Below are positions 1-64,000 of a stretch of 64,000 nt of DNA, one piece after another. The stretch covers positions 202,186 through 266,185 of the forward strand of contig NZ_RDBL01000002.1 in NCBI RefSeq assembly GCF_008042035.1, in the 5' to 3' direction. Source of the stretch: Streptomyces sp. col6. GTDB taxonomy: Bacteria > Actinomycetota > Actinomycetes > Streptomycetales > Streptomycetaceae. Positions within the stretch are counted from its first letter, which is position 1, and each line of letters opens with the position of its first letter. A program made the position numbers and the translations under genes. The notes under the pieces are model-generated. The model was given only the letters and a program-made list of their open reading frames with translations, was not told the DNA's origin and made no database searches.

Positions 1-511
1 CCTTCCGTCGCTTCTCGTCCCAGCCGACCACCGGGGTGTTCGCGCGGGTCGGGGAATCGTCGCGGCGCAGCCCGGTCGCCCAGGCGGCGTACGCGGTCAG
101 GCCCTCTTCCAGGGGCTCGACCTTGCGCAGCCTGCAGCAGAGGTCGGGGTCGCGGTCGTGCAGCTTCGGCCCGTACTCGGCGTCCTGCTCGGCGACCGTC
201 TGACGCGGGGTCAGCGTGATGACGTGGACGTCCATCACAGCGTCCACCGCGTCCCGCGTCCCGATGGTCTCCTCGAAGTGGTAGCCGGTGTCCAGGAAAA
301 CCACGTCCACGCCGGGCATCGCCCGGGAGGCGAGGTGGGCGACGACCGCGTCCTCCATCGAGGAGGTGACGCAGAACCGGGGGCCGAAGGTCTCGGCCGC
401 CCACGTGAGGATGTCGAGCGCGGAGGAGTCCTCCAGCTCGCGCCCGGCCCGCTCGGCGAGCTCCCGCAGCTCCTCGTCGGTGAGCGTCTCGATATTCTGA
501 GTGGCCGTCAT
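1..511 (-). CDS. cysH: Phosphoadenylyl/adenylyl-sulfate reductase CysH (3' end cut by window edge)
   Basis: Reduces activated sulfate (PAPS or APS) to sulfite in assimilatory sulfate reduction, in the cytosol. About 170 N-terminal residues are visible. They show the nucleotide-binding SSMED loop, the DTGYHFEET segment typical of the family, and a CC pair in DLCCRLRKVEPL. The CC pair is the usual hallmark of the iron-sulfur, APS-reducing type. The C-terminal CxxC and the catalytic Cys lie beyond the left edge. The ATG at 511 overlaps the stop of the preceding small gene (ATGA), so the two are translationally coupled. The gene is third in the operon after sulfite reductase and the Zn-ribbon protein. 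In Streptomyces, cysC, cysD and cysN usually follow, but they are outside this window. Confidence 0.93.
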   Translation of the reverse strand, partial: MTATQNIETLTDEELRELAERAGRELEDSSALDILTWAAETFGPRFCVTSSMEDAVVAHLASRAMPGVDVVFLDTGYHFEETIGTRDAVDAVMDVHVITLTPRQTVAEQDAEYGPKLHDRDPDLCCRLRKVEPLEEGLTAYAAWATGLRRDDSPTRANTPVVGWDEKRRK

Positions 512-687
512 ATCTCGTCCCCTCCAACGTCGTTGGGCTTCAGTCCCCGGCTCAGCAGGCCCAGGAACTTCAGCTGGAACGCACGATTGCAGGAGGCGCA
601 TTCCCACGCTCCGTGCCCGGCCTCGTGCGGGCGCAGGTCCTCTTCGCCGCAGTAGGGGCAGTGGAACGGCGCGGCGCGCCCGCTCAT
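508..687 (-). CDS. Small zinc-ribbon-like protein of the sulfite reductase operon
   Basis: A 59-aa protein with two CxxC pairs (CPYCGEED near residue 10 and CASCNRAF near residue 34), a typical small Zn-ribbon. The start overlaps the sulfite reductase stop and the stop overlaps the cysH start, both as ATGA. It is therefore co-translated between the two sulfur-reduction enzymes. Its exact role is unknown to me. A ferredoxin-like or assembly-factor role for the reductases is possible from position only. Similar small genes occupy this slot in other streptomycete sulfur operons, from general knowledge of the locus. Confidence 0.85.
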   Translation of the reverse strand: MSGRAAPFHCPYCGEEDLRPHEAGHGAWECASCNRAFQLKFLGLLSRGLKPNDVGGDEI

Positions 688-2381
688 GACAGCGACTCCG
701 CACTGGCGCGGGCCGCCCAGGTGGCGAAGCGCTCGCCGTCCTCGCGCTCCTCCTGGAACCGGCCGAGCACGCGCTCGACGTAGTCCGGCAGTTCGGCCGA
801 GGTGACCTTCAGGCCGCGCACCTTGCGGCCGAAGCCGGCTTCCAGGCCGAGGGCGCCGCCCAGGTGGACCTGGTAGCCCTCCACCTGGTCGCCGTTCTCG
901 TCCAGCATCAGCTGGCCCTTGAGGCCGATGTCGGCGGTCTGGATGCGGGCGCAGGCGTTGGGGCAGCCGTTGATGTTGATGGTGAGCGGTTCGTCGAAGT
1001 CGGGGAGCCTGCGCTCCAGTTCCTCGATGAGGGAGGCGCCGCGGGCCTTCGTCTCGACGATCGCCAGCTTGCAGTACTCGATGCCGGTGCACGCCATCGT
1101 GCCGCGCCGGAAGGTGGACGGCTTCACCTGGAAGCCGAGCGACTCCAGGCCCGCGGACAGCGAATCGACCTGGTCCTGCTCGACATCGAGGATGATCATC
1201 TTCTGCTCGACGGTGGTCCGGACCCGGCCGGAGCCGTGCTCCTCGGCCAGTTCGGCGATCTTGGCGAGGGTGGAGCCGTCGACGCGGCCGACGCGGGGGG
1301 CGAAGCCGACGTAGAAGCGGCCGTCCTGCTGCTGGTGCACCCCGACGTGGTCGCGCCAGCGGCTGCTGGGCTCCGCCGGCGCGGGGCCGTCCAGCAGCGG
1401 ACGCTTGAGGTACTCGTCCTCCAGGATCTGGCGGAACTTCGCCGGACCCCAGTCGGCCATCAGGAACTTCAGCCGCGCCCGGTTGCGCAGCCGCCGGTAG
1501 CCGTAGTCGCGGAAGATGCCGACGACGCCCGCCCAGACGTCCGGTACCTCGTCCAACGGCACCCAGGTGCCGAGGCGTTCGGCCAGCCGGGGGTTGGTGG
1601 AGAGCCCGCCGCCGACCCAGAGGTCGAAGCCCGGCCCGTGCTCGGGGTGCTCGACGCCCACGAAGGCGATGTCGTTGATCTCGTGGACGACGTCCTGGAC
1701 CGGGGACCCGGAGATCGCGGTCTTGAACTTGCGCGGCAGGTTGGAGAACTCGGGGCTGCCGATGTAGCGGGAGTGGATCTCGTCGACCGCCGGGCTGCCG
1801 TCGATGATCTCGTCGGCCGCGATGCCCGCCACGGGTGAGCCGATGATGACGCGGGGGCAGTCGCCGCAGGCCTCGGTGGTGGAGAGCCCGACGGCCTCCA
1901 GCTTCTCCCAGATCGCCGGGACGTCCTCGATGCGGATCCAGTGCATCTGGACGTTCTGCCGGTCGGTGATGTCCGCGCTGCCCCGGGCGTACTCCTGGGA
2001 GATCTCGCCGATGACGCGCAGCTGCTCGGTGGTGAGCTTCCCGCCGTCGATGCGGACCCGCATCATGAAGTACTTGTCCTCGAGCTCCTCGGGCTCCAGG
2101 ACCGCCGTCTTGCCGCCGTCGATGCCGGCCTTGCGCTGGGTGTACAGCCCCCACCAGCGCATGCGTCCCCGCAGGTCGTTGGGGTCGATCGAGTCGAAGC
2201 CGCGCTTGGAGTAGATCGTCTCAATGCGCGTCCGCACGTTGAGACTGTCGTCGTCCTTCTTGAACTGCTCATTGCCGTTGAGCGGGGTGTAGTGCCCCAG
2301 GGCCCACTGTCCTTCGCCGCGGTGGCGGCCCACCTTGCGGCGGGGCGCTGCGGGCGCAGGGGATTCCGGGGTTGCGGCCAT
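684..2381 (-). CDS. Ferredoxin-type nitrite/sulfite reductase
   Basis: Reduces sulfite to sulfide (six electrons) with siroheme and a [4Fe-4S] cluster. It belongs to the NirA/Sir family and is 565 aa long, normal for it. The cofactor cysteines are visible in CTGIEYC and NGCPNACA near residues 435-480. Sulfite rather than nitrite is the likely substrate because cysH is in the same operon. The start at 2381 (MAATPESPAP) is chosen over an in-frame ATG at 2429, which would add a non-conserved extension. The gene is first in the leftward operon and lies downstream of a leader peptide at 2497-2580 that probably controls it by cysteine supply. Confidence 0.93.
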   Translation of the reverse strand: MAATPESPAPAAPRRKVGRHRGEGQWALGHYTPLNGNEQFKKDDDSLNVRTRIETIYSKRGFDSIDPNDLRGRMRWWGLYTQRKAGIDGGKTAVLEPEELEDKYFMMRVRIDGGKLTTEQLRVIGEISQEYARGSADITDRQNVQMHWIRIEDVPAIWEKLEAVGLSTTEACGDCPRVIIGSPVAGIAADEIIDGSPAVDEIHSRYIGSPEFSNLPRKFKTAISGSPVQDVVHEINDIAFVGVEHPEHGPGFDLWVGGGLSTNPRLAERLGTWVPLDEVPDVWAGVVGIFRDYGYRRLRNRARLKFLMADWGPAKFRQILEDEYLKRPLLDGPAPAEPSSRWRDHVGVHQQQDGRFYVGFAPRVGRVDGSTLAKIAELAEEHGSGRVRTTVEQKMIILDVEQDQVDSLSAGLESLGFQVKPSTFRRGTMACTGIEYCKLAIVETKARGASLIEELERRLPDFDEPLTININGCPNACARIQTADIGLKGQLMLDENGDQVEGYQVHLGGALGLEAGFGRKVRGLKVTSAELPDYVERVLGRFQEEREDGERFATWAARASAESLS

Positions 2382-2496
2382 GACAGTACGTCCTTCGGGA
2401 CTGCGGGAGGGCGGCTCTGAACTGCACACTCGCGTGAGGCGCGGCGGTGCGCAGGGGTGTTGCGGAGAAAGGGGGAGCGCGGCGGTGCTGGGACTC

Positions 2497-2580
2497 TCAG
2501 CTCGCCGGACAGATGGCGCTGGACATGCGGCCGAGGTCGACGTGACGTCGACTCACCAAGGCAATTCCAGTTCCGGACAT
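2497..2580 (-). CDS. Sulfur-operon leader peptide (27 aa)
   Basis: A short reading frame of 27 codons, ATG at 2580 and TGA at 2497-2499. Its C-terminal half reads SRRHVDLGRMSSAIC followed by PAS. This is the pattern of the actinobacterial putative leader peptides found in front of sulfur-metabolism genes. The single Cys codon comes four codons before the stop. The peptide ends 115 nt before the sulfite reductase start. I infer cysteine-responsive attenuation or translational coupling. I see no strong ribosome-binding site in front of it. It is too short for ordinary gene prediction. Confidence 0.8.
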   Translation of the reverse strand: MSGTGIALVSRRHVDLGRMSSAICPAS

Positions 2581-2640
2581 GACGGAAGCGTGTCATGGGG
2601 ATCTCGCGGCAGTCCACCACTATCCATGATGTGGACGAGA

Positions 2641-2652
2641 CTGTCCCGACAG
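2641..2652. promoter_or_regulatory. Small inverted repeat upstream of the sulfur operon
   Basis: CTGTC-CC-GACAG is a perfect 5-bp inverted repeat about 60 nt upstream of the leader peptide start. It could be an operator of the sulfur operon. There is no other support. Confidence 0.25.
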
Positions 2653-2664
2653 GTGAGACAATGT

Positions 2665-2692
2665 GGCGCCCGTCACGCGTGTGACGGGCGCC
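2665..2692. terminator. Stem-loop terminator between the GNAT gene and the sulfur operon
   Basis: A perfect 12-bp inverted repeat (GGCGCCCGTCAC / GTGACGGGCGCC) with the 4-nt loop GCGT. It follows the GNAT stop codon on the minus strand. No T-run follows, as is usual in Streptomyces. Confidence 0.7.
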
Positions 2693-2728
2693 GGGCCGAG
2701 CGTAAAACCGGACAAGCGAGCGGATTTG

Positions 2729-3337
2729 CTACGGAAGCAGCTCCCGGCCGGAGTCCGGCCAGGGGCCGGGGGTCGCCACCGGCTCCTCCCGCTCCGTACG
2801 GGTGTCGAACAGCTGGAAGCCGCGCCGCAGGTAGTTGGCCCTCGCATGCGGGCCGTCCTTGGAGCAGGTGTGCAGCCACACCCGCTTCGTCGCCGGCCGC
2901 TCGGGCCACCGCTCGGCCAGGTCCCAGGCGCGGGCGGTGCCGTACGACAGCAGATGACCGCCGATCCCGCGCCCCCGGAAGGCGGGGATCAGCCCGAAGT
3001 ACATGATCTCGACGACGCCGTCGTCCTGCGGGTCCAGCTCGACATAGCCGGCCGGGGTGCCGTTCGCGTACGCCACCCAGGTCTCCGCGCCCGGACGGTC
3101 CAGGGCCTCCTGCCACTGCGCGTACGTCATCCCCAGCCGGTCCGTCCACCGGACGTCGCCGCCGACCGCCGTGTACAGGAAGCGGCTGAACTCGGGCAGC
3201 GGCACCTCGGAGCGGACGATCCGGACGTCCGCGTCCGGCACGGCGGACGGCCGCAGATCATCGGGGGAGGTCTGCTCCAGGGACCAGATGGTCACCTCGT
3301 CGAGGGCCGGCTCTGCGGGACGTACGGGGTTGCTCAT
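2729..3337 (-). CDS. GNAT family N-acetyltransferase
   Basis: A 202-aa acetyl-CoA-dependent acyltransferase. The acetyl-CoA pyrophosphate-binding motif is seen in GLIPAFRGRGIGGHLL near residues 113-128. The following segment has the expected ANYLRRGFQ (N-x-x-A/L-x-x-x-Y-x-x-x-G-F type) near residue 168. The substrate cannot be told. It is a single-gene unit on the minus strand between two terminator or promoter regions. The start at 3337 is the only good ATG before the first conserved segment. Confidence 0.85.
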   Translation of the reverse strand: MSNPVRPAEPALDEVTIWSLEQTSPDDLRPSAVPDADVRIVRSEVPLPEFSRFLYTAVGGDVRWTDRLGMTYAQWQEALDRPGAETWVAYANGTPAGYVELDPQDDGVVEIMYFGLIPAFRGRGIGGHLLSYGTARAWDLAERWPERPATKRVWLHTCSKDGPHARANYLRRGFQLFDTRTEREEPVATPGPWPDSGRELLP

Positions 3338-3403
3338 GGCTGTCAGACAACCACGAGCCGCCGCCCGTGCCCAAGCCGGGTCCCGGGCACCCGCATCCCC
3401 CGC

Positions 3404-4684
3404 TCAGGAGGCCCCGCGCGCCGCCACCACCACCGGAGCCTTCGAACGGGGCAGCAGGTCGGCCGGGTGCTCCGGCTGGACCACCTCCACCTCCACGTCC
3501 TCGCCGAAGCGGTACGGGCGGTGCGCCAGCACCTCGGCGAGATGGCGCCGCAGCCGCGACATCTCCGCCCGCACCGTCACCGTCCTGGTCGCGTCACCGA
3601 ACAGGTCCTGCGCCAGCTCGGAGGCCGTACGCCCGTCCCGGTGCAGCGCCAGCGCGTACAACAGCTCGGCGTGGCGCGGGGAGAGCCGCTGGGTCCAGGT
3701 GCCCACCGGACTCACCACGTTCACCGCCAGGGAGCACGGCCGGCTCAGGTCGAGCACCACCCGGCGCGGCGGGCTGTCCATCGCCGCGTCCGCCACCTGC
3801 ACCAGCCAGCCGCCCGGCAGCGGCTCCACCCGGCACATCCCCAGCGACGGCAGCCACACCCGGCCCGGCCCCAGCGACTTCGGCAGCGGCAGCCGGTCCA
3901 CCGGGGGCATCCCCGTCACCGCCGCCGTCCAGCCGTGGCCGTCCACCGCCACCGCCCGGCCGCCGATCCGGCTCAGGACCGGGGCGGCCACCGCCCGCAG
4001 CCGGTCCACCGCCTCCAGGTGCCGCACCCGGATCTCGCTCTCCGCCAGCCGGGCCACCGACCGCACCAGTGCCAGCGTCGTCGGATGGAAGGTCGACGCG
4101 GGCCCGCTGATGTCGACGATCCCCATCAGCCGGCCGTCGCGGGGATCGCGCACCGGGGCCGCCGCGCAGGTCCAGCCGTGCAGACTGCGCACGAAGTGCT
4201 CCGCCGAGTGCACCTGCACCGGGGCGCGCGAGGCCAGCGCCGTACCGATCGCGTTGGTCCCGGTGATCTCCTCGGACCACGCGGCGCCCTCCGCGAGACA
4301 GATGTCGTCGGCCCGGCGCAGCACCCCCGTATTGCCCTCGCGCCACAGCACCCGGCCCTCGGTGTCGGTGACGACCATGATCTGCTGCGAGGCGTCCGCG
4401 ATGCTCGTCAGACCGTCGCTGAGCAGCGGCATCACCTCGCCCAGCGCGGAACTGCGGCGCCGGTGCTCGATCTCGTCCGTCTCCAGCAGCCTGCTGTGCG
4501 TCGTCTGCTCGGGATCGATGCCGCTGCGCAGCACCCGGTCCCAGGAGGCACCGATCTCCGCCCGGGGCACGGCGGGCATGCGATCGCCCGCCATCCGCGC
4601 CTCACGCGCCCGGTGCACCTGGCGTCTGGCCTGCGCGGTCTCCCGGGAGGCCGGCCGCAACACGTCGACCGGAGTCGTCTCCAT
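3404..4684 (-). CDS. GAF-domain transcriptional regulator (AcoR-type N-terminus, winged-helix C-terminus)
   Basis: A 426-aa cytosolic regulator. Residues about 40-100 resemble the AcoR-type N-terminal segment (SWDRVLRSGIDPEQ). A GAF ligand-sensor domain follows (about 100-225), including NAIGTALA and HFVRSLHGWTCAAAPVRDP. The C-terminus, about 340-410, has a DNA-binding helix-turn-helix (SPRHAELLYALALHRDGRTASELAQDLFG then TVRAEMSRLRRHL). There is no sigma-54 AAA domain. Such regulators often sit beside aldehyde dehydrogenase or alcohol-oxidation genes, but no such gene is adjacent here. A palindrome with repeated GCAAC motifs lies about 95 nt upstream and could be its own operator. Confidence 0.82.
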   Translation of the reverse strand: METTPVDVLRPASRETAQARRQVHRAREARMAGDRMPAVPRAEIGASWDRVLRSGIDPEQTTHSRLLETDEIEHRRRSSALGEVMPLLSDGLTSIADASQQIMVVTDTEGRVLWREGNTGVLRRADDICLAEGAAWSEEITGTNAIGTALASRAPVQVHSAEHFVRSLHGWTCAAAPVRDPRDGRLMGIVDISGPASTFHPTTLALVRSVARLAESEIRVRHLEAVDRLRAVAAPVLSRIGGRAVAVDGHGWTAAVTGMPPVDRLPLPKSLGPGRVWLPSLGMCRVEPLPGGWLVQVADAAMDSPPRRVVLDLSRPCSLAVNVVSPVGTWTQRLSPRHAELLYALALHRDGRTASELAQDLFGDATRTVTVRAEMSRLRRHLAEVLAHRPYRFGEDVEVEVVQPEHPADLLPRSKAPVVVAARGAS

Positions 4685-4762
4685 ACCGGTTCCCCCTCAC
4701 CCCTGTGCCCGGCCCGGTCCGCGGGCCGGGTCCCATCCTGCCGCCGCCCGGGGCCCGATACC

Positions 4763-4800
4763 GCAACTCCGCACAATGGTTGCAACCCTCTGCAACTCTG
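4763..4800. promoter_or_regulatory. Candidate operator: GGTTGCAACC palindrome with two more GCAAC repeats
   Basis: A perfect 10-bp palindrome GGTTGCAACC (4778-4787) is flanked by further GCAAC copies starting at 4763 and 4792. It lies 79-116 nt upstream of the GAF regulator start, the usual place for autoregulation. The function is inferred. Confidence 0.4.
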
Positions 4801-4883
4801 GCGAGGGCCCCGGGCCCGTACAAGAGTGGCGGTACACCGCACCGCGGGGCCCCGGCCCCCACGTCCGGTGGGTACAGCATGGG

Positions 4884-4913
4884 GGGTGGTGCCGTGTCGG
4901 CGCAGCACCACCC
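4884..4913. terminator. Stem-loop downstream of the acyl-CoA dehydrogenase gene
   Basis: An inverted repeat GGGTGGTGC / GCACCACCC (9 bp) lies directly after the stop of the acyl-CoA dehydrogenase-like gene on the minus strand. Confidence 0.5.
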
Positions 4914-4929
4914 TCCTTCGCTGCCCCGG

Positions 4930-6567
4930 TCAGTCCTCCACCGGCCGGGCCCGGTCCACGACCGACGCCAGATCCAGGGTGTGCGGCAGGGTCCCGAACG
5001 CCGCGCCCCCGTCCCCGCCCAGGCGCGACGCGCAGAACGCGTCGGCCACCTCCGCCGGCGCCCAGCGCACCAGCAGCGAGCCCTGGAGCACCAGCGCGAT
5101 CCGCTCCACGACCCGCCGGGCCCGCGCCTCGATCCCCGACAGGTCGGCCAGCTCCGTCAGCATGTCCTTGATCGCCGCGTCCAGCCGGTGGTCGGCGCCC
5201 CGGGCCCGCCCGACCTCCTGGAGGAACGCGTTCAGCGCGAGCGGTTCGCGCCGCAGGGCCCGCAGCACATCCAGCGCCTGTACGTTCCCGGAGCCCTCCC
5301 AGATCGAGTTGAGCGGCGCCTCGCGCAGCAGCCGGGGCATGCCGGACTCCTCCACGTAGCCGTTGCCGCCCAGGCACTCCAGCGCCTCGCCCACCACCGG
5401 CGTGCACCGCTTGGTCACCCAGTACTTCGCCGCCGGCACCGCGATCCGCAGGAACGCCGCCTCGCTCTCGCCCCCGTCGTCGTACGCCGCCGCGAGCCGC
5501 ATCGCCAGCACGGTCGACGCCTCCGACTCCAGCGCCAGATCGGCCAGCACATTGCGCATCAGCGGCTTGTCCACGAGCGGGCCGCCGAACGCCGAGCGGT
5601 ACGTCGTGTGGTGGACCGCCTGCGCCACCGCCTGCCGCATCAGCGCCGCCGAACCGGTCACGCAGTCCAGCCGGGTCGCCGCCACCATGCCGATGATCGT
5701 GCGGACGCCCTGCCCCTCCTCGCCGATCCGGCGCGCCCACGTCCCGTCGAACTCGACCTCGGCCGAGGCGTTCGACCGGTTGCCCAGCTTGTCCTTGAGC
5801 CGCTGGATCGCGAACGGGTTGCGGGTGCCGTCCGGCAGCACCCGGGGAAGCAGGAAGCAGGTGAGCCCGCCGGGGGCCTGCGCGAGGACCAGGAAGCCGT
5901 CGGACATCGGCGCCGAGCAGAACCACTTGTGCCCGGTCAGCAGGTACTCGCCCTCGCCGGACAGCGGCTCGGCGCGCGTGGTGTTCGCCCGCACGTCCGA
6001 GCCGCCCTGCTTCTCCGTCATGCCCATCCCCAGCAGCACCCCGGCCTTCCGCGTGGGCGGCCGCAGCCCCTCCTCGTACACCCACGAGGTCAGCAGCGGC
6101 TCCCACGCGGCGGCCACCTCCGGCTCGGCGCGCAGTGCCGGGACCGCCGCGTGCGTCATCGAGAGCGGGCAGCCGTGCCCCGCCTCGGCCTGCGTCCAGA
6201 CCAGGAAGCCGGCGGCCCGGCGGACATGCCCGCCCGGCCGGTCCCAGGCATCGGTCAGTCCCGCGCCGACGGCGTGGCCGAGCAGCCGGTGCCAGGCCGG
6301 GTGGAACTCCACCTCGTCGATCCGGTGCCCGTAGCGGTCATGGGTGCGCAGCCGCGGCGGGTTCTCGTTGGCCTGCGTGCCCCAGGACGCCGCCTGCGCG
6401 GAGCCGGCGGACCGGCCGAGCGCGGTCAGCCCCGCTCGGGCCTCGTCCAGCACCTCGGGCGGAAGATGGCGTTCCACCGCCTCGCCGAGCACCCGGTCCG
6501 AGCCGAAGACGTCATGGCCGAGCAGGGGAGGGGGCTGGTTGGACACGGTGTGGGTGGTGGCTGCCAT
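4930..6567 (-). CDS. Acyl-CoA dehydrogenase family protein, AidB-like
   Basis: A 545-aa flavoprotein of the acyl-CoA dehydrogenase superfamily. The length is larger than beta-oxidation dehydrogenases (about 380 aa) and fits the AidB / DNA-alkylation-response subgroup. The N-terminus (MAATTHTVSNQPPPL, then GHDVFGSDRVL) matches that subgroup. Central flavin-binding segments are recognisable (MGMTEKQGGSDVRANTT near 192-208 and TGHKWFCSA near 223-231). The late ECLGGNGYVEESG near residue 400 is also family-typical. AidB proteins bind DNA and FAD in alkylation stress. Whether this one is catalytic is unknown. The start at 6567 gives the conserved N-terminus; an ATG at 6618 would add 17 non-conserved residues. 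Confidence 0.85.
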   Translation of the reverse strand: MAATTHTVSNQPPPLLGHDVFGSDRVLGEAVERHLPPEVLDEARAGLTALGRSAGSAQAASWGTQANENPPRLRTHDRYGHRIDEVEFHPAWHRLLGHAVGAGLTDAWDRPGGHVRRAAGFLVWTQAEAGHGCPLSMTHAAVPALRAEPEVAAAWEPLLTSWVYEEGLRPPTRKAGVLLGMGMTEKQGGSDVRANTTRAEPLSGEGEYLLTGHKWFCSAPMSDGFLVLAQAPGGLTCFLLPRVLPDGTRNPFAIQRLKDKLGNRSNASAEVEFDGTWARRIGEEGQGVRTIIGMVAATRLDCVTGSAALMRQAVAQAVHHTTYRSAFGGPLVDKPLMRNVLADLALESEASTVLAMRLAAAYDDGGESEAAFLRIAVPAAKYWVTKRCTPVVGEALECLGGNGYVEESGMPRLLREAPLNSIWEGSGNVQALDVLRALRREPLALNAFLQEVGRARGADHRLDAAIKDMLTELADLSGIEARARRVVERIALVLQGSLLVRWAPAEVADAFCASRLGGDGGAAFGTLPHTLDLASVVDRARPVED

Positions 6568-6584
6568 GCCGATACGGTAAGGAC

Positions 6585-7766
6585 GTGCAGGCAGCAAATG
6601 AAACACCCGAGCGGCCACCGGGCCGGCTCCACCGGGCCCGAGTGCTCTACCGCAACGTCTCCAAGCGGCAGCTTGCCTGGCAACTGCTCAAGGACACGGT
6701 CAACTCGTGCATGGAGTACCGGATCCTGGGACTCGCCGCCGAGGCGGCGTTCTTCACCCTGCTGTCCCTGCCCCCGCTGCTGCTCGGCCTGATCGGCCTG
6801 CTCGGTTACGTCGACGAGTGGACGAGCACCGCCACGGTCGCCTCCATCGAGCGCAACATCCTCAGCGCCGCCCACACGGTGCTCTCCGAGCGCGGCGTCA
6901 ACGAGTTCGCCAAGCCGCTGCTCGCCGACGTCACGACCGGCGCCCGGCCCGATGTGATCTCCCTCGGCTTCGCGATCGCCCTGTGGTCCGGCTCCCGCGC
7001 GGTCAACGTCTTCATCGACACGATCACCGTGATGTACGGGCTCGACGGCCAGCGCGGCATAGTCAAGACCCGGATGCTGGCCTTCCTGCTGTACGTGGTG
7101 GCGCTGCTGCTGGGCGCGGTCGTGCTGCCGCTGCTCGTGGTCGGGCCGGACCGGGTCGTGGAGTTCATACCGTGGGGGACCGAGGTCATAAGCGTCCTGT
7201 ACTGGCCGCTCGTGATCGTGCTCTCCGTCGCCTTCCTGACCACCCTCTACCACGTGTCCGTGCCGGTCCGCTCGCCGTGGATCGAGGACATGCCGGGCGC
7301 CCTGGTGGCGCTGGGGATGTGGGTGCTGGGCAGCTTCCTGCTCCGGATCTACCTGACCAGTACGGTCGAGGGCCCCACGATCTACGGATCGCTGGCCGCC
7401 CCCATCGCGGTACTGCTGTGGATCGGCATCTCCGCCTTCGCGGTGCTCGTGGGCGCCGCCGTCAACGCGGCCATCGACCGCGTCTGGCCCTCCGTCGCCA
7501 CGGCCGCCGCCCGCGCCGCCAACGACCGGGTACGCGCTGCCCAGGCCGCCGAGTTCGTGGCCCGCACCCAGGCGCAGAGCTGGCACGGCGGCCCGGTGGA
7601 CGACGACGAGGACGAGGACGACGAGGACGAGGGCGACAGCCCGTACATGCCCTCCGAGTTCCCCGAGCGCTGGTCGCGGTTCCTGCCGCCGGACGACGTG
7701 AAGTCCAGGCTCCAGAAGCCCGGCCGCGAGAAGGACCCGGACCGGACGAACCCGTACGACGAGTGA
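6585..7766 (+). CDS. YihY/BrkB family integral membrane protein
   Basis: A 393-aa inner-membrane protein with about six hydrophobic segments between residues 40 and 300. It carries the family segments EAAFFTLLSLPPLLLGLIG, FALALWSGS-type (FAIALWSGSRAVNVF) and YGSLAAPIAVLLWIG. The C-terminal tail is cytosolic and contains a run of Asp/Glu (about residues 344-356). The function of the family is not settled; it is sometimes annotated as RNase BN by mistake. The GTG at 6585 is the start because VQAANETPERPPGRLH matches the usual N-terminus. It is divergent from the AidB-like gene with only 17 nt between the starts. Confidence 0.87.
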   Translation: MQAANETPERPPGRLHRARVLYRNVSKRQLAWQLLKDTVNSCMEYRILGLAAEAAFFTLLSLPPLLLGLIGLLGYVDEWTSTATVASIERNILSAAHTVLSERGVNEFAKPLLADVTTGARPDVISLGFAIALWSGSRAVNVFIDTITVMYGLDGQRGIVKTRMLAFLLYVVALLLGAVVLPLLVVGPDRVVEFIPWGTEVISVLYWPLVIVLSVAFLTTLYHVSVPVRSPWIEDMPGALVALGMWVLGSFLLRIYLTSTVEGPTIYGSLAAPIAVLLWIGISAFAVLVGAAVNAAIDRVWPSVATAAARAANDRVRAAQAAEFVARTQAQSWHGGPVDDDEDEDDEDEGDSPYMPSEFPERWSRFLPPDDVKSRLQKPGREKDPDRTNPYDE

Positions 7767-7767
7767 G

Positions 7768-8157
7768 TCAGCCGGCGGCGGGCGCGGGCGGATCCGCGGG
7801 CGCCGGCGGGCCGGCCGGACCGGGAGTCCGCTCCTGAGACCCCGGGGACCAGGAGAGCTTCACCGTCAGATGGCCCTCCAGAGCGCTCTTCGCGATCACC
7901 GCCCCGGCCTCCGAGGTGATCTTCACGCCGAACTCCAGCTCCACCCCGTCCGGCTTCAGCCGCCCGTCCCGGAACACGGCGAGCGCCGACTCGGCCGCCG
8001 ACCGGATGCCCTCCAGCGCGCTGTCGAAGGTGCGCCCGGCCCGCGCCAGGGCATGCTGCCCGTCCCGCGCCACCAGCTGCGCCCCGGGAGCGTGACGGTC
8101 GACCTCCACGGTCACCGTCGCCCCGCTGTCCGTGGTGAACTCCATCAGTGACGCCAT
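7768..8157 (-). CDS. Trypsin-co-occurring-domain (CU044_2847 family) protein
   Basis: A 129-aa cytosolic protein. The N-terminal about 105 residues form one small domain with the family core FGVKITSEAGAVIAKSALEGHLTVKLSW. The C-terminus is a Pro/Ala-rich tail. Such proteins are often encoded beside trypsin-like proteases or conflict systems, but none is nearby. It is convergent with the BrkB gene, with 1 nt between the stops. Confidence 0.72.
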   Translation of the reverse strand: MASLMEFTTDSGATVTVEVDRHAPGAQLVARDGQHALARAGRTFDSALEGIRSAAESALAVFRDGRLKPDGVELEFGVKITSEAGAVIAKSALEGHLTVKLSWSPGSQERTPGPAGPPAPADPPAPAAG

Positions 8158-8213
8158 GACCGCCCCCGTAGCCGCTTGCGCACGCTGCCGTGTCCGTCGA
8201 CGAGACTAGTGCC

Positions 8214-8909
8214 ATGGGCGACAGCTACGAAGAGCGCGCGTCGCGACTGGACGGCGCGAAGGTGTGGAGCCTGACGGTGGAGCCGGGCACGGTCCATCCG
8301 GTGCTGCCCGACGGCTGCATGGACCTGCTCTGGAGCGGTGAGCGCCTGCTCGTCGCCGGGCCGGACACCCGCACCGCGCCGGCCACCGGCACCGGGGGCA
8401 GCTGGGCCGGCGTCCGTTTCGCCCCCGGCGCCGCCCCCGCCCTGCTCGGCGTCCCCGCCGACGCGTTGCGCGACCTGCGGGTGCCGCTCGCCGCGTTGTG
8501 GCCCGGGGACGCCGTCCGCCGCCTCACCGAGCGCGTCGCCGAGGCGGCGGAACCGGCCGCGGCCCTGGAGGACATCGCCCTGGACCGGGCGGCCCGCACC
8601 GGGCCGCCGGACCCGGTGATGCGCGCGGTGGCCGCGCGGCTGGAGGCGGGCGGCAGCGTCGCGGACGCGGCCCACAGCGCCGGGCTCGGCACCCGTCAGC
8701 TGCACCGCCGCTCCCTGACCGCCTTCGGCTACGGGCCCAAGACCCTCGCCCGGGTGCTGCGCCTGCAGCGGGCTCTGGCTCTCGTACGCTCCGGGCTGCC
8801 GTACGCCGACGCGGCACTCGCGGCGGGCTGCGCCGACCAGGCCCATCTGGCACGGGACATGCGCGACCTGGCCGGCACCACCCTGACCGCGTACTTCGGC
8901 CGCCCCTAG
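8214..8909 (+). CDS. AraC-family transcriptional regulator
   Basis: A 231-aa DNA-binding protein. The N-terminal about 130 residues are a small sensor-like domain ([26 protein letters not shown] is typical of the DUF6597 type). The C-terminal about 90 residues form a double helix-turn-helix, with [36 protein letters not shown] and [24 protein letters not shown]. The start at 8214 ([10 protein letters not shown]) is preferred to a GTG at 8190. It overlaps the end of the convergent VOC gene by 4 bases. Confidence 0.87.
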
Positions 8910-9307
8910 TGACCTGAGTCGGACGGGGCGAACAGCGAGACCGCGCAGCCGTCCGGATCGAGGACGACGGCGTACCGCTGCCCCCACTCCGCGTCCCACG
9001 GCTTCAGATGGCCCCGGTGGCCGGCGCCGGTCAGCTCCCCGTACACCGCGTCCACCTCGGCGGGGCTGTCGCACAGGAAGGCCAGCCCCAGCCGGTCCTC
9101 GCCGGACGGCGGGACGAAGCCGGGGTCCAGGGAGCGCGCGATCTCCTCGGTGTCCCACATCAGGCGGCCGCCGCCCGGCAGGGTCACCTCCACATGGGGC
9201 ACGGATTCCGCGCCGGCCGGGATGTCGAGTCCCAGCCGGCGGTAGAAGGCGAGGGATGCGGGCAGGTCGGCGGTGACGATGCCGATCGCGTCGAGTCGTG
9301 GAGTCAT
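8906..9307 (-). CDS. VOC (glyoxalase/bleomycin-resistance) family protein
   Basis: A 133-aa two-module vicinal-oxygen-chelate fold protein. It starts with the typical [21 protein letters not shown] and ends with [17 protein letters not shown]. The C-terminal metal-site Glu of true glyoxalases appears replaced (DGCAVSLF). It may therefore be a binding or resistance protein rather than a metal enzyme. It lies 47 nt downstream of the 3-hydroxyacyl-CoA dehydrogenase gene on the same strand and may be co-transcribed. Confidence 0.8.
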
Positions 9308-9354
9308 GGACCGACCGTAGGCGGGCCCGCGTCCCGCCGTCTTGTACGAATCGG

Positions 9355-10908
9355 TCACGGCGCCCCGAGCACATCCGCCGGTGACGTCCCCGGGTCCGTC
9401 AGCGCCAGCCCCAGCGCCGCGCGCTCCGTGACCCAGCGGGTCGGGCGGTGGCGCGGGTCGCCGGTCGTCGCGTGCAGCGCACGGTGCAGCTCCAGCATGC
9501 GGGCCGCGCCGATCCGGTCGCCCCAGGCCAGCGGGCCCACCGGGTAGCCGAGCCCGGTCGTGACGGCCACGTCGATGTCGGCCGGGGCGGCGAGAGAGCG
9601 TTCCGCGATCGACGCGGCGACCGACACGATCGAGGCGAGCAGCCGTTGAGCGACCGAGCCCGCCGTGTCCCGGACCACCGACACGGCGAACGGCTCCTCG
9701 CCGCCCGCCGCCCGCGCCAGCACCGCGCGGGCGTCCCGCCCCGCCGCCGCGTCCGCCGCCGGGGTCACCGCGAGGACCCGGCGGCGCCCGGCCGCCGGCA
9801 GCGGGTCCACGCCGAAGGTGCGCGCGGCGGGCAGCCCGTGCGCGGCCACCGCCGAGGCGACTGGGGTGCCCCACACCGGCACCAGGACCACCGCGTCGTC
9901 CGACGGCCGCCCCCCGCTCTCCACCGCGGCACCCGCCGCGGCCAGCGCCTCGCGGAGCGCGGCCGCGTCGGCCTCCCGCGCCGGGTCCGGCGCGACGACG
10001 TACACCGGGCGGTCCGCGTCCCCGGTGACCTCCGGCTCCGGCGCGGGCCCGGTGGCCTCGGGGCCGTACCCGTACCAGCCCTGGCCGGTCTTGCGGCCGT
10101 GCAGCCCGGCCGTCACCCGGTTCGGGGTGAGGAAGGAGGGGCGCAGCCGGTCCTCGTAGCGGAAGCCCTCCCAGATGGAGTCGATGACGGCGGCGGTCAC
10201 ATCGAGCCCGGTGAGGTCCATCAGCTCGAACGGGCCCATCCGCAGCCCCAGCACATCCCGCGCGATGCGGTCGATGTCCGCGGGCCCGCCGACGCCCTCC
10301 TCCAGCAGCGCGAGCGCCTCCGTCACCAGGCCGCGCCCGGCGTGGTTGACCAGGAAGCCGGGGGTGTCGGCGACCGTCACCGCGCGGTGGCCGCAGCCCT
10401 CCACGAGCGAGGTCAGCAGCGGCGGGATCTCCGGCCGGGTCGCCGCGCCGGGCACCACCTCCACGATCCGCATCAGCGGCACCGGGTTGAAGAAGTGCAG
10501 CCCGGCCAGCCGCGTCGGGTCCTTCAGCGCGGCGGCGATCCGGGTCACGGACAGCGAGGAGGTGTTGGTGGCGAACACGGCGGAGGCGGGCAGCGCCTGC
10601 TCCAGACGCCCGAACACCTCGGCCTTGGTCACCAGGTCCTCGCGCACCGCCTCGATCACCAGCTCCACGTCCGGGCCCGCCGCCCACGGGTCGTCCAGCG
10701 CGACCAGCCGCTCCACCGCCGACTCCGCGTCCGCCGCGTCCATCCGCCCCTTCGCCACGGCCCGCTCCAGCATGGAACGTACGAAGGCGACCGCGTCCGC
10801 CACCGCCTCGGCCCGGACGTCGCACAGTTCGACGGTGTGTCCGGCCGCGGCCGCCCACTGGGCGATGCCTCGGCCCATGGCTCCGGCGCCGACGATCCTG
10901 ATACGCAT
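9355..10908 (-). CDS. 3-hydroxyacyl-CoA dehydrogenase (PaaH-like, two-domain)
   Basis: A 517-aa NAD-dependent oxidoreductase that oxidises 3-hydroxyacyl-CoA in fatty-acid or phenylacetate degradation. The Rossmann motif GAGAMGRGIAQWAA is at the N-terminus. The catalytic segment HFFNPVPLMRIVEVV is near residue 140, and the C-terminal domain follows from about 190 (GFLVNHAGRGLVTEAL, then TGLDVTAAV). A second, weaker C-terminal-like domain fills residues about 400-510, as in the long PaaH/PaaC subgroup. The start at 10908 places the first glycine motif directly at the N-terminus. The LysR gene is divergent from it and is a plausible regulator. Confidence 0.88.
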   Translation of the reverse strand: MRIRIVGAGAMGRGIAQWAAAAGHTVELCDVRAEAVADAVAFVRSMLERAVAKGRMDAADAESAVERLVALDDPWAAGPDVELVIEAVREDLVTKAEVFGRLEQALPASAVFATNTSSLSVTRIAAALKDPTRLAGLHFFNPVPLMRIVEVVPGAATRPEIPPLLTSLVEGCGHRAVTVADTPGFLVNHAGRGLVTEALALLEEGVGGPADIDRIARDVLGLRMGPFELMDLTGLDVTAAVIDSIWEGFRYEDRLRPSFLTPNRVTAGLHGRKTGQGWYGYGPEATGPAPEPEVTGDADRPVYVVAPDPAREADAAALREALAAAGAAVESGGRPSDDAVVLVPVWGTPVASAVAAHGLPAARTFGVDPLPAAGRRRVLAVTPAADAAAGRDARAVLARAAGGEEPFAVSVVRDTAGSVAQRLLASIVSVAASIAERSLAAPADIDVAVTTGLGYPVGPLAWGDRIGAARMLELHRALHATTGDPRHRPTRWVTERAALGLALTDPGTSPADVLGAP

Positions 10909-11059
10909 GCGGGTCACGGTCCTCTCGATGGGGCGCGGGCCGGGTGCCCGCACCGCCGACGCTTCCAGCGGCCTTTGATCGCCGTCCAATACCGAATTAG
11001 GCTCAGACCCGGACGCCGGACGAATCAATGATGAGGGCGGACCCGGGGGAGGGGACGGC

Positions 11060-11956
11060 ATGGAGCTGCGCCATCTCGCCGCGTTCCTCGCCGTGGCCGA
11101 GGAACTGCACTTCGGCCGCGCCGCAAGACGGCTCCAGATGGCGCAGCCGCCGCTGAGCCAGCAGATCCGCCGTCTGGAGAGGGAACTCGGCGTCCAGCTC
11201 TTCGAACGCAACACCCGCTCGGTGCGGCTCACCAGCGCGGGCGAGTCGTTCCTCCAGCCGGTGCGGACTGTGCTGGACGACCTGGACACGGCGGTACGGG
11301 CCGCGCGGGCGGCCGGACAGGGCGCGTACGGGCGGGTCCGCATCGGCTTCGCGGGAGCCTCCAGCCACGAGACCCTGCCGCTGCTCACCCGCGCGGTGCG
11401 CGCCGCCCACCCCGGGATCGAGCTGGTCATGACGGGGCAGACCTACGCCGACGTGGCCCTCGCCCGGGTCGCGGACGGCTCGCTCGACCTCGGGTTCGTC
11501 CGGCTGCCGGTGACGGCACCGGGCGTGAGCTGCCGGGTGATCGACGAGGAGGAGCTGGTCTGCGCGCTGCCCGTCGACCATCCGCTCGCCACGCGTCCGG
11601 AGATCCCGCTCGACGCGCTGGCCGGGGAGCCGTTCGTCGCCTTCCCCGCCAACACCGGCTCCACCGTGCGCGACGCGATGACCGCGGCCTGCGAGGCGGC
11701 CGGTTTCCACCCGCGCGTGGTGCAGGAGGCGCCGGACTCGTACACCATCCTGGCGCTGGTCGCGGCGGGCGTCGGGGTCACGCTCACCGTCACCTCCGTC
11801 CAGCACATCCAGCTCGGCGGCCTCGTCTACCGTCCGCTCGCCGGGCCGCCGATCAGACGGCAGGCGGCGCTCGCCTGGCGGACGGACAATCCCTCGGCCG
11901 CCCTGCGCGCCGTGCTCGCCGTCGCGGAGCGGGCGCTGCCCACGCCGGCCCGCTGA
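11060..11956 (+). CDS. LysR-family transcriptional regulator
   Basis: 298 aa with a classical N-terminal winged helix (MELRHLAAFLAVAEELHFGRAARRLQMAQPPLSQQIRRLERELG). The C-terminal effector domain is of the CatR/BenM type (IGFAGASSHETLPLL...). It is divergent from the 3-hydroxyacyl-CoA dehydrogenase gene across 151 nt, the usual arrangement for a LysR regulator and its target. The effector is not predictable from sequence. Confidence 0.9.
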   Translation: MELRHLAAFLAVAEELHFGRAARRLQMAQPPLSQQIRRLERELGVQLFERNTRSVRLTSAGESFLQPVRTVLDDLDTAVRAARAAGQGAYGRVRIGFAGASSHETLPLLTRAVRAAHPGIELVMTGQTYADVALARVADGSLDLGFVRLPVTAPGVSCRVIDEEELVCALPVDHPLATRPEIPLDALAGEPFVAFPANTGSTVRDAMTAACEAAGFHPRVVQEAPDSYTILALVAAGVGVTLTVTSVQHIQLGGLVYRPLAGPPIRRQAALAWRTDNPSAALRAVLAVAERALPTPAR

Positions 11957-11957
11957 G

Positions 11958-12941
11958 TCAGCCGCCCCGGCCCGCGCCGAGGAAGGCGAGCAGGCTGACG
12001 GCCGCCGGGCGGGCGTCGCCGACCACGCGCCGGTGGAGGTCCCGCACGGTCCGTACGACGGCCCGGGTCACCACGTCGACACCGGCCCTGCGCTCGAACC
12101 ACTGCCAGTCGCCGTGGGCGTTCATCTCCAGGAACACGGGCTCGTCCCCGGCCCGGAGGAAGTCGAACGCCCCGTAGACGGCGCCGGTCTCCCGGGCGAC
12201 GGCGCGTGCGGCCGAGGCCACGGCGGCCGGGGGCCGGACCTGGCGGACCATCACCTCGTCCGGGCGGGTCCAGATGTCCTCCGGGTGCTCCTTGGCCACC
12301 TCGAAGGCGTGCAGTTCGTCGCCGGCGAGGTAGACCCGGTACTCGGCGTCGTGCTCCACGTACTCCTGGAGCATCACCGGTGTGCCACGGGGCAGGCCGG
12401 GCAGCCCGGCGAGCCGGACCCGGTCGACGATCCGCGGCAGGTGCCAGTCGAGCCGGCCCGGCTGCGGTTCCACGTAATGCCGGTCGAGCACCTTGAGCAC
12501 GTACCGCTCGGCCGGGAGCAGCCCGGCCGCTTCCGCCGGGTCGGTGGTGACCAGTCCGCGCGGGACGCGCACCCCGAGCGCCCGTGCCCGGTCCCGCTGC
12601 GCCAGCTGCCCCGGATCGTGGGCGCCGATGGCGGCCGGGGAGGCGGCGGCCACCTGCCGGGCCAGCGCGGTCCACGCGTCCCGGAACACCATCCGCCCGC
12701 CCGCCGGGCCGGCCGGGAGCGCGGCCCGCGGCGAGAAGTGCCGCATCCAGGTCACCGTCGGGGCGAACCGGTGCCCGTCCAGGGCCAGTACACCGTCCGG
12801 CCCCTGCACCGCCCGGACGTCCGCCAGGTCGTCCGCGTCGAGCCGCCGCACGGGCACCCCGATCCGGCGCAGCAGGCCGGACACCTCGGTCGCCTCCCGG
12901 TCGCCCCGCCTGGTGAGCAGCAGGACGCACCGCTCAGCCAT
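11958..12941 (-). CDS. ATP-grasp ligase (RimK/MvdD-like)
   Basis: A 327-aa ATP-dependent carboxylate-amine/thiol ligase fold. Residues 1-95 form a pre-ATP-grasp domain (VLLLTRRGDREATEVSGLL). The ATP-grasp part includes ERYVLKVLDRHYVEP and MLQEYVEHDAEYRVYLAGDELHAFEV. The metal ligands lie in GAFDFL and EPVFLEMNAHGDW near residues 270-290. It looks like the RimK/graspetide-maturase group, which form amide or ester bonds on peptides. It is last in a five-gene coupled operon headed by the RiPP-type regulator. A modifying role on the peptide is possible but unproven. Its start overlaps the end of the GAF gene. Confidence 0.8.
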   Translation of the reverse strand: MAERCVLLLTRRGDREATEVSGLLRRIGVPVRRLDADDLADVRAVQGPDGVLALDGHRFAPTVTWMRHFSPRAALPAGPAGGRMVFRDAWTALARQVAAASPAAIGAHDPGQLAQRDRARALGVRVPRGLVTTDPAEAAGLLPAERYVLKVLDRHYVEPQPGRLDWHLPRIVDRVRLAGLPGLPRGTPVMLQEYVEHDAEYRVYLAGDELHAFEVAKEHPEDIWTRPDEVMVRQVRPPAAVASAARAVARETGAVYGAFDFLRAGDEPVFLEMNAHGDWQWFERRAGVDVVTRAVVRTVRDLHRRVVGDARPAAVSLLAFLGAGRGG

Positions 12942-13488
12942 GGGTCGGGGCCAGCAGCGATTCCGCCATCTCCAGGAGCCGCAGCGCCTTGTCGGAACGG
13001 TTGTCCGGATCGGCGGCGCGCAGCCGGGTGAGCAGTTCCAGGCCGATGGCGGCCTGGTCGGCGAGCAGGCCGAGGAGTTCGACGTCCGCCATCTCCCGTA
13101 CGCCGTCCGACCCCCGGTCCAGCACCTCCAGGACGCCGACGCACTCGTCGTCGCCGAACAGCGGGGCGGCCATGATGCTGTCGGGGACGTATCCGGTGGA
13201 GGCGGCGGCCTCGCCCGAGAAGTGCCGCGACTCGCGCAGGTCGTCGACGAGCATCGACTGACCGGAGGCGGCGACCCAGCCGGCGATGCCGGTGCCCGCC
13301 GGGAAGCGCGTACCGACCAGTTGGCCGTCGCCCTCACCGGCCACGGCCTCGAAGACCAGGTCGCCGGTCTCCGGATCGATGAGGAAGATCGAGGAGGCCG
13401 CCGCGCCGAAGACATGGCGCGCGACTTCCACGATGGACTGCAGCAGGCGGCGCTCCACGGGCGTCGCGGCGTCAACAGGTTTCGTCAT
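12934..13488 (-). CDS. Single-domain GAF protein
   Basis: A 184-aa cytosolic protein that is essentially one GAF domain (residues about 15-155, with GTGIAGWVAASGQSMLVDDL and MAAPLFGDDECVGVLEVLDR). There is no output domain, so it is probably a sensor or partner of another operon product. The start at 13488 is preceded by GGAGG at 6-nt spacing and is preferred to 13500. It overlaps the subtilase gene upstream by 17 nt and the ATP-grasp gene downstream by 8 nt. The ligand is unknown. Confidence 0.82.
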   Translation of the reverse strand: MTKPVDAATPVERRLLQSIVEVARHVFGAAASSIFLIDPETGDLVFEAVAGEGDGQLVGTRFPAGTGIAGWVAASGQSMLVDDLRESRHFSGEAAASTGYVPDSIMAAPLFGDDECVGVLEVLDRGSDGVREMADVELLGLLADQAAIGLELLTRLRAADPDNRSDKALRLLEMAESLLAPTHG

Positions 13489-14347
13489 GCGCACCTCCAA
13501 GTCGACCGGTGGTGTTCCCGGCGCAGAGGAACAGCACCGTCTTGAGCTGGAACGGTGTGAGCCAGGGGTGCTTGCCGAGGATCAGCGCGCACAGGCCCGA
13601 GATGTGCGGCGCGGCGAAGCTGTTGCCGGTCGAGCGGATGGTGCCGCCACCGGGCCACGCCACGGGCACGCGTACGCCGCGCGCGTGGAACTCCACGGGC
13701 GGCGCGGGGTTGTAGTAGTACGTCATCGGGTCGTCCTCGTCGTGGCTCGCGACGGAGATCACCGAGGAGAACGACCAGGGATAGCTGGGCACCGGCCGGT
13801 TGTGCGCGGAGACGACGAGCGCGCACCGGCGGAAGTAGGCCCGGTCCACGAGCTCGTGGAGCTGCGCGGTCAGGGCGGGCCGGGTCGTCGCCAGGCTCAG
13901 GTTGATGACGTCGAAGTTCTGCTCGATGGCCCAGGAGAGCCCGGCGATCAGGGCCGGGCCGCTGCCGGTCTTGCCGTCGGTCAGCACCTGGACGGACGAG
14001 ACCGAGACCCCCGGCGCGACGGACCGGATCACCCCGGCGCAGGCGGTGCCGTGCCCGGCGCGGTCGGTGGGCTCGCACGGCACCATCTCCACCTCGCCGT
14101 CCTCGTCCTGGACGGCCGTCACCGACAGGTCGACCGGGCCGACCATCGGATGGCCGCCCTCGACCCCGCTGTCCACGACGCACACCCGGACCCCGGAACC
14201 GTCGGCGCCGCCCCAGGCCCACTCGGGCGAGACCGAGTCCATCGGGATGGACGAGAACCCCTCCCGCGCCTGTTCCCGGGTCGCGCCCCAGGCCGGAACG
14301 CCCGGCGTGTAGGCCCTCGGAGGCCGTCTCCAGGGCGGATCGCTCAT
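13472..14347 (-). CDS. S8 (subtilisin-like) serine peptidase without signal peptide
   Basis: A 291-aa protein with a complete catalytic triad: Asp59 (CVVDSG), His99 (GHGTACAG) and Ser243 (GNSFAAPHISG). The oxyanion Asn is in SAHN (about 183). No signal peptide or membrane segment is present, so it acts in the cytosol, unlike most secreted subtilases. The prodomain is minimal. Cytosolic S8 peptidases act as leader peptidases in some RiPP pathways. Here the gene is coupled (ATGA) to the cyclase gene and lies in the operon headed by the precursor-like regulator. A leader-cleaving role is an attractive inference only. Confidence 0.87.
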   Translation of the reverse strand: MSDPPWRRPPRAYTPGVPAWGATREQAREGFSSIPMDSVSPEWAWGGADGSGVRVCVVDSGVEGGHPMVGPVDLSVTAVQDEDGEVEMVPCEPTDRAGHGTACAGVIRSVAPGVSVSSVQVLTDGKTGSGPALIAGLSWAIEQNFDVINLSLATTRPALTAQLHELVDRAYFRRCALVVSAHNRPVPSYPWSFSSVISVASHDEDDPMTYYYNPAPPVEFHARGVRVPVAWPGGGTIRSTGNSFAAPHISGLCALILGKHPWLTPFQLKTVLFLCAGNTTGRLGGAHDETC

Positions 14348-17300
14348 CGCCTCTCCTCCAGCTCGGCCAGCCACGCCCGTACCGTCCGGGCGGGGAGCAC
14401 GGCCTCCTTCGCCGTCAGCGCGGCCAGCGCACGTCCGGCCGCGCGCCGGGCACGCTCCGGTTCACCGGCGGCCTCCAGCACCAGGGCCGCCTCGGACCAG
14501 ACCTCACCGATGAGGCACGGGTCGTCGGTGCCGTCCAAGACGGCGACGGCGCGCTCGGCGTCCCCGACCGCCTCCCGGTACGCCCCGGCCCGTGCCCGGA
14601 CCCGCGCCCGCAGGGCCAGCCGGACGGCCCGGGTCCGCGTCTCCGCCGGCGGGTCCGCGGGCGGCTCGGTGAGTTCGGCCGCGTCGAGGAGGTCGTCGGC
14701 CCCGGCGCGGAACCGCTCGCGGGCCGCGTACAGCCGCAGGGTTGCCGCCGTCCGGGTCTGCCCCAGCGCGGCGAGCCCGTCGGCCGCCGCCGTGTAGTGG
14801 CCGGCGGCCGGCAGATGCGCACCGGCGAGGGATTCGACGAGCCCCGCCGTCTGGCCGGCCGCCAGGGTGCCGAGGGCCAGCGCGAGGTCGTCGCAGTGGA
14901 CGCGGACCAGCGCGATGTCCTCGCGGGCCGCGTCCACCCGGTCCGACAGGGCCAGATGCCGCGCCCGGGTCAGCAGGACCGGCACGAGCAGGCTCCGGTC
15001 GCCGTCGAACCGCCGGACCAGGTCCTCGCAGAGCGCGATGGCCTGCCCGAGCGGGGTCGGCGACCACTGCGTCAGCTCGCAGATCGACGCCAGGATGCGG
15101 TTGCCCTCATAGGTGTCGCCGAGCCCGTGCGCCCGGGAGAGCGCGTCGCGCATGGCGCCCTCCGCAGCGCCGATCCGGCCCTCGGCGAAACTCCGCAGCG
15201 AGGACAGCTGGTGCAACCTGCACCAGCTCAGGTCGTCCGCCGCGCCGGGCGCGGCATATTCGGCACCCGGGGCGTACGGAGCGCCGACGGGCTCCGGTCC
15301 GCCCGAGCGCAGGGCGATCAGCTGCCGCAGGATGGCGCAGGTGTCCCGGGTCGGGATGTCGTCCGCGTTCCCGCGCTCCGCCTCGGCCACGGCCCGCCGG
15401 GCGCTGTCCCAACGGCCCAGCGCGGCATACGCGTCGGTGATGCGGGCGGCCAGCACCCGGTGCTGGGGGTCGCCGTCCGGGGTGAGGGCGCGTCCGCGTT
15501 CCATCAGCGAGACGGCGGCGGGCAGATCGCGGCGGTGCAGCGCCCGGTACCCGGTGGCCACCAGGGCGCGGGCCGCCCGGCCGGTCAGCGCGGGCAGCCC
15601 GGGATCGCCCGGGTCCGCCTCGGACAGCAGCCGGCACGCGGACTCCAAGTGGTGGGCGAGGTCGCCCTCGGCGGCCGGGTCCGGCGCCCCCGCGTCGAGC
15701 CGGTCGGCGAGCACGGTGTGCCAGTCCGCGCGCCGGGCCTTCGAGGTCATCTCGTACAAGGTGTCCCGGGCCAGCGCGCGGGTGAACCGGTAGGCGCCGG
15801 GCGGCCCGTACGGGTGGATCACCCGGGCGCGCAGCAGCCGGCCCAGGGCGTCGTCGAGGACCCCGCCCGCCAGCGCCGGCTCGTCGTCGGCGAGCGCGCG
15901 CACGTCCTCGGCGGTGAACGACCCGCCCACCCCCGCCGCCCGCTCCAGCACGGCCCGGTCGGTGGCGGGCAGCCGGTCCAGCCAGGCGGTCAGCAGGACC
16001 CGGATCGAGGTGGGGACGCCCCGGTCCACCGACCGGGGACCGGCCAGGTTCTCCAGCAGCAGCTCGGCGAACAGCGGATTGCCGTCGCACTCCCGGACGA
16101 CCCGGGACAGCTCCTCGTCGGTGGCGACAGCCTCCTGCGCCACGACCTCCGCCCGGTCCGCGAGCAGGGCCACCAGCCGCTCGGTCTGCGCGGGCGCCAG
16201 CGCGTCGAGACGCAGCGCGAGGTCCCCGGCCGGCACCGCGCCACCCGTCTCGGCGCGCGCCACGCGGATGATCAGCAGCGGGGTGTCCCGGGCGCCCTCG
16301 GCGAGATCGGCGACCATGCCGGTGAGGGTCGGCTGCGCCCACTGGAAGTCCTCCAGGACCAGGACCACCGGGGCGTCGCGGCCCAGGGCCTCCAGAAGCC
16401 GCCGGAACGCCCACCCGATCTCGTCGACGCTCACCGGCAGTCCGTTCCCGGCGCGGATGCCGAGGGCGACGGCGAGCGCGGTGAGGGCGCGGTCCGCGCT
16501 CGGGCGCAGCGTCTCCAGCGCCCGCTGCGCCTGTTCCCAGCCGCCGGGCAGCGACCAGACCGCCTCGGCCAGCGGACGGTGGGCGAGCCCGGCCCCGTAC
16601 GCCTGGCAGCCGGCGCGCAGGACGACGGCCTCGTCCCCGACGCGGCCCAGGAACTCCCGCACCAGGCGCGACTTCCCGATGCCCGGGGGACCGGCGACCG
16701 AGACCGGGCGGCTGCGCCGTTCGTCCCGGATCTCCGCGAACTCAGCCAGCAGCAAACGCAGTTCGCCGTCGCGGCCGACGAGCGGCACCAGGTCCTCGCG
16801 GCCCGTCGCGTCGAGGACGGACACCACCCGCCGGGCGGCGACCGGTTCGCGCTTGCCCTTCACCCGCAGCGGGGCGACGGGCTCCATGCGGACCCGGCCG
16901 CCGACCAGCCCGGCCGTCTCCTCGCCGATCAGGATCTCGTGCGGCCCGGCGTGCGACTGGAGGCGGGCGGCGGTGTGCACGACGTCCCCGACCACCCGGG
17001 CCGCGCCGCCGAGCACCCCCGCCACCACGGCCTCTCCCGAGGCGATCCCGCAGTGGATGTCCAGCCGCACCCCGGGAGCGCTCGCGACGGCCGCCACGGA
17101 CTCGCGTACGGCGCACGCGGCGCGGACCGCGTGCAGCGCGTCGTCCTCATGGGTGACGAACGCGCCGAAGACGGCCATCACGGCGTCACCGATGAACTTC
17201 TCGACCACTCCGCCGTGTTCGGTGACCGCCGTGGTGCAGGCGCGGTAGTACCGGTCCATCGTGCGCCGCAGCGCCTCGGGGTCCAGGGTCTCGGCGAGCA

Positions 17301-17457
17301 CGGTCGAGCCGACGAGGTCGATGAAGAGTGCCGTGACGATTCTGCGGCTGTCCGACGAAGGCGCCCCCGCGACCACCGGTGTGCCGCAGTCGGGGCAGAA
17401 CCGGGCCCCGTCCGGCACCGCGGCACGACAGCCGCCGCATCGCACGGCACCGTTCAC
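14344..17457 (-). CDS. Adenylate/guanylate cyclase-domain and AAA ATPase protein
   Basis: A 1037-aa multidomain regulator. Residues about 1-30 form a zinc-ribbon (CGGCRAAVPDGARFCPDCG). A class III cyclase domain follows (about 38-190: FIDLVGSTVLAETLD, VVEKFIGDAVMAVFG). Next is an ATPase domain with Walker A GPPGIGKSRLV near residue 260 and Walker B VVLVLEDFQW near 360. The C-terminal half is helical and TPR/MalT-like. This architecture is common in actinobacteria, and the effector is usually unknown. The GTG start overlaps the regulator stop (GTGA) and its own stop overlaps the peptidase start (ATGA). It is therefore made in step with both. Confidence 0.88.
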   Translation of the reverse strand: MNGAVRCGGCRAAVPDGARFCPDCGTPVVAGAPSSDSRRIVTALFIDLVGSTVLAETLDPEALRRTMDRYYRACTTAVTEHGGVVEKFIGDAVMAVFGAFVTHEDDALHAVRAACAVRESVAAVASAPGVRLDIHCGIASGEAVVAGVLGGAARVVGDVVHTAARLQSHAGPHEILIGEETAGLVGGRVRMEPVAPLRVKGKREPVAARRVVSVLDATGREDLVPLVGRDGELRLLLAEFAEIRDERRSRPVSVAGPPGIGKSRLVREFLGRVGDEAVVLRAGCQAYGAGLAHRPLAEAVWSLPGGWEQAQRALETLRPSADRALTALAVALGIRAGNGLPVSVDEIGWAFRRLLEALGRDAPVVLVLEDFQWAQPTLTGMVADLAEGARDTPLLIIRVARAETGGAVPAGDLALRLDALAPAQTERLVALLADRAEVVAQEAVATDEELSRVVRECDGNPLFAELLLENLAGPRSVDRGVPTSIRVLLTAWLDRLPATDRAVLERAAGVGGSFTAEDVRALADDEPALAGGVLDDALGRLLRARVIHPYGPPGAYRFTRALARDTLYEMTSKARRADWHTVLADRLDAGAPDPAAEGDLAHHLESACRLLSEADPGDPGLPALTGRAARALVATGYRALHRRDLPAAVSLMERGRALTPDGDPQHRVLAARITDAYAALGRWDSARRAVAEAERGNADDIPTRDTCAILRQLIALRSGGPEPVGAPYAPGAEYAAPGAADDLSWCRLHQLSSLRSFAEGRIGAAEGAMRDALSRAHGLGDTYEGNRILASICELTQWSPTPLGQAIALCEDLVRRFDGDRSLLVPVLLTRARHLALSDRVDAAREDIALVRVHCDDLALALGTLAAGQTAGLVESLAGAHLPAAGHYTAAADGLAALGQTRTAATLRLYAARERFRAGADDLLDAAELTEPPADPPAETRTRAVRLALRARVRARAGAYREAVGDAERAVAVLDGTDDPCLIGEVWSEAALVLEAAGEPERARRAAGRALAALTAKEAVLPARTVRAWLAELEERR

Positions 17458-17993
17458 AGGAGCTTGATGTCCTGTCCCTCCACCTCACCGGACACCGCTT
17501 CCAGCCGCTCCTTGACGGAGTTGAGGACCTGGACCTCGTGCTCGCTGAGCCCCGAGAGGACCGAGCGCTGCTCGACCGCCAGCAGGTCCACCGGGTGGCC
17601 GGCCTCACGTAGTGCGTGCAGGGCGTCGAAGGTCATGGCTACCGGTACCTCGTTCCCGTAGTGCGGCCAGTCCAGCGTGACGCCGGCCGGTCCGATCGAA
17701 CACTCCGCGACCGCCGCCGCGAGGGCGCCGATGGCCTCGGGAGTCTCCTGCCGCTTCCGCTCCCCGGCGGGCAGCGGCGGCCAGATCCCCTGGACCAGAA
17801 CGCCCTGGGCGTACAGCCGCGCAATCATTTCCGTACGGTTCGACGCGCCCGTTCTTCGGAGCATGTTGCATAAATGGGCCGCCACCGTGTGCGGGCTGAT
17901 GCAGAGAGCTTCGGCGATATCCCGGTTCGAGGAGCCGGCGGCCACGAGCGAAGCAATGAGAATCTCACGCCTGGTCAAACCCTTTACCCCCAT
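17454..17993 (-). CDS. LuxR-type regulator with a C-terminal domain homologous to the RiPP precursor leader
   Basis: 179 aa. Residues 1-65 form a LuxR/GerE helix-turn-helix at the N-terminus (LTRREILIASLVAAGSSNRDIAEAL, ISPHTVAAHL), an unusual position for this domain. Residues 127-174 align without gaps to residues 8-55 of the 65-aa peptide encoded divergently at 18200, with 28 of 48 identities counted by eye. The alignment includes PVDLL, GLS, EV, VL, RL, AVS and VEGQ. After VEGQ it ends in DIKLL instead of the Cys-terminated core. Codon 41 is TTA (17871-17873), the bldA-dependent leucine codon, which suggests developmental control. It heads the leftward operon with the cyclase, peptidase, GAF and ATP-grasp genes. 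Confidence 0.85.
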   Translation of the reverse strand: MGVKGLTRREILIASLVAAGSSNRDIAEALCISPHTVAAHLCNMLRRTGASNRTEMIARLYAQGVLVQGIWPPLPAGERKRQETPEAIGALAAAVAECSIGPAGVTLDWPHYGNEVPVAMTFDALHALREAGHPVDLLAVEQRSVLSGLSEHEVQVLNSVKERLEAVSGEVEGQDIKLL

Positions 17994-18199
17994 TGTGGTG
18001 AGCGAAGCATGGGCCGGCAGAGGAAATACCTCACTCCCGGGGGTCAGAGTAGCTGCGGGTCATGTTCCGGACAAGAACGCCTTGAGCGGGATCACACGCC
18101 CACCGGATTCATAGTCGATCGGGGGATAGGAAGCCGGGTTGCGCCGGAGCAGCCTTGCCGTTGCACCAGCCCGTGACCGTCTCCATGAAGGAGTGACCC
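17994..18199. promoter_or_regulatory. Divergent promoter region of the putative RiPP locus
   Basis: 206 nt between the regulator start and the precursor start. It must hold both promoters. I found no perfect palindrome that would mark an operator. It is locally richer in A/T than the flanking genes. An AAGGAG ribosome-binding site sits at about 18188-18193, seven bases before the precursor ATG. Confidence 0.6.
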
Positions 18200-18397
18200 A
18201 TGTCGCAAGCACCCCTCGACGCGCTGCGCAGTGCCGGCACCCCGGTCGACCTGCTGTCGGACTCCGAGCGCGAGATCTTCAACGGCCTCAGCCCGGACGA
18301 GGTCGCGGTCCTCGGCTCGATCCAGGCCCGGCTCAACGCGGTGTCGGCCGCGGTCGAGGGCCAGGTGAACGACAACCAGGTCAACGTCCTCTGCTGA
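18200..18397 (+). CDS. Putative RiPP precursor peptide, C-terminal Cys
   Basis: A 65-aa acidic peptide with a strong ribosome-binding site (AAGGAG). Residues 8-55 form a leader-like helical region (PVDLL, GLSPDEVAVLGSI, VEGQ) that is also found at the C-terminus of the divergent regulator. The tail after VEGQ, VNDNQVNVLC, is the presumed core. It contains no Ser or Thr and ends in Cys. The following genes encode a radical SAM/SPASM enzyme, an EpiD-like flavoprotein that should decarboxylate a C-terminal Cys, an exporter and a B12-type radical SAM enzyme. The gene order and the tail chemistry support a precursor. I do not recognise a characterised family. Confidence 0.82.
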   Translation: MSQAPLDALRSAGTPVDLLSDSEREIFNGLSPDEVAVLGSIQARLNAVSAAVEGQVNDNQVNVLC

Positions 18398-18407
18398 TAC
18401 CGGCCCT

Positions 18408-18441
18408 GGCGGGCCCGGCGGCCACGGCCGCCGGGCCCGCC
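18408..18441 (+). terminator. Perfect 15-bp hairpin between the precursor and the maturase genes
   Basis: GGCGGGCCCGGCGGC (18408-18422) and its exact complement (18427-18441) flank the loop CACG. It starts 10 nt after the precursor stop. A hairpin here often acts as a leaky terminator or mRNA stabiliser, so that precursor transcript exceeds enzyme transcript. It may also slow RNA decay. Confidence 0.75.
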
Positions 18442-18491
18442 GGAGAGGACGCACCGGACCGCCGTGCGCCCGGACACCCAGTGGGAGCGTG

Positions 18492-19859
18492 ATGATGGAC
18501 CAAGTCAGCAGATACCTGGTGCTGAGCGACCGCGCGTACGCCGACACCACCGGCGTCCCGGTACGGCTCGCCTACAGCACCCGCACCGCGAGCACCGTGG
18601 CGGTGGACCTCCCCACCGCGCGGGCCCTGGAGGCCGGCGACGCCGCGGCGCTCTCCCCGGCCTGGACCGGCGCCCTGCGCGCGGCGCAGCTGCTCGTACC
18701 GGCCGGTGAGGACGAGCTGTCCGCCGTGCTCGACCGCAACCGGCAGGCGTCGGCGGACCGTTCGGCGGTGCACATCGCCCTGCTGCCGACCTCCTACTGC
18801 AACATGGGCTGCGCCTACTGCGGCCAGGAGCACACCCGGGGCGGCCTCTCCCGCACCCACCGCAGCCGGGTGAGCGACCGCGTGCTGCGCGCCGTGAACG
18901 CCCCGGAGACGCGCAGCGCCCGTATCGACTGGTTCGGGGCCGAACCGATGATGGGCTACGCGGTCATCCGCGACCTCGCCCCCCGGTTCGTCGAGGCCGC
19001 CGCCGAGCGCGGGGTCGCCTACTCCTCGGTGATCGTCACCAACGGATCCCTCCTGAACCCCACGAAAATCAACACGCTCATCCGTTCCTGCGGTGTCACC
19101 CATTTCGAGATCACGATCGACGGGCCGCCGGATATACACAATGAACACCGGCCGCTGAAAAGCGGACGCGGATCTTTCTGGAACATCGTGCGCGCCGTAC
19201 GCGCGGTACTCGACGAACCGGATCTGGGTCCCACCCATTTCTCGTTCCGGACGAATGTCGACGTACACAACCAGGACTCCGTCCCCCGTTATGTCGAGCT
19301 GATGGCGGAGTTGGGTTTCAGCCACCCCCGCGTCTCCTTCTCGATCGCTCCCGTCCACTCCTGGGGGAACGACATATCGGCGATCGAGGTGTCCAAGCAC
19401 GAGTTCGCCGAACGCGAGACGGGGTGGCTCAGGCTCCTCTCCGAGCACGGGCTGCACACCCAGCTGCTGCCGACCACCGCGCGGAAGGTCCTCTGCCCCG
19501 CCACGACCCGCTCCTCCGAGATCATCAGCAGCACCGGCAACATCTTCTCGTGCAGCGAGTACCCCCTCGTCCCCGAGGCCGAGAACACCCTCGCGCTGAC
19601 GCACATCGACCGGGCGGGTACCGAACCGGTCCGGCCGCTGGGCCCCTTCGACGGCTGGAACGAGGAGATCGCCGCGGGCAGCACCTGGTGCAAGGGCTGT
19701 GTCTTCATGCCCACCTGCGGCGGCTCCTGTCCCAAGGCCTGGCAGGAGGGCCATCCGCCCTGCCCCGGCTACAAGTACAACGTCCAGGACCGGCTGGATC
19801 TCATCGCCGCCCAGTGCGGCCTGCGCGACGCGGCCGGTGAGCCCGCCGGAGCCCGCTGA
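18492..19859 (+). CDS. Radical SAM/SPASM peptide maturase
   Basis: A 455-aa iron-sulfur enzyme. Residues 1-90 resemble the N-terminal peptide-binding region of SPASM maturases (RLAYSTRTASTVAVDL, LLVPAGEDE). The SAM-cluster motif CNMGCAYC has Cys103, 107 and 110. SPASM cysteines for auxiliary clusters lie in the C-terminal third (LCPATT, SCSEY, WCKGCVFMPTCGGSCPKAW, CPGYKYN). It probably makes a C-C or thioether link, or another radical change, on the adjacent peptide. The start is GTG 18489, ATG 18492 or ATG 18495; GGGAG at 18483-18487 fits the ATGs. Bases about 19030-19350 are less GC-rich and use rarer codons (AAA, ATA), a possible sign of transfer. Its stop overlaps the next start (TGATG). 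Confidence 0.88.
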   Translation: MMDQVSRYLVLSDRAYADTTGVPVRLAYSTRTASTVAVDLPTARALEAGDAAALSPAWTGALRAAQLLVPAGEDELSAVLDRNRQASADRSAVHIALLPTSYCNMGCAYCGQEHTRGGLSRTHRSRVSDRVLRAVNAPETRSARIDWFGAEPMMGYAVIRDLAPRFVEAAAERGVAYSSVIVTNGSLLNPTKINTLIRSCGVTHFEITIDGPPDIHNEHRPLKSGRGSFWNIVRAVRAVLDEPDLGPTHFSFRTNVDVHNQDSVPRYVELMAELGFSHPRVSFSIAPVHSWGNDISAIEVSKHEFAERETGWLRLLSEHGLHTQLLPTTARKVLCPATTRSSEIISSTGNIFSCSEYPLVPEAENTLALTHIDRAGTEPVRPLGPFDGWNEEIAAGSTWCKGCVFMPTCGGSCPKAWQEGHPPCPGYKYNVQDRLDLIAAQCGLRDAAGEPAGAR

Positions 19860-20452
19860 TGACGGCGGCGGCCGGCCCGGACACCCCGCGCCGGCTGCTC
19901 ATCGGGGTGTGCGGCTCCGGCAACGTACTCGCCGTTCCGCAGTACCTCATGGCGCTGCGCACGGGCCTCGGACCCGGTGTCGAGATCCGTATGGCCATGA
20001 CCCGCTCCGCCGCCGCGCTGATCCCGGCCGCGACCATGCGGCTGCTGTGCCGGGACGTCTACTGCGACGGGGAGGACGAACTGACGACCGGTCATGTCGC
20101 CCCCGCCGTCTGGGCGGACCGCTTCGTCGTCCTGCCCGCCACCGCCAACATGCTCGGCCAGGCCGCCAACGGACTCGCCTCGGGGCTCCTCAGTTCCGCG
20201 CTGCTCGCCCATGAACGCCCGGTGGTGTTCTTCCCGAGCATGAACAGCCTGATGTGGGAGCGCCCCGCGGTCCGCCGCAATGTGGACCGGCTGCGCGCGG
20301 ACGGCCATGCTGTCGTGGACCCGGTGCCCGCCGCCGGCTGGCAGATCTCCGCGTGCGACGTACGCAAGAACCTGGGACTGCCGCCGCCCGCGACCGTGAC
20401 GGCGGTGATCGGCGAGTTCCTGGACATGCCGGTCGGCCCGCTCGGCGGCTGA
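19859..20452 (+). CDS. HFCD-family flavoprotein, EpiD/LanD-like peptidyl-cysteine decarboxylase
   Basis: A 197-aa FMN enzyme of the homo-oligomeric flavin-containing Cys decarboxylase family. His79, the presumed catalytic base, lies 14 residues before the conserved Pro of PATANMLGQAANG (93-105), exactly as in EpiD. PSMN (126-129) is the second substrate-binding motif. Family members oxidatively decarboxylate a C-terminal Cys to an enethiol (lantibiotic/linaridin aminovinyl-Cys) or act in CoA synthesis. The Cys-terminated precursor encoded two genes upstream makes the peptide role far more likely. The ATG overlaps the radical SAM stop. Confidence 0.87.
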   Translation: MTAAAGPDTPRRLLIGVCGSGNVLAVPQYLMALRTGLGPGVEIRMAMTRSAAALIPAATMRLLCRDVYCDGEDELTTGHVAPAVWADRFVVLPATANMLGQAANGLASGLLSSALLAHERPVVFFPSMNSLMWERPAVRRNVDRLRADGHAVVDPVPAAGWQISACDVRKNLGLPPPATVTAVIGEFLDMPVGPLGG

Positions 20453-20478
20453 GCACCCCACCAGCACTAGGAGGAGAC

Positions 20479-21846
20479 GTGGCAGCAGCCGGACACCGGA
20501 TCCGTACGGCACTGACGGGCGGACCCATGTCCGTGAGCGGCTTCCGGCTGCTGCTCGCCGGACAGCTCTCCTCCACGGTCGGCGACTACTGCTACGCCGT
20601 CGCGCTGCCCTGGCTGATCCTCTCCGGCGACGGCGGCCCGGTCCTGCTCGGCACGGTCCTGGCCTGCTACGGCATCCCCCGCGTCGTCACCATTCCGCTC
20701 GGCGGGGTGGTGGCCGACCGGATCGGCGGCCGGCGAGTCATGCTCATGACCGACCTGGTGCGCGCGGTGGCCGTCGGCACCCTCGCGGTGCTCGCCTCGG
20801 CCGGGACGCCGACGCTGGGTCAGCTCGCCCCCATCGCCGTCGTCCTGGGCGCCTGCTCCGGCATGTTCATCCCCGCCTCGTACACCCTCCTGCCCGCCCT
20901 GCTGCGCAAGGAGGACCTGGGCCGGGGCAACGCCCTGTCGACCATGGTCAACCAGGTCGGCGGGCTCCTCGGACCCACCGCGGGCGGCGCCCTGGTGGCC
21001 GCCTTCGACGCGGGCCCGGCGCTCACGGTCGACGCCGCGTCCTTCCTTGTGTCGGCGCTGGTCCTCTCCCGGATACGCTCCGGCGCGGACGCGCCGCAGC
21101 ACGACGGGTCCGACGCCACCGACGAGGCCCCGGCCCGCAAGGTGTCCTTCCCGGAACTCCTGCGCCACGGACGGCTGCTGCACGTCGTGCTGGTAGTGGC
21201 CCTCGTCTGCAACCTGGCCTTCAACGGCACGATCGAGGTGGCGCTGCCCGAACTGGCCCACCAGGGCATGGGCGCCACCGGCTACGGGATTCTGCTCACC
21301 TGTCTGAGCCTGGGCGGGCTGGCCGGTTCCCTGGTCGCCGCCCGCAGCCGTCCGGTGGAGTCGCCCGCCTATCTGTTCGCCGCGCTCGCGGTCGTCATGG
21401 GCATCGCGCTGGGCGCCGTTCCGTACGCCGGGGGCCTGGCCGGCGCCGCGGTGTGCGTCTGTGTCTACGCCCTGGCCAGCGGCTGGCAGAACATCGTCGT
21501 GGTGACGATGCTCCAGGTCTGGGCGCCGTCCGCGCTCATCGGCCGGGTCATGAGCCTGGTGATGCTGGCCGTCATGGGCACCTTCCCGATCTCCGTCGCG
21601 GTGGCCGGCTTCGGGGTCCGCCACCTCGGCGCGGCCCCCTTCTTCCCGGTGGCGGGCGGGGCCATCGCCCTCACCGTGCTGGCCGCGCTCACCCAGCGGG
21701 TGTTCCGCGACCACCGCGCCGACACCGAGTACGCCCCGCCGGTCCCCGTACCCGCCGGTGCCACCGCAGCCGGGCCCGCACCCGGTGTGCCGGCCGCCCG
21801 CTCCACGCATCCAGGGCAGGACAACAGTCAGGAGTCACAGCGATGA
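20479..21846 (+). CDS. MFS transporter, probable peptide exporter
   Basis: 455 aa with about 12 hydrophobic segments, of the EntS/MFS_3 type. MFS signatures are GGVVADRIGGRRVMLMTDLVRA between helices 2 and 3, and a related pattern in the second half. GTG at 20479 follows AGGAGG at 5 nt. The C-terminal about 45 residues are a Pro/Ala-rich cytosolic tail. Between two maturase genes, and with its stop overlapping the next start (ATGA), it is likely to export the finished product or confer self-resistance. Confidence 0.85.
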   Translation: MAAAGHRIRTALTGGPMSVSGFRLLLAGQLSSTVGDYCYAVALPWLILSGDGGPVLLGTVLACYGIPRVVTIPLGGVVADRIGGRRVMLMTDLVRAVAVGTLAVLASAGTPTLGQLAPIAVVLGACSGMFIPASYTLLPALLRKEDLGRGNALSTMVNQVGGLLGPTAGGALVAAFDAGPALTVDAASFLVSALVLSRIRSGADAPQHDGSDATDEAPARKVSFPELLRHGRLLHVVLVVALVCNLAFNGTIEVALPELAHQGMGATGYGILLTCLSLGGLAGSLVAARSRPVESPAYLFAALAVVMGIALGAVPYAGGLAGAAVCVCVYALASGWQNIVVVTMLQVWAPSALIGRVMSLVMLAVMGTFPISVAVAGFGVRHLGAAPFFPVAGGAIALTVLAALTQRVFRDHRADTEYAPPVPVPAGATAAGPAPGVPAARSTHPGQDNSQESQR

Positions 21847-24044
21847 GCGTGCTCGTCCCGTTGGGCATGCCGCGGTTCGAGGGGGACCCCGACCACGGCC
21901 GGCGGCAGGGCCGGGGCACCGGCAACACCGCGTACCTGCTGGTCAATCCGCCGGTGACGGACCCGACGACCGCTTACCACTCGATCCCGTACCTGGTGGG
22001 CGCCGCCAGGGCGGCCGGCCACACCGAGTACGCCTGTGTGGACGCCAATCTCGACGCCTTCACCTATCTCGCCGACCCCGCACGCTTCGGCGCCGCCCTT
22101 ACGGCCGCCCGCGCCCTGCGCGCCGAGATCGAGGCCAGGTCCGGCGCCCCCCGCCGCCACGACGAGATCCGCTACCGGCAGGCCCTGGCCGCCGAGGGCC
22201 TGACCGCCACTTCGGCGCGCGACGCGATCCGCGTGTTCCAGGACCCCGAGGACTTCTACCACCCGCCGACCTACGCCCAGGCGGTCGCGGTGACGAGCCG
22301 GTGGTGGGAGCTGATCGCGCTGGAGATGCCGCCCGGCACGGCGGACGGCTTCTCGATGCGGGTGAAGTCCGCCGTCAACCTGTGCAGCACGGCGGACCTG
22401 TCCGACCCCGAGGTCCCGGCGGCCGTGGCCCGCCCCTTCGAGGGGTACTTCGCCGACGAGTTCGTCCCGAAGCTGCGCGAACGCCCCTGGGCGGTGGTGG
22501 GACTCTCGGTCAACTACACCAGTCAGCTGCCCGTCGCCCTGCGGATGGCCCGCCTGATCCGGACCGTGCTGCCCGGCGCGGTGATCGTCTTCGGCGGCAC
22601 CGAGGTCGGTGACGTGGTCAAGTACGCCGACGACCCGGCGGCGGTGTGGCGGGTCTTCCAGGACGCCGACCTGATCGTTCCGGGCGAGGGCGAGAGCGCC
22701 CTCATCGGCATCCTCGACGCGGTCGGGAACGGCGCGGTACGGGGCGGGGACGCCTTCGAGGGCATCGGCGGCGTGATGACCAGGCGCCGGCCGGACCCCG
22801 TCATCGCGTACGGCAGCGTGGCGACGCTCGACACCCCGGCGTACGACGTGTGGGACTGGGACCGGTACTGGTCGCCCGAACCGGTGATCCTCTACAGCCC
22901 GACCCGGGGGTGCTACTGGAACAAGTGCACCTTCTGCGACTACGGCCTCAACACCGACCGGCCGACCTCGCCCTCGCGCGAACGCCCCGTCGACGCCGTG
23001 CTCCAGGACCTGCGGGAGGTGAGCCGCTACGGCAGGACCCTCTACTTCGCGGTGGACGCGATGTCCCCGCGCTATCTGCGCACCCTGGCCGCCGCCCTCG
23101 CGGCATCCTCCCTGGACCTGCGGTGGTCCGCCGAACTGCGGCTGGAGCGGACGTTTCCCAAGCGCGCCGTCGGTGAACTTCTCGCGGCCTCCGGCTGTGT
23201 GGCGGTCTCCTTCGGCTACGAGTCGGGCAGCCAGCGGGTCCTCGACCTCATCGACAAGGGGGTGCGGATCGACGCCGTCCCGGACGTCCTGGCCGAGCTG
23301 GCGCGCAACGGCATCGCCGCGCAGATGATGGGCTTCACCGGCTTCCCCACCGAGACCCGGGACGAGGCGCTGGAGACGTACGAGTTCCTCCGGCACCACG
23401 AGAAGCTGTGGACGACCGCCGGTATCGGCCTGTTCGCGCTGACACCCGGCTCCATCGTCGCCAAGGACCCCGGCCGGTTCGGCATCGAACTCCTGCCGCT
23501 CTCCGCCTCCGACGACATCCGGCGCTATGTGCCCTGGCGCGACCGCCGGACCGGGGAGGTGCACTGGCCGGAGTCCGAGGATCCCCGCGTCCCGCGCGAA
23601 CGCAGCGCCGGCTTCCGCAGGACCAGCTTCGACCGCCCCTTCGTCGGCGGCATCGACGCCGCGCACACCCTGCTGTACCACGCCCGCTTCGGCCGGGGGC
23701 TGCTGCCCGAGGCCCCCGAGGGCGCCGCCCGCGACGAGGAACCCCGCGTCCGCCTGGTCGAGGAACCGGTCGTGACCATCCCGTTCGCCTCCGTCGAGGG
23801 ACTGACCGGCGTCGACGACCTGATGGCGCAGGTCAGCCGGCGCAGCCGGGCACACCTGGACACCACGTCCGGCGGATACGGGGAATGGCTCGACGGGACC
23901 GGCACGGCCCGCCCCGGTGCCTGCGGGGTCCTCGTCCTCGCCCACGGCGACCTCGTCGAGGTGCCCGCCGGGGTGGACTTCGGCACGGACAACGCCATGA
24001 CCCGCGCCCTGCGCCTGATGCTCGCGACGCAGGCCCGCGCCTGA
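21843..24044 (+). CDS. Cobalamin-binding radical SAM enzyme
   Basis: A 733-aa enzyme. An N-terminal region (about 25-330) includes a Rossmann-like B12-binding domain (VGLSVNYTSQLPVALRMARLIRT, VIVFGGTEVGD). The radical SAM domain carries CYWNKCTFC with Cys357, 361 and 364. A long C-terminal extension follows (about 560-733). B12-type radical SAM proteins usually methylate unactivated carbons, or sometimes rearrange rings. It could C-methylate Val/Asn/Leu in the core or help form a ring. It is the last gene of the precursor operon, ATGA-coupled to the exporter. Confidence 0.86.
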   Translation: MSVLVPLGMPRFEGDPDHGRRQGRGTGNTAYLLVNPPVTDPTTAYHSIPYLVGAARAAGHTEYACVDANLDAFTYLADPARFGAALTAARALRAEIEARSGAPRRHDEIRYRQALAAEGLTATSARDAIRVFQDPEDFYHPPTYAQAVAVTSRWWELIALEMPPGTADGFSMRVKSAVNLCSTADLSDPEVPAAVARPFEGYFADEFVPKLRERPWAVVGLSVNYTSQLPVALRMARLIRTVLPGAVIVFGGTEVGDVVKYADDPAAVWRVFQDADLIVPGEGESALIGILDAVGNGAVRGGDAFEGIGGVMTRRRPDPVIAYGSVATLDTPAYDVWDWDRYWSPEPVILYSPTRGCYWNKCTFCDYGLNTDRPTSPSRERPVDAVLQDLREVSRYGRTLYFAVDAMSPRYLRTLAAALAASSLDLRWSAELRLERTFPKRAVGELLAASGCVAVSFGYESGSQRVLDLIDKGVRIDAVPDVLAELARNGIAAQMMGFTGFPTETRDEALETYEFLRHHEKLWTTAGIGLFALTPGSIVAKDPGRFGIELLPLSASDDIRRYVPWRDRRTGEVHWPESEDPRVPRERSAGFRRTSFDRPFVGGIDAAHTLLYHARFGRGLLPEAPEGAARDEEPRVRLVEEPVVTIPFASVEGLTGVDDLMAQVSRRSRAHLDTTSGGYGEWLDGTGTARPGACGVLVLAHGDLVEVPAGVDFGTDNAMTRALRLMLATQARA

Positions 24045-24074
24045 GGCCGTCCGGGGCTGCCGGGCCGGCCGATT

Positions 24075-24091
24075 GAGACGCGAGGCGTCTC
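24075..24091. promoter_or_regulatory. Palindrome upstream of the thiolase gene, candidate operator
   Basis: A perfect inverted repeat GAGACGC-GAG-GCGTCTC lies about 100 nt before the thiolase start. The length and symmetry fit a TetR-type operator. It could also be a short terminator hairpin after the preceding operon. Confidence 0.4.
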
Positions 24092-24194
24092 GGTTCCGGG
24101 GAAACTGGGTATTGGACCGGCTCGGTCACCGGGTGCGAGGGTCGTGCCGGACCCCTGTCCACCGTCGCCCCGCCGCCCCCGGAAAGGCCACGCC

Positions 24195-25421
24195 GTGCCC
24201 GATCCTCTCGATGTCGTGATCTGCGAGCCCCTGCGTACCCCCATCGGCCGCTTCGGCGGGGTGTTCGCCGGGGAGAAGCCGGCTGCCCTCGCCGCTCGCG
24301 TCATCGCCGAGGTCGTCGCCCGGACCGGCATCGACCCGGACCGGGTCGACGAGGTGATCCTCGGTCACTCCTACCCCTCGGCCGAGGCCCCCGCGATCGG
24401 CCGGGTCGCCGCGCTGGACGCCGGGCTCCCGCAGTCGGTGACCGGTCTCCAGACCGACCGCCGCTGCGGCTCCGGGCTCCAGACGGTCCTGGACGCGGCC
24501 ATGCAGATCAGCGCAGGGTTCAGCGAGGTCGTCATCGCGGGCGGCGTCGACGTGATGAGCGGCGCCCCCTACTACACGCACGACGGCCGCTGGGGCATCA
24601 AGGGCCCCGGCCTCCAGCTCCACGACGCGCTCGCCCGGGGCCGCGTCACGGCCGGCGGCGTCCACCACCCGGTGCCCGGCGGCATGATCGAGACCGCCGA
24701 GAACCTGCGCCGCACGTACGGGATCAGCCGGGAGGACCAGGACGCGCTGGCCCTGCGCTCGCAGCGGCGGGCCGGGCGCGCGGTGGCCGAGGGCCGGTAC
24801 GAGAAGGAGATCGTCCCGGTCACGGTGCGGACCCGGAAGAGCGAGACGGTGGTCACCGCCGACGAGCACCCCCGCCCCGAGACCACCGCTGAACAGCTCG
24901 CCGCGCTGCGCCCGGTGATGCTGAAGTCCGACCCGGAGGCCACCGTCACCGCGGGCAACGCCAGCGGCCAGAACGACGCGGCGGCGGCCTGCCTGGTGAC
25001 GAGCGCCGCCACCGCCGAACGGCTCGGCCTCACCCCGCTGGTCCGGCTGGTCTCCTTCGCCCGCGCCGGGGTGCCCGCCGCCACCATGGGCCTCGGGCCC
25101 GTCCCCGCGACCCGGGCCGCGCTCGGCCGCGCCGGGCTCACACTCGACGATCTCGACCTGATCGAGCTGAACGAGGCGTTCGCCGCCCAGGTCCTCGCCT
25201 GCACCCGGGAGATGGGCCTCGGCGAGAAGGACCACGAGGAGCGGATCAACGTGAACGGCTCCGGCGTCTCGCTCGGTCACCCGGTCGGCGCCACCGGTGC
25301 CCGTATCCTCGCCACCCTCACCCGGGAGCTGCACCGCCGCGAGGCCCGCTACGGCCTGGAGACCATGTGCATCGGCGGCGGCCAGGGCCTCGCCGCGGTC
25401 TTCGAGCGCATCGCGCCCTGA
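24195..25421 (+). CDS. Acetyl-CoA C-acyltransferase (thiolase)
   Basis: A 408-aa degradative or biosynthetic thiolase. The nucleophilic Cys is in DRRCGSGLQ (about residue 95). The second active-site motifs are NEAFAAQ, SLGHPVGATGAR and a late Cys in TMCIGGGQG. GTG at 24195 is chosen because GGAAAGG lies 8 nt upstream and the family sequence begins directly after it. The in-frame ATG at 24144 would add a Pro/Arg-rich tail. It is a single gene. Confidence 0.92.
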   Translation: MPDPLDVVICEPLRTPIGRFGGVFAGEKPAALAARVIAEVVARTGIDPDRVDEVILGHSYPSAEAPAIGRVAALDAGLPQSVTGLQTDRRCGSGLQTVLDAAMQISAGFSEVVIAGGVDVMSGAPYYTHDGRWGIKGPGLQLHDALARGRVTAGGVHHPVPGGMIETAENLRRTYGISREDQDALALRSQRRAGRAVAEGRYEKEIVPVTVRTRKSETVVTADEHPRPETTAEQLAALRPVMLKSDPEATVTAGNASGQNDAAAACLVTSAATAERLGLTPLVRLVSFARAGVPAATMGLGPVPATRAALGRAGLTLDDLDLIELNEAFAAQVLACTREMGLGEKDHEERINVNGSGVSLGHPVGATGARILATLTRELHRREARYGLETMCIGGGQGLAAVFERIAP

Positions 25422-25444
25422 CGGGGCCGGGCCATGGGGGCGGC

Positions 25445-25966
25445 CTACTCCGCCCCCGGACCGAAGTCCTCCGTGAAGTAGCTGTCGTGGCGGACGCGGA
25501 ACCGCTTCAGCTCCTCGGGCCCGCGCTGCGACATCTCCGCGACCTGCTCGAAGTACTCCTCGCGCGGGGCACCCGGCGAGAACAGCATCAGCATCGACAT
25601 CGGCTCGTCGGTCACGTTCTTGAAGGCGTGCAGCCCGCCGACGGGCACGTACAGGAAGTCGCCCGTCCGGCCGGTTACCCACTTCTCGCCGTTGTAGAGC
25701 TCGATCTCGCCGGAGAGCACGTAGAACGACTCCGACATCGCCTTGTGGAAGTGGGTCTTCGCCCCGGCGGACCGGGCGGCCAGATCCACCTTGTACAGCC
25801 CGAACTCGCCGCCGGTGGAGTCGTTGGTGGCCAGGTAGTGGGTGGCACCGCCGCCGGGCGAGGAGATGTCGGGCGGGGTGTCGGCCGGCCGGAAGAGGGC
25901 GTTCACCTCACCCGTGGCGCCGAGGTAGCGGGGCTCCGGGTACTCCAGGTGTTCCGGGTACGACAT
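25445..25966 (-). CDS. Cupin-domain protein
   Basis: A 173-aa single-domain beta-barrel. The first metal motif is seen in KTHFHKAMSESFYVLSGEIELYNG and the second in GDFLYVPVGGLHAFKN, so the His/Glu metal ligands are present. The substrate is unknown. AAGGAG precedes the ATG at 25966. It lies downstream of, and co-directional with, the sialic-acid operon but is separated by 128 nt, so a link is weak. Confidence 0.87.
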   Translation of the reverse strand: MSYPEHLEYPEPRYLGATGEVNALFRPADTPPDISSPGGGATHYLATNDSTGGEFGLYKVDLAARSAGAKTHFHKAMSESFYVLSGEIELYNGEKWVTGRTGDFLYVPVGGLHAFKNVTDEPMSMLMLFSPGAPREEYFEQVAEMSQRGPEELKRFRVRHDSYFTEDFGPGAE

Positions 25967-26094
25967 GATGCGCTCCTTCCGAAGAGGTGGACCCACCATC
26001 GCCCCCGCCCCGGCCGCGCGGCATCGGGCGCGCGGACGATCTTGAGCCGGCCGGGGACCAGGACTTCGGACCCGGCCCCGGGCCGACCAACGCC

Positions 26095-27552
26095 CTACCG
26101 CTTCACCGCCACCGGCTCGTCCGCCTCGGGCCCGGCCGCCAGGTGGTCGTCCTCGGCGTCCGGGTCCGTCAGCCGGTTCAGCCGGGCCGGCACGTCGAAG
26201 CCGACCAGCAGCACCACGATCACCGTGCCCGCGAAGGTCAGCACGGCGAGTGCCTGTCCCAGGCTCATCCCGGAGGCCAGATGGGCGCCGAGGACCGGGG
26301 CGACCGCCCCGCCGAGCGCGCCCACGTTGTACGTGAAGCCCAGCGCCGCGCCCCGGCTGCGGGTCGGGAAGTGGCCGCCGATGTAGCGGGGGAGCAGACC
26401 GGAGATGCCGAAGCTGGTCGCCTGGAGCAGGAAGAGCAGACCGCCGAGGAGCAGCAGGTTGTCCTCCACCGCGAAGACCGGGTAGACGAAGGCGAGCGAG
26501 GCCAGCAGCGTCAGCGCGTACGCCTTCTTGGTACCGATCCAGTCGCCGAGGAAGCCGGCCATCCAGCAGCCCACCATGGTGCCGAAGCCCGCGAAGTAGA
26601 GGACGTCGGTGACCTGGCTCGTCGAGTAGCCAAGCTCCGTCTTCAGATAGGTGGGCAGCAGGGCCTGGATGGGCCAGGAGTAGAGGAACGCGAAGAACAG
26701 CGTCACGATCATCGACAGGTACAGCACCCAGCCGCGCTTCCCGCCCAGCTGCACCGCGAGCGAGGCGAGCGAGAGCCCGGCGACCACCGAGAGCACCGGC
26801 ACCATGCCGGCGCCGCCCGGGGTGAAGACCAGGAACAGCGAGAGCGTGGCGACGGCCACCAGGACCGTGTTGACGGTCGCCAGGCGCGCGGTCCGGAACA
26901 GCGGCCGGAACGGATTGGGCTTCGCGCCCTCGTCCGCGACGGACTCCGTCCACTCCTCGGCCTCCGGCAGCGCCCGCCGCATCCACAACGCGATGGCGAT
27001 CGGGATCAGACCGAGGTAGAACATCCAGCGCCAGCCGAGCGAGGGCACCACCCAGTCGTAGACCTGGGCGGCCAGCACCGAGCCCACCGAGAAGCCGGAG
27101 ATCAGGAAGCCGCTGGCCCGGTTGCGCAGCGCGGCCGGCCAGCTCTCCATGACGTACGTGGAGCTGGCGCTGTACTCGCCGGCCATGCCCATGCCGATGG
27201 CCAGCCGGGCGGCGAACAGGCTGGTGTAGTTCCACGCGAACCCGCAGGCGAAGGTGCCCAGCGAGTACAGCAGGATGCTCGCCACCATCGACAGCTTGCG
27301 GCCGTAGCGGTCGCCGAGGGCGCCGAGCACGGCGCCGCCGAGCCATCGGGTGATGAAGGCGCCGGAGATCAGGCTGGCCGCCTGCACCGTGCTCAGCCCG
27401 AAGTCGTCACTGATCTCGGTCAGGACGAGGGTGATCAGCACGAAGTCGAAGCCGTCGAGTACATAGCCGATCCAGGCGGCGAAGAACGACTTCCACTGGG
27501 TGCGGCTCACCTGGCGGTACCAGGGGAGCGTGGGGGGTGTGGTGGTGTGCAC
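26095..27552 (-). CDS. nanT: MFS sialic-acid (NanT-like) permease
   Basis: A 485-aa inner-membrane transporter with about 12 to 14 hydrophobic segments. The sequence is of the sialate:H+ symporter / NanT type: WIGYVLDGFDFVLITLVL in helix 1, and GALGDRYGRKLSM between helices 2 and 3. It takes up N-acetylneuraminate or a related sugar. It starts with GTG at 27552, 63 nt downstream of nanE on the same strand. The catabolic genes beside it support the substrate. Confidence 0.85.
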   Translation of the reverse strand: MHTTTPPTLPWYRQVSRTQWKSFFAAWIGYVLDGFDFVLITLVLTEISDDFGLSTVQAASLISGAFITRWLGGAVLGALGDRYGRKLSMVASILLYSLGTFACGFAWNYTSLFAARLAIGMGMAGEYSASSTYVMESWPAALRNRASGFLISGFSVGSVLAAQVYDWVVPSLGWRWMFYLGLIPIAIALWMRRALPEAEEWTESVADEGAKPNPFRPLFRTARLATVNTVLVAVATLSLFLVFTPGGAGMVPVLSVVAGLSLASLAVQLGGKRGWVLYLSMIVTLFFAFLYSWPIQALLPTYLKTELGYSTSQVTDVLYFAGFGTMVGCWMAGFLGDWIGTKKAYALTLLASLAFVYPVFAVEDNLLLLGGLLFLLQATSFGISGLLPRYIGGHFPTRSRGAALGFTYNVGALGGAVAPVLGAHLASGMSLGQALAVLTFAGTVIVVLLVGFDVPARLNRLTDPDAEDDHLAAGPEADEPVAVKR

Positions 27553-27615
27553 GGTGACTCCAGGATGCGGGACGGTGCTCGCCCTTGAACAGCCGTCCCG
27601 CGGAACGGGGGCAGG

Positions 27616-28296
27616 TCAGTGCTGGGCGATCGCCGCGACGAAGCGGGCGGTGAGGGCGGTGGGCGCGGTGATGGCGGTGCCGACGACGACGCTGTGCGCG
27701 CCGCGCGCCAGGGCCTCGGCCGCGTCCTCGGGGGTGTTGATACGGCCTTCGGCGACGACGGGTACGCCGATCGCGGCGGCGAGCCGCTCGACCAGGTCCA
27801 GATCGGGACCGGTCCGCTTCGGCTGTCCCGGCACGTAGCCGGACAGGGTCGTGGAGACGAAGTCCGCGCCGAGCCCGGCCGCGGTGACGCCCTCGGCGAG
27901 GGTGGAGACGTCGGCCATGACGAGGGCGCCGGCCGCGTGGACCGCCTCGACCAGCTCGGCGAACGTCGAGCCGTCGGGGCGCGGCCGGTCGGTGGCGTCC
28001 GCCGCGACGACGGCAGCGCCGGCCTCCGCGACCGCGAGGGCGTGGCGGACGGTCGGCGTGATGTACACGCCCACGTCGCCGTCCTTCCACAGCCCGATGA
28101 CCGGCAGGTCCACGGCGGCCGTGATCGCGGCGACGACCTCGGGCTCGTTGGCCCGGATCGCCGCGCCGCCGCCGGCGACGGCCGACCGCGCGAGCCGTAC
28201 CAGCGTGGCGGTCTCGCGCATCGGGTCGCCGGGCGGCGCCTGGCAGGACACGATCAGCTTGCCCCGGAGGGTGGTGGCGAGTTCCTGTGCGCTCAT
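27616..28296 (-). CDS. nanE: N-acetylmannosamine-6-phosphate 2-epimerase NanE
   Basis: A 226-aa TIM-barrel enzyme converting ManNAc-6-P to GlcNAc-6-P. It carries the family segments KLIVSCQAPPGDPMRE, PVIGLWKDG, VAADATDRPRP and PVVAEGRINTPEDA. The Asp and Lys of the active site are in WKDG. The ATG overlaps the nanK stop (ATGA). It is the third step of sialic-acid breakdown after nanA and nanK. Confidence 0.92.
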   Translation of the reverse strand: MSAQELATTLRGKLIVSCQAPPGDPMRETATLVRLARSAVAGGGAAIRANEPEVVAAITAAVDLPVIGLWKDGDVGVYITPTVRHALAVAEAGAAVVAADATDRPRPDGSTFAELVEAVHAAGALVMADVSTLAEGVTAAGLGADFVSTTLSGYVPGQPKRTGPDLDLVERLAAAIGVPVVAEGRINTPEDAAEALARGAHSVVVGTAITAPTALTARFVAAIAQH

Positions 28297-29243
28297 CGGA
28301 GGGCTCCCGGGTGGTGGAGGGGAAGGGTGGTGGTGAGGGCGGCCGCGCCGAGCACGGCGGCGTCGTGGCCGAACAGCGGGGCGCGCGGGACGAGCCCGCG
28401 CAGCGGCCCCATCAGCTCGGCGGCGAACGCGGCCCGCAGCGCGTCCTCGTACAGCGGGCCGATGCGCGGGACCCCGCCGCCGACGACGACCCGGTCGGGG
28501 CCGAGCGCGTTGGCGAGCCCGCCGAGTACATGGCCGGCGGCGGACGCGCCCGTGGTGATCGCGGCGACGGCGTCCGCGTCGCCCTCGGCGGCCCGCGCGG
28601 CGACGGTCTCCAGACGGTCCACGGGGGCGCCGGTCAGTCGCTCGTAGTGCGCGGCGATGCCCGGCCCGGAGGCGATGACCTCCAGATGGCCGGTGGCCCC
28701 GCAGGTGCAGGGCAGCCCGGCCGCCTCGGGGCTCGGCAGATGGCCCAGGTGCCCGGCGATCCCGGACGCGCCGTGCAGCATCCGCCCGTCGGCCGCGACC
28801 GCGCCGCCGACCCCGGTGCCGATGGCCGCGAACAGCAGCGAGGCGTGGCCGCCGTGCTCGGCGCGCAGGGCGTCCAGCTCCGGCCCCGCCGTGGCGCGCA
28901 CGTCGTTGTCGCAGGCCACCGCGTATCCGGTGCGGTCCGCGAGCCCGGCCCCCAGTGGGGTGCCGGCCCAGCCCCGGATCGAGTCGGTGGCGCTGGTGAC
29001 CCTGCCGGTACGGGGGTCGATGACACCCGCCGCCGCGATGCCGAGCGCGGTCGCGGTGCGGCCGGGATCGACCTCCGCCGCAGCCGCCGCGAGCGCGTCG
29101 AGCACCGCCGCCGCGCCGTCGCGGGCCGGGGTGGGCCGGGAGTGCCGGGCGAGCACCGTGCCGTCCGCGCCGAACAGCGCGGCGGCGATCTTCGTACCGC
29201 CGAGGTCCAGGCCGACGACCGGTCGCCGCAGGGGAGCCGTCAT
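28293..29243 (-). CDS. nanK: ROK-family sugar kinase, NanK-like
   Basis: A 316-aa kinase for ManNAc. The ATP-binding DLGGTKIAAALFG is at the N-terminus, and the phosphate-2 region GTGVGGAVAADG is near residue 140. The ROK zinc motif (HLPSPEAAGLPCTCGATGHLE) is near residues 170-190, with a CxCGxxGHLE arrangement. There is no DNA-binding domain, so it is an enzyme, not a ROK repressor. The start at 29243 overlaps the nanA stop (ATGA). An upstream in-frame ATG gives an Arg-rich extension and is rejected. Confidence 0.88.
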   Translation of the reverse strand: MTAPLRRPVVGLDLGGTKIAAALFGADGTVLARHSRPTPARDGAAAVLDALAAAAAEVDPGRTATALGIAAAGVIDPRTGRVTSATDSIRGWAGTPLGAGLADRTGYAVACDNDVRATAGPELDALRAEHGGHASLLFAAIGTGVGGAVAADGRMLHGASGIAGHLGHLPSPEAAGLPCTCGATGHLEVIASGPGIAAHYERLTGAPVDRLETVAARAAEGDADAVAAITTGASAAGHVLGGLANALGPDRVVVGGGVPRIGPLYEDALRAAFAAELMGPLRGLVPRAPLFGHDAAVLGAAALTTTLPLHHPGALR

Positions 29244-30199
29244 CGGACCGGCGGCAGACCCGCGCCGCGCAGCCGCCCGGAGACGAACGCGACGGACTCC
29301 GCGGACAGCTGGATCTGCGGGAAGACGGTGTCGCCGCACTCGATGATCCCGAGCAGCCTCAGCGCCGCCTTGAACGAGCCGAGCGCCGACGAGCTGCGGC
29401 CCATGTCCCCCTCCGGGCCCGCGTCGACCATCGCGAACAGCTCGACCAGCCGCTCCTGCTCCTTGGCGGCCAGCGTCCAGTCCCCGGCGCGCGCGGCCTC
29501 GTGGAGCCGTACGTAACCGGCCGGGTCCACATTGCCGATGCCGGGGACGACCCCGTCGGCGCCGGCGAGCAGGGCCGCGTCCACGGTCAGCTCGGACCCG
29601 GTGAGGATGCTGAAGTCCGGCACCGGGCCGTGCGTCCGGCCCTCGCGGCCACCCAGCTCGACGACGAGCCGGCGCAGCCCGCCCTCGTCGCCGCTGCTGT
29701 CCTTGAGGCCGGCCAGCGTGCCGTCCTCGGCCAGCTCGCGGACCAGGGCGGCGGAGAGCTTGCTGTGCACGGCGACCGGGATGTCGTACGCGAACAGCGG
29801 CAGGTCCACCTCGGCGCGCAGCCGGCGGAAGTGCGCGGCGATCTCCCGGGGGTGGGTGCGGGTGTAGAACGGCGCGGTCGCGACCAGGGCGTCCGCGCCG
29901 AGAGCGGCGGCGGTCCTGGCGTGCTCGGTGACCCGGGCCGTGGTGGTGTCGATGACCCCGGCGAGGACCGGGACACGGCCGTCGGTGGCATTGACGACGG
30001 TCTCCAGGACCGTGCCGCGCTGCTCGTCGGTGAGGTAGGCGACCTCGCTGGTGGACCCGAGTGCGAACAGCCCGTGCACGCCGCCGCCGATGAGGTGCTC
30101 GACGAGCCGGGCGAGGGAGGCGGTGTCGATCTCCCCGCGGGAGTCGAGCGGGGTGCAGACCGGCGGGACGACGCCGCGCAGCGGTGCGGTCAGAGACAT
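29240..30199 (-). CDS. nanA: Dihydrodipicolinate synthase-family aldolase, probable N-acetylneuraminate lyase NanA
   Basis: A 319-aa (beta/alpha)8 class I aldolase. The Schiff-base Lys is in LAGLKDSSGD, the catalytic Tyr in FAYDIPV, and the carboxylate-binding loop is GLFALGSTSE. NanA itself usually has GSTGE; the TSE here is a small deviation. With nanK, nanE and nanT downstream it most likely splits sialic acid into pyruvate and ManNAc. It is first in the operon and divergent from the GntR regulator. Confidence 0.85.
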   Translation of the reverse strand: MSLTAPLRGVVPPVCTPLDSRGEIDTASLARLVEHLIGGGVHGLFALGSTSEVAYLTDEQRGTVLETVVNATDGRVPVLAGVIDTTTARVTEHARTAAALGADALVATAPFYTRTHPREIAAHFRRLRAEVDLPLFAYDIPVAVHSKLSAALVRELAEDGTLAGLKDSSGDEGGLRRLVVELGGREGRTHGPVPDFSILTGSELTVDAALLAGADGVVPGIGNVDPAGYVRLHEAARAGDWTLAAKEQERLVELFAMVDAGPEGDMGRSSSALGSFKAALRLLGIIECGDTVFPQIQLSAESVAFVSGRLRGAGLPPVR

Positions 30200-30264
30200 G
30201 GTGGAGGCTCCAGCTGATCGGGATGCCGGTCCGGGGCCCGAACGGCTACCGAGACCGAGACATG

Positions 30265-30286
30265 AGACGTAAGATGTCCTATGTCT
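30265..30286. promoter_or_regulatory. Imperfect 22-bp palindrome, candidate GntR operator of the nan operon
   Basis: AGACGTAAGAT and GTCCTATGTCT are inverted repeats with 8 of 11 positions matched. They lie in the 150-nt region between nanA and its divergent GntR gene. The spacing fits a FadR-type dimer site. Function is inferred from position. Confidence 0.5.
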
Positions 30287-30349
30287 GCTTCACCTTAATC
30301 AGATGCTCCTGCGTACGGTCAAGGGGCAACGGCACCTCGGGAGGACGTT

Positions 30350-31036
30350 GTGGCGCGGCCCACCATGGCTCAGGACATCGAGCGCAGGATCAAGGAGCTG
30401 ATCCTGGAGCGCCGCCTCGCGCCGGGCGACGCGCTGCCCACCGAGACCGAGCTGATGGACCTCTTCGAGGCCGGCCGGGTCTCCGTGCGGGAGGCCCTGA
30501 AATCGCTCCAGGCGGTCAACGTCGTGGAGATCCGCCGGGGCTACGGGACCTTCGTGGGCTCGCTGTCCCTGTCACCGTTCGCCGAGGGCCTGGCCTTCCG
30601 CGCGGCCGTCCGCCACCGCCTGGGCGAACCGGGACTGGCCGAGCTGATGAAGGTGCGCGAGGCGCTGGAGGCCGGCCTCGTCGGGGCCGTCGCGGCCGGC
30701 GTCCCGGAGGAGGACATCGGCGTACTGCGCGCGCTCGTCGCGAAGATGGAGGACGAGGCGGCGGGCGGCCGGGTCGCCCGCGCCACGGACCGGGCCTTCC
30801 ACCTCGCCCTCTACGCCTCGCTCGACAACCACCTGCTCAGCGAGGTGCTCGACGCGTTCTGGGCGGCGATGGACCGGGTGCGGGAGGACTTCGACGACGG
30901 CCACCAGGACCCGTCGGTCACCTGCTGCCAGCACCGGGAGATCGTGGAGGCGGTCGCGGCGGCCGACGGCGAACGCGCCGTACGCGCCATGCGGACCCAC
31001 TTCGACGGGATCCGCGACCGGCTCGCGGCCGGCTGA
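30350..31036 (+). CDS. FadR/GntR-family regulator (NanR-like)
   Basis: 228 aa. The N-terminal winged helix spans residues about 5-75 (IKELILERRLAPGDALPTETELMDLF, VSVREALKSLQAVNVVEIRRGYGTFV). The C-terminal FCD ligand domain is all-helical, with metal-ligand candidates in DRAFHLALY and HREIVEAV. The family controls sugar-acid uptake. The divergent nan operon is the obvious target. GTG at 30350 follows GGGAGGA; a downstream ATG at 30365 is possible. Confidence 0.88.
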   Translation: MARPTMAQDIERRIKELILERRLAPGDALPTETELMDLFEAGRVSVREALKSLQAVNVVEIRRGYGTFVGSLSLSPFAEGLAFRAAVRHRLGEPGLAELMKVREALEAGLVGAVAAGVPEEDIGVLRALVAKMEDEAAGGRVARATDRAFHLALYASLDNHLLSEVLDAFWAAMDRVREDFDDGHQDPSVTCCQHREIVEAVAAADGERAVRAMRTHFDGIRDRLAAG

Positions 31037-31038
31037 CG

Positions 31039-31072
31039 GCCGTCCGGGGCCGGTCACCCGGCCCCGGACGGC
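31039..31072. terminator. Perfect 15-bp bidirectional stem-loop
   Basis: GCCGTCCGGGGCCGG and its exact complement flank TCAC. It is located between the convergent GntR gene and the NTF2-like gene, so it can serve both strands. Confidence 0.75.
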
Positions 31073-31077
31073 TCGCC

Positions 31078-31530
31078 TCAGCTCTCGATCAGCCGGTGGA
31101 AGAGGACGGTGTCGAAGATGTCCTCCATGCGTACCGCCCGGCCGTCCCGCAGCGTCCAGGAGTGGACGAACGACATCGTCTCGGTACGGCCCCGCCGGGA
31201 CGTCACCTCCCGGGTGCCGAACACCACCATGCGCTCGCCCGACCGGACGAACTCGTGGGGCCGCAGCCGCATCCCGCCCAGCACGGTGGGCACATGGGCC
31301 AGGAACTCCTTCACACCCGCGTGGCCGCGCCGGGTGCCGCCGAGGCCGTACACCGCCATGCCCTCGGGATGGACCCACTCCACGTCCGGATCGAGGGTGT
31401 CCAGCAGCGCCCCCACGTCCCGGGCGGCGAACGCCCGGTAGGCGCGGCCCACCAGCGCGTGGGCGGGGGACGGCTCGGCGCGACGGTCCAGGTAGTCCGT
31501 CATGACGAGGGTTTCCATACGCGTCTGCAT
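31078..31530 (-). CDS. NTF2/SnoaL-like protein (TerC/EchC-type candidate)
   Basis: A 150-aa cone-shaped alpha/beta domain protein, with VGRAYRAFAARDVGALLDTLDPDVEWVHPEG near the start, the usual SnoaL/KSI opening. The length is normal. It lies 11 nt downstream of the reductase gene and in the same operon as an A-T-TE synthetase. In p-terphenyl clusters an NTF2-like protein acts with a reductase on the polyporic-acid core as a dehydratase, as I recall for TerB/TerC. Start 31530 follows GAGGAG; the upstream ATG at 31614 lies in the reductase gene. Confidence 0.78.
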   Translation of the reverse strand: MQTRMETLVMTDYLDRRAEPSPAHALVGRAYRAFAARDVGALLDTLDPDVEWVHPEGMAVYGLGGTRRGHAGVKEFLAHVPTVLGGMRLRPHEFVRSGERMVVFGTREVTSRRGRTETMSFVHSWTLRDGRAVRMEDIFDTVLFHRLIES

Positions 31531-31541
31531 CAGGGCTCTCC

Positions 31542-32477
31542 TCAGTTCCGGACGTGCTCGGGATACAGGCTCTCCAGGGTGCGGCGGATGCCGTCGCGCC
31601 AGCCGACCCGGCACGGACCGGTCAGCGACATCCGCAGCGCGGGGTCGAAGCGATAGGTCTCACGGGTCACGTCGCTGGGGACGAGCCGCGCCTCGATCCC
31701 GCTGAGCGCTTCCAGATGGCGTACGCAGTCGGTGATCCCGACCGCCTCGTCGCCGCCCCAGTTGACGACCCGGGCCGGCGTCGTGGCGGCCCGCCACAGG
31801 GCGGGCACCTGCGCCACCAGATCGTCCGTGTGCAGCAGCGAGCACCAGTTCTGCCCCTCGCGGGGTACGGGAATGGGCTCGCCGGCCAGCATGCGCTTGA
31901 AGTACAGCATCGGGACACCGCCGTAACCGCCGGGCCCGTACGCGATGTTCAGCCGCGCGATGGTGGTCGGCAGGCCGAGCACCCGGGCGAAGGCGCGCAC
32001 CGCGCCCTCGGTGGCGATCTTGCCCACCGGGTAGGCGGGCAGCCAGTCGGCCACCCCGTCGACCGGGTCGCTCTCGGTGTACGGGTGGTCCAGCGTTTGG
32101 CGGGCGTAGAGGGCGCCCGTCGACACGTAGAGGAAGGACTCCGCCGTGCGGCAGTGCTCCATGAGCCGGCCGGCGGCCACCGCGTTCACCTCGGCCACCG
32201 CGTTGAAGTCGCCGTCCTCGCCCCGGCGTACGGCGGAGTGCAGGACATGGGTGAAGTCCTCGGGGAGCCCCTTGAGGGAGTCGCCCGAGAGGTCGTCCAT
32301 GTCCCAGTGCCAGGTGGTGATGCCTTTCCCGGCCAGTTCCGCCTCGACGCCCTCGGCGCCGAAGCGGCCGAGGCACCAGACATCGTTGTGCTCGGCCAGG
32401 GCCTCGGCCACGGGCCGGGCGACCTGACCGGTGCCGCCGGTGATCAGGATGCGCTTGCCTGTCGGGAGTGTCGTCAC
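31542..32477 (-). CDS. NAD(P)-dependent epimerase/dehydratase-family reductase (TerB/EchB-type candidate)
   Basis: A 311-aa extended short-chain dehydrogenase. The Rossmann motif ITGGTGQV is at residue 12. The catalytic Tyr/Lys pair YPVGK is near residue 148, with a Ser/Thr in LYVSTGALY. It is cytosolic. The GTG start overlaps the synthetase stop (GTGA). It probably reduces the quinone formed by the A-T-TE enzyme. The substrate is inferred from the operon only. Confidence 0.82.
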
Positions 32478-35308
32478 CGTGTCTCTCCTCGCTCGTCGGC
32501 CGGCCGTTCCAGCGGTGCCCGGCCGGCCGCGATGCGGTCGGCGTCGGCCAGGGCCCGGTCCAGCTCCCCGCGCAGGATCGACTGGAAGGACGCCACATGC
32601 TGGGGGCTCATCAGGGTGTAGTGCTCGCCGGGTACCTCGATGTAGCGGTTCGGCCCGCTCGTGTACGCGTCCCAGCGCCGCAGCTCGTTGTTCAGCCAGT
32701 CCTCCTTCGTGCCGCGCAGCGGGGCGGCGTGGAAGACGTGCATCGACGGCACCGACCCGCTGGGTTCGTAGGAGCGGCCCAGGTCCGTCAGCCGGTTGGC
32801 CAGCTCCGCCCAGTTCCCGAACTTATCGACGTCCAGGTCGAGTTCGGCGAGGCGTTCCGGCGGGGCCAGCGACATGAGGTGCGTCAGCTGCTCCTCCACG
32901 GGCCGGCCGCGCAGGAGTGCGGGCAGTTCCAGCGACTGCTTCTTGTCGATCAGGGCGAGGAAGAACGCGAGATTGGCCGCGGTCTCCACGAAGTCCAGTT
33001 CCTCCATGCGGTACTTGATGTGCGGTGGCAGGTTGAAGCTGCCGGTGAAGTCCACCCGCTCCCCCTGGGCCCGGAGCGCCTTGGTGATCTCGAACGCGAC
33101 CACCCCGCCGTAGGAGTAGCCGGCGACGGCGTACGGACCCTGCGGCTGGCGCTCGCGGATCGCCTCCACATAGGAGTCCACCATCTGCTCGAAGGTGGCG
33201 AACGGCTTCTCGCCCTCGTTGAACCCGCGCGCCCGCAGCGCGTAGAAGGGGCGGTCGCCCACGAAGTACTTGGCGAGGTTGACGAAGACCAGGACCTCAC
33301 CGACGCCGGGGTGCACACAGAACAGGGGTGTCCCGGTACCGCCCGTCTGCATCGGCACGATCGGGTCGTACGCCGCCGCGCCCGTGTCGGCCGGGTCGTC
33401 GGCGCCGGCCCGCTCCCCGATCCGGGCGGCCAGGGCCCGGACGGTGGGCGCTGTCAGGACGGTGATGATCTGGAGCCCGGTGACACCGAGCCGCTGGGCG
33501 ACCCGGCCCCGCAGACGCAGGATGTCCAGCGAGGTGCCGCCCAGTTCGAAGAAGTTGGCGGTGCTGCTGACGGCCGCCGCGTCCAGGTCGAACATCTCCG
33601 CGTAGATCTCCGTCAGGACCCGCTCGGTCCGGCCCCGGGGTGCCGTGTAGCCGCCGAGCATGTGCCGGGTCAGTTCCGTGACGCGGTGCCGCTCGGTGTC
33701 GTACGCGCCCTCCTCCAGCCGCCGCCGCATCAGCGCGCGCTGGATCTTGCCGAGGCTCGTCTTGGGGAAGGCGTCCTCGGGCAGCGGCAGGACGAGGGCG
33801 GGCCGGAACCCCCACTGCATCACCACGCTGCTGCGGACGGCGGTGAGCACCCGGTACAGCTCCGCCTCGTCGCCCTCCGGGACGTCGGGGTGGAAGGCGA
33901 TCACCAGCTGCTCGGTGTCGCTGCCGGGCGGGCGGATCGGGAAGGCCGCGGTGTAGGAGCCCGCGACCCCGTCGAGCTGTTCGAGCGCCGCCTCTATCTC
34001 ATGGCTGAAGTAGTTGACGCCGTTGACGATGACGCTGTCCTTGCTGCGGCCCACCAGCGTCAGCCGGCCCCCGTCGATCCGCCCCAGGTCGCCGCTGCGG
34101 AACCAGCCGTCGGCGGTGAAGGCCTCGGCGGTGGCGGCGGGGTTGTTGTGGTAACCGGGCGTGATCATGGGCCCGTTGAACTGGAGCTCGCCCACCTCGC
34201 CCTCGGGCAGCGCCCGGTCGTCGTCCCCGGCGGAGACCCGGATGCGCAGCCCGTCGACCGGCGTGCCGAGGCTGGCGAACTCCTCGCCCCGGTCCACGTC
34301 CGGGAACGCCGCGCGCGAGTAGACGCTGCCCGCGCAGGTCTCCGTCATCCCGAAGGCCGGCCACAGGGCGTCCGGGGCGAGCCCGTGGGCCGCGTACCGC
34401 TCCAGGAACGTCTCGCCGGTGGCGCGGACCACGGCCTCGCCGCCGCTGATGATGTGGCGCAGCCGGGACAGGTCGAGCACCTCGCCGGCCCCGGTCAGCC
34501 GCTCGGCCGACGCGTTGAGCAGCCCCAGCAGGAAGTTGGGGGTGAACGTCATGGTCACCTCGTGCCGGGAGGCGAGGCGCAGGAACTCCAGGGGTTCGCC
34601 GAGGACGACGGGCGTCTCGACGTGGACCTGGCGGCCACCGGTGTACAGGGGGAGGAGGTGGCACTCCAGCAGGGCCGCCACATGGTCGAACGAGACCCAG
34701 TTCAGCGTGGTGTCCGCGGGGCCGAGGCGGTGGGCGCTGTTCTTCCCGGCCATGGACGCCAGCAGGTTGCCGTGGCTGAGCTTCACCGCCTTGGAGGCAC
34801 CGGTCGAACCGGACGTCAGGACGAGGACGGCGGTGTCTTCGGGGGAGGCCCGGTGCGGCACGGCGGGCTCCGCGCCGTACAGCCCGTCCAGCGGGGCGAC
34901 GACGGCGCCCGGCACCGGGGGCAGTTCGGCGGCGAGCGACGCGCTGGTGACGATCAGGGGCCGGTCCAGCAGCGTGTGCACATGGCCGAGCTGAGCCGCC
35001 CAGCGCTCCGGGTCGGTGCGCAGCGGGGCCATGGGGCACGGCACGAAACCGCCGAGCACGCAGCCCCAGAACGCGGTGAGGAACTCCTGCGGGCGCTCCA
35101 GGACGAGGACCACGTTGTCCTTCGGGCGCAGGCCGCGGGCGCGGAGGCCGGCCGCCACCCGGCCGGCCTCGGCCAGGAGTTCCGGGTGGCTCCGTTCGGT
35201 GAAGCCCGTGTCGGCTCCCCCGGAGCAGTGGCGGATGCCCGTGCCGGGGTGGTGCCGGGCGGCGCGGATCAGGAGGTCGGCGATGCTCTGCGTGGGTGCG
35301 CGGTTCAC
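32474..35308 (-). CDS. A-T-TE tridomain NRPS-like synthetase (aryl-pyruvate dimerising type)
   Basis: 944 aa. The adenylation domain covers about 1-545 ([18 protein letters not shown] near 157-177; [14 protein letters not shown] near 425). The carrier domain carries GGTSLD with Ser593 as the phosphopantetheine site. The thioesterase covers about 665-930 with GYSYGG, nucleophile Ser732. There is no condensation domain. Length and the signature [17 protein letters not shown] / QVHVET match atromentin, polyporic-acid and ralfuranone synthetases, which activate two aryl pyruvates and couple them to quinones or furanones. With the reductase and NTF2-like genes this resembles p-terphenyl (echoside/terfestatin) synthesis. 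The GTG start at 35308 follows GGGAGA. Confidence 0.85.
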
Positions 35309-35324
35309 GATGGTCTGTCTCCCG

Positions 35325-35531
35325 TTACCTCGGTGCGTGGCGGGCCTGGCGCTCCCGCGGGACTCGGAGTTGCCGCACGGCGATCGGTCGGCCGGTCCCG
35401 GCCGGGTACGCCACCGAGGCCGTCCAGCCCTCGGGTACGGACACCTCGGTGACCCACCAGTCGGTGGGGGGCGCGAGGGTGCCGGCGGTGACCCGGCCCG
35501 ACCCCCGTACCGTCCGCAAGGAGCAGCGCAT
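35325..35531 (-). CDS. Possible small protein upstream of the A-T-TE synthetase
   Basis: A 68-codon frame with strongly G+C-biased third positions and a plausible beta-rich sequence (TDWWVTEVSVPEGWTASVAYP). It ends 16 nt before the synthetase start. It overlaps the aldolase start antisense by two bases, so one reading may be false or a later start may be used. It has no relation to MbtH that I can see. It could belong to the same operon. Confidence 0.35.
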   Translation of the reverse strand: MRCSLRTVRGSGRVTAGTLAPPTDWWVTEVSVPEGWTASVAYPAGTGRPIAVRQLRVPRERQARHAPR

Positions 35532-36465
35532 GACCGCCCGAACCCCCCGCTACACGGGAGTGATCCCGCCCGTCGTCACCCCGCTCACCGCGGACGGCGA
35601 GCTCGACCTCCCCTCCCTCGAGCGGGTCGTGGGCCATCTCATCGACGGCGGTGTCACCGGTCTCTTCGCCCTCGGCAGCTCCGGTGAGACCGCCTACCTC
35701 ACCCCGGGACAGCAGGACCGGGTCATCGAGGCAGTCACCGCCGCGGCCGGCGGCCAGGTGCCGGTCCTCGTCGGCGCGATCGAGACCACCACCAACCGGG
35801 CGGTCGAGCGCGCCCGCCGCGCGGCCGAGCTGGGCGCCGACGCCGTCGTCGTGACCGCACCCTTCTACACCCGCACCGACGGAACGGAGATCGACCGCCA
35901 CTTCAGGGACGTCGCGGCTGCCCTCGACCTGCCGGTCCTGGCGTACGACGTGCCGGTCTGCGTCCACAGCAAGCTCGACCCGGAGCTGCTGCTGCCGCTC
36001 GCCGCCGACGGTGTGCTGGCCGGGGTGAAGGACTCCAGCGGCGACGACGGCTCGTTCCGACGGCTGGTCATCGGGGCCCGGGAGCTGCCGGAGTTCTCCG
36101 TGCTCACCGGTCATGAGCTGGTCGTCGACGCGATGATGCTCGGCGGCGCCGACGGCTCGGTACCGGGGCTCGGCAATGTCGACCCGCACGGTTACGTACG
36201 TCTCCACGAGGCCGCGACGCGCGGCGACTGGGCCGCCGCACGGGCCGAACAGGACCGGCTGGTCGCGCTCTTCGACATCATCCGGGCGGCACGCCCCGGC
36301 ACGGCGTCCGCCACGGCGGCCGGGCTCGGCGCGTTCAAGACCGCGCTGATGCTGCGCGGCGTCATCGCCACCAATGTGATGAGCCCGCCGATGCGCCGGC
36401 TGGACGCCGGGGAGACGGCCGCGGTCGCCGCCTGCCTGGAGCGCGCGGGGCTCGCCACGGTCTGA
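35530..36465 (+). CDS. Dihydrodipicolinate synthase-family aldolase (second NanA-like paralogue)
   Basis: A 311-aa class I aldolase. The Schiff-base Lys is in LAGVKDSSGD, Tyr in LAYDVPV, and the loop is GLFALGSSGETAYL. It is closely similar to the NanA-like protein at 29240, with long shared stretches such as VTAPFYTRT. It is probably a duplicate with another sugar-acid substrate. AAGGAG at 35518-35523 supports the ATG at 35530. It is divergent from the synthetase operon and not obviously linked to it. Confidence 0.87.
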   Translation: MTARTPRYTGVIPPVVTPLTADGELDLPSLERVVGHLIDGGVTGLFALGSSGETAYLTPGQQDRVIEAVTAAAGGQVPVLVGAIETTTNRAVERARRAAELGADAVVVTAPFYTRTDGTEIDRHFRDVAAALDLPVLAYDVPVCVHSKLDPELLLPLAADGVLAGVKDSSGDDGSFRRLVIGARELPEFSVLTGHELVVDAMMLGGADGSVPGLGNVDPHGYVRLHEAATRGDWAAARAEQDRLVALFDIIRAARPGTASATAAGLGAFKTALMLRGVIATNVMSPPMRRLDAGETAAVAACLERAGLATV

Positions 36466-36489
36466 CGCGTACGGAGCGCCGCAGACAAA

Positions 36490-36528
36490 AGGTCCGGCCG
36501 GGCAGCTCAGGGCTGCCGGGCCGGACCT
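36490..36528. terminator. Stem-loop between the aldolase and chaplin genes
   Basis: AGGTCCGGCC...GGCAGC pairs with GGCTGCC...GGCCGGACCT, with one mismatch and a TCAG loop. It is placed between convergent genes and probably serves both. Confidence 0.7.
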
Positions 36529-36552
36529 CTTCGTGCTCGGGGGAGCGTCAGA

Positions 36553-37380
36553 TCACTTCTTCGCGGCGCGGGCGCGGCGCATCAGCAGACCGCCACCGAG
36601 GACCATCGCGGCGCTGGCGCCACCGGCGATGCCCAGGTTCTCGTTGGCACCGGTGTGCGCCATCTGCGGCGGCTTGTGGTGCTTGGGCGGCGTGTGGTGC
36701 CAGCCGGTGTGGGTCGGCGGGTTGTGGGTCGGCGGGTTGGTGGTCGGCGGGTTGTGGTGGTGACTGGGCGGGCAGTCGTCGTCGTGGTGGTGCACCGGGG
36801 GCTTCGGGGGCTTCGGCGGGTGGTGCGGCTTCGGCGGGTTGTGCTCGTTGCCGCAGTTGCAGTCGTGGTCGTGGTGACCCTTCGGCGGCTTGTGGTGCGG
36901 GGGCTTGTGGTGCGTCGGCGGCTCCTCGGTGGGCGGGTTGCCCTCGTCGCCACCACCGTTCTCGCACTTGTTGCCGGCGGCCGGGTTCAGCAGGCCCACC
37001 ACGTTGATGCTGTTGCCACAGACGTTGACCGGGATGTCGACCGGGGCCTGGACCACGTTGCCCGAGAGCACGCCGGGGGAGCCGGCGGCCACGCCCTGGG
37101 CGCTCGCGCCCTGCGAGCCGCCGTTCTCCGAGTCACCGCCCTTGTTCTCGCACTTGTTGCCGAAGGCGGGGTTGAGCGCGCCGACCACGTTGACCGTGTT
37201 GCCGCAGACGTTGACGGGCACGTGCACCGGGACCTGGACGACGTTGCCCGAAGCGACGCCGGGCGAGCCGACGGCCGCACCGTCGGCCGTGGCATCGGCG
37301 AAGGCATAGCCGCCGGAGGCGGTCAGGATGCCTGACGCCGCCGCCATGACGAGCATGCTTTTACTCAAGGCTTTTCGCAT
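36553..37380 (-). CDS. Long chaplin, two chaplin domains, sortase signal
   Basis: A 275-aa surface protein. A signal peptide (residues 1-28, ending AFA) is followed by two about 40-aa chaplin domains (GSPGVASGNVVQVPVHVPVNVCGNTVNVVG and a second copy near residue 95, each with two Cys). A Pro/His/Cys-rich spacer fills about 140-245. Then come the sorting motif MAHTG, a hydrophobic segment and RRARAAKK. Class ChpA-C chaplins have this plan and are anchored to the cell wall to hold the short chaplins. The spacer is unusually rich in His and Pro (HHKPPHHKPP, HHDHDCNCG) and may bind metal. The start at 37380 follows AAGGA. In-frame extension upstream is ignored. Confidence 0.9.
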   Translation of the reverse strand: MRKALSKSMLVMAAASGILTASGGYAFADATADGAAVGSPGVASGNVVQVPVHVPVNVCGNTVNVVGALNPAFGNKCENKGGDSENGGSQGASAQGVAAGSPGVLSGNVVQAPVDIPVNVCGNSINVVGLLNPAAGNKCENGGGDEGNPPTEEPPTHHKPPHHKPPKGHHDHDCNCGNEHNPPKPHHPPKPPKPPVHHHDDDCPPSHHHNPPTTNPPTHNPPTHTGWHHTPPKHHKPPQMAHTGANENLGIAGGASAAMVLGGGLLMRRARAAKK

Positions 37381-37739
37381 TGGTGCCCTTCCTTGGGACA
37401 TTTCTCGCGGACGCGCGGCCCGCAGTTCGTTCATCAGGCGGTGCAGCAGCCGTCGGACCTGCCCATGTAGGGAACGGCCCACCCGGCGGAGCGGCTTGAC
37501 GACACCCATAACGACGTCCGCGTGCGCGAGAAACGTGAATCCGGTGAATTTCCTGTGAGCACGCGGCGAGGCTACGAGTGAACGTTTCCTCTCTCGATTT
37601 CCGACAGTATGACTCGATCACTTTCGTACGGACGTCCGTGTCTTCCCGGCATTCGAGTGAATAGTGATAACCAAACGCCGGCCCGGCAGTTGTTCAGGGC
37701 GCTCCGGCTACGGGGTATCCAGTACGAGAAGGGTTCATC
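37381..37739. promoter_or_regulatory. Divergent region between long chaplin and first rodlin
   Basis: 359 nt without a convincing gene. The right part holds the rodlin promoter block (GAGTG at 37655, AACC at 37669, GTTG at 37689). The left part should hold the chaplin promoter, but I could not recognise it. Confidence 0.6.
37655..37700 (+). promoter_or_regulatory. Rodlin promoter block, copy 1
   Basis: GAGTG-N9-AACC-N16-GTTG, 48 nt before the rodlin start. It is identical in spacing to two other copies. AACC and GTTG look like the -35 and -10 elements of an ECF sigma factor such as BldN. Confidence 0.65.
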
Positions 37740-38141
37740 GTGATCAAGAAGGTCCTGGCTACGGGTGCCGTCGCCGCCTCCATCCTCGGGCTCGGCGCCA
37801 CGCAGGCGATGGCCATCGGCAACGACGGCGGGACGACCTCGGTCAACGGCAACGGTGCCTCGCAGTCGTTCGGCAACGCCGTGACCAAGGGTGACGGCAG
37901 CCCCCAGTTCGACCTGGTCCAGGGCTCGCTGAACAAGCCCTGCGTCGGTCTGCCGCTCAAGGCGAACGTCGGTTCGCTCATCGGTCTCGTCCCGATCGCG
38001 GTCCAGGACGTCAACGTCCTGTCCAACCCGCAGAACCAGCAGTGCACCGAGAACTCCACCCAGGCCAAGGGCGACGAGCCGCTGTCGCACATCCTGGACG
38101 GCATCCCGGTCCTCTCGGGCAACGGCGCCGGCAACAGCTGA
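37740..38141 (+). CDS. Rodlin protein 1
   Basis: A 133-aa secreted protein of the rodlet layer of aerial hyphae and spores. A signal peptide ends at QAMA. The mature part begins IGNDGGTTSVNGNG and carries the rodlin segments KANVGSL, VQDVNVLS and QNQQCTEN, with two Cys. The GTG start at 37740 aligns with MIKK of the other copies. Rodlins organise chaplin fibres into rodlets. The promoter is the block at 37655-37700. Confidence 0.9.
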   Translation: MIKKVLATGAVAASILGLGATQAMAIGNDGGTTSVNGNGASQSFGNAVTKGDGSPQFDLVQGSLNKPCVGLPLKANVGSLIGLVPIAVQDVNVLSNPQNQQCTENSTQAKGDEPLSHILDGIPVLSGNGAGNS

Positions 38142-38153
38142 TCCGGCCCTGTC

Positions 38154-38200
38154 ACGGGCCCGGACCGCCGGCGTTCCTCCTCCCTGTGGTCCGGGCCCGT
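38154..38200 (+). terminator. Terminator of rodlin 1
   Basis: ACGGGCCCGGACC and GGTCCGGGCCCGT (13 bp, perfect) flank a 21-nt loop, just after the stop. Confidence 0.7.
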
Positions 38201-38433
38201 CGCTGCCCTCCGTGTCCACCCGCCCGGACCTCGCACGATCCGGGTGGAGACACGGGAGGGTGACCGAAACTGCGTCATTCGGGCGGTATTCGGGTCATCT
38301 GCTCGCTGAGCAGTTTCGCATATCGTCCTAAATCGTTACGAATGAAGGCGGCGGAGTCACGAGCGATCAGGTCCGCGCTCGTGCGGCACGAAAGCCGTGA
38401 CCGCTCCGGACTCCGCCGAAGAAAGGGTTTCCA

Positions 38434-38667
38434 GTGAAGTACACCAAGATCGCCGCCGTCGCCGCCGGTACGCTCATGGCCGTGGGTGCCGCCACCCCCG
38501 CGTTCGCCGACTCGGGTGCCGAGGGTGCCGCCGTCGCGTCCCCGGGCGTCATCTCCGGCAACACCATCCAGGTTCCGGTTCACATCCCGGTCAACGTCTG
38601 CGGCAACACCATCGACGTCATCGGCCTGCTGAACCCGGCCTTCGGCAACGCCTGCGTCAACGACTGA
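38434..38667 (+). CDS. Short chaplin (ChpE/ChpH type)
   Basis: 77 aa with a signal peptide (residues 1-25, ending AFA). One chaplin domain follows (GVISGNTIQVPVHIPVNVCGNTIDVIG, then FGNACVND), with two Cys for a disulfide. It is secreted and self-assembles into amyloid-like hydrophobic fibres that let hyphae enter the air. GTG at 38434. Confidence 0.92.
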   Translation: MKYTKIAAVAAGTLMAVGAATPAFADSGAEGAAVASPGVISGNTIQVPVHIPVNVCGNTIDVIGLLNPAFGNACVND

Positions 38668-38694
38668 TTCAGGCACGCCGAATTCTCTCGGCTC

Positions 38695-38733
38695 GAAAGC
38701 CCCGGACCCCGCTCCACGCGGTCCGGGGCTTTC
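38695..38733 (+). terminator. Terminator of the short chaplin gene
   Basis: GAAAGCCCCGGACC and its exact complement (14 bp), with an 11-nt loop. Confidence 0.75.
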
Positions 38734-38926
38734 CCGTGCGTGCCCTCCATTCCCGGCCTGCGGGGAATCCGTAACGCCCGCGAGGAAAAAGGATCGGTTC
38801 CCCCAGTTGCCCCGTCCCGGCCGGGTCGTTAGGCAAGGGGAAAGCGGCGGAAGTCACGGACAAAGAAGGTTCGTGCGGCGCGGGGACGCGACCGAGTGAA
38901 CCGCCGCCGGAGAAGGGAACCCGAAA

Positions 38927-39217
38927 GTGAAGTACGCGAAGTCCGCCGCACTCGTCGCCGGTTCCGTGGTCGCACTCGGCACGGCTGCCCCCGCCTTCGC
39001 CGTCACCACGCCCACGGCCCCCAGCTTCAGCCTCGACGGAGGCGTCAACCAGGTGACCGCGGCCGCCCCGCAGGTGGTCGACCCGGTCCTCGGCACCGTC
39101 AGCGACGCCGCCGACAACCTGCACGAGAACGGAACCGTCACCAAGGTCGCCGGTCAGGCCACCGGAGCGGTGAAGGACGCGGCTCCCCTCCTCGGCGGCC
39201 TGCCGCTCTCCCGCTGA
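38927..39217 (+). CDS. Small secreted protein with a chaplin-like signal peptide
   Basis: 96 aa. The signal peptide, residues 1-25 ending AFA, matches the chaplin signal at 15 of 25 positions (MKYxK...AG...PAFA). The mature part is not a chaplin and has no Cys. It is Ala/Val/Asp-rich and probably helical (VTAAAPQVVDPVLGTVSDAADNLHENG). It is unknown to me. Its place among rodlin and chaplin genes suggests a surface role. GTG start at 38927. Confidence 0.82.
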   Translation: MKYAKSAALVAGSVVALGTAAPAFAVTTPTAPSFSLDGGVNQVTAAAPQVVDPVLGTVSDAADNLHENGTVTKVAGQATGAVKDAAPLLGGLPLSR

Positions 39218-39274
39218 CCCCGCTGCGCTCGCACGTTCGACCGCGCCCGACTTCCGGTCGTATGCACACCTTTC

Positions 39275-39320
39275 GAGTGACGTGCCACAACCATTCCCGC
39301 GACGCCGAGTTGATCAGTGC
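39275..39320 (+). promoter_or_regulatory. Rodlin promoter block, copy 2
   Basis: GAGTG-N9-AACC-N16-GTTG (GTTG at 39309), about 55 nt before rodlin 2. It has the same spacing as copies 1 and 3. Confidence 0.65.
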
Positions 39321-39366
39321 GCTCGGCACCGGCGGGCAACCAGAGAAAAACCAGAAGGGCAGTTTC

Positions 39367-39777
39367 ATGATCAAGAAGATGATGGCCTCGGCGGCCGTCG
39401 CCGCATCGATCGTCGGCGTCTCCGCCGCGGTCGCCCCGTCGGCCATGGCCATCGGCAACGACCAGGGCACCACCACCGTCAACGGCAACGGTGCCATGCA
39501 GGCGTACGGCAACTCCGCCACCCACGGTGACTGGAGCCCGCAGTTCGCGCTCATCCAGGGCTCGCTCAACAAGCCCTGCATCGCCCTGCCGGCCAAGGCC
39601 AACGTCGGTTCGCTGCTCGGCGTCGTGCCGATCTCGGTCCAGGACATCAACGTCCTGTCCTCGCCGCAGAACCAGCAGTGCACCGAGAACTCCACCCAGG
39701 CCAAGGGTGACGAGGCCCTGTCGCACATCCTGGACGACATCCCGATCCTCTCGGGCAACGGTGTCGCCAACGACTGA
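39367..39777 (+). CDS. Rodlin protein 2
   Basis: 136 aa, the same plan as rodlin 1: a signal peptide ending SAMA, mature IGNDQGTTTVNGNG, two Cys in the mature part and VQDINVLSSPQNQQC. It is secreted to the hyphal surface. ATG at 39367 is preceded by GAAGGG. Confidence 0.9.
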   Translation: MIKKMMASAAVAASIVGVSAAVAPSAMAIGNDQGTTTVNGNGAMQAYGNSATHGDWSPQFALIQGSLNKPCIALPAKANVGSLLGVVPISVQDINVLSSPQNQQCTENSTQAKGDEALSHILDDIPILSGNGVAND

Positions 39778-39794
39778 CGGGCCCGACGCCCCGC

Positions 39795-39849
39795 GGGGCC
39801 GGTGCGTCCGCGGCAGCCGTACACCGGCCGTCGCGGACCCGCCGGCCCC
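39795..39849 (+). terminator. Stem-loop after rodlin 2
   Basis: A 20-nt arm (GGGGCCGGTGCGTCCGCGGC) pairs with 39830-39849 at 17 of 20 positions. Confidence 0.6.
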
Positions 39850-39960
39850 TTGCGCGTACCCGGACCCGAGCGGCCCGGTGGTCGTCCGTACGGGCGGACC
39901 GCTGGGCCGCTTGCCGTAGCGGGGGAGGCCGGTTCCCGCCGCACCGGGTAGGGCCCCCTC

Positions 39961-40125
39961 ATGGACCAGCACCACAGCCGGCACCCGCAGGGCTCCACCC
40001 CGATCTACGACCGCCTCGTCGCCGAGTGGCAGGCCGCGCGCGCCGCCCCGGCACCGGAGCCCTCCCGCGCGGGTGGCCTCGTGCCCGCGGCGCGGACCTC
40101 GGACGAGGTGAACGGCAGGGGCTGA
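39961..40125 (+). CDS. Small conserved streptomycete protein (STPIYDRL family)
   Basis: A 54-aa frame with the core STPIYDRLVAEWQAAR near residue 12. This pattern recurs in short streptomycete proteins of unknown function that I have met before. The C-terminus here is shorter than usual. There is no signal peptide or Cys. It sits between rodlin genes on the same strand. The ATG at 39961 is a reasonable start. Confidence 0.6.
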   Translation: MDQHHSRHPQGSTPIYDRLVAEWQAARAAPAPEPSRAGGLVPAARTSDEVNGRG

Positions 40126-40167
40126 CACGGGACGGCCCGTCGAACTCATGCCGGATGCAACCCATAT

Positions 40168-40213
40168 GAGTGGATCAGCGGAACCGAAACCTCCGCCCGG
40201 GGTTGATCAGTAC
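40168..40213 (+). promoter_or_regulatory. Rodlin promoter block, copy 3
   Basis: GAGTG-N9-AACC-N16-GTTG (GTTG at 40202), 41 nt before rodlin 3. Confidence 0.65.
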
Positions 40214-40245
40214 GTTCCAGAACGGAACGCTCCGAAAGGTGAAGC

Positions 40246-40659
40246 GTGATGAAGAAGATGATGGCCGGCGCGGCAGTGGCCGTGTCCCTGGTCGGCCTGT
40301 CGGCCGCCGCGGCCCCCTCGGCCATGGCGATCGGCAACGACGGGGGAACCACCTCGGTCAACGGCAACGGTGCCGCCAGCTCGTACGGCAACGCCGAGAC
40401 CCAGGGTGACGGCAGCCCGCAGGCCCAGCTCATCCAGGGCTCGCTCAACGACCTGTGCCTGGGCGTCCCGGTCAAGGCCAACGTCGGTTCGCTGGTGGGC
40501 CTGCTCGTGCCCGTGGCGGTCCAGGACGTCAACGTCCTGTCCAACCCGCAGAACCAGCAGTGCGCCGACAACTCCACCCAGGCCAAGGGCGACGAGCCCC
40601 TGTCGCACCTGGTGGACGACATCCCGGTCCTCTCCGGCAACGGCGTCGGCAACAACTGA
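40246..40659 (+). CDS. Rodlin protein 3
   Basis: 137 aa with a signal peptide ending SAMA, mature IGNDGGTTSVNGNG, KANVGSLVGL, VQDVNVLSNPQNQQC and a GNGVGNN end. The GTG at 40246 aligns with MIKK of the other rodlins; ATG at 40249 would shorten it by one residue. It is the third copy in the locus. Two are usual (rdlA, rdlB), so one extra duplication may be present. Confidence 0.9.
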   Translation: MMKKMMAGAAVAVSLVGLSAAAAPSAMAIGNDGGTTSVNGNGAASSYGNAETQGDGSPQAQLIQGSLNDLCLGVPVKANVGSLVGLLVPVAVQDVNVLSNPQNQQCADNSTQAKGDEPLSHLVDDIPVLSGNGVGNN

Positions 40660-40674
40660 TTCCGTACTCCGCCC

Positions 40675-40708
40675 GCGGCGGGCGGCCCGGTTCCGGGCGG
40701 CCCGCCGC
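40675..40708 (+). terminator. Stem-loop right after rodlin 3
   Basis: A 16-bp stem with one mismatch (GCGGCGGGCGGCCCGG) and a TT loop. Confidence 0.6.
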
Positions 40709-40750
40709 GCGTCGTCCGTCCTGTGCGACGTGTGCGCGTACGGCATGACG

Positions 40751-40783
40751 GAGGCCCATCACCCTCTCCGGGTGATGGGCCTC
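40751..40783. terminator. Bidirectional terminator between rodlin 3 and the DUF5949 gene
   Basis: A perfect 14-bp stem (GAGGCCCATCACCC) with loop TCTCC, at the convergent gene ends. Confidence 0.75.
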
Positions 40784-40799
40784 TTCCGTGCGGGGCGGG

Positions 40800-41300
40800 T
40801 CAGCCGAGGCTGCGCACCGGGAGCACACAGTGCGCCGAGGTCGCGATGACGTCCGGGTCACCGGCGAAGGCGCGCAGCTCCGCCTCGCCGACCGGGAGGC
40901 CCGGCGCGCCCTGCGGCCACGGGCGGGTGGCGAACATCGCGTGCACCTCGCCCTGGTCGCGCGACGCCGCCAGCCACTCGGGCGGCACCGGGTACTGCGC
41001 TTTGAAGTGAGGCATCGTCAGGACGGCCTGACCGGCTTGCACGAGGAGCTTCACGGGGAGCCCGGGGGTCTCGTCGGCACGCACCGGGGCGCCGCCGACG
41101 GTGAGCCCGCTGCGCTGCAACGCGAGCCGCATGGCGTGCTCGCCGGCCGCCGGGCCGTCCGAACCGTCGCCCAGCGAATAGGCGAGCAGGAAGGCGGCGT
41201 CGCGCCCGCTCTGCCGGTACTCGCCGCTCCAGCCGATGAGGATGAGGGTGCCCAACTGGGCCTGCGTGAACGTGCCGGTGGCTGTCTCGGGGGAGGTCAT
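40800..41300 (-). CDS. DUF5949-type protein
   Basis: A 166-aa cytosolic protein of a streptomycete-specific family, recognised from PGLPVKLLVQAGQAVLTMPHFKAQYPVPPEWLAA and HAMFATRPWP. Its function is unknown. The start at 41300 is preceded by a small A/G-rich stretch. It is a single gene. Confidence 0.72.
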   Translation of the reverse strand: MTSPETATGTFTQAQLGTLILIGWSGEYRQSGRDAAFLLAYSLGDGSDGPAAGEHAMRLALQRSGLTVGGAPVRADETPGLPVKLLVQAGQAVLTMPHFKAQYPVPPEWLAASRDQGEVHAMFATRPWPQGAPGLPVGEAELRAFAGDPDVIATSAHCVLPVRSLG

Positions 41301-41626
41301 GTGCCGCACCCTAACCGTCCGCGACCGGTCCAACTCCATGCGTATCACCCGATCGGGGGACGACTGCCGACAACCCGGCCCGCGCGAAATAATCCGTTGA
41401 GCCGCCGGGGCGCAGGGGGCTATCGTGTGCGACGAGACGGACGGCGGATGGCCGCCGGTTCCGGACATGGACGAATGCGGAGGTGAGGACATTGACGACG
41501 GTCGTTGCGATGGGCGCTGCCCACAAGTCGAAGTTCCTCTGTGTCACCTCCGTGGCCACCGGCTGACCTCTTCAGACCTCCGCGCCGACGCGCGCACCGC
41601 CGGGGCCACCCTGTGAAGGGTTTCCC
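41301..41626. other. Region between DUF5949 and rsgA without a supported gene
   Basis: 326 nt holding the promoters of both divergent genes. Short frames exist on the + strand (from TTG 41492, 24 codons; from ATG 41467, 50 codons to 41616). They lack a clear ribosome-binding site or known pattern, so I do not call them. The region is normal in base composition. Confidence 0.5.
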
Positions 41627-42796
41627 TTGTCTTTCCCGTCTTCCTCCCTCTCTTCCTTCTCTTCCTCCGCCGCCGCGCACCCGCTCGCCCCGTACGGTTG
41701 GGACGCCGACTGGGCGGCCGAGTTCGCCCCGTACGCCGCTCAGGGACTGGTGCCCGGACGTGTGGTGCGCGTGGACCGCGGGCGCTGCGACATCGTCACG
41801 CCCGAGGGCACGATCTGGGCCGACACCGCCTTCGTCGTGCCGCGCGACCCGATGCGGATCATCTGCACGGGCGACTGGGCCGCCGTCGACCCCGACGGCG
41901 ACCCGCGGTTCGTCCGTACGCTGCTGCCGCGGCGCACCGCGTTCGTCCGCTCCACCTCGTCCAAGCGCTCCGAGGGCCAGGTGCTCGCCACCAACGTCGA
42001 CCACATCGCCATCTGTGTCTCGCTGGCCGTGGAACTGGACCTCGGCCGGGTCGAGCGGTTCCTCGCCCTGGCCATGTCCAGCACGGACGGCGCCGCGCTG
42101 CTCGGCGACGCCGCCGGGGCGGGGGAGCGGACCGCCGAACCGATCGTCGTCCTCACCAAGGCCGACCTGGTTCCCGACGCGGTCACCCTCTCCCACCTCG
42201 TCGAGGACATCGAGCGCATCGCACCGGGTGTCCAGGTGCTCCCGGTCAGCTCCGCCACCGGCGAGGGCGTCGACGTGTTCTCGGCGATCGTCTCCGGCGG
42301 TACGAGCGTGCTCCTCGGGGCCTCCGGCGCCGGCAAGTCCACTCTCGCCAACACCCTGCTCGGCCAGGACGTGATGGAGGTCCAGGCCGCCCGCGACGTG
42401 GACGGCAAGGGCCGGCACACCACCACCACCCGCAACCTGCTCGTCCTGCCCTCGGGCGGAGTCCTCATCGACACCCCCGGACTGCGCGGGGTCGGGCTCT
42501 GGGACGCCGGGGTGGGCGTCGGCCAGGTCTTCTCCGAGATCGAGGAACTGGCCGAGGACTGCCGGTTCCACGACTGCGCCCACGAGGCGGAGCCCGGCTG
42601 CGCCGTGCGGGCCGCGATCGAGGACGGCACCCTGCCCGAACGCCGCTTCGACAGCTACCGCAAGCTCCTGCGCGAGAACCAGCGCATGGTCGCCAAGACC
42701 GACGCCCGCGTCCGGGCCGAGATCCGGCGCGACTGGAAGCGCAAGGGTGCCGAGGGCCGGGCCGCGATGGATGCCAAGCGCGGCCGGATCCGGTAG
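41627..42796 (+). CDS. rsgA: Ribosome small-subunit-dependent GTPase A
   Basis: A 389-aa circularly permuted GTPase acting in late 30S assembly. An OB-fold-like N-terminal domain (VRVDRGRCDIVTPEG) is followed by G4 (LTKADLV near 175), G1 (LGASGAGKST near 225), G2/G3 (DTPGLRG) and a C-terminal zinc site (CRFHDCAHEAEPGC). TTG start at 41627 with GAAGGG 6 nt upstream. A Ser-rich N-terminal tail of about 20 residues is present. Confidence 0.93.
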   Translation: MSFPSSSLSSFSSSAAAHPLAPYGWDADWAAEFAPYAAQGLVPGRVVRVDRGRCDIVTPEGTIWADTAFVVPRDPMRIICTGDWAAVDPDGDPRFVRTLLPRRTAFVRSTSSKRSEGQVLATNVDHIAICVSLAVELDLGRVERFLALAMSSTDGAALLGDAAGAGERTAEPIVVLTKADLVPDAVTLSHLVEDIERIAPGVQVLPVSSATGEGVDVFSAIVSGGTSVLLGASGAGKSTLANTLLGQDVMEVQAARDVDGKGRHTTTTRNLLVLPSGGVLIDTPGLRGVGLWDAGVGVGQVFSEIEELAEDCRFHDCAHEAEPGCAVRAAIEDGTLPERRFDSYRKLLRENQRMVAKTDARVRAEIRRDWKRKGAEGRAAMDAKRGRIR

Positions 42797-42868
42797 CCGG
42801 TACACCCCGGGTCGACGTCCGAAAACCGCGAGTGCGTGAGCCCGGCGGGGCGCACACTGGACGGTGTG

Positions 42869-44296
42869 ATGGACGAAGAGACCAGGTACGAGGCGGTGAG
42901 CAGCCGCGACGCCCGTTTCGACGGCGAGTTCTTCTTCGCCGTCGAGACGACCGGCATCTACTGCCGGCCGAGCTGCCCCGCCGTCACCCCGAAGCGGAAG
43001 AACGTCCGCTTCTACCCGACCGCGGCGGCCGCCCAGGGCAACGGCTTCCGGGCCTGCCGCCGCTGCCGCCCGGACGCCGTCCCCGGCTCCGCCGAGTGGA
43101 ACGTCCGGGCCGATGTGGTCGGGCGCGCCATGCGGATGATCGGCGACGGCGTGGTGGACCGGGAGGGCGTCCCCGGGCTCGCCGGACGGCTCGGTTACAG
43201 CGCCCGCCAGGTGCAGCGCCAGCTCAACGCCGAACTGGGTGCCGGACCCGTCGCCCTCGCCCGTGCCCAGCGCGCGCACACCGCCCGGATCCTGCTGCAG
43301 ACCACCGCCCTGCCCGTCACCGAGATCGCCTTCGCGGCCGGGTTCGCGAGCGTGCGCCAGTTCAACGACACCGTCCGCCAGATCTACGCCCGCACCCCGA
43401 GCGCCCTGCGCGCCGAAGCCGGAACGGGGCTGGGCGCCGCCGTCCGCGAGGCGCGCACCACCGGCATCCCGCTGCGCCTCGCCCACCGGGGACCGTACGC
43501 GGCCCGGGACGTCTTCGACCTGCTCGCCGCCGGTACGGTCGCCCGGGTCGAGGAGGTCAGCGGGGAGCCCGGCGGCCGTACCTACCGGCGCACGCTGCGC
43601 CTCCCGTACGGCACCGCGGTCGCCGCCGTGGACGAGCGGTCCGCCGGCGGCTGGCTGGACGCCCGCATCCACCTCACCGATCTGCGTGACCTGACCACGG
43701 CGGTGCAGCGGCTGCGCCGGCTCTTCGACCTGGACGCCGATCCGTACGCCGTCGACGAGCTGCTGGCCGCCGACCCGCGGCTCGCCCCGGACGTCGCGGC
43801 CCGGCCGGGTGTGCGCTCGCCGGGGGCCGCCGACGCCGAGGAGTTCGCCGTACGGGCGCTGGTGGGCGACGCGGCGGCGGGGGAACTCGTCGCGGAGTAC
43901 GGCAAGGCGCTCGACGTACCGTGCGGCGGGCTGACCCATGTCTTCCCGGACCCGGACGTGCTCGCCGATGCGCCCGGTGACCCGGCCCTGCGGGCACTCG
44001 CGAGCGCCCTCGCCGACGGCACCGTACGGCTGGACGCGGGCGCCGACCGGGACGAGGCGGAACAGGCGCTGCGCCGGCTGCCCGGCCTCGGCCCCGCCAC
44101 CGCCGCGCTGATCCGGATGCGCGCCCTGGGCGACCCGGACACGGACCCGTACGGGACCCCCGGCGCGTCGCGCTGGCGGCCCTGGCGCTCGTACGGGGTG
44201 CGCCGGGCGCGGCGGGAGGGTCAGCCCCAGACCAGCGCGCCCAGCCAGGCGCCCGTCACCAGCAGGCACGCGAACAGTTCGACGAGCACCGAGTAG
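42869..44296 (+). CDS. Ada metal-binding/HTH and AlkA-like fusion, catalytic segment apparently deleted
   Basis: 475 aa. Residues 1-75 form an Ada-type Zn domain (YCRPSCPA, FRACRRCRPDA). Then come an AraC-type HTH (about 80-185) and an AlkA-like N-terminal domain (about 190-290). The HhH domain has LPGLGPATAALIRMRALGDP. AlkA enzymes then carry a D-containing segment (DLGLR-like with the catalytic Asp) before RPWRSYA. Here only about 11 residues (DTDPYGTPGASR) separate GDP from WRPWRSYG. The C-terminus runs on into antisense of the DUF456 gene (76-nt overlap). A fused DNA-methyl glycosylase that may be inactive, or a regulator only. Start ATG 42869 after GTG. Confidence 0.78.
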   Translation: MDEETRYEAVSSRDARFDGEFFFAVETTGIYCRPSCPAVTPKRKNVRFYPTAAAAQGNGFRACRRCRPDAVPGSAEWNVRADVVGRAMRMIGDGVVDREGVPGLAGRLGYSARQVQRQLNAELGAGPVALARAQRAHTARILLQTTALPVTEIAFAAGFASVRQFNDTVRQIYARTPSALRAEAGTGLGAAVREARTTGIPLRLAHRGPYAARDVFDLLAAGTVARVEEVSGEPGGRTYRRTLRLPYGTAVAAVDERSAGGWLDARIHLTDLRDLTTAVQRLRRLFDLDADPYAVDELLAADPRLAPDVAARPGVRSPGAADAEEFAVRALVGDAAAGELVAEYGKALDVPCGGLTHVFPDPDVLADAPGDPALRALASALADGTVRLDAGADRDEAEQALRRLPGLGPATAALIRMRALGDPDTDPYGTPGASRWRPWRSYGVRRARREGQPQTSAPSQAPVTSRHANSSTSTE

Positions 44297-44703
44297 CCGG
44301 TCGCCCGCATCACGGAGCGGACCGACGCCCAGCCCGCGCCCCGGCTGCCGAGGCGCAGCCGTTCGGCCCCGTAGATCACCCCGACGTAGCCGGCGACCGC
44401 GCCGACGACGGGCACGACGAAGAAGCCGGCGATCGCGCCGATCCCGCCCAGCATCAGCGTGCGGCGCGGGGCCCCCGACTCGCGGGGCCGGCGCGGCGGC
44501 AGGAGGGGTTTGAGCGCCTGGTTCAGCAGGAGCAGCGCGGTGGCCCCGATCAGCACGACCCAGGCGGCCGGGGTCATGTCGGTGAGTGCCCACCACAGGA
44601 CGGCGGCCCAGACGATCGCCTGCCCCGGTACGCCCGGCACCAGGACACCGATCAGCCCGAGCAGCATGACCAGGCCGACGGCGACGAGCTGCCACACACT
44701 CAT
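44221..44703 (-). CDS. DUF456 membrane protein
   Basis: A 160-aa protein with four to five hydrophobic segments (LVAVGLVMLLGLIGVLVPGVPGQ, then GGIGAIAGFFVVPVVGAVAGYVGVIYGAE). It belongs to the small DUF456 family of unknown function. It is convergent with the Ada/AlkA-like gene and overlaps it by 76 nt. Confidence 0.88.
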   Translation of the reverse strand: MSVWQLVAVGLVMLLGLIGVLVPGVPGQAIVWAAVLWWALTDMTPAAWVVLIGATALLLLNQALKPLLPPRRPRESGAPRRTLMLGGIGAIAGFFVVPVVGAVAGYVGVIYGAERLRLGSRGAGWASVRSVMRATGYSVLVELFACLLVTGAWLGALVWG

Positions 44704-44784
44704 CTGTCCAGCGTGCCGGAGTCCGGCGCGTCCCGCCCGTTCGCATGCCCGCCCCGGGCGGCCGTCGGCGCAGCTCAGGGGGTG

Positions 44785-45786
44785 TTACGGGAGGGAGCGG
44801 GCCCGGGGTTCGCGGGCCACCCAGCCCCGCTCGTAGGCGTGCCAGCCGAGCTGGAGCCGCGTCGAGACACCGGTGAGCTCCATCAGGCCCTTGACCCGGC
44901 GCTGCACGGTCCGCAGCCCCAGTTCCAGCTGCTTGGCCACGCTCGCGTCGGTCAGCCCGGCCAGCAGCAGCGAGAGGATCTCCAGATCCGTCGGGTCCGG
45001 CCCGCCGGGATCCTCCAGGACCGTGCCGCTCTCCCCGAGCCGCAACGGCATCGCCTCGCGCCACACCGCCTCGAAGAGCCCCATCAGTGACTCCAGCAGG
45101 CCCGAGGCGTGCACGACCAGCGCGGCGGGCTCCGCGCCCCGGCCGGTCAGCGGCACCATGGCCAGCGCCCCGTCGGCGATCACCAGCTTCGTCGGGACGC
45201 GGGGGACGACCCGGCACTGCTCGTCGCGGCTGAGCGCCGCCGACAGCTCCAGGATTCCGGACTCCAGGCCCAGCACCTCGCGCTCGATGACCACCCGGAA
45301 CGAGACGCCGCGCGTGGCCGCCTCCTCCTCGGACTCGTTCTCCAGGCCGCTGACCGCGATCGGCTTCCCGGTGACCAGCGCGCACACCTCGCTCGTCGCC
45401 CCCAGCTGGAGCTGGTGGAAGCGGTGCGCGACCGCGCTCGCCCCGGTGACCACCTCGACCAGGTCGTGCACGGCCGGTTCGGCGGAGTCCGCGCGGTACT
45501 CCTCGGCCAGCAGCACCGCCGCCAGCTCCGCCTGCTCCAGCTGATGGCGCTGCTGGGTGAGCAGGGCCCCCAGCGCCACCCCGGGCGGCGCCGCGACCCA
45601 CCGGCCCGTGCGGGCGGAGGACTGGGCGGCCAGGCCGTGCTGCTCCAGCCGGCGCAGCGCGCGTTCGGTGTCCTGTTCGGGAAGGGCCAGCCGGTGCGAG
45701 AGATCGGACAGTTCGGCGGCCCCCAGCGCCACGAGTGCGCGGTAGGCCGACTCCTGCCTCTCGTCGAGACCTATGGCTCCCAGCAT
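44785..45786 (-). CDS. TrmB/LuxR-type transcriptional regulator
   Basis: 333 aa. A TrmB-like N-terminal wHTH (LGLDERQESAYRALVALGAAELSDLSHRLALPEQD) is followed by a central ligand-like domain. A LuxR-type HTH is at the C-terminus (PTDLEILSLLLAGLTDASVAKQLELGLRTVQRRVKGLMELTGV). Start 45786 is selected because of a GGAGGG ribosome-binding site 8 nt upstream; 45819 is the alternative. It is autoregulated perhaps through the palindrome at 45831-45856. The target is unknown. Confidence 0.85.
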   Translation of the reverse strand: MLGAIGLDERQESAYRALVALGAAELSDLSHRLALPEQDTERALRRLEQHGLAAQSSARTGRWVAAPPGVALGALLTQQRHQLEQAELAAVLLAEEYRADSAEPAVHDLVEVVTGASAVAHRFHQLQLGATSEVCALVTGKPIAVSGLENESEEEAATRGVSFRVVIEREVLGLESGILELSAALSRDEQCRVVPRVPTKLVIADGALAMVPLTGRGAEPAALVVHASGLLESLMGLFEAVWREAMPLRLGESGTVLEDPGGPDPTDLEILSLLLAGLTDASVAKQLELGLRTVQRRVKGLMELTGVSTRLQLGWHAYERGWVAREPRARSLP

Positions 45787-45830
45787 CCCCGATCCCTCCC
45801 CGGAGCAGTGCGTACGCATGTCGGCGCATC

Positions 45831-45856
45831 CGCCGTGGCGAGAAGTCGCCACGGCG
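45831..45856. promoter_or_regulatory. Perfect 11-bp palindrome upstream of the TrmB/LuxR-like regulator
   Basis: CGCCGTGGCGA and its complement flank GAAG. A third half-site TCGCCACGG follows at 45862-45870. It lies 45 nt before the regulator start, so it is a likely autoregulatory operator. Confidence 0.55.
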
Positions 45857-45972
45857 TAATCTCGCCACGGCACATCATCGCCGTACGGTGCGCCACTCTG
45901 CCAATGTGTCGGCACAGCCGATGCGAGGGCGCTGCCGCACAGGCCACCGGCCTGACGCCGGTTCAACGGACC

Positions 45973-46025
45973 GGTCCGCCGGGCTCCCTTCCCGTGGGGG
46001 GTGGGGGTGCCCGGCGGACCTTTTT
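45973..46025 (+). terminator. Intrinsic terminator with T-run upstream of the PP2C-like gene
   Basis: GGTCCGCCGGGC pairs with GCCCGGCGGACC (12 bp) and is followed by TTTTT at 46021-46025. True T-runs are rare in this window. It lies just 45 nt before the next gene, with no + strand gene upstream. It may end a short RNA or act as an attenuator. Confidence 0.65.
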
Positions 46026-46070
46026 CGGGATGCCCGTTTTCGTACGCCCCCGGCGGTCGACAATAAGGAC

Positions 46071-47600
46071 ATGAGTCAGCAGGGGGAGAGGCCGGCGGCC
46101 CACGAGGACGACTGGTGGCGCAGGCTGTACGACGAATCCGCCCCGGACGCCGGGGCGAGCCCGGCGGCCGACAGTCTCGACGACCGCTTCGACTCGGCGT
46201 CCGGCACGGTGGCGTCCGGGAACGGGGCGGGGTACGGGACCCGGGCGATACCGGAGGCGCGGGAGGCGGACACCGGGCCGGACGCCGTGGCTCCTGCCCC
46301 GGAGAAGGCCGTCACCCGCACGCCGGGGGAGGCTCCGGCCCGTGCCGTGGCGGGGGCTCCGTGGGGAAGCCCGCCCGGCGCGGTCGTCCCCGCTCCGTGG
46401 GAGGCGCCGGCCGGCGGGCCGGTTCAGCCACGTACGTTTCCGGGGCCGGTTCCCGAGCCTCCGCCGCCGGACCCCGAGCCGGCCGTCGTGGCCGATCCGC
46501 GCCTCGACGGGGAGGCACCGGACGTGCCCCCGCTGCCCAGGCGCCCCGTCGCCGACCGGCCGGCGGCGGACGGTCGGGGCGCCGGCGAACAGCCCACGGA
46601 GACCGCCGCCGCACCCCGGCCCCCGGTCGCGTACGTGGGCGCCCGGCCGCCCACCTACGACGCCGAGCCCACGGCGCTGCCCGCCACCGACCCGTACGAG
46701 CTGGACCGCCTCGTCCCGGACACAGTGCTGGACGGTGCCACCTACGGGACGTACACCCTGCGCGCCGCGTCGGTGCGCGGGGACTCCGCCCGGTTCCGGG
46801 GCGAACCGCGCCGCGACGCGCTGCTGACGGCACGTTTCGGCAGCGGGGAGAGCGCGCTCGTCCTTGTGGCCGTCTCGTGCGCGTCCCGGGGAGCGGAAGG
46901 GGCGCACACGGCATCGGCGGACGCCTGCCACTGGATCGGCGAGGCCGTCGGACGCAGCCACGCCCGGCTCTCCGACGACATAAGGGCGGGCCGGCGCGCC
47001 GACCTCAAGTCCGGACTGCACCGGCTCACCGACCGCGCCTTCGGCAAGCTGCGCGCCCGCGCCGCCCAGCTCGGCGTCGAACCGGACGCGTACACCGCGA
47101 GCCTGCGCTGCCTGCTGCTGTCCGCCGACCCCGACTGCCGTACCCGGGTCTTCTTCGGCATCGGCGGCGGCGGTCTCTTCCGGCTCCGCGACGGCAGCTG
47201 GCACGACCTCGAACCCGCGCTTCCCCCGCAGGCCGCGCTGAGCGGGGAGCCGGTGGTCGGCTTCGGCTCCTCCGCGCCCGAGAGCGGGCCCGACGGCGAC
47301 CGGCTGACCATGGACCTGGACATCGTCACCGGACCCGCTCCGTACGTCGAGGACCCGCTCCCGCCGCCTGCGGAACCGTTCCGCTTCCGGGCCTCCGTCG
47401 CCCGGCCGGGGGACACGCTGCTGCTCTGCGGTGCGGGTCTCGCCGAGCCGCTGCGCGGGGAACCGGAGCTGGCCGGCGAGCTGGCCGAACGCTGGTCGCC
47501 GGTGGCGGCGCCGGGGCTCGGGGCGTTCCTCGCGGACACCCAGATCAGGGTGAAGGGGTACGCCGACGACCGGACGGCGGTCGGCGTCTGGGAGGCGTAA
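46071..47600 (+). CDS. PP2C-like protein phosphatase-domain protein
   Basis: 509 aa. Residues 1-220 are Pro/Ala-rich and probably disordered. Residues about 225-505 form a PP2C-like domain (ALVLVAVSCASRGAEGAHTASADACHWIGEAV). Key PP2C metal Asp residues are not clear, so activity is uncertain. Similar proteins are found beside kinase or type VII loci in other streptomycetes, but not here. ATG 46071. The gene is preceded by the terminator at 45973-46025. Confidence 0.75.
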   Translation: MSQQGERPAAHEDDWWRRLYDESAPDAGASPAADSLDDRFDSASGTVASGNGAGYGTRAIPEAREADTGPDAVAPAPEKAVTRTPGEAPARAVAGAPWGSPPGAVVPAPWEAPAGGPVQPRTFPGPVPEPPPPDPEPAVVADPRLDGEAPDVPPLPRRPVADRPAADGRGAGEQPTETAAAPRPPVAYVGARPPTYDAEPTALPATDPYELDRLVPDTVLDGATYGTYTLRAASVRGDSARFRGEPRRDALLTARFGSGESALVLVAVSCASRGAEGAHTASADACHWIGEAVGRSHARLSDDIRAGRRADLKSGLHRLTDRAFGKLRARAAQLGVEPDAYTASLRCLLLSADPDCRTRVFFGIGGGGLFRLRDGSWHDLEPALPPQAALSGEPVVGFGSSAPESGPDGDRLTMDLDIVTGPAPYVEDPLPPPAEPFRFRASVARPGDTLLLCGAGLAEPLRGEPELAGELAERWSPVAAPGLGAFLADTQIRVKGYADDRTAVGVWEA

Positions 47601-47714
47601 CGGCGCACGCCATGGGTTGATGGACTCCGGACACCCGTCCGGGCCGGGGTTTGGCACTCCGCGTCCCGGACAGCCGAACGTGCACGGAGCCCAGGCAGAG
47701 GGAGTGCGTCACCC

Positions 47715-49457
47715 ATGGCCAAGCAGAACGTGTCGGAGCAGTTCGTCGACATCCTCGCGCGGGCGGGCGTCAAGCGCCTGTACGGGGTCGTCGGTGACAG
47801 CCTCAACCCGGTCGTCGACGCCGTGCGGCGGCACGCGGACCTGGAGTGGATCCAGGTCAGGCACGAGGAGACGGCGGCGTTCGCGGCCGGCGCGGAGGCG
47901 CAGATCACCGGGGACCTGGCGGCCTGCGCCGGGTCGTGCGGTCCGGGCAACCTGCATCTCATCAACGGCCTGTACGACGCCCACCGCTCGATGGCGCCGG
48001 TGCTCGCGCTCGCCTCGCACATCCCGTCGAGCGAGATCGGCCTCAACTACTTCCAGGCGACCCACCCCGAGCTGCTCTTCCAGGAGTGCAGCCACTACAA
48101 CGAGATGATCTCCAACCCGCAGCAGATGCCCCGGCTGCTCCAGACCGCCATCCAGCACGCGGTCGGCCAGGGCGGGGTCAGCGTCGTCACGATGCCGGGC
48201 GACGTCGCCGGTCAGCCCGCCCCGGAGCGGTCCGCCGAACACGCCCTGGTCACCTCGCGGCCCACCGTGCGGCCCGGCGACGGCGAGATCGAGAAGCTCT
48301 GCCGGATGGTCGACGAGGCCAAACGGGTGACGCTGTTCTGCGGCAGCGGCACGGCGGGCGCGCACGCCGAGGTCATGGAGTTCGCCGAGCGGGTCAAGGC
48401 TCCGGTCGGGCATGCCCTGCGCGGCAAGGAGTGGATCCAGTACGACAACCCGTTCGACGTCGGCATGAGCGGGCTGCTCGGCTACGGCGCCGCCTACGAG
48501 GCCACCCACGAGTGCGATCTGCTGATCCTGCTCGGCACGGACTTCCCGTACAACGCCTTCCTGCCCGACGACGTGAAGATCGTGCAGGTCGACGTGCGGC
48601 CCGAGCACCTGGGCCGGCGCACCAAGCTGGACCTGGCCGTCTGGGGCGACGTGCGCGAGACCCTGCGCTGTCTCACGCCCCGGGTGAAGGCGAAGAGCGA
48701 CCGCAAGTTCCTCGACCGGATGCTCAAGAAGCACACCGACGCGCTGGAGGGCGTGGTCAGGGCGTACACCCGCAAGGTCGAGAAGCACGTGCCGATCCAC
48801 CCCGAGTACGTGGCCTCGGTGCTGGACGAACTGGCCGACGAAGACGCCGTGTTCACCGTCGACACCGGCATGAACAACGTCTGGGCGGCGCGCTATCTGA
48901 CGCCCAACGGGAAGCGGCGGGTGATCGGTTCGTTCAGCCACGGTTCGATGGCGAACGCGCTGCCGCAGGCCATCGGCGCGCAGTTCACCGACCGCAACCG
49001 GCAGGTCGTCTCCATGTCGGGCGACGGCGGATTCACCATGCTGATGGGTGACTTCCTGACCCTCGTCCAGTACAACCTGCCGGTCAAGGTCGTCCTGTTC
49101 AACAACTCCGCGCTGGGCATGGTCGAACTGGAGATGCTGGTCGGCGGGCTGCCGTCCTTCGGAACGACCAACAAGAACCCCGACTTCGCCGCCGTGGCGC
49201 GCGCGTCGGGGGCGTACGGCGTCCGCGTCGAGAAGCCCAAGGAGCTGACGAGCGCCCTGAAGGACGCGTTCAAGCACAAGGGGCCGGCCCTCGTCGACGT
49301 GGTCACCGACCCCAACGCGCTCTCCATCCCGCCGAAGATCAGCGCGGACATGGTGACCGGCTTCGCTCTCTCCGCCAGCAAGATCGTGCTCGACGGCGGA
49401 GTGGGCCGGATGCTGCAGATGGCCCGCTCCAACCTCCGTAACGTGCCGCGTCCCTAG
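47715..49457 (+). CDS. poxB: Pyruvate dehydrogenase (quinone), PoxB-type
   Basis: A 580-aa thiamine-diphosphate enzyme converting pyruvate to acetate and CO2, with electrons to quinone via FAD. A Glu of the TPP site is in RHEETAAFAAGA, and the TPP/Mg motif is GDGGFTMLMGDFLTLVQYNLPVKVVLFNN near 435. The central FAD domain has GTAGAHAEVMEF and LLILLGTDFPYNAF. The stop codon TAG at 49455-49457 is part of the palindromic element. Confidence 0.9.
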   Translation: MAKQNVSEQFVDILARAGVKRLYGVVGDSLNPVVDAVRRHADLEWIQVRHEETAAFAAGAEAQITGDLAACAGSCGPGNLHLINGLYDAHRSMAPVLALASHIPSSEIGLNYFQATHPELLFQECSHYNEMISNPQQMPRLLQTAIQHAVGQGGVSVVTMPGDVAGQPAPERSAEHALVTSRPTVRPGDGEIEKLCRMVDEAKRVTLFCGSGTAGAHAEVMEFAERVKAPVGHALRGKEWIQYDNPFDVGMSGLLGYGAAYEATHECDLLILLGTDFPYNAFLPDDVKIVQVDVRPEHLGRRTKLDLAVWGDVRETLRCLTPRVKAKSDRKFLDRMLKKHTDALEGVVRAYTRKVEKHVPIHPEYVASVLDELADEDAVFTVDTGMNNVWAARYLTPNGKRRVIGSFSHGSMANALPQAIGAQFTDRNRQVVSMSGDGGFTMLMGDFLTLVQYNLPVKVVLFNNSALGMVELEMLVGGLPSFGTTNKNPDFAAVARASGAYGVRVEKPKELTSALKDAFKHKGPALVDVVTDPNALSIPPKISADMVTGFALSASKIVLDGGVGRMLQMARSNLRNVPRP

Positions 49458-49631
49458 GGCCTGTCTTCAAGCTCCCCTCTGCCGTGCGACGCCTGGCACG
49501 CACTCTCGCCGCACCGGCCGAGATCCCAAGTACGTCCAGTACGAGGGATCGCGGCCGGCACGCCGAGAGCACGCACCAGACGCCGCACGGCCGCCCTCCG
49601 GGCGACGAGGGGAGCTTGAAGACAGGCCCTA
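49455..49631. repeat. 177-bp near-perfect palindromic element (MITE-like), supplies two stop codons
   Basis: Perfect 25-bp terminal inverted repeats (49455-49479 and 49607-49631) begin TAGGGCCTGTCTTC. Inner arms (CCGTGCG...ACTCTCG and its near complement), and GATCCC/GGATC near the centre with GTAC copies, extend the pairing. The first bases TAG are the stop of poxB. The last bases, read on the minus strand, are the TAG stop of the Imm49 protein. It has no ORF and resembles non-autonomous repeats scattered in Streptomyces genomes. It may also act as a bidirectional terminator. Confidence 0.8.
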
Positions 49632-51122
49632 AGCCGCGGGCATGACCTCCACCCGCTGTCCGTCCAGCAGGTACCCGGGCAGGAACGGCCGTTTCGTGGT
49701 GACCGGGAAGCCCTGGTCGTAGGCGAGGCAGGCCAGGGCCAGCGGGCCGAGCGCCACCCGGGCGCGCGGCGCCGTCGAGTCGCCCCAGTAGGAGCCGTGA
49801 TGGGCGACGGCCTCGTCGAGTGCCTCGGTGAAGGCATCGTGGTCGCGGGTGAACAGCCGGTGGAACAGGGCCGCCGGCTGGTAGTCGACGAGATTCACGA
49901 AGTCCTTGGGCGCCCGGGTCAGGGCCTCGGGCGCCGACGTCTGCATGGTGGCGACCAGCTTCTCCACGACCTCGTCACCCGGCCGCTCGCACCAGTAGCT
50001 CTGCAGCGTGTCGATCCAGTGGAGCACGTACGGGTCGACGCCCTCGTCCGCGCGCAGCACCTCCAGCGGGACCCGGCAGAGGCGGGCGGACCGCTGCCGG
50101 TCGCGGCAGACGAGGCTCAGATAGAAGGCGTCGAGCCAGGCGCGGGCGTCCGCAGGCGGCGCGGCGGGCATCGCGGGCAGCTCCCCCTCGGTCTCCTCGC
50201 CGAGGTAGTACTTCTGGGCCTGCGCACCGGTGAAGAGCGCGGTGCCCAGCTGGAGCGCGGTGGCCCAGGCGTTCCAGCCCTCGACGCGCGCCAGCTCCGG
50301 GTCGGTGGCGCAGTGGGCGTGGCTCAGCGCGACGGCCGGGGCGAAGGCCTCTTCGAGCCCGGCGGGCGCGTGGGCGAGGGCGCCGGCCGTGGCGCGCGTC
50401 AGCGCGTCGATGTCGGGGGCCGCCCCGCTGCCGGGAAGCCGCCCCGCCCGGTCCAGACCGGCCAGGCCCTTCATGAGCCCGAGCAGTTCGGACGGCGGCC
50501 GGAGGGAGAACGTACGACTGTCCTCGTCGATGACCGTGAGCGAGGTCAGTCCGCCCCCGTGCCACCAGTAGACCTGGGGGGAGAGCCGGCCGGGCCCGTC
50601 CTCGTAGGCGCCGAGCGCGTAGGCGGCGAGGTCGTTGACCGCGTCGACGACGGAACCGTCGGTGATCGGGTGGAACGCCAGCAGATGGCGGGTGGGCACG
50701 ACGACCAGGGCGCCCGCCTCCGGCAGCGGCCGCCCGGTGACCCGGCGGGACAGCTCGGACAGGAACAGCGCGTTGCTCGCAACGAAGTGGGAGTCGCCGT
50801 ACACCGAGTGCAGCGTCGCCCGGCCGTCGATGTCGACCAGCTCGTGCTCGACGGGCGTGCGCATCAGGTTCGCGTACGCCGCCTCGCCGAGCTTCTCCAC
50901 GCCGACGCGTTCGACATCGGGGTCGGTGAGGATGCGCACGGACGTGGGGGCGTCCAGGGCGTAGCCGAAGACGAGGCCGTCGGCGACCACGCGGGCGTAG
51001 CGCATGGCCCCGGCGATCTCCGGCGTCAGCGAGCCGGTGGGCAGCAGCCGTGCGTGCGTGCCGCGCAGCAGTTCGTCGATGGTGGGGGTGTGGCCGGGGG
51101 CGCCAGCGTCGTCGTGGTTCAC
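49629..51122 (-). CDS. Imm49-domain protein with an N-terminal unknown domain
   Basis: 497 aa. Residues about 1-230 form a domain I do not recognise, perhaps similar to DUF1444. Residues about 265-480 match the immunity-49 family (DARAWLDAFYLSLVCRDRQRSARLCRVPL, VDPYVLHWIDTLQSYW, DFVNLVDYQPAALFHR). Imm49 proteins are normally about 240 aa and predicted to protect against polymorphic toxins; a two-domain form is unusual. No toxin gene is adjacent. It is cytosolic. The stop codon comes from the repeat at 49455-49631. Confidence 0.78.
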   Translation of the reverse strand: MNHDDAGAPGHTPTIDELLRGTHARLLPTGSLTPEIAGAMRYARVVADGLVFGYALDAPTSVRILTDPDVERVGVEKLGEAAYANLMRTPVEHELVDIDGRATLHSVYGDSHFVASNALFLSELSRRVTGRPLPEAGALVVVPTRHLLAFHPITDGSVVDAVNDLAAYALGAYEDGPGRLSPQVYWWHGGGLTSLTVIDEDSRTFSLRPPSELLGLMKGLAGLDRAGRLPGSGAAPDIDALTRATAGALAHAPAGLEEAFAPAVALSHAHCATDPELARVEGWNAWATALQLGTALFTGAQAQKYYLGEETEGELPAMPAAPPADARAWLDAFYLSLVCRDRQRSARLCRVPLEVLRADEGVDPYVLHWIDTLQSYWCERPGDEVVEKLVATMQTSAPEALTRAPKDFVNLVDYQPAALFHRLFTRDHDAFTEALDEAVAHHGSYWGDSTAPRARVALGPLALACLAYDQGFPVTTKRPFLPGYLLDGQRVEVMPAA

Positions 51123-51200
51123 CCGTCGACCCTACAAACCGGCGCTGACAGAGAGTCATGAGGGGGCGTGCGACGACCTCTTGGCACCCTCAGAGCCATG

Positions 51201-51216
51201 TGACATATTACTGACG
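51201..51216 (+). promoter_or_regulatory. Shared motif copy 1 at the hydroxyproline operon start
   Basis: TGACATATTACTGACG touches the GTG start at 51216. It matches copy 3 (57045) at 13 of 16 bases. TATTAC could be the -10 of a leaderless mRNA. Confidence 0.5.
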
Positions 51217-52397
51217 TGGTCACGAGACAGCCTCTGGATGTTGTCGTCGTCGGTGCCGGAGTCGTCGGCGCCGCCTGCGCGTACTACGCCACCCGGTCCG
51301 GGCTCTCGGTCGCGGTGGTGGACGGTGGACCGGTCGCCGGCGGCACCACGGGGGCGGGGGAGGGGAACCTCCTGGTCTCCGACAAGCCGCCCGGACCGGA
51401 ACTCTCCCTCGCGCAACTCTCCGCCTCCCTCTGGCGCGAGCTGTCCGCGACGCTGCCCCGCGCGGTCGAGTACGAGCAGAAGGGCGGGCTCGTCGTCGCG
51501 GCGGACGAGGCGGCCCTGGCCGGCCTGACCGCGACCGCCGCCGGACAGGCCGGAGCCGGGGTACGCACCGTCGCCGTCGCCCCGCACGAACTGCCCGAAC
51601 TGGAACCCCATCTGGCCCACGGCCCGGCGGGCGGCGTCCTCTACCCGGAGGACGCCCAGGTCCAACCCTCGCTCGCCGCAGCCCACTTGATCCGCGCGGC
51701 CCGCGACGCCGGGGCGGACCTGCACCTCGGCCGCCCGGTCACCGCCGTGCTCACCGGCCCGACGGGTGCGGTGCGTGGTGTCCGCACCCCGGCGGGCGAC
51801 CTGCTCGCCCCGGCCGTGGTCAACGCGACGGGCGTCCGGGGCGGGGAGTTCGCCGCGCTGGCCGGGGTCGAGCTGCCCGTCCTGCCCCGGCGCGGCTTCG
51901 TCCTGGTCACCGAGCCGCTGCCGCCGCTGATCAGGCACAAGGTCTACGCCGCCGAGTACGTCGCGGACGTCGCCAGCGCCTCGGCCGCCCTCCAGACGTC
52001 CCCGGTCGTGGAGGGCACCCCCGCCGGGCCCGTCCTCATCGGCGCCAGCCGGGAACGGGTCGGCTTCGACCGCACCCTGTCCGTGCCGGTGATCAGCAGG
52101 CTGGCGGAGGCGGCCGCCGTACTGTTCCCGGTCCTCGGCACCGCCCGGGTGCTGCGCGCCTACCACGGCTTCCGCCCGTACCTGCCCGACCACCTCCCCG
52201 CCATCGGCCCCGATCACCGTGTGCCCGGCCTCTTCCACGCCTGCGGCCACGAGGGCGCGGGCATCGGCCTCGCCCCGGCGACGGCGGCCCTGGTGGTGGC
52301 AGCGGTCCGGGGCGAGGAACCACCGCTCGACCCCGCGCCGTTCAGCCCGGACCGTTTCGGGGCGGCGGCGCCCGGCCGGGGGGTCGGGTCCGCGTAG
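51216..52397 (+). CDS. FAD-dependent D-hydroxyproline oxidase-like amine oxidase
   Basis: A 393-aa DAO-family flavoprotein. The FAD motif VVVVGAGVVGAACAYYATRSGLSVAVVDGG is at the N-terminus, and a second FAD motif GHEGAGIGLAPATAALV is at the C-terminus. In the hydroxyproline pathway it oxidises cis-4-hydroxy-D-proline to pyrroline-4-hydroxy-2-carboxylate. It probably works with the next two gene products (2Fe-2S and FAD/BFD subunits). It is the first gene of the rightward operon. The start at 51216 is very close to the -10-like TATTAC, so the message may be leaderless. Confidence 0.86.
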   Translation: MVTRQPLDVVVVGAGVVGAACAYYATRSGLSVAVVDGGPVAGGTTGAGEGNLLVSDKPPGPELSLAQLSASLWRELSATLPRAVEYEQKGGLVVAADEAALAGLTATAAGQAGAGVRTVAVAPHELPELEPHLAHGPAGGVLYPEDAQVQPSLAAAHLIRAARDAGADLHLGRPVTAVLTGPTGAVRGVRTPAGDLLAPAVVNATGVRGGEFAALAGVELPVLPRRGFVLVTEPLPPLIRHKVYAAEYVADVASASAALQTSPVVEGTPAGPVLIGASRERVGFDRTLSVPVISRLAEAAAVLFPVLGTARVLRAYHGFRPYLPDHLPAIGPDHRVPGLFHACGHEGAGIGLAPATAALVVAAVRGEEPPLDPAPFSPDRFGAAAPGRGVGSA

Positions 52398-52465
52398 CCG
52401 CCCCGGCCGGGCAGGGGCGCCGCTCCTTCCCCGGCGGTCCGCGCACCCACGAGACAGGAGCCCCG

Positions 52466-52810
52466 GTGAGACGAGCACGCCGACGCGACGGCGACCCCGC
52501 CCGGACCCCCGCCGGCCTGGCCGGTGCCGCGCCCGGCCCCGGCTTCGAGATCACCTTCGACGGGCGCCCGGTGCGTGCCCTGCCCGGACAGAGCATCGCG
52601 GCCGCGCTGTGGGCCGCCTCCGTGCTCAGCTGGCGGACCACCCGGGTCAACGGGAGGCCCCGGGGCGCCTTCTGCGGCATCGGCTCCTGCTTCGAGTGCC
52701 TGGCCACGGTCAACGGCCGGCCCAACCTCCGCGCCTGCCTCCAGCCCGCCCGCCCCGGCGATGCCGTCACCACCCAGGAAGGGAACGGACATGCGGTCCT
52801 CCTCCCCTGA
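52466..52810 (+). CDS. 2Fe-2S ferredoxin-like subunit of the D-hydroxyproline oxidase
   Basis: 114 aa with a plant-type [2Fe-2S] fold and cysteines in FCGIGSCFEC plus a later Cys (LRACLQPA). It is typical of the small subunit encoded between two FAD proteins in the hydroxyproline dehydrogenase operon. GTG start at 52466 after AGGAG. It overlaps the next gene by 20 nt. Confidence 0.86.
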   Translation: MRRARRRDGDPARTPAGLAGAAPGPGFEITFDGRPVRALPGQSIAAALWAASVLSWRTTRVNGRPRGAFCGIGSCFECLATVNGRPNLRACLQPARPGDAVTTQEGNGHAVLLP

Positions 52811-54221
52811 CCTCGCCGAAGTCGCCGTGGTGGGCGCGGGGCCCGCCGGGCTCGCCGCCGCCGTCACCGCCGCCGACGCCGGACTCGACGTGCTGTTGCT
52901 CGACGCGGCCGACGCCCCCGGCGGCCAGTACTACCGCGCGCCCGCCCCCGGCCTCGGCGCCGCCCGGCCCGAGGCCCTGCACCACGGCTGGAAAACCTTC
53001 ACCGCGCTCACCGCCCGCCTGGCCCGCCACCGCGACGCCGGACGCCTGCGCCACCTCACCGGCCACCAGGTCTGGGCGGTGACACGGACCGGCGAGGACC
53101 ACACCCTGCACGCGCTCACCGGACCCGACGGCCGTGAAGGCGTCACCCTGCGCGCCCGCCGCCTCGTCCTCGCGACCGGTGCCGTCGAGCGCCAACTCCC
53201 CTTCCCCGGCTGGACCCTGCCCGGCGTGGTCGGCGCGGCCGGGGCGCAGGCGATGCTCAAATCGGGCCTCGTCCTGCCGGGCCGGCGCGTCGTCGTCGCC
53301 GGGAGCGGCCCGCTGCTCCAGGCCGTCGCCCTCTCCCTCGCCCGCGCCGGCGCCCGCGTGCCCGCACTGGTCGAGGCCGCCGGCTACGCGGCGTACGCCC
53401 GCGCGCCGCAGGTCCTGGCCGCGAACCCGGACCGGCTCGCCGAAGGCGTACGCCACCGGGCCGGACTGGCCCGGTACGGGGTGCGGATGCTCGCGCACCG
53501 CGCCGTCACCGCCGTCCACGGCACCGAGCGCGTGGAAGGGGTCACGGTCAGCCGGCTCGACCGCGCATGGCGGCCCGTGCCGGGGACCGGGCGGCGCATC
53601 GACTGCGACGCGCTCGCCGTCGGCCACGGCCTCGTCCCGCAACTGGACCTCGCCCTCGGACTCGGCTGCGCCACCCGCACCGACGCGGACGGCTCGGCCG
53701 TCCTGGAACGCGACGAGGACCTGCGCACCACCGTGCCCGGGGTCTGGGCCGCCGGGGAGACCGGCGGCATCGGCGGGGTCCGGATCGCCCTGGCCGAGGG
53801 GGAGTCGGCCGCCCTCTCGGTGATCGCCGAAGCGCGCGGCGGGTGGCCCCCGGCCCGCGCGGCGGGACTGCGCCGTCGCCGGCGCCGGATGCGTGGCTTC
53901 GCGGCGCTCATGGGGACCGTGCACCGGCCCGGACCCGGATGGACCGAGTGGCTCGCCCCCGACACCGAGGTCTGCCGGTGCGAGGAGGTCACCGCCGGCA
54001 CGATCCGTACCGCCGTCGACGAACTGGGCGCCGGCGACAGCCGCACCGCCAAACTCCTCACCCGGGCCGGCATGGGCTGGTGCCAGGGCCGGACCTGCGG
54101 CTTCGCCGTCCGCGCCCTCGCCGGTCCGCCCGGCCCCGACGCGACCCCCGGCCGGCGCCCGCTCGTCTGCCCCGTCCCGCTCTCCACGCTCGCCCGGACC
54201 GCCCGGTCCGAGGATGCCTGA
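52791..54221 (+). CDS. FAD/NAD(P)-binding, BFD-like subunit of the D-hydroxyproline oxidase
   Basis: A 476-aa large-subunit oxidoreductase. An FAD-binding GAGPAGLAAAVTAADAGLDV is at the N-terminus, and a second dinucleotide motif is VVVAGSGPLLQ near 165. The C-terminal BFD-like 2Fe-2S domain has CRCEEV and GMGWCQGRTCG. With the two upstream proteins it forms a heteromeric oxidase or dehydrogenase. ATG 52791 with AAGGGA upstream. Confidence 0.86.
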   Translation: MRSSSPDLAEVAVVGAGPAGLAAAVTAADAGLDVLLLDAADAPGGQYYRAPAPGLGAARPEALHHGWKTFTALTARLARHRDAGRLRHLTGHQVWAVTRTGEDHTLHALTGPDGREGVTLRARRLVLATGAVERQLPFPGWTLPGVVGAAGAQAMLKSGLVLPGRRVVVAGSGPLLQAVALSLARAGARVPALVEAAGYAAYARAPQVLAANPDRLAEGVRHRAGLARYGVRMLAHRAVTAVHGTERVEGVTVSRLDRAWRPVPGTGRRIDCDALAVGHGLVPQLDLALGLGCATRTDADGSAVLERDEDLRTTVPGVWAAGETGGIGGVRIALAEGESAALSVIAEARGGWPPARAAGLRRRRRRMRGFAALMGTVHRPGPGWTEWLAPDTEVCRCEEVTAGTIRTAVDELGAGDSRTAKLLTRAGMGWCQGRTCGFAVRALAGPPGPDATPGRRPLVCPVPLSTLARTARSEDA

Positions 54222-54256
54222 CCACCCGTACCCGCACCCAGCATCGAGGAGCCCGT

Positions 54257-55165
54257 ATGACTGCCGAGCCCAGCCGCGCCGACGCCCCCTGGCGGGGCGT
54301 CATGGTCGCCACCCCGCTCACCCTGCGCGAGGACCGGTCCATCGACTTCGACGCGTACGCCGCCCATGTCCGCGACCTCCTCGCCGCGGGGTGCGACGGT
54401 GTGGTGCCCAACGGCTCGCTGGGGGAGTACCAGACCCTCAGCGACCAGGAGCGCCGGGACGTCGTCCGGGTCGCCGTCGAGGCGGCCGGGGACGGGGCCA
54501 GGGTGATGCCCGGGGTCTCCTCGTACGACAGCGCCCAGTCCCGGCGCCGGGCCGAGGAGGCCGCCGACGCCGGGGCCGGCTCCGTCCTGCTGCTGCCGCC
54601 CAACGGCTACCTCTGCGAGGACGCGGCCGTCCGGGCGCACTACGCCGAGGTGGCGGCGGCCGGCCTGCCCGTCGTGGCGTACAACAACCCGTACGACACC
54701 AAGGTGGATCTGACGCCCCGGCTGCTGGGACAGCTCCACGCGGACGGTTCGGTCGTCGCCGTCAAGGAGTTCAGCGGCGATGTCCGCAGGGCGTACGAGA
54801 TAGCCGAGGAGGCACCCGGCCTCGACCTGCTCGTGGGCGCCGACGACGTCCTGCTGGAGCTCGCCCTGGCCGGGGCCGTCGGCTGGATCGCCGGCTGTCC
54901 CAACATGCTCCCGGCCGGCTGCGTCGAGCTGTACCGAGCGGCCGTCACCGGGGGCCTGGAACGGGCCCTGCCGCTCTACCGGCGGCTGCACCCGCTGCTG
55001 CGCTGGGACTCCAAACCGGAGTTCGTCCAGGCGATCAAGGCGTCCATGGACATCGTCGGCCGGCACGGCGGCCCCACCCGGCCGCCCCGGCTGCCGCTCG
55101 ACGCCGAGTCCCTGGCCGCCGTACGCGCCGCGACCGAGAAGGCACGCGCCGAGGGCCTGGGCTGA
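54257..55165 (+). CDS. DHDPS-family pyrroline-4-hydroxy-2-carboxylate deaminase
   Basis: A 302-aa TIM-barrel. Schiff-base Lys is in VVAVKEFSGD and Tyr in VVAYNNPYDT; it has GSLGEYQTL instead of the GSTGE loop. In this pathway the enzyme deaminates the oxidase product to 2,5-dioxopentanoate (alpha-ketoglutarate semialdehyde). It lies between the oxidase genes and the epimerase gene. GAGGAG precedes the ATG. No semialdehyde dehydrogenase is in the window. Confidence 0.86.
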   Translation: MTAEPSRADAPWRGVMVATPLTLREDRSIDFDAYAAHVRDLLAAGCDGVVPNGSLGEYQTLSDQERRDVVRVAVEAAGDGARVMPGVSSYDSAQSRRRAEEAADAGAGSVLLLPPNGYLCEDAAVRAHYAEVAAAGLPVVAYNNPYDTKVDLTPRLLGQLHADGSVVAVKEFSGDVRRAYEIAEEAPGLDLLVGADDVLLELALAGAVGWIAGCPNMLPAGCVELYRAAVTGGLERALPLYRRLHPLLRWDSKPEFVQAIKASMDIVGRHGGPTRPPRLPLDAESLAAVRAATEKARAEGLG

Positions 55166-55180
55166 GAGGGAGGACACCGG

Positions 55181-56182
55181 ATGCGCAGCCGCCACATCTT
55201 CCACGCCGTCGACTCACACACCGAGGGCATGCCGACCCGCGTCATCACCGGCGGGATCGGCACGCTCCCCGGGGCCACCATGGCCGAGCGCCGCGCCCAC
55301 TTCGTCGCGCACCGGGACGCGGTGCGCACCTTGCTGATGTACGAGCCGCGCGGCCACGCCGCGATGAGCGGTGCCGTCCTCCAGCCGCCGACCCGGCCCG
55401 ACGCCGACTTCGGGGTCCTGTTCATGGAGGTCTCCGGCTGCCTGCCGATGTGCGGGCACGGCACCATCGGAGTGGCCACCGTCCTGGTCGAGACCGGCAT
55501 GGTCCCGGTCACCGAACCGGTCACCACCGTACGGCTGGACACCCCCGCCGGACTGGTCACCGTGGACGTCCGGGTCGAGGGCGGGGCCGCCACCTCCGTC
55601 ACCCTCACCAACGTCCCGGCGTTCAGCGCCGGCCTCGGGCTCACCGCGAAGGTGCCCGGGTTCGGCTCCGTGCCGTACGACCTCGCCTACGGCGGCAACT
55701 TCTACGCGATGGTGCGCCTGGAGGACCTGGGCCTGCCGTTCGACCGGGAGCGGAAGGACGAACTGCTCGCGGCCGGACTGGCGTTGATGGAGACGGTCAA
55801 CGCCACCGACCGGCCGGTCCACCCCCTGGACCCGGCCATCCACGGGCTCAAGCACGTGCAGCTGATCGCGCCCGGCTCGGACGCGGCGCACTCGCGGCAC
55901 GCCATGGCCATCCACCCCGGCTGGTTCGACCGTTCGCCCTGCGGCACCGGCACCTCCGCGCGGATGGCCCAGCTGCACGCCCGGGGCGAACTCCCGCTGG
56001 ACCAGGACTTCGTCAACGAGTCCTTCATCGGCACCCGGTTCACCGGCCGGCTGGTCGGCGCGACCACGGTCGGCGCGCTCCCCGCTGTCGTCCCCACGGT
56101 CACCGGGCGGGCCTGGATCACCGGGACCGCGCAGTATTTCCTCGACCCGGACGACCCCTTCCCCGAGGGATTCCTGCTGTGA
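55181..56182 (+). CDS. 4-hydroxyproline 2-epimerase
   Basis: A 333-aa proline racemase superfamily enzyme converting trans-4-hydroxy-L-proline to the cis-D form. Both catalytic Cys are present: Cys91 in MCGHGTIG and Cys254 in SPCGTGTSA. This makes an epimerase likelier than a dehydratase, which has Thr at the second position. It is 15 nt downstream of the deaminase gene. Confidence 0.9.
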   Translation: MRSRHIFHAVDSHTEGMPTRVITGGIGTLPGATMAERRAHFVAHRDAVRTLLMYEPRGHAAMSGAVLQPPTRPDADFGVLFMEVSGCLPMCGHGTIGVATVLVETGMVPVTEPVTTVRLDTPAGLVTVDVRVEGGAATSVTLTNVPAFSAGLGLTAKVPGFGSVPYDLAYGGNFYAMVRLEDLGLPFDRERKDELLAAGLALMETVNATDRPVHPLDPAIHGLKHVQLIAPGSDAAHSRHAMAIHPGWFDRSPCGTGTSARMAQLHARGELPLDQDFVNESFIGTRFTGRLVGATTVGALPAVVPTVTGRAWITGTAQYFLDPDDPFPEGFLL

Positions 56183-56207
56183 ATCCGCACCCGCGTCAGG
56201 GGCAACG

Positions 56208-56223
56208 TGACATTGTATTCTGG
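56208..56223 (+). promoter_or_regulatory. Shared motif copy 2 before the GntR gene
   Basis: TGACATTGTATTCTGG, 11 of 16 matching copy 3. It is 29 nt upstream of the regulator start and could be an autoregulatory site. Confidence 0.5.
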
Positions 56224-56251
56224 GTCCCCGCACGGTGCTGGAGGAACAGAC

Positions 56252-56962
56252 ATGGCCCGCCTGACGTCGCTCAACGCCCTCTCGGCGCAGGAGCACCTGC
56301 GTGACCAGGTGGCGCACGCGCTGCGGGCGGCGCTCATCTCCGGCGAACTGAGCCCCGGCACGGTCTACTCGGCGCCCGCGCTCGCCGCGCAGTTCGGCGT
56401 CTCCGCCACCCCGGTCCGTGAGGCGATGCTCGACCTGGCGCGCGAGGGCCAGGTCGAGGCCGTCCGCAACAAGGGCTTCCGGGTCACCGAGCTGACCGAC
56501 CAGGACCTCGACGACTACACCGAACTGCGGGCGATGATCGAGGTCCCCACGGTCGGCCGGATCGCGCGGATGGGTCTGACGCACGAGCTGGAGGCGCTGC
56601 GGCCCGTCGCGCTGGAGATCGTCGCGGCCGCGCGCCGTCACGACATCCTGGGCTACCTGGAGGCGGACCGGCGCTTCCACCTCGCCCTGCTGGGTCTCGC
56701 CGGAAACCGCCGGCTGGTCGAGGAGGTCGGTGAGCTGCGCAAGCGCTCCCGCCTCTTCGGGCTCAACCGCCTCTCCGAGTCCGGGCAGTTGACGGCCTCC
56801 GCCGAGGAGCACGTCCAGCTCCTCGATCTCGTGGTCGCAGGTGACGCGGAGGCCGCCGAGGCCTGCATGCTCGCCCATATGTCCCACGTCCGCTCCCTGT
56901 GGGCCGGCGACGACCGCACCGGCGACGACCGGGCCGTACCGGCCCAGGCCGGTCAGGCCTAG
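56252..56962 (+). CDS. GntR/FCD-type regulator of hydroxyproline use
   Basis: 236 aa with an N-terminal winged helix (VAHALRAALISGELSPGTVYSAPALAAQFGVSATPVREAMLDLAREGQVEAVRNKGFRV). The C-terminal FCD domain has the metal-ligand His/Asp pattern (DRRFHLALLGL, EEHVQLLDLV). It sits at the end of the catabolic operon but has its own upstream motif. It probably represses the operon until hydroxyproline is present. ATG 56252 after GAGGAA. Confidence 0.86.
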   Translation: MARLTSLNALSAQEHLRDQVAHALRAALISGELSPGTVYSAPALAAQFGVSATPVREAMLDLAREGQVEAVRNKGFRVTELTDQDLDDYTELRAMIEVPTVGRIARMGLTHELEALRPVALEIVAAARRHDILGYLEADRRFHLALLGLAGNRRLVEEVGELRKRSRLFGLNRLSESGQLTASAEEHVQLLDLVVAGDAEAAEACMLAHMSHVRSLWAGDDRTGDDRAVPAQAGQA

Positions 56963-57044
56963 CCTTCGAACTCCCCAGCCTCACCACAGTCGTTGACGCG
57001 CCGACGAATGTGGTCACGGCCGCTTCCCCAGGACATGTGACATG

Positions 57045-57060
57045 TGCCATTGTACTGACG
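57045..57060 (+). promoter_or_regulatory. Shared motif copy 3 before the collagenase gene
   Basis: TGCCATTGTACTGACG, 134 nt before the collagenase start. It matches copy 1 at 13 of 16 bases, including ACTGACG, and suggests common control of collagenase and hydroxyproline genes. Confidence 0.5.
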
Positions 57061-57193
57061 GTCGCGCTTGAGGTCGTGTCCATGTCATTCCGTGACGGCT
57101 CCGGCCGTCCGCCATCCCCGTCCGGCCTCACCCCGCGCCATCCCCCACGGCCGCGCAGCGTCGCGCGGTCACCACACCGCTGGGAGGCGGCAC

Positions 57194-59545
57194 GTGAAGA
57201 AACGAACGGTCCGACAGAGATTCACCGGGCTCTCCACCGCGGCCCTGGCGGCCTGTCTGGGCATAGGCCTGCTCACCACCCCGGCACCGGCCGCCGAGCC
57301 CCGGCCCGCCGCCCCGGCCGCGACCGCCGCCGCGCACCGATCGGGCGCCCAGGCGTCGCCCGAGCCCGGCGGCCCCGCCGCGCAGGCCCTCACTGCGCCC
57401 GCACAGGACCCCGCCCACCTGGGCGACACGGCCCGCGACCCCGCCGACCGGGCCCCGCTCAGTGCATCCGACGACGCACTGCGGCGCGACTACGACGACC
57501 CGCGTGCCGCCGAGCCGAGCCACCCGGCCCCCTCCATGAAGGCGAAGGCCCGCGCACGGGCGGCGGCCTGCTCCGTGAGCGACTTCACCAGCCGCACCGG
57601 CAGCGCCCTCGTCCAGCAGATCAAGTCGTCCACCACCGACTGCGTCAACACGCTCTTCTCGGTCAAGGGCAACGACGGCTACCTCGCCTTCCGCGAGGCG
57701 CAGATGGTCACTGTCGCCGACGCCCTGCGCGCGGGATCGGCCGCCTACCCCGGCGACAGCAGCACCGGCATGCCGCAGCTGGTGCTCTATCTGCGCGCCG
57801 GGTACTACGTGCAGTACTACGACCCCGGCACCGTCGGCTCGTACGGAAGCGCCCTGCGCACCGCCATCCAGGGCGGCCTGGACGCCTTCTTCGCCTCCGC
57901 GCACTCCCGTGACGTCACCGACGCCAACGGCGAGACGCTGGCCGAGGCCGTCACCCTCATCGACAGCGCCGAGCAGAACGCCCGCTATCTGTACGTGGTC
58001 AAGCGGCTGCTGGCGGGCTACAACTCCTCCTACAACAGCTCCTGGTACATGCTCAACGCGGTCAACAACGTGTACACCGTGACCTTCCGGGGCCACCAGC
58101 TGCCCGCGTTCGTCAGCGCCGTCGAGGCCGACCCGAGCCTGCTCGACGCGCTGGCCGGCTTCGCCCGCGACCACCTGGACCTGCTGGGCACCGACCAGTC
58201 GTACCTGGCCTCCAACGCGGGCCGCGAGCTGGCCCGCTTCCTCCAGGAGGACACCCTGCGCCCCAAGGCGAAGCCGCTGGTCATCGACCTCCTCGGCCGC
58301 AGCTCCCTCACCGGGCCGACCGCGCCGCTGTGGGTCGGCCTCGCCGAGATGGCCGACTACTACGACAACGCCAGCTGCTCCGCGTACGGCACCTGCGACC
58401 TGGCCGCGCGCCTGAAGAGCGCCGTCCTGCCGGTCTCGTACACCTGCAGCGACAGCATCCGCATCCTCGCCCAGCAGATGTCCTCCGCCGACCTGACGAA
58501 GGCCTGCACCAGCCTGCGCGGCCAGGACGCCTACTTCCACCAGGTGGCCCGGGACAACGGGCCCGTCGCCGGCGACCGCAACACCACCATCGAGGTGGTC
58601 GTCTTCGACTCCAGCACCGACTACCAGACGTATGCCGGAGCCATCTACGGCATCGACACCAACAACGGCGGGATGTACCTGGAAGGCGACCCGGCGGCGG
58701 CCGGCAACCAGCCCCGGTTCATCGCCTACGAGGCCGAATGGGTCCGGCCGGACTTCCAGATCTGGAACCTCAACCACGAGTACACCCACTACCTCGACGG
58801 CCGGTTCGACATGGCGGGCGACTTCGACGCCGGTGTCACCACCCCGACCGTCTGGTGGATCGAGGGCTTCGCGGAGTACGTCTCCTACTCCTACCGCGAC
58901 GTCACCTACGACGACGCCCTCGCCCAGGCCGCCGCGCACACCTACACCCTGCGCACGCTGTTCGACACCACCTACGAGAACGCCGACCAGACCCGCGTAT
59001 ACAACTGGGGCTACCTGGCCGTCCGTTACATGCTCCAGTCGCACCGTGCCGACATGGACAAGCTGCTGGGCCTCTACCGCGCCGGTGACTGGAACGGCGC
59101 CCGCACCCTGCTCACCTCCACCATCGGCACCCGCTACGACGCCGACTGGAACACCTGGCTCACGGCGTGCGCGGCCGGCAGCTGCGGCAGCACGACCAAC
59201 CCGCCCGAGCCCGCCACCCAGTGCACCGGCACCGACGCCCGCGAACTCGGCCAGGACTGCGCCCGCGACGGACAGCACGCCACCCGGGGCAACTACGCCT
59301 ACCTGTACCTCTACATACCCGCGGGCACCGAGCGGCTGACCATCACCACCAGCGGCGGCACCGGTGACGCCGACCTCTACTACAGCGCCAACGGCTGGGC
59401 GACCACCGGTTCGTACACCGCCAAGGCCACCGGAAGCGGCAACGCGCACACCCTGACGGTCGACCGTCCGGCCGCCGGGGCGCACTACATCAGCCTGTAC
59501 GGCGTGCAGGACTTCGGGCAGGTGAGCGTCGCCACCCGCTACTGA
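57194..59545 (+). CDS. Secreted M9-type collagenase
   Basis: 783 aa. A signal peptide spans residues 1-about 35 (AALAACLGIGLLTTPAPAAE). A pro-region and an N-terminal helical collagenase module (M9N) follow. The M9 peptidase domain has NHEYTHYLDG (His528, Glu529, His532) and the third Zn ligand Glu in EGFAEYVSY. The C-terminal PPC-type domain starts near 690 (CTGTDARELGQDC...YLYLYIPAG...ISLYGV). It cleaves native collagen. GTG 57194 follows GGGAGGCGG. Its product would release hydroxyproline-rich peptides for the adjacent catabolic operon. Confidence 0.9.
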   Translation: MKKRTVRQRFTGLSTAALAACLGIGLLTTPAPAAEPRPAAPAATAAAHRSGAQASPEPGGPAAQALTAPAQDPAHLGDTARDPADRAPLSASDDALRRDYDDPRAAEPSHPAPSMKAKARARAAACSVSDFTSRTGSALVQQIKSSTTDCVNTLFSVKGNDGYLAFREAQMVTVADALRAGSAAYPGDSSTGMPQLVLYLRAGYYVQYYDPGTVGSYGSALRTAIQGGLDAFFASAHSRDVTDANGETLAEAVTLIDSAEQNARYLYVVKRLLAGYNSSYNSSWYMLNAVNNVYTVTFRGHQLPAFVSAVEADPSLLDALAGFARDHLDLLGTDQSYLASNAGRELARFLQEDTLRPKAKPLVIDLLGRSSLTGPTAPLWVGLAEMADYYDNASCSAYGTCDLAARLKSAVLPVSYTCSDSIRILAQQMSSADLTKACTSLRGQDAYFHQVARDNGPVAGDRNTTIEVVVFDSSTDYQTYAGAIYGIDTNNGGMYLEGDPAAAGNQPRFIAYEAEWVRPDFQIWNLNHEYTHYLDGRFDMAGDFDAGVTTPTVWWIEGFAEYVSYSYRDVTYDDALAQAAAHTYTLRTLFDTTYENADQTRVYNWGYLAVRYMLQSHRADMDKLLGLYRAGDWNGARTLLTSTIGTRYDADWNTWLTACAAGSCGSTTNPPEPATQCTGTDARELGQDCARDGQHATRGNYAYLYLYIPAGTERLTITTSGGTGDADLYYSANGWATTGSYTAKATGSGNAHTLTVDRPAAGAHYISLYGVQDFGQVSVATRY

Positions 59546-59556
59546 CCCGGCCCGCC

Positions 59557-59946
59557 TCAGAGCAGCCTGAGCGTGTCCGGCCCCGACCGGTCCCGGACGA
59601 TCTCCACCAGCCGGTCGAACAGGGTCGGGCCGAGCCCCGCGGCCGCCTGCGCACACTCCTCGCGCAGGCGGCCGCGGTTGCTCTCATGGGCGCGGGCGGC
59701 CATCCGCTCCAGGTAGCGGGCGGTCTCCGCGTGCCCCAACGCCCTTGCGGACAGGGTGTGGTCGCGCCACTCGAAGACGAAGTCACCGTCGTCCGGCGTG
59801 CCCATCCCGCCGCTCAGGCAGTCCGCGAAGGAGTCGAGATTCCGGCCGAAGTAGCCACCGGGCCCGTTCACCGCCTCGCCGACCACGGTCCAGAAGCTGT
59901 CCGGGCCGGTGATCCGGGAGCCCTCGATCACATAGGTCACGGTCAT
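59557..59946 (-). CDS. Barstar-type ribonuclease inhibitor
   Basis: A 129-aa cytosolic protein with the barstar fold opening ITGPDSFWTVVGEAVNGPGGYFGRNLDSFADCLSGG and FVFEWRDH. It is 76 nt downstream of the secreted RNase gene on the same strand, so it is probably its immunity partner. It protects the producer from RNase not yet exported. Confidence 0.88.
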   Translation of the reverse strand: MTVTYVIEGSRITGPDSFWTVVGEAVNGPGGYFGRNLDSFADCLSGGMGTPDDGDFVFEWRDHTLSARALGHAETARYLERMAARAHESNRGRLREECAQAAAGLGPTLFDRLVEIVRDRSGPDTLRLL

Positions 59947-60022
59947 GGGGCGAGCGTACAAGCCGCCGGACGCGGTGATCCGCGCCGCAGGTGGGGGACT
60001 GCGGCGCGGACCGGGGGAGCGG

Positions 60023-60415
60023 TCAGCAGGCGTGGTCGACGAGGTCGAACGTCTCGTAGTGGTCGGCGGTGTAGTAGTCCTCCTGGCTCTCCTCACCCGT
60101 GACGATGCGCCGCGCGCCGCGCGTCGGGGAGCCGGGGGTGATCACGGTGTACTCGTGGTAGTAGCCCGTGCTCTGCGAGGGCAGCACGCCCTCGCGGTTC
60201 TGGAAGACCGTGCCGTCCTGGTCGTACGGGAACGGGCCGCCGGAGTCGATGAGATCCAGGGTGTCGTGGGCCTGGGACGGCAGGTCCGAGTAACAGATGC
60301 TGCCGACCGACGTGGTTGTCGCCGAGGCGGTCGCCGTGACGGGACCGCCGACGAGGAGAGCGGACAGGAGGGCGGCCGCGCCGCCGAGCGTGGTGATCCG
60401 TGGGGGGATTCGCAT
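60023..60415 (-). CDS. Secreted guanyl-specific ribonuclease (RNase Sa-like)
   Basis: 130 aa with a signal peptide (about 1-31). The mature part aligns closely with RNase Sa: SLPSQAHDTLDLI-type segments, GPFPYDQDG, FQNREGVLP, YYHEYTVITPG. The catalytic Glu88, Arg102/103 (RRIV) and His119 (DHYETF) are present. Cys41 and Cys130 form the expected disulfide. It cleaves RNA after G. Start 60415 (MRIPP) is preferred to 60457. Confidence 0.9.
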   Translation of the reverse strand: MRIPPRITTLGGAAALLSALLVGGPVTATASATTTSVGSICYSDLPSQAHDTLDLIDSGGPFPYDQDGTVFQNREGVLPSQSTGYYHEYTVITPGSPTRGARRIVTGEESQEDYYTADHYETFDLVDHAC

Positions 60416-60565
60416 GCTCCATGATGACGCGCGTAGACAGCGCCGCGTCAACGCCAACTGGGGTGAATTCTTATGGAGTTAACCGTGGAGAGGGAACACA
60501 TCCCGCCCGTGGGGGCGCCGGAGTGCCACGGGCGTGCGGCGCTCGAACGCCAGTCCGTGGCCCGC

Positions 60566-61156
60566 TCAGGGGCTGACGGAGCGCCAGATGTGATACGGGA
60601 CCGTGCGGACGGCCTCCTCGATGTCGATGTCCCCCACGGCGAGCCAGCGGCGCGCGATGCTCGTCACCGGCCCCAGGAGCAGCGACTCCAGGACGGGCAA
60701 CGGCAGCGCGGCCAGTTCGCCCGACTCCCGGTGGGCGTGCAGCCAGGCTGCGAGCGGGGCGAGCCGGGCCTCCTGGGCTCCCCGCAGCTGCCGGGCGTTG
60801 GTGATGGCCTCGCGGTCGGCGGTGACCGAGTGCATCAGCCGGGCCGCGTCCGGATGCTCCTGGACGAAGCGGAGGTACGCCTCCGTCAGCGCGTGCACCC
60901 CGTCGCGCGCGTCCGGCACCCCCTCCAGGGCCGCGCCCACTTCGCCGAGGAGGCGGCCCAGCCAGGACTGCGCGAGGGCGAGGGCGACGCCCTGGAGGCT
61001 GCCGAAGTGGTGGTAGATGCTGCCCGCGCTCACCCCGCTCGCCGAGGTGATCGCTGCCAGCGTCAGGCCGTCCTCGCCGTGTGCCGCGTACAGCTCCAGG
61101 GCGCAGTCGAGTACCTGGGCGGCCGTGGCCTCACCGCGCTGCTGCTTCGGACTCAT
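60566..61156 (-). CDS. TetR-family regulator
   Basis: 196 aa with an N-terminal HTH (AAQVLDCALELYAAHGEDGLTLAAITSASGVSAGSIYHHFGSLQGVALALA). The C-terminal domain is all-helical, ligand unknown. Start at 61156 (MSPKQQRG) is chosen over 61264. It is divergent from the Ser/Thr kinase gene, but no regulatory link is known. Confidence 0.86.
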   Translation of the reverse strand: MSPKQQRGEATAAQVLDCALELYAAHGEDGLTLAAITSASGVSAGSIYHHFGSLQGVALALAQSWLGRLLGEVGAALEGVPDARDGVHALTEAYLRFVQEHPDAARLMHSVTADREAITNARQLRGAQEARLAPLAAWLHAHRESGELAALPLPVLESLLLGPVTSIARRWLAVGDIDIEEAVRTVPYHIWRSVSP

Positions 61157-61376
61157 CGGTGCCGCCCCCGCTTCCGGAATCAGTGGCTCCTCATGATGCC
61201 CGGGAGGGCACCGCAGGAGAAGGTTCCGGAAATGTTTCCAGAAGTTGTTCCAATGAGTGCCCACTTTGCTTCACACTGAACGTTCGTCGCGCCAAGTCGC
61301 GGCCGCACATGGGGATTTCAGGTGGCGGAGGCGGTCCCGGGGGCCGCTGTCCGGGACATACGGGGAGCACTCGAAC

Positions 61377-63275
61377 ATGACCGGCGTGAACAACGACGAC
61401 CACGCGGACAACGAGGACTACCTCCACGGAGGCATCAAACCGCTGACGCCGGCGGACCCGGCGCGCATCGGGCCGTATCTGCTGCTGGGCAGGCTCGGCG
61501 CGGGCGGGATGGGCCGGGTCTACCTCGCCCGGTCCGAGGGGGGCCGCACGGTCGCGGTCAAGGTGGTGCACCCGGAGCACGTCGCGGACCCGCAGTTCAG
61601 GGGCCGCTTCCGGCGCGAGGTGGAGGCGGCACGGAGCGTCGGCGAACGCTGGACCGCGCCCGTCCTGGACGCGGCACCGGACGCCGAATTCCCCTGGGTG
61701 GCCACGGGTTACGTGCCTGGCCTCTCGCTGGAACAGGTCGTACGGGGACACGGCGCGCTGCCCGCCGCCTCCGTGCAGGCCCTCGCCACGGGGCTGCTGC
61801 ACGCGCTGAAGGACATCCACGCGGCGGGCATCGTCCACCGCGACCTCAAGCCGTCCAACGTGATGCTCACGATGGAGGGTCCCAAGGTCATCGACTTCGG
61901 GATCGCCCGCGCCATCGGGACCGCCGTCGAGTCCCTGCTCACCAGCACCAACATGATGATCGGCACGCCCGGATTCATGGCCCCGGAGCAGGTGCACGGG
62001 GAGAGCGCGGTACCGAAGAGCGACGTCTTCACCCTCGGCTGTGTGCTGACGTACGCGGCGACCGGCGCGCTCCCCTTCGGCCACGGCGCGAGCAACCAGC
62101 ACGCGATCATGTACCGGATCGCCGAGGCCGAGCCCGAGCTCGACCGGGTCCGGGACGCGGATCTCAAGGCGTTCATCGCCCGGCTGCTGGTCAAGCCGGT
62201 CGAGGACCGGCCCTCCGTGGACCAGCTGCTGGCCGAGCCGGGACGCGAGTTCGGTCCGGTCGCCTCCTCGTGGCTGCCCGCCGCCGTGGTGAGCCATCTG
62301 GCGCGCCAGTCCGCCCAGTTGCTCGACGCGGAGGCGGAACCGCTGCGGGAGGAGGGCGACCGCGCGACGATCGACCTCCGGGCGGCGCCGGAAGTGGCGG
62401 CTCTGGTGGCCGGTGAGGAGACGGCGGAGAAGGAGAAGCCGAAGCGCCGCCGCCCCTGGCTGGTCGCCGTACCGCTGGTGGTCGTCCTCGGCGGTGGGGG
62501 CGGCACGCTGGTCATGCTCCAGCCGTTCGGCCACGACGGCCCCGACGCGCATGCGGCGCCGCCCGTCGCCTCGGCGACGGACACGACCCCCGCCCCGGAG
62601 CCCTCGGCGGCCGGCAGCGCGTCCCCCGCCGGCGCCAAGAGCCCGAAGGCATCCCCGAGCAAGAAGAAGAAGGCGGGCGGCGGCAAGGACGGGAAGGACG
62701 GCAAGGACGGGGAGCCGGGCAGGGACGGCCAGGACGCCGGGGACGGGGGCGGCGGCTCGTCCGCCACCGGTGGCTCCTCCGGCGGCGGGTCGTCCACGGG
62801 CGGCGGCAGCACGGGCGGCGGGAGTTCGAGCGGCGGCGGCTCCTCCAGCACCAGTGGCGGGAGTTCGGGCGGCAGCAGCTCGGGCGGCTCCACGAGCACG
62901 TCCGGCGGCGGGGGTTCGACCAGCACGTCCGGTGGCGGCTCCACCGGCGGTTCGGGCGGCGGCAGCACGGTCCCGGCATCGTTCGTCGGTACCTGGAAGT
63001 TCGGGGAGGTCTACAACTCGACGAACCAGCCCGGCACCATCAAGATCACGAAATCCGGCGTCGTGACCATGACCGACTACATGTACAACAGCTGCCCGTA
63101 CGAGGCCAGGGTGACCTCCAGCAGCAGCGGCCGCCTCAACATCGGCGCCTCCAAGCTTGTCGGCCCCAACCCCGGTTACTGCTACAGCGAGCTCAAGGCC
63201 TCCTTCTTCGTCACCAACGGCAGCGGCATTCAGCACGACGTGAACAGCTTCAAGTACTACTACAAGCGAGCCTGA
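61377..63275 (+). CDS. Membrane-anchored serine/threonine protein kinase
   Basis: 632 aa. The kinase domain, about 20-285, has LGRLGAGGMGRVYLAR, the catalytic Lys in VAVKVV, HRDLKPSN, and DFGIARA with a GTPGFMAPEQ activation loop. One membrane segment is near residues 362-380 (WLVAVPLVVVLGGGGGTLVML). The extracellular part has a Lys/Ala/Gly spacer and a low-complexity Gly/Ser run about 460-530. A C-terminal about 90-aa domain with two Cys follows (FVGTWKFGEVYNSTNQPGTIKIT). It senses an unknown external signal. ATG 61377. Confidence 0.88.
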   Translation: MTGVNNDDHADNEDYLHGGIKPLTPADPARIGPYLLLGRLGAGGMGRVYLARSEGGRTVAVKVVHPEHVADPQFRGRFRREVEAARSVGERWTAPVLDAAPDAEFPWVATGYVPGLSLEQVVRGHGALPAASVQALATGLLHALKDIHAAGIVHRDLKPSNVMLTMEGPKVIDFGIARAIGTAVESLLTSTNMMIGTPGFMAPEQVHGESAVPKSDVFTLGCVLTYAATGALPFGHGASNQHAIMYRIAEAEPELDRVRDADLKAFIARLLVKPVEDRPSVDQLLAEPGREFGPVASSWLPAAVVSHLARQSAQLLDAEAEPLREEGDRATIDLRAAPEVAALVAGEETAEKEKPKRRRPWLVAVPLVVVLGGGGGTLVMLQPFGHDGPDAHAAPPVASATDTTPAPEPSAAGSASPAGAKSPKASPSKKKKAGGGKDGKDGKDGEPGRDGQDAGDGGGGSSATGGSSGGGSSTGGGSTGGGSSSGGGSSSTSGGSSGGSSSGGSTSTSGGGGSTSTSGGGSTGGSGGGSTVPASFVGTWKFGEVYNSTNQPGTIKITKSGVVTMTDYMYNSCPYEARVTSSSSGRLNIGASKLVGPNPGYCYSELKASFFVTNGSGIQHDVNSFKYYYKRA

Positions 63276-63371
63276 ACGCCGCACGATTCGCTCCTTCCCG
63301 CCGCTCTCCGCAAGCGTGACTGCCCGTAGGTGGGGCATGCATTGCGTGAGCACCTTCGAGACAGGGGGCGA

Positions 63372-63797
63372 ATGACCGTGTGGGCGGGGGAAACGATGGA
63401 GCGTCACGAGGTGGCCCGGATGCATCGCAGAGTGGACCGGGCCGATCTGGCAGCCGTGGGCGAAGTGCGCGGAGCGGTCCGTGAGTTATTGCGGTACCGG
63501 TGGAAGGAGGAGCCGGCCCAGGTCGCCGAACTGCTGCTCAGCGAGCTGGTGACCAACGCCCTGGTGCACACGGACGACGGCGCGGTCGTCGCCGTGAGCG
63601 TCGCACCCCGCCGGCTGCGCGTGGAGGTGCGGGACTTCGTCACCGGCATGCCGCCCGAGTCGCACGTACCGCCCGCCGACGACGGTACGCACGGCCGGGG
63701 GCTGGTCCTGGTGGAGAGCCTTGCCGACTCCTGGGGGATCAGCCCCCGTTCGCTGGGCAAGGTGGTGTGGTTCGAACTGGACGGCGAACGGCCCTGA
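63372..63797 (+). CDS. RsbW-like ATP-binding regulator with TTA codon
   Basis: A 141-aa HATPase domain protein, similar to anti-sigma factor kinases. The N-box is ELVTNALVHT and the G-box GRGLVLVESLADSWG. Codon 39 is TTA (63486-63488), so translation should depend on bldA tRNA. No anti-anti-sigma partner is adjacent. ATG 63372 follows AGGGGGCG; ATG 63396 is an alternative. Confidence 0.85.
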   Translation: MTVWAGETMERHEVARMHRRVDRADLAAVGEVRGAVRELLRYRWKEEPAQVAELLLSELVTNALVHTDDGAVVAVSVAPRRLRVEVRDFVTGMPPESHVPPADDGTHGRGLVLVESLADSWGISPRSLGKVVWFELDGERP

Positions 63798-63820
63798 CGG
63801 ACCTTGCGGTCCGTCAGGGC
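63791..63820. terminator. 13-bp perfect stem-loop at convergent gene ends
   Basis: GCCCTGACGGACC and its complement flank TTGC, overlapping the stop of the RsbW-like gene. It also serves the minus-strand gene at 63849. Confidence 0.75.
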
Positions 63821-63848
63821 CGTTCGTATGCGACTGCCGTCCCGCTTC

Positions 63849-64000
63849 TCAGCCGAACTGCTGCTCCAGGTCCTTCAGTTTCTGCTCCAGCGAATCGAGC
63901 CGGGGCAGGGCCTGGGTGTCGTCCTCGGTGAGGGGATCGGCCGGGGCCGATTCGCTCGCGCCCAGTTCAGGGACGCTCGCCGAGTTCGAGTGGTTCACGG
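63849..64000 (-). CDS. C-terminal part of a gene cut by the right edge
   Basis: About 50 residues ending DSLEQKLKDLEQQFG with a coiled-coil-like Leu/Glu/Gln pattern. A GTG at 63998 could be the start, so it might be a short complete protein, but the N-terminus may lie outside. Not recognised. Confidence 0.45.
   Translation of the reverse strand, partial: VNHSNSASVPELGASESAPADPLTEDDTQALPRLDSLEQKLKDLEQQFG

What the first reader, a model, noticed from the sequence alone, without database searches (positions are those of the whole stretch)
17454..18397. Regulator carries a copy of the precursor leader as its C-terminal domain
Regulator residues 127-174 and precursor residues 8-55 align over 48 positions without a gap, with 28 identities counted by eye. 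The two genes are divergent. The regulator lacks the Cys core. The domain may let the regulator bind the maturase (leader mimic) or sense precursor level, giving feedback on peptide production. I know of no described example of this arrangement.
Basis: seen in the sequence. Interest (0 to 1): 0.93.

Follow-up and report, generated by a model that had tools for sequence, protein, structure and literature searches.

The report
Peptide gene nested inside regulator gene
In this Streptomyces-type bacterium a gene-control protein ends in a complete small peptide related to the front part of a likely peptide precursor encoded next door, and a conserved internal start signal predicts that the same gene also makes that peptide alone, which would likely tie production of the neighbouring peptide to its own control.

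Summary
In detail: regulator residues 127-174 and precursor residues 8-55 share 28 of 48 positions without a gap, and both carry NCBIfam domain NF045560 far over its cut-off.

The reading needs changing. The regulator does not just carry a leader. It ends in a whole member of this peptide family: leader domain, VEGQ, xxKLL, in 34 of 34 close homologues. Its closest relative among nine compared is a free-standing peptide of another locus (74% identity, against 58% to its own neighbour). In many loci such a peptide is a separate gene just before a cyclase/ATPase-subtilase-GAF operon. Here a LuxR-type DNA-binding domain sits in front of it, in frame.

New evidence: a ribosome-binding site and ATG at the peptide's start (17636-17634, minus strand) are kept in 22 of 22 fused loci, with the strongest synonymous constraint of the gene just upstream. 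One gene therefore probably makes two proteins, as tipA does. A 21-bp element lies about 71 nt before the precursor in 22 of 22 such loci and in 0 of 93 others.

Feedback is plausible but untested. The partner of the domain is unknown.

The parts
17454..17993 (-). LuxR-type regulator with C-terminal aroma-sacti peptide (179 aa from ATG 17993; 174 aa from TTG 17978)
   Evidence: GerE/LuxR HTH residues 6-57 (56.5 bits); NF045560 residues 123-174 (71.6 bits); starts
17808..17978 (-). HTH domain, about residues 6-62
   Evidence: PF00196; four helices, block pLDDT 71-92 in the model
17637..17783 (-). variable, predicted disordered linker (about residues 71-119); its last nine codons are conserved in DNA
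   Evidence: distance from the SPHTVAAHL motif to FDAL 62-107 aa over 22 loci, always in frame; pLDDT below 50 for model residues 78-117
17648..17657 (-). predicted internal Shine-Dalgarno GGGAACGAGG
   Evidence: pairing energy within the best 1.9% of in-frame internal ATGs; synonymous identity peak
17454..17636 (-). predicted free 60-aa peptide from internal ATG 17636-17634: leader domain, VEGQ, DIKLL
   Evidence: 32 of 34 homologues have Met within 3 residues before FDAL; free-standing MTFDAL peptides of other loci start at the same Met
18108..18128 (+). conserved 21-bp element TTCATAGTCGATCGGGGGATA, 71 nt before the precursor ATG; candidate operator or promoter element
   Evidence: 22 of 22 fused loci, 0 of 93 other loci; no other site in the window with up to 3 mismatches
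18200..18397 (+). likely RiPP precursor, 65 aa: leader domain, VEGQ, VNDNQVNVLC
   Evidence: NF045560 residues 5-55, 67.1 bits; 14 relatives
18489..19859 (+). radical SAM/SPASM-type protein
   Evidence: PF04055; TIGR04463 185.6 bits, below its cut-off of 525; same family in 21 of 22 fused loci, the contig of the other (L126) ends before it
19859..20452 (+). flavoprotein decarboxylase-like (CoaC/CypD superfamily)
   Evidence: PF02441 75.4 bits; CypD model 16.8 bits, cut-off 215
20479..21846 (+). MFS transporter, likely exporter (start chosen by eye)
   Evidence: TIGR00900 191.7 bits, below its cut-off of 319.6, for 20521-21846
21843..24044 (+). B12-binding-type radical SAM protein
   Evidence: PF04055 48.6 bits; PF02310 30.3 bits, just below its cut-off of 32.1
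14344..17457 (-). cyclase/AAA ATPase protein with weak TPR matches (CYC); its GTG start overlaps the regulator stop (GTGA)
   Evidence: PF00211, PF13191; family found in 88 of 106 loci
13472..14374 (-). S8 subtilase
   Evidence: PF00082 99.4 bits; QhpE and mycosin models below cut-off; family found in 85 of 106 loci
12934..13500 (-). GAF-domain protein
   Evidence: PF01590 65 bits; family found in 85 of 106 loci
11958..12941 (-). ATP-grasp protein, ribosomal-peptide-maturase-like
   Evidence: TIGR04187 81 bits, below its cut-off of 350; no Pfam match; family found in 19 of 106 loci

Best explanation
The regulator gene joins a LuxR-type DNA-binding domain in frame to a complete aroma-sacti family peptide (leader domain, VEGQ, KLL tail), and a conserved ribosome-binding site and ATG at the start of that peptide predict that the same gene also yields the 60-residue peptide alone. 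Shown by sequence: the fusion, its conservation, the tail, the internal start signals, the overlap with the cyclase gene and the 21-bp element before the precursor. Inferred: the DNA-binding form acts at the precursor promoter through the 21-bp element. Inferred: its peptide part is a sensor handle. The neighbouring cyclase/ATPase, subtilase, GAF and ATP-grasp proteins handle the free peptide, the tethered peptide and perhaps the precursor leader alike. Free peptide or leader would compete with the tethered copy, and so report precursor and processing state back to the promoter. This is the layout of tipA (TipAL and TipAS), with a leader-type peptide in place of a drug-binding domain.
For: Fusion under selection: 22 loci (19 distinct), distance from HTH motif to FDAL 62 to 107 aa, always in frame and without a stop. 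Whole-peptide layout: last five residues xxKLL in 34 of 34. Internal start: Shine-Dalgarno energy -8.9 to -13.0 kcal/mol in 22 of 22, all among the best 5.2% of 3935 in-frame internal ATGs and 21 among the best 1.9%; three different sequences serve (GAGG, GGAGG, GAAGGG). Nine codons before the ATG have codon identity 0.897 against 0.656 elsewhere; 23 of 100000 random column sets reach it; outside the linker the next rise is at the gene's end, where the cyclase start lies. Free-standing homologues begin at the same Met. Precursor promoter: 21-bp element in 22 of 22 fused loci, among them L137, which was not used to build the motif and where regulator and precursor are collinear with four genes between them, and in 0 of 93 others. 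Operon partner: peptide gene next to the cyclase-subtilase-GAF genes also in loci without the radical SAM families. HTH and peptide domain are predicted as separate helical domains; the precursor has the same helix order. An HTH relative without the peptide exists (L138), as expected if the two parts were joined.
Against: No interaction, cleavage, DNA binding or short product has been measured. The 22 loci were picked for having both HTH motif and FDAL and are related, so '22 of 22' is not 22 independent tests. The spacing of the internal Shine-Dalgarno (9-11 nt to the ATG) is longer than usual. Two of 34 homologues (P0026, P0034) have no Met at the start of the domain. The conserved DNA before the ATG could serve another role. 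Cognate regulator/precursor pairs are barely more alike than all pairings on average (0.497 against 0.488, permutation 0.016), and shared descent may explain even that. The 21-bp element may be a sigma-factor promoter and not an operator; none of the loci scanned separates the regulator from the precursor.
Confidence: 0.5

Rival explanations
1. Leader mimic for the maturase: the regulator's C-terminal domain binds the SPASM enzyme, or another leader-recognising enzyme, so free maturase keeps the regulator busy until precursor displaces it.
For: Positions L..LR.AG.PVDLL....R.....L...EV.VL.....RL.A....V.GQ are at least 90% conserved in both proteins over 17 pairs. StsA-related peptides carry the same domain, and the leader of StsA is bound by an RRE protein (PMC12710340, passages).
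Against: Four loci of another family have such a peptide and operon without the radical SAM families of the other loci. No PqqD-type RRE reaches the cut-off in the own genome; other RRE types were not sought. The StsA site bound by its RRE is a WxxP motif near the core; in the StsA-related peptide L170 a WxxP lies behind the shared domain, and it is absent here. The regulator domain is nearer to several free peptides than to the precursor.
Confidence: 0.2
2. The C-terminal part is a second true RiPP precursor or signal peptide: subtilase cleavage after VEGQ releases a KLL-type tail, and the fusion to an HTH only couples its synthesis to the regulator.
For: Tail invariant in 34 of 34; free-standing family peptides have the same layout with other short tails (IKLA, ELKLV, AGGALF); subtilase and ATP-grasp genes follow on the same strand.
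Against: The tail is only five residues, with no known modification chemistry; no processing is shown; the HTH would then be an unexplained burden kept in every fused locus.
Confidence: 0.2
3. The helical domain is a plain oligomerisation module shared by regulator and precursor and has nothing to do with sensing.
For: Three-helix fold predicted in both; HTH proteins of this class usually work as dimers (general knowledge).
Against: The domain occurs as free peptides with conserved tails after it, which a dimer module would not need. Foldseek finds no significant solved relative of the precursor model (best E 3.8), which is neutral for so small a fold.
Confidence: 0.15
4. Artefact: two adjacent genes, an HTH gene and a peptide gene, that merely lack a stop codon between them.
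For: The peptide keeps its own start signals; annotation starts the protein behind the HTH in 17 of 34 homologues; an HTH relative without the peptide exists (L138).
Against: Nineteen distinct sequences with motif distances from 62 to 107 aa stay in frame without a stop. The HTH evolves as protein: amino-acid identity 1.0 with codon identity 0.57 in one window.
Confidence: 0.05

Closest known systems
NCBIfam NF045560 aroma-sacti cluster domain
   Same: Both regulator and precursor match the model far above its cut-off; source records already use the name
   Different: The tools showed only the model's name and scores, not its description; I saw nothing there or in a paper on HTH fusion, tail or internal start
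TipAL/TipAS of Streptomyces lividans (PMC7762955, passages read)
   Same: N-terminal HTH, C-terminal effector domain, two start codons in one gene giving the full regulator and the C-terminal domain alone (there reported, here predicted)
   Different: LuxR-type and not MerR-type HTH; the effector part is a precursor-leader relative and not a drug-binding fold; no ligand known
StsA/StsC sactipeptide system (PMC12710340, passages read)
   Same: Two StsA-related peptides (L108, L170; 131 and 136 bits, cut-off 75) also match NF045560 over its cut-off
   Different: StsA-related peptides have a CxC core; a separate RRE protein is reported for StsA; no CYC, subtilase or GAF gene was called in the StsA-related locus L170
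Rgg/SHP control of RaS-RiPP clusters in streptococci (PMC13361665, search listing and start of abstract only)
   Same: A regulator and a small peptide beside a radical SAM RiPP cluster
   Different: There, regulator and peptide are separate genes (recalled); here the peptide is part of the regulator gene

Membership tests
NF045560 aroma-sacti domain | score over the curated cut-off of 30 bits | tested here: met
   71.6 bits regulator, 67.1 bits precursor
LuxR/GerE HTH | score over Pfam gathering cut-off of 23.5 bits | tested here: met
   56.5 bits; LuxR-type HTH folds are the top structure matches
NF045559 StsA-related sactipeptide | score over 75 bits | tested here: not met
   precursor 24.8, regulator 31.6 bits
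NF045559 StsA-related sactipeptide | CxC core | tested here: not met
   precursor has one Cys, at its end; regulator tail has none
TipA-type dual-product regulator | second in-frame start with ribosome-binding site before the C-terminal domain | tested here: met
   sequence signals only
TipA-type dual-product regulator | short product observed in cells | not testable with these tools
   needs a tagged strain
TipA-type dual-product regulator | MerR HTH and TipAS domain (PF07739) | tested here: not met
   neither among the 10 Pfam families listed for the regulator at E up to 1
TIGR04463 SPASM maturase | score over 525 bits | tested here: not met
   185.6 bits
CypD peptide-cysteine decarboxylase NF033753 | score over 215 bits | tested here: not met
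   16.8 bits
Leader-mimic inhibitor of a maturase | binding of the maturase by the regulator domain | not testable with these tools
   no complex prediction or binding assay available

The most novel reading that the evidence does not exclude
One gene is both a transcription factor and a RiPP-type peptide precursor: the peptide is made free from its own internal start and tethered behind the DNA-binding domain. The operon's subtilase and ATP-grasp process its VEGQ-xxKLL tail, and the cyclase/ATPase reads the result, so the regulator senses the fate of its own peptide and of the neighbouring precursor.
Probability: 0.27. Interest if true: 0.9.

Novelty: new variant of a known kind. Interest (0 to 1): 0.72.

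Why it matters
How actinobacteria decide when to switch on silent peptide clusters is an open practical question. A regulator that carries a relative of the peptide it controls would be a built-in sensor of precursor and processing state, and a genetic handle for switching such clusters on. The internal start is a sharp, cheap test. The domain gene goes with a conserved cyclase/ATPase, subtilase and GAF gene set in 88, 85 and 85 of the 106 loci examined, so an answer here would bear on many loci for which I found no description.

Tried and rejected
Rejected: chance similarity; a common helical motif. Leaned against, not excluded: that the domain is a recent copy of the neighbouring leader. The precursors form a separate group with 100/100 support and some regulator domains group with free KLL-tailed peptides, but holding regulators and precursors together as one clade is not rejected (p 0.117).

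Led nowhere: PADLOC gave only matches of general domains; Foldseek of the precursor model had nothing significant; no PqqD-type RRE over cut-off in the own genome; paper searches on the domain name, on leader-like domains and on regulator fusions gave nothing on point.

Rows dropped: 3 of 22 fused loci as duplicates before the codon tests. In the first tree row L050_0 was a wrong protein taken by my gene caller; it and five long or odd rows (two of them StsA-related, one of them type C) were left out of the second tree. In one search the precursor pattern found 20 of 22 pairs, 17 distinct. The synonymous test counts only pairs with the same residue, so variable linker windows lean high; the window PHYGNEVP before the ATG has amino-acid identity 0.80 and is not of that kind. 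Of the 39 proteins, the last five cover 25-37% of the query and were left out of the counts on 34. Against my reading: L138 has the HTH without the domain.
Full report
WHAT WAS CLAIMED AND WHAT IS THERE. That is exactly right; the ungapped score of 133 compares with a maximum of 46 in 1000 shuffles. Both segments are the NCBIfam domain NF045560, 'aroma-sacti cluster domain', at 71.6 and 67.1 bits against a cut-off of 30. The regulator's N-terminal part is a LuxR/GerE helix-turn-helix (56.5 bits).

THE REGULATOR ENDS IN A WHOLE PEPTIDE, NOT JUST A LEADER. One search lists 39 homologues; the first 34 cover at least 70% of the query, the last five only 25-37%. All 34 end in xxKLL: DLKLL 26, DIKLL 4, ELKLL 3, ALKLL 1. 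The layout is leader domain, VEGQ or nearly so, short tail. Free-standing peptides of the family have the same layout with other tails (IKLA, ELKLV, AGGALF). The precursor's tail is VNDNQVNVLC or a variant ending in Cys. The regulator domain of the window shares 42 of 57 positions with a free-standing peptide of another locus (L044) and 29 of 50 with its own neighbour; of the peptides of other loci compared only L108 is less alike to it than the neighbour is. In a tree of 37 rows the precursors form one group with 100/100 support, and three of the 11 regulator domains fall with the free KLL-tailed peptides with modest support; few columns are available, and a regulator-plus-precursor clade is not rejected (p 0.117).

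WHERE THE DOMAIN LIVES. A family-wide scan found the domain in 91 of 394 genomes (87 over the cut-off), the class scan in 13 of 394 and the phylum scan in 6 of 396 (the last two samples include five and three genomes of the own genus), the 14 control genomes in none. I fetched 89 loci from the 86 other genomes over the cut-off; with 16 named loci (L122-L137) and the window this makes 106 loci, some of them the same strain twice. With a simple gene caller of my own, the cyclase/AAA ATPase protein (CYC) is in 88 of 106, an S8 subtilase in 85 and a GAF protein in 85; the loci were chosen by the domain or the regulator, not by these genes. In the cyclase-bearing loci the domain gene usually lies directly before CYC. 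In the window the regulator stop and the CYC start overlap (GTGA, 17454-17457). Four loci of another family (L162-L165) have a free peptide ending in LKLV, then CYC, subtilase and GAF, with an ATP-grasp and a SARP-like regulator upstream, and no gene of the radical SAM families of the other loci at blastp 1e-4; ten further genes of L162 scanned with Pfam show no radical SAM domain. A further set has the peptide before a SARP regulator in place of CYC; in three of these (L056, L067, L069) another LuxR-type HTH lies in frame in front, and L108 is a diverged fourth case with CYC. By my reading of the open frames, HTH fusions thus occur in 10 of the 87 genomes looked at. Whether they arose once or more is open; a WP motif follows the HTH in the cases compared.

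THE FUSION IS REAL AND SELECTED. In 22 loci, 19 distinct, from Streptomyces, Streptomycetaceae MP113-05, Streptacidiphilus and an actinobacterial MAG, HTH and domain lie in one frame without a stop although the distance from the SPHTVAAHL motif to FDAL varies from 62 to 107 residues. These loci were picked for having both motifs. Of the 21 loci that the regulator alignment brought in, five match only the HTH; one of these, L138, is a real relative of the HTH, WPP motif included, with another C-terminus and no other gene family of the cluster in 10 kb, so the HTH part also exists without the peptide. In the model of the window's regulator the linker has pLDDT below 50, the HTH 71-92 and the three-helix domain 69-85 by blocks. 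The precursor model has the same helix order.

AN INTERNAL START. In 32 of 34 homologues a Met stands within three residues before the FDAL of the domain; P0026 and P0034 lack it. The DNA before it reads GGGAACGAGGTACCGGTAGCC-ATG in most loci, GGAAACGGAGGGCCGGTTGCC-ATG in S. jiangxiensis, where the protein changes and a Shine-Dalgarno stays, and GTGAAGGGACGGTCGGC-ATG in the MAG. Pairing energy with the anti-Shine-Dalgarno is -8.9 to -13.0 in 22 of 22: all within the best 5.2% and 21 within the best 1.9% of 3935 in-frame internal ATGs. These loci are related and not independent. Codon identity at conserved residues averages 0.897 over the nine codons before the ATG and 0.656 elsewhere; 23 of 100000 random column sets reach it, and it is the top contiguous window; in eight divergent sequences it is 115/153 against 1528/2940. 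The next rise that does not overlap it is at the gene's end, before the CYC start (0.82), which serves as a natural positive control. In most loci the regulator's own start looks like a TTG, so the short form may well be the more abundant; that is inference.

A TARGET AT THE PRECURSOR PROMOTER. A 21-bp element (18108-18128) lies 69-79, mostly 71, nt before the precursor ATG in 18 of 18 distinct divergent loci. The matrix built from these finds it in 21 of 21 other fused loci and in the window, including L137, which was not used for the matrix and in which regulator and precursor are collinear with four genes between them; there too it lies before the precursor. Of 93 other loci (1.18 Mb) none scores above 10.7, against 28.6 or more. 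It has no other match in the window with up to 3 mismatches; its 18-base core has two further places in the genome, each with 3 mismatches, as many as the reversed control pattern gives. Operator and promoter core cannot be told apart here, since the other loci lack both regulator and precursor of this type.

HOW IT PROBABLY WORKS. Shown by sequence: HTH fused to a complete family peptide, internal start signals, overlap with CYC, and a cluster-specific element at the precursor promoter. Inferred: the long form binds that element; the free and tethered peptides, and perhaps the precursor leader, are handled by the same operon proteins; competition between them sets the regulator's state. The nearest known layout is tipA, where two start codons give TipAL and TipAS (PMC7762955, passages). 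A true second precursor with a released KLL tail is the boldest reading and is not excluded.

CO-EVOLUTION. Cognate regulator and precursor domains are hardly more alike (0.497) than all pairings on average (0.488), permutation 0.016 over 17 pairs. This gives little support to a tight regulator-precursor contact.

WHAT IS KNOWN. The shared domain is curated in NCBIfam and appears in protein names, so the homology itself is not new. Searches of the held papers for the domain name, for leader-like domains and for RiPP regulator fusions found nothing on this arrangement; subscription papers are mostly not held. I call it a new variant of a known kind: a predicted dual-product regulator of tipA layout whose effector part is a RiPP-leader relative.

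Noticed in passing
   Followed up: partly
18200-18397 and P0040-P0053: Two core types, VNDNQVNVLC-like and DSNTNVVC-like, sit behind near-identical leaders (P0042 against the window), which suggests core swapping.
   Followed up: no
18200-20452: A precursor ending in a single Cys next to a flavoprotein decarboxylase-like gene would fit decarboxylation of the C-terminal Cys; the flavoprotein is far below the CypD cut-off.
   Followed up: no
21843-24044: B12-type radical SAM gene conserved in fused loci; in L096 and L101 a relative lies right behind a family peptide, with no SPASM-family gene called.
   Followed up: no
L047 and similar family loci: A common arrangement: radical SAM, haem-oxygenase-like protein, GGALF-tailed family peptide, CYC, subtilase, GAF, divergent to a class III lanthionine synthetase (NF038151, 669.6 bits, cut-off 575) with small Cys peptides.
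   Followed up: partly
L056, L067, L069: A different LuxR-type HTH in frame before an IKLA-tailed family peptide with Shine-Dalgarno AAGGAGGGG, followed by a SARP (AfsR-like) gene in place of CYC.
   Followed up: partly
L138:2066-2533: An HTH-WPP protein related to the regulator (64% to L137) with a different C-terminus and no peptide domain.
   Followed up: partly
L103:5995-6991: Two divergent, closely related 63-aa family peptides with GIF tails, in front of radical SAM and CYC genes.
   Followed up: no
L108: One locus holds both an HTH-peptide fusion with CYC (3186-3641) and, 11 kb on, an StsA-related sactipeptide (131 bits).
   Followed up: no
17808-17978: Third-position GC of the HTH part is lower than in the rest of the gene in 4 of 6 loci checked (WIN, L105, L132 and, slightly, L134; not L102 or L137).
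   Followed up: no
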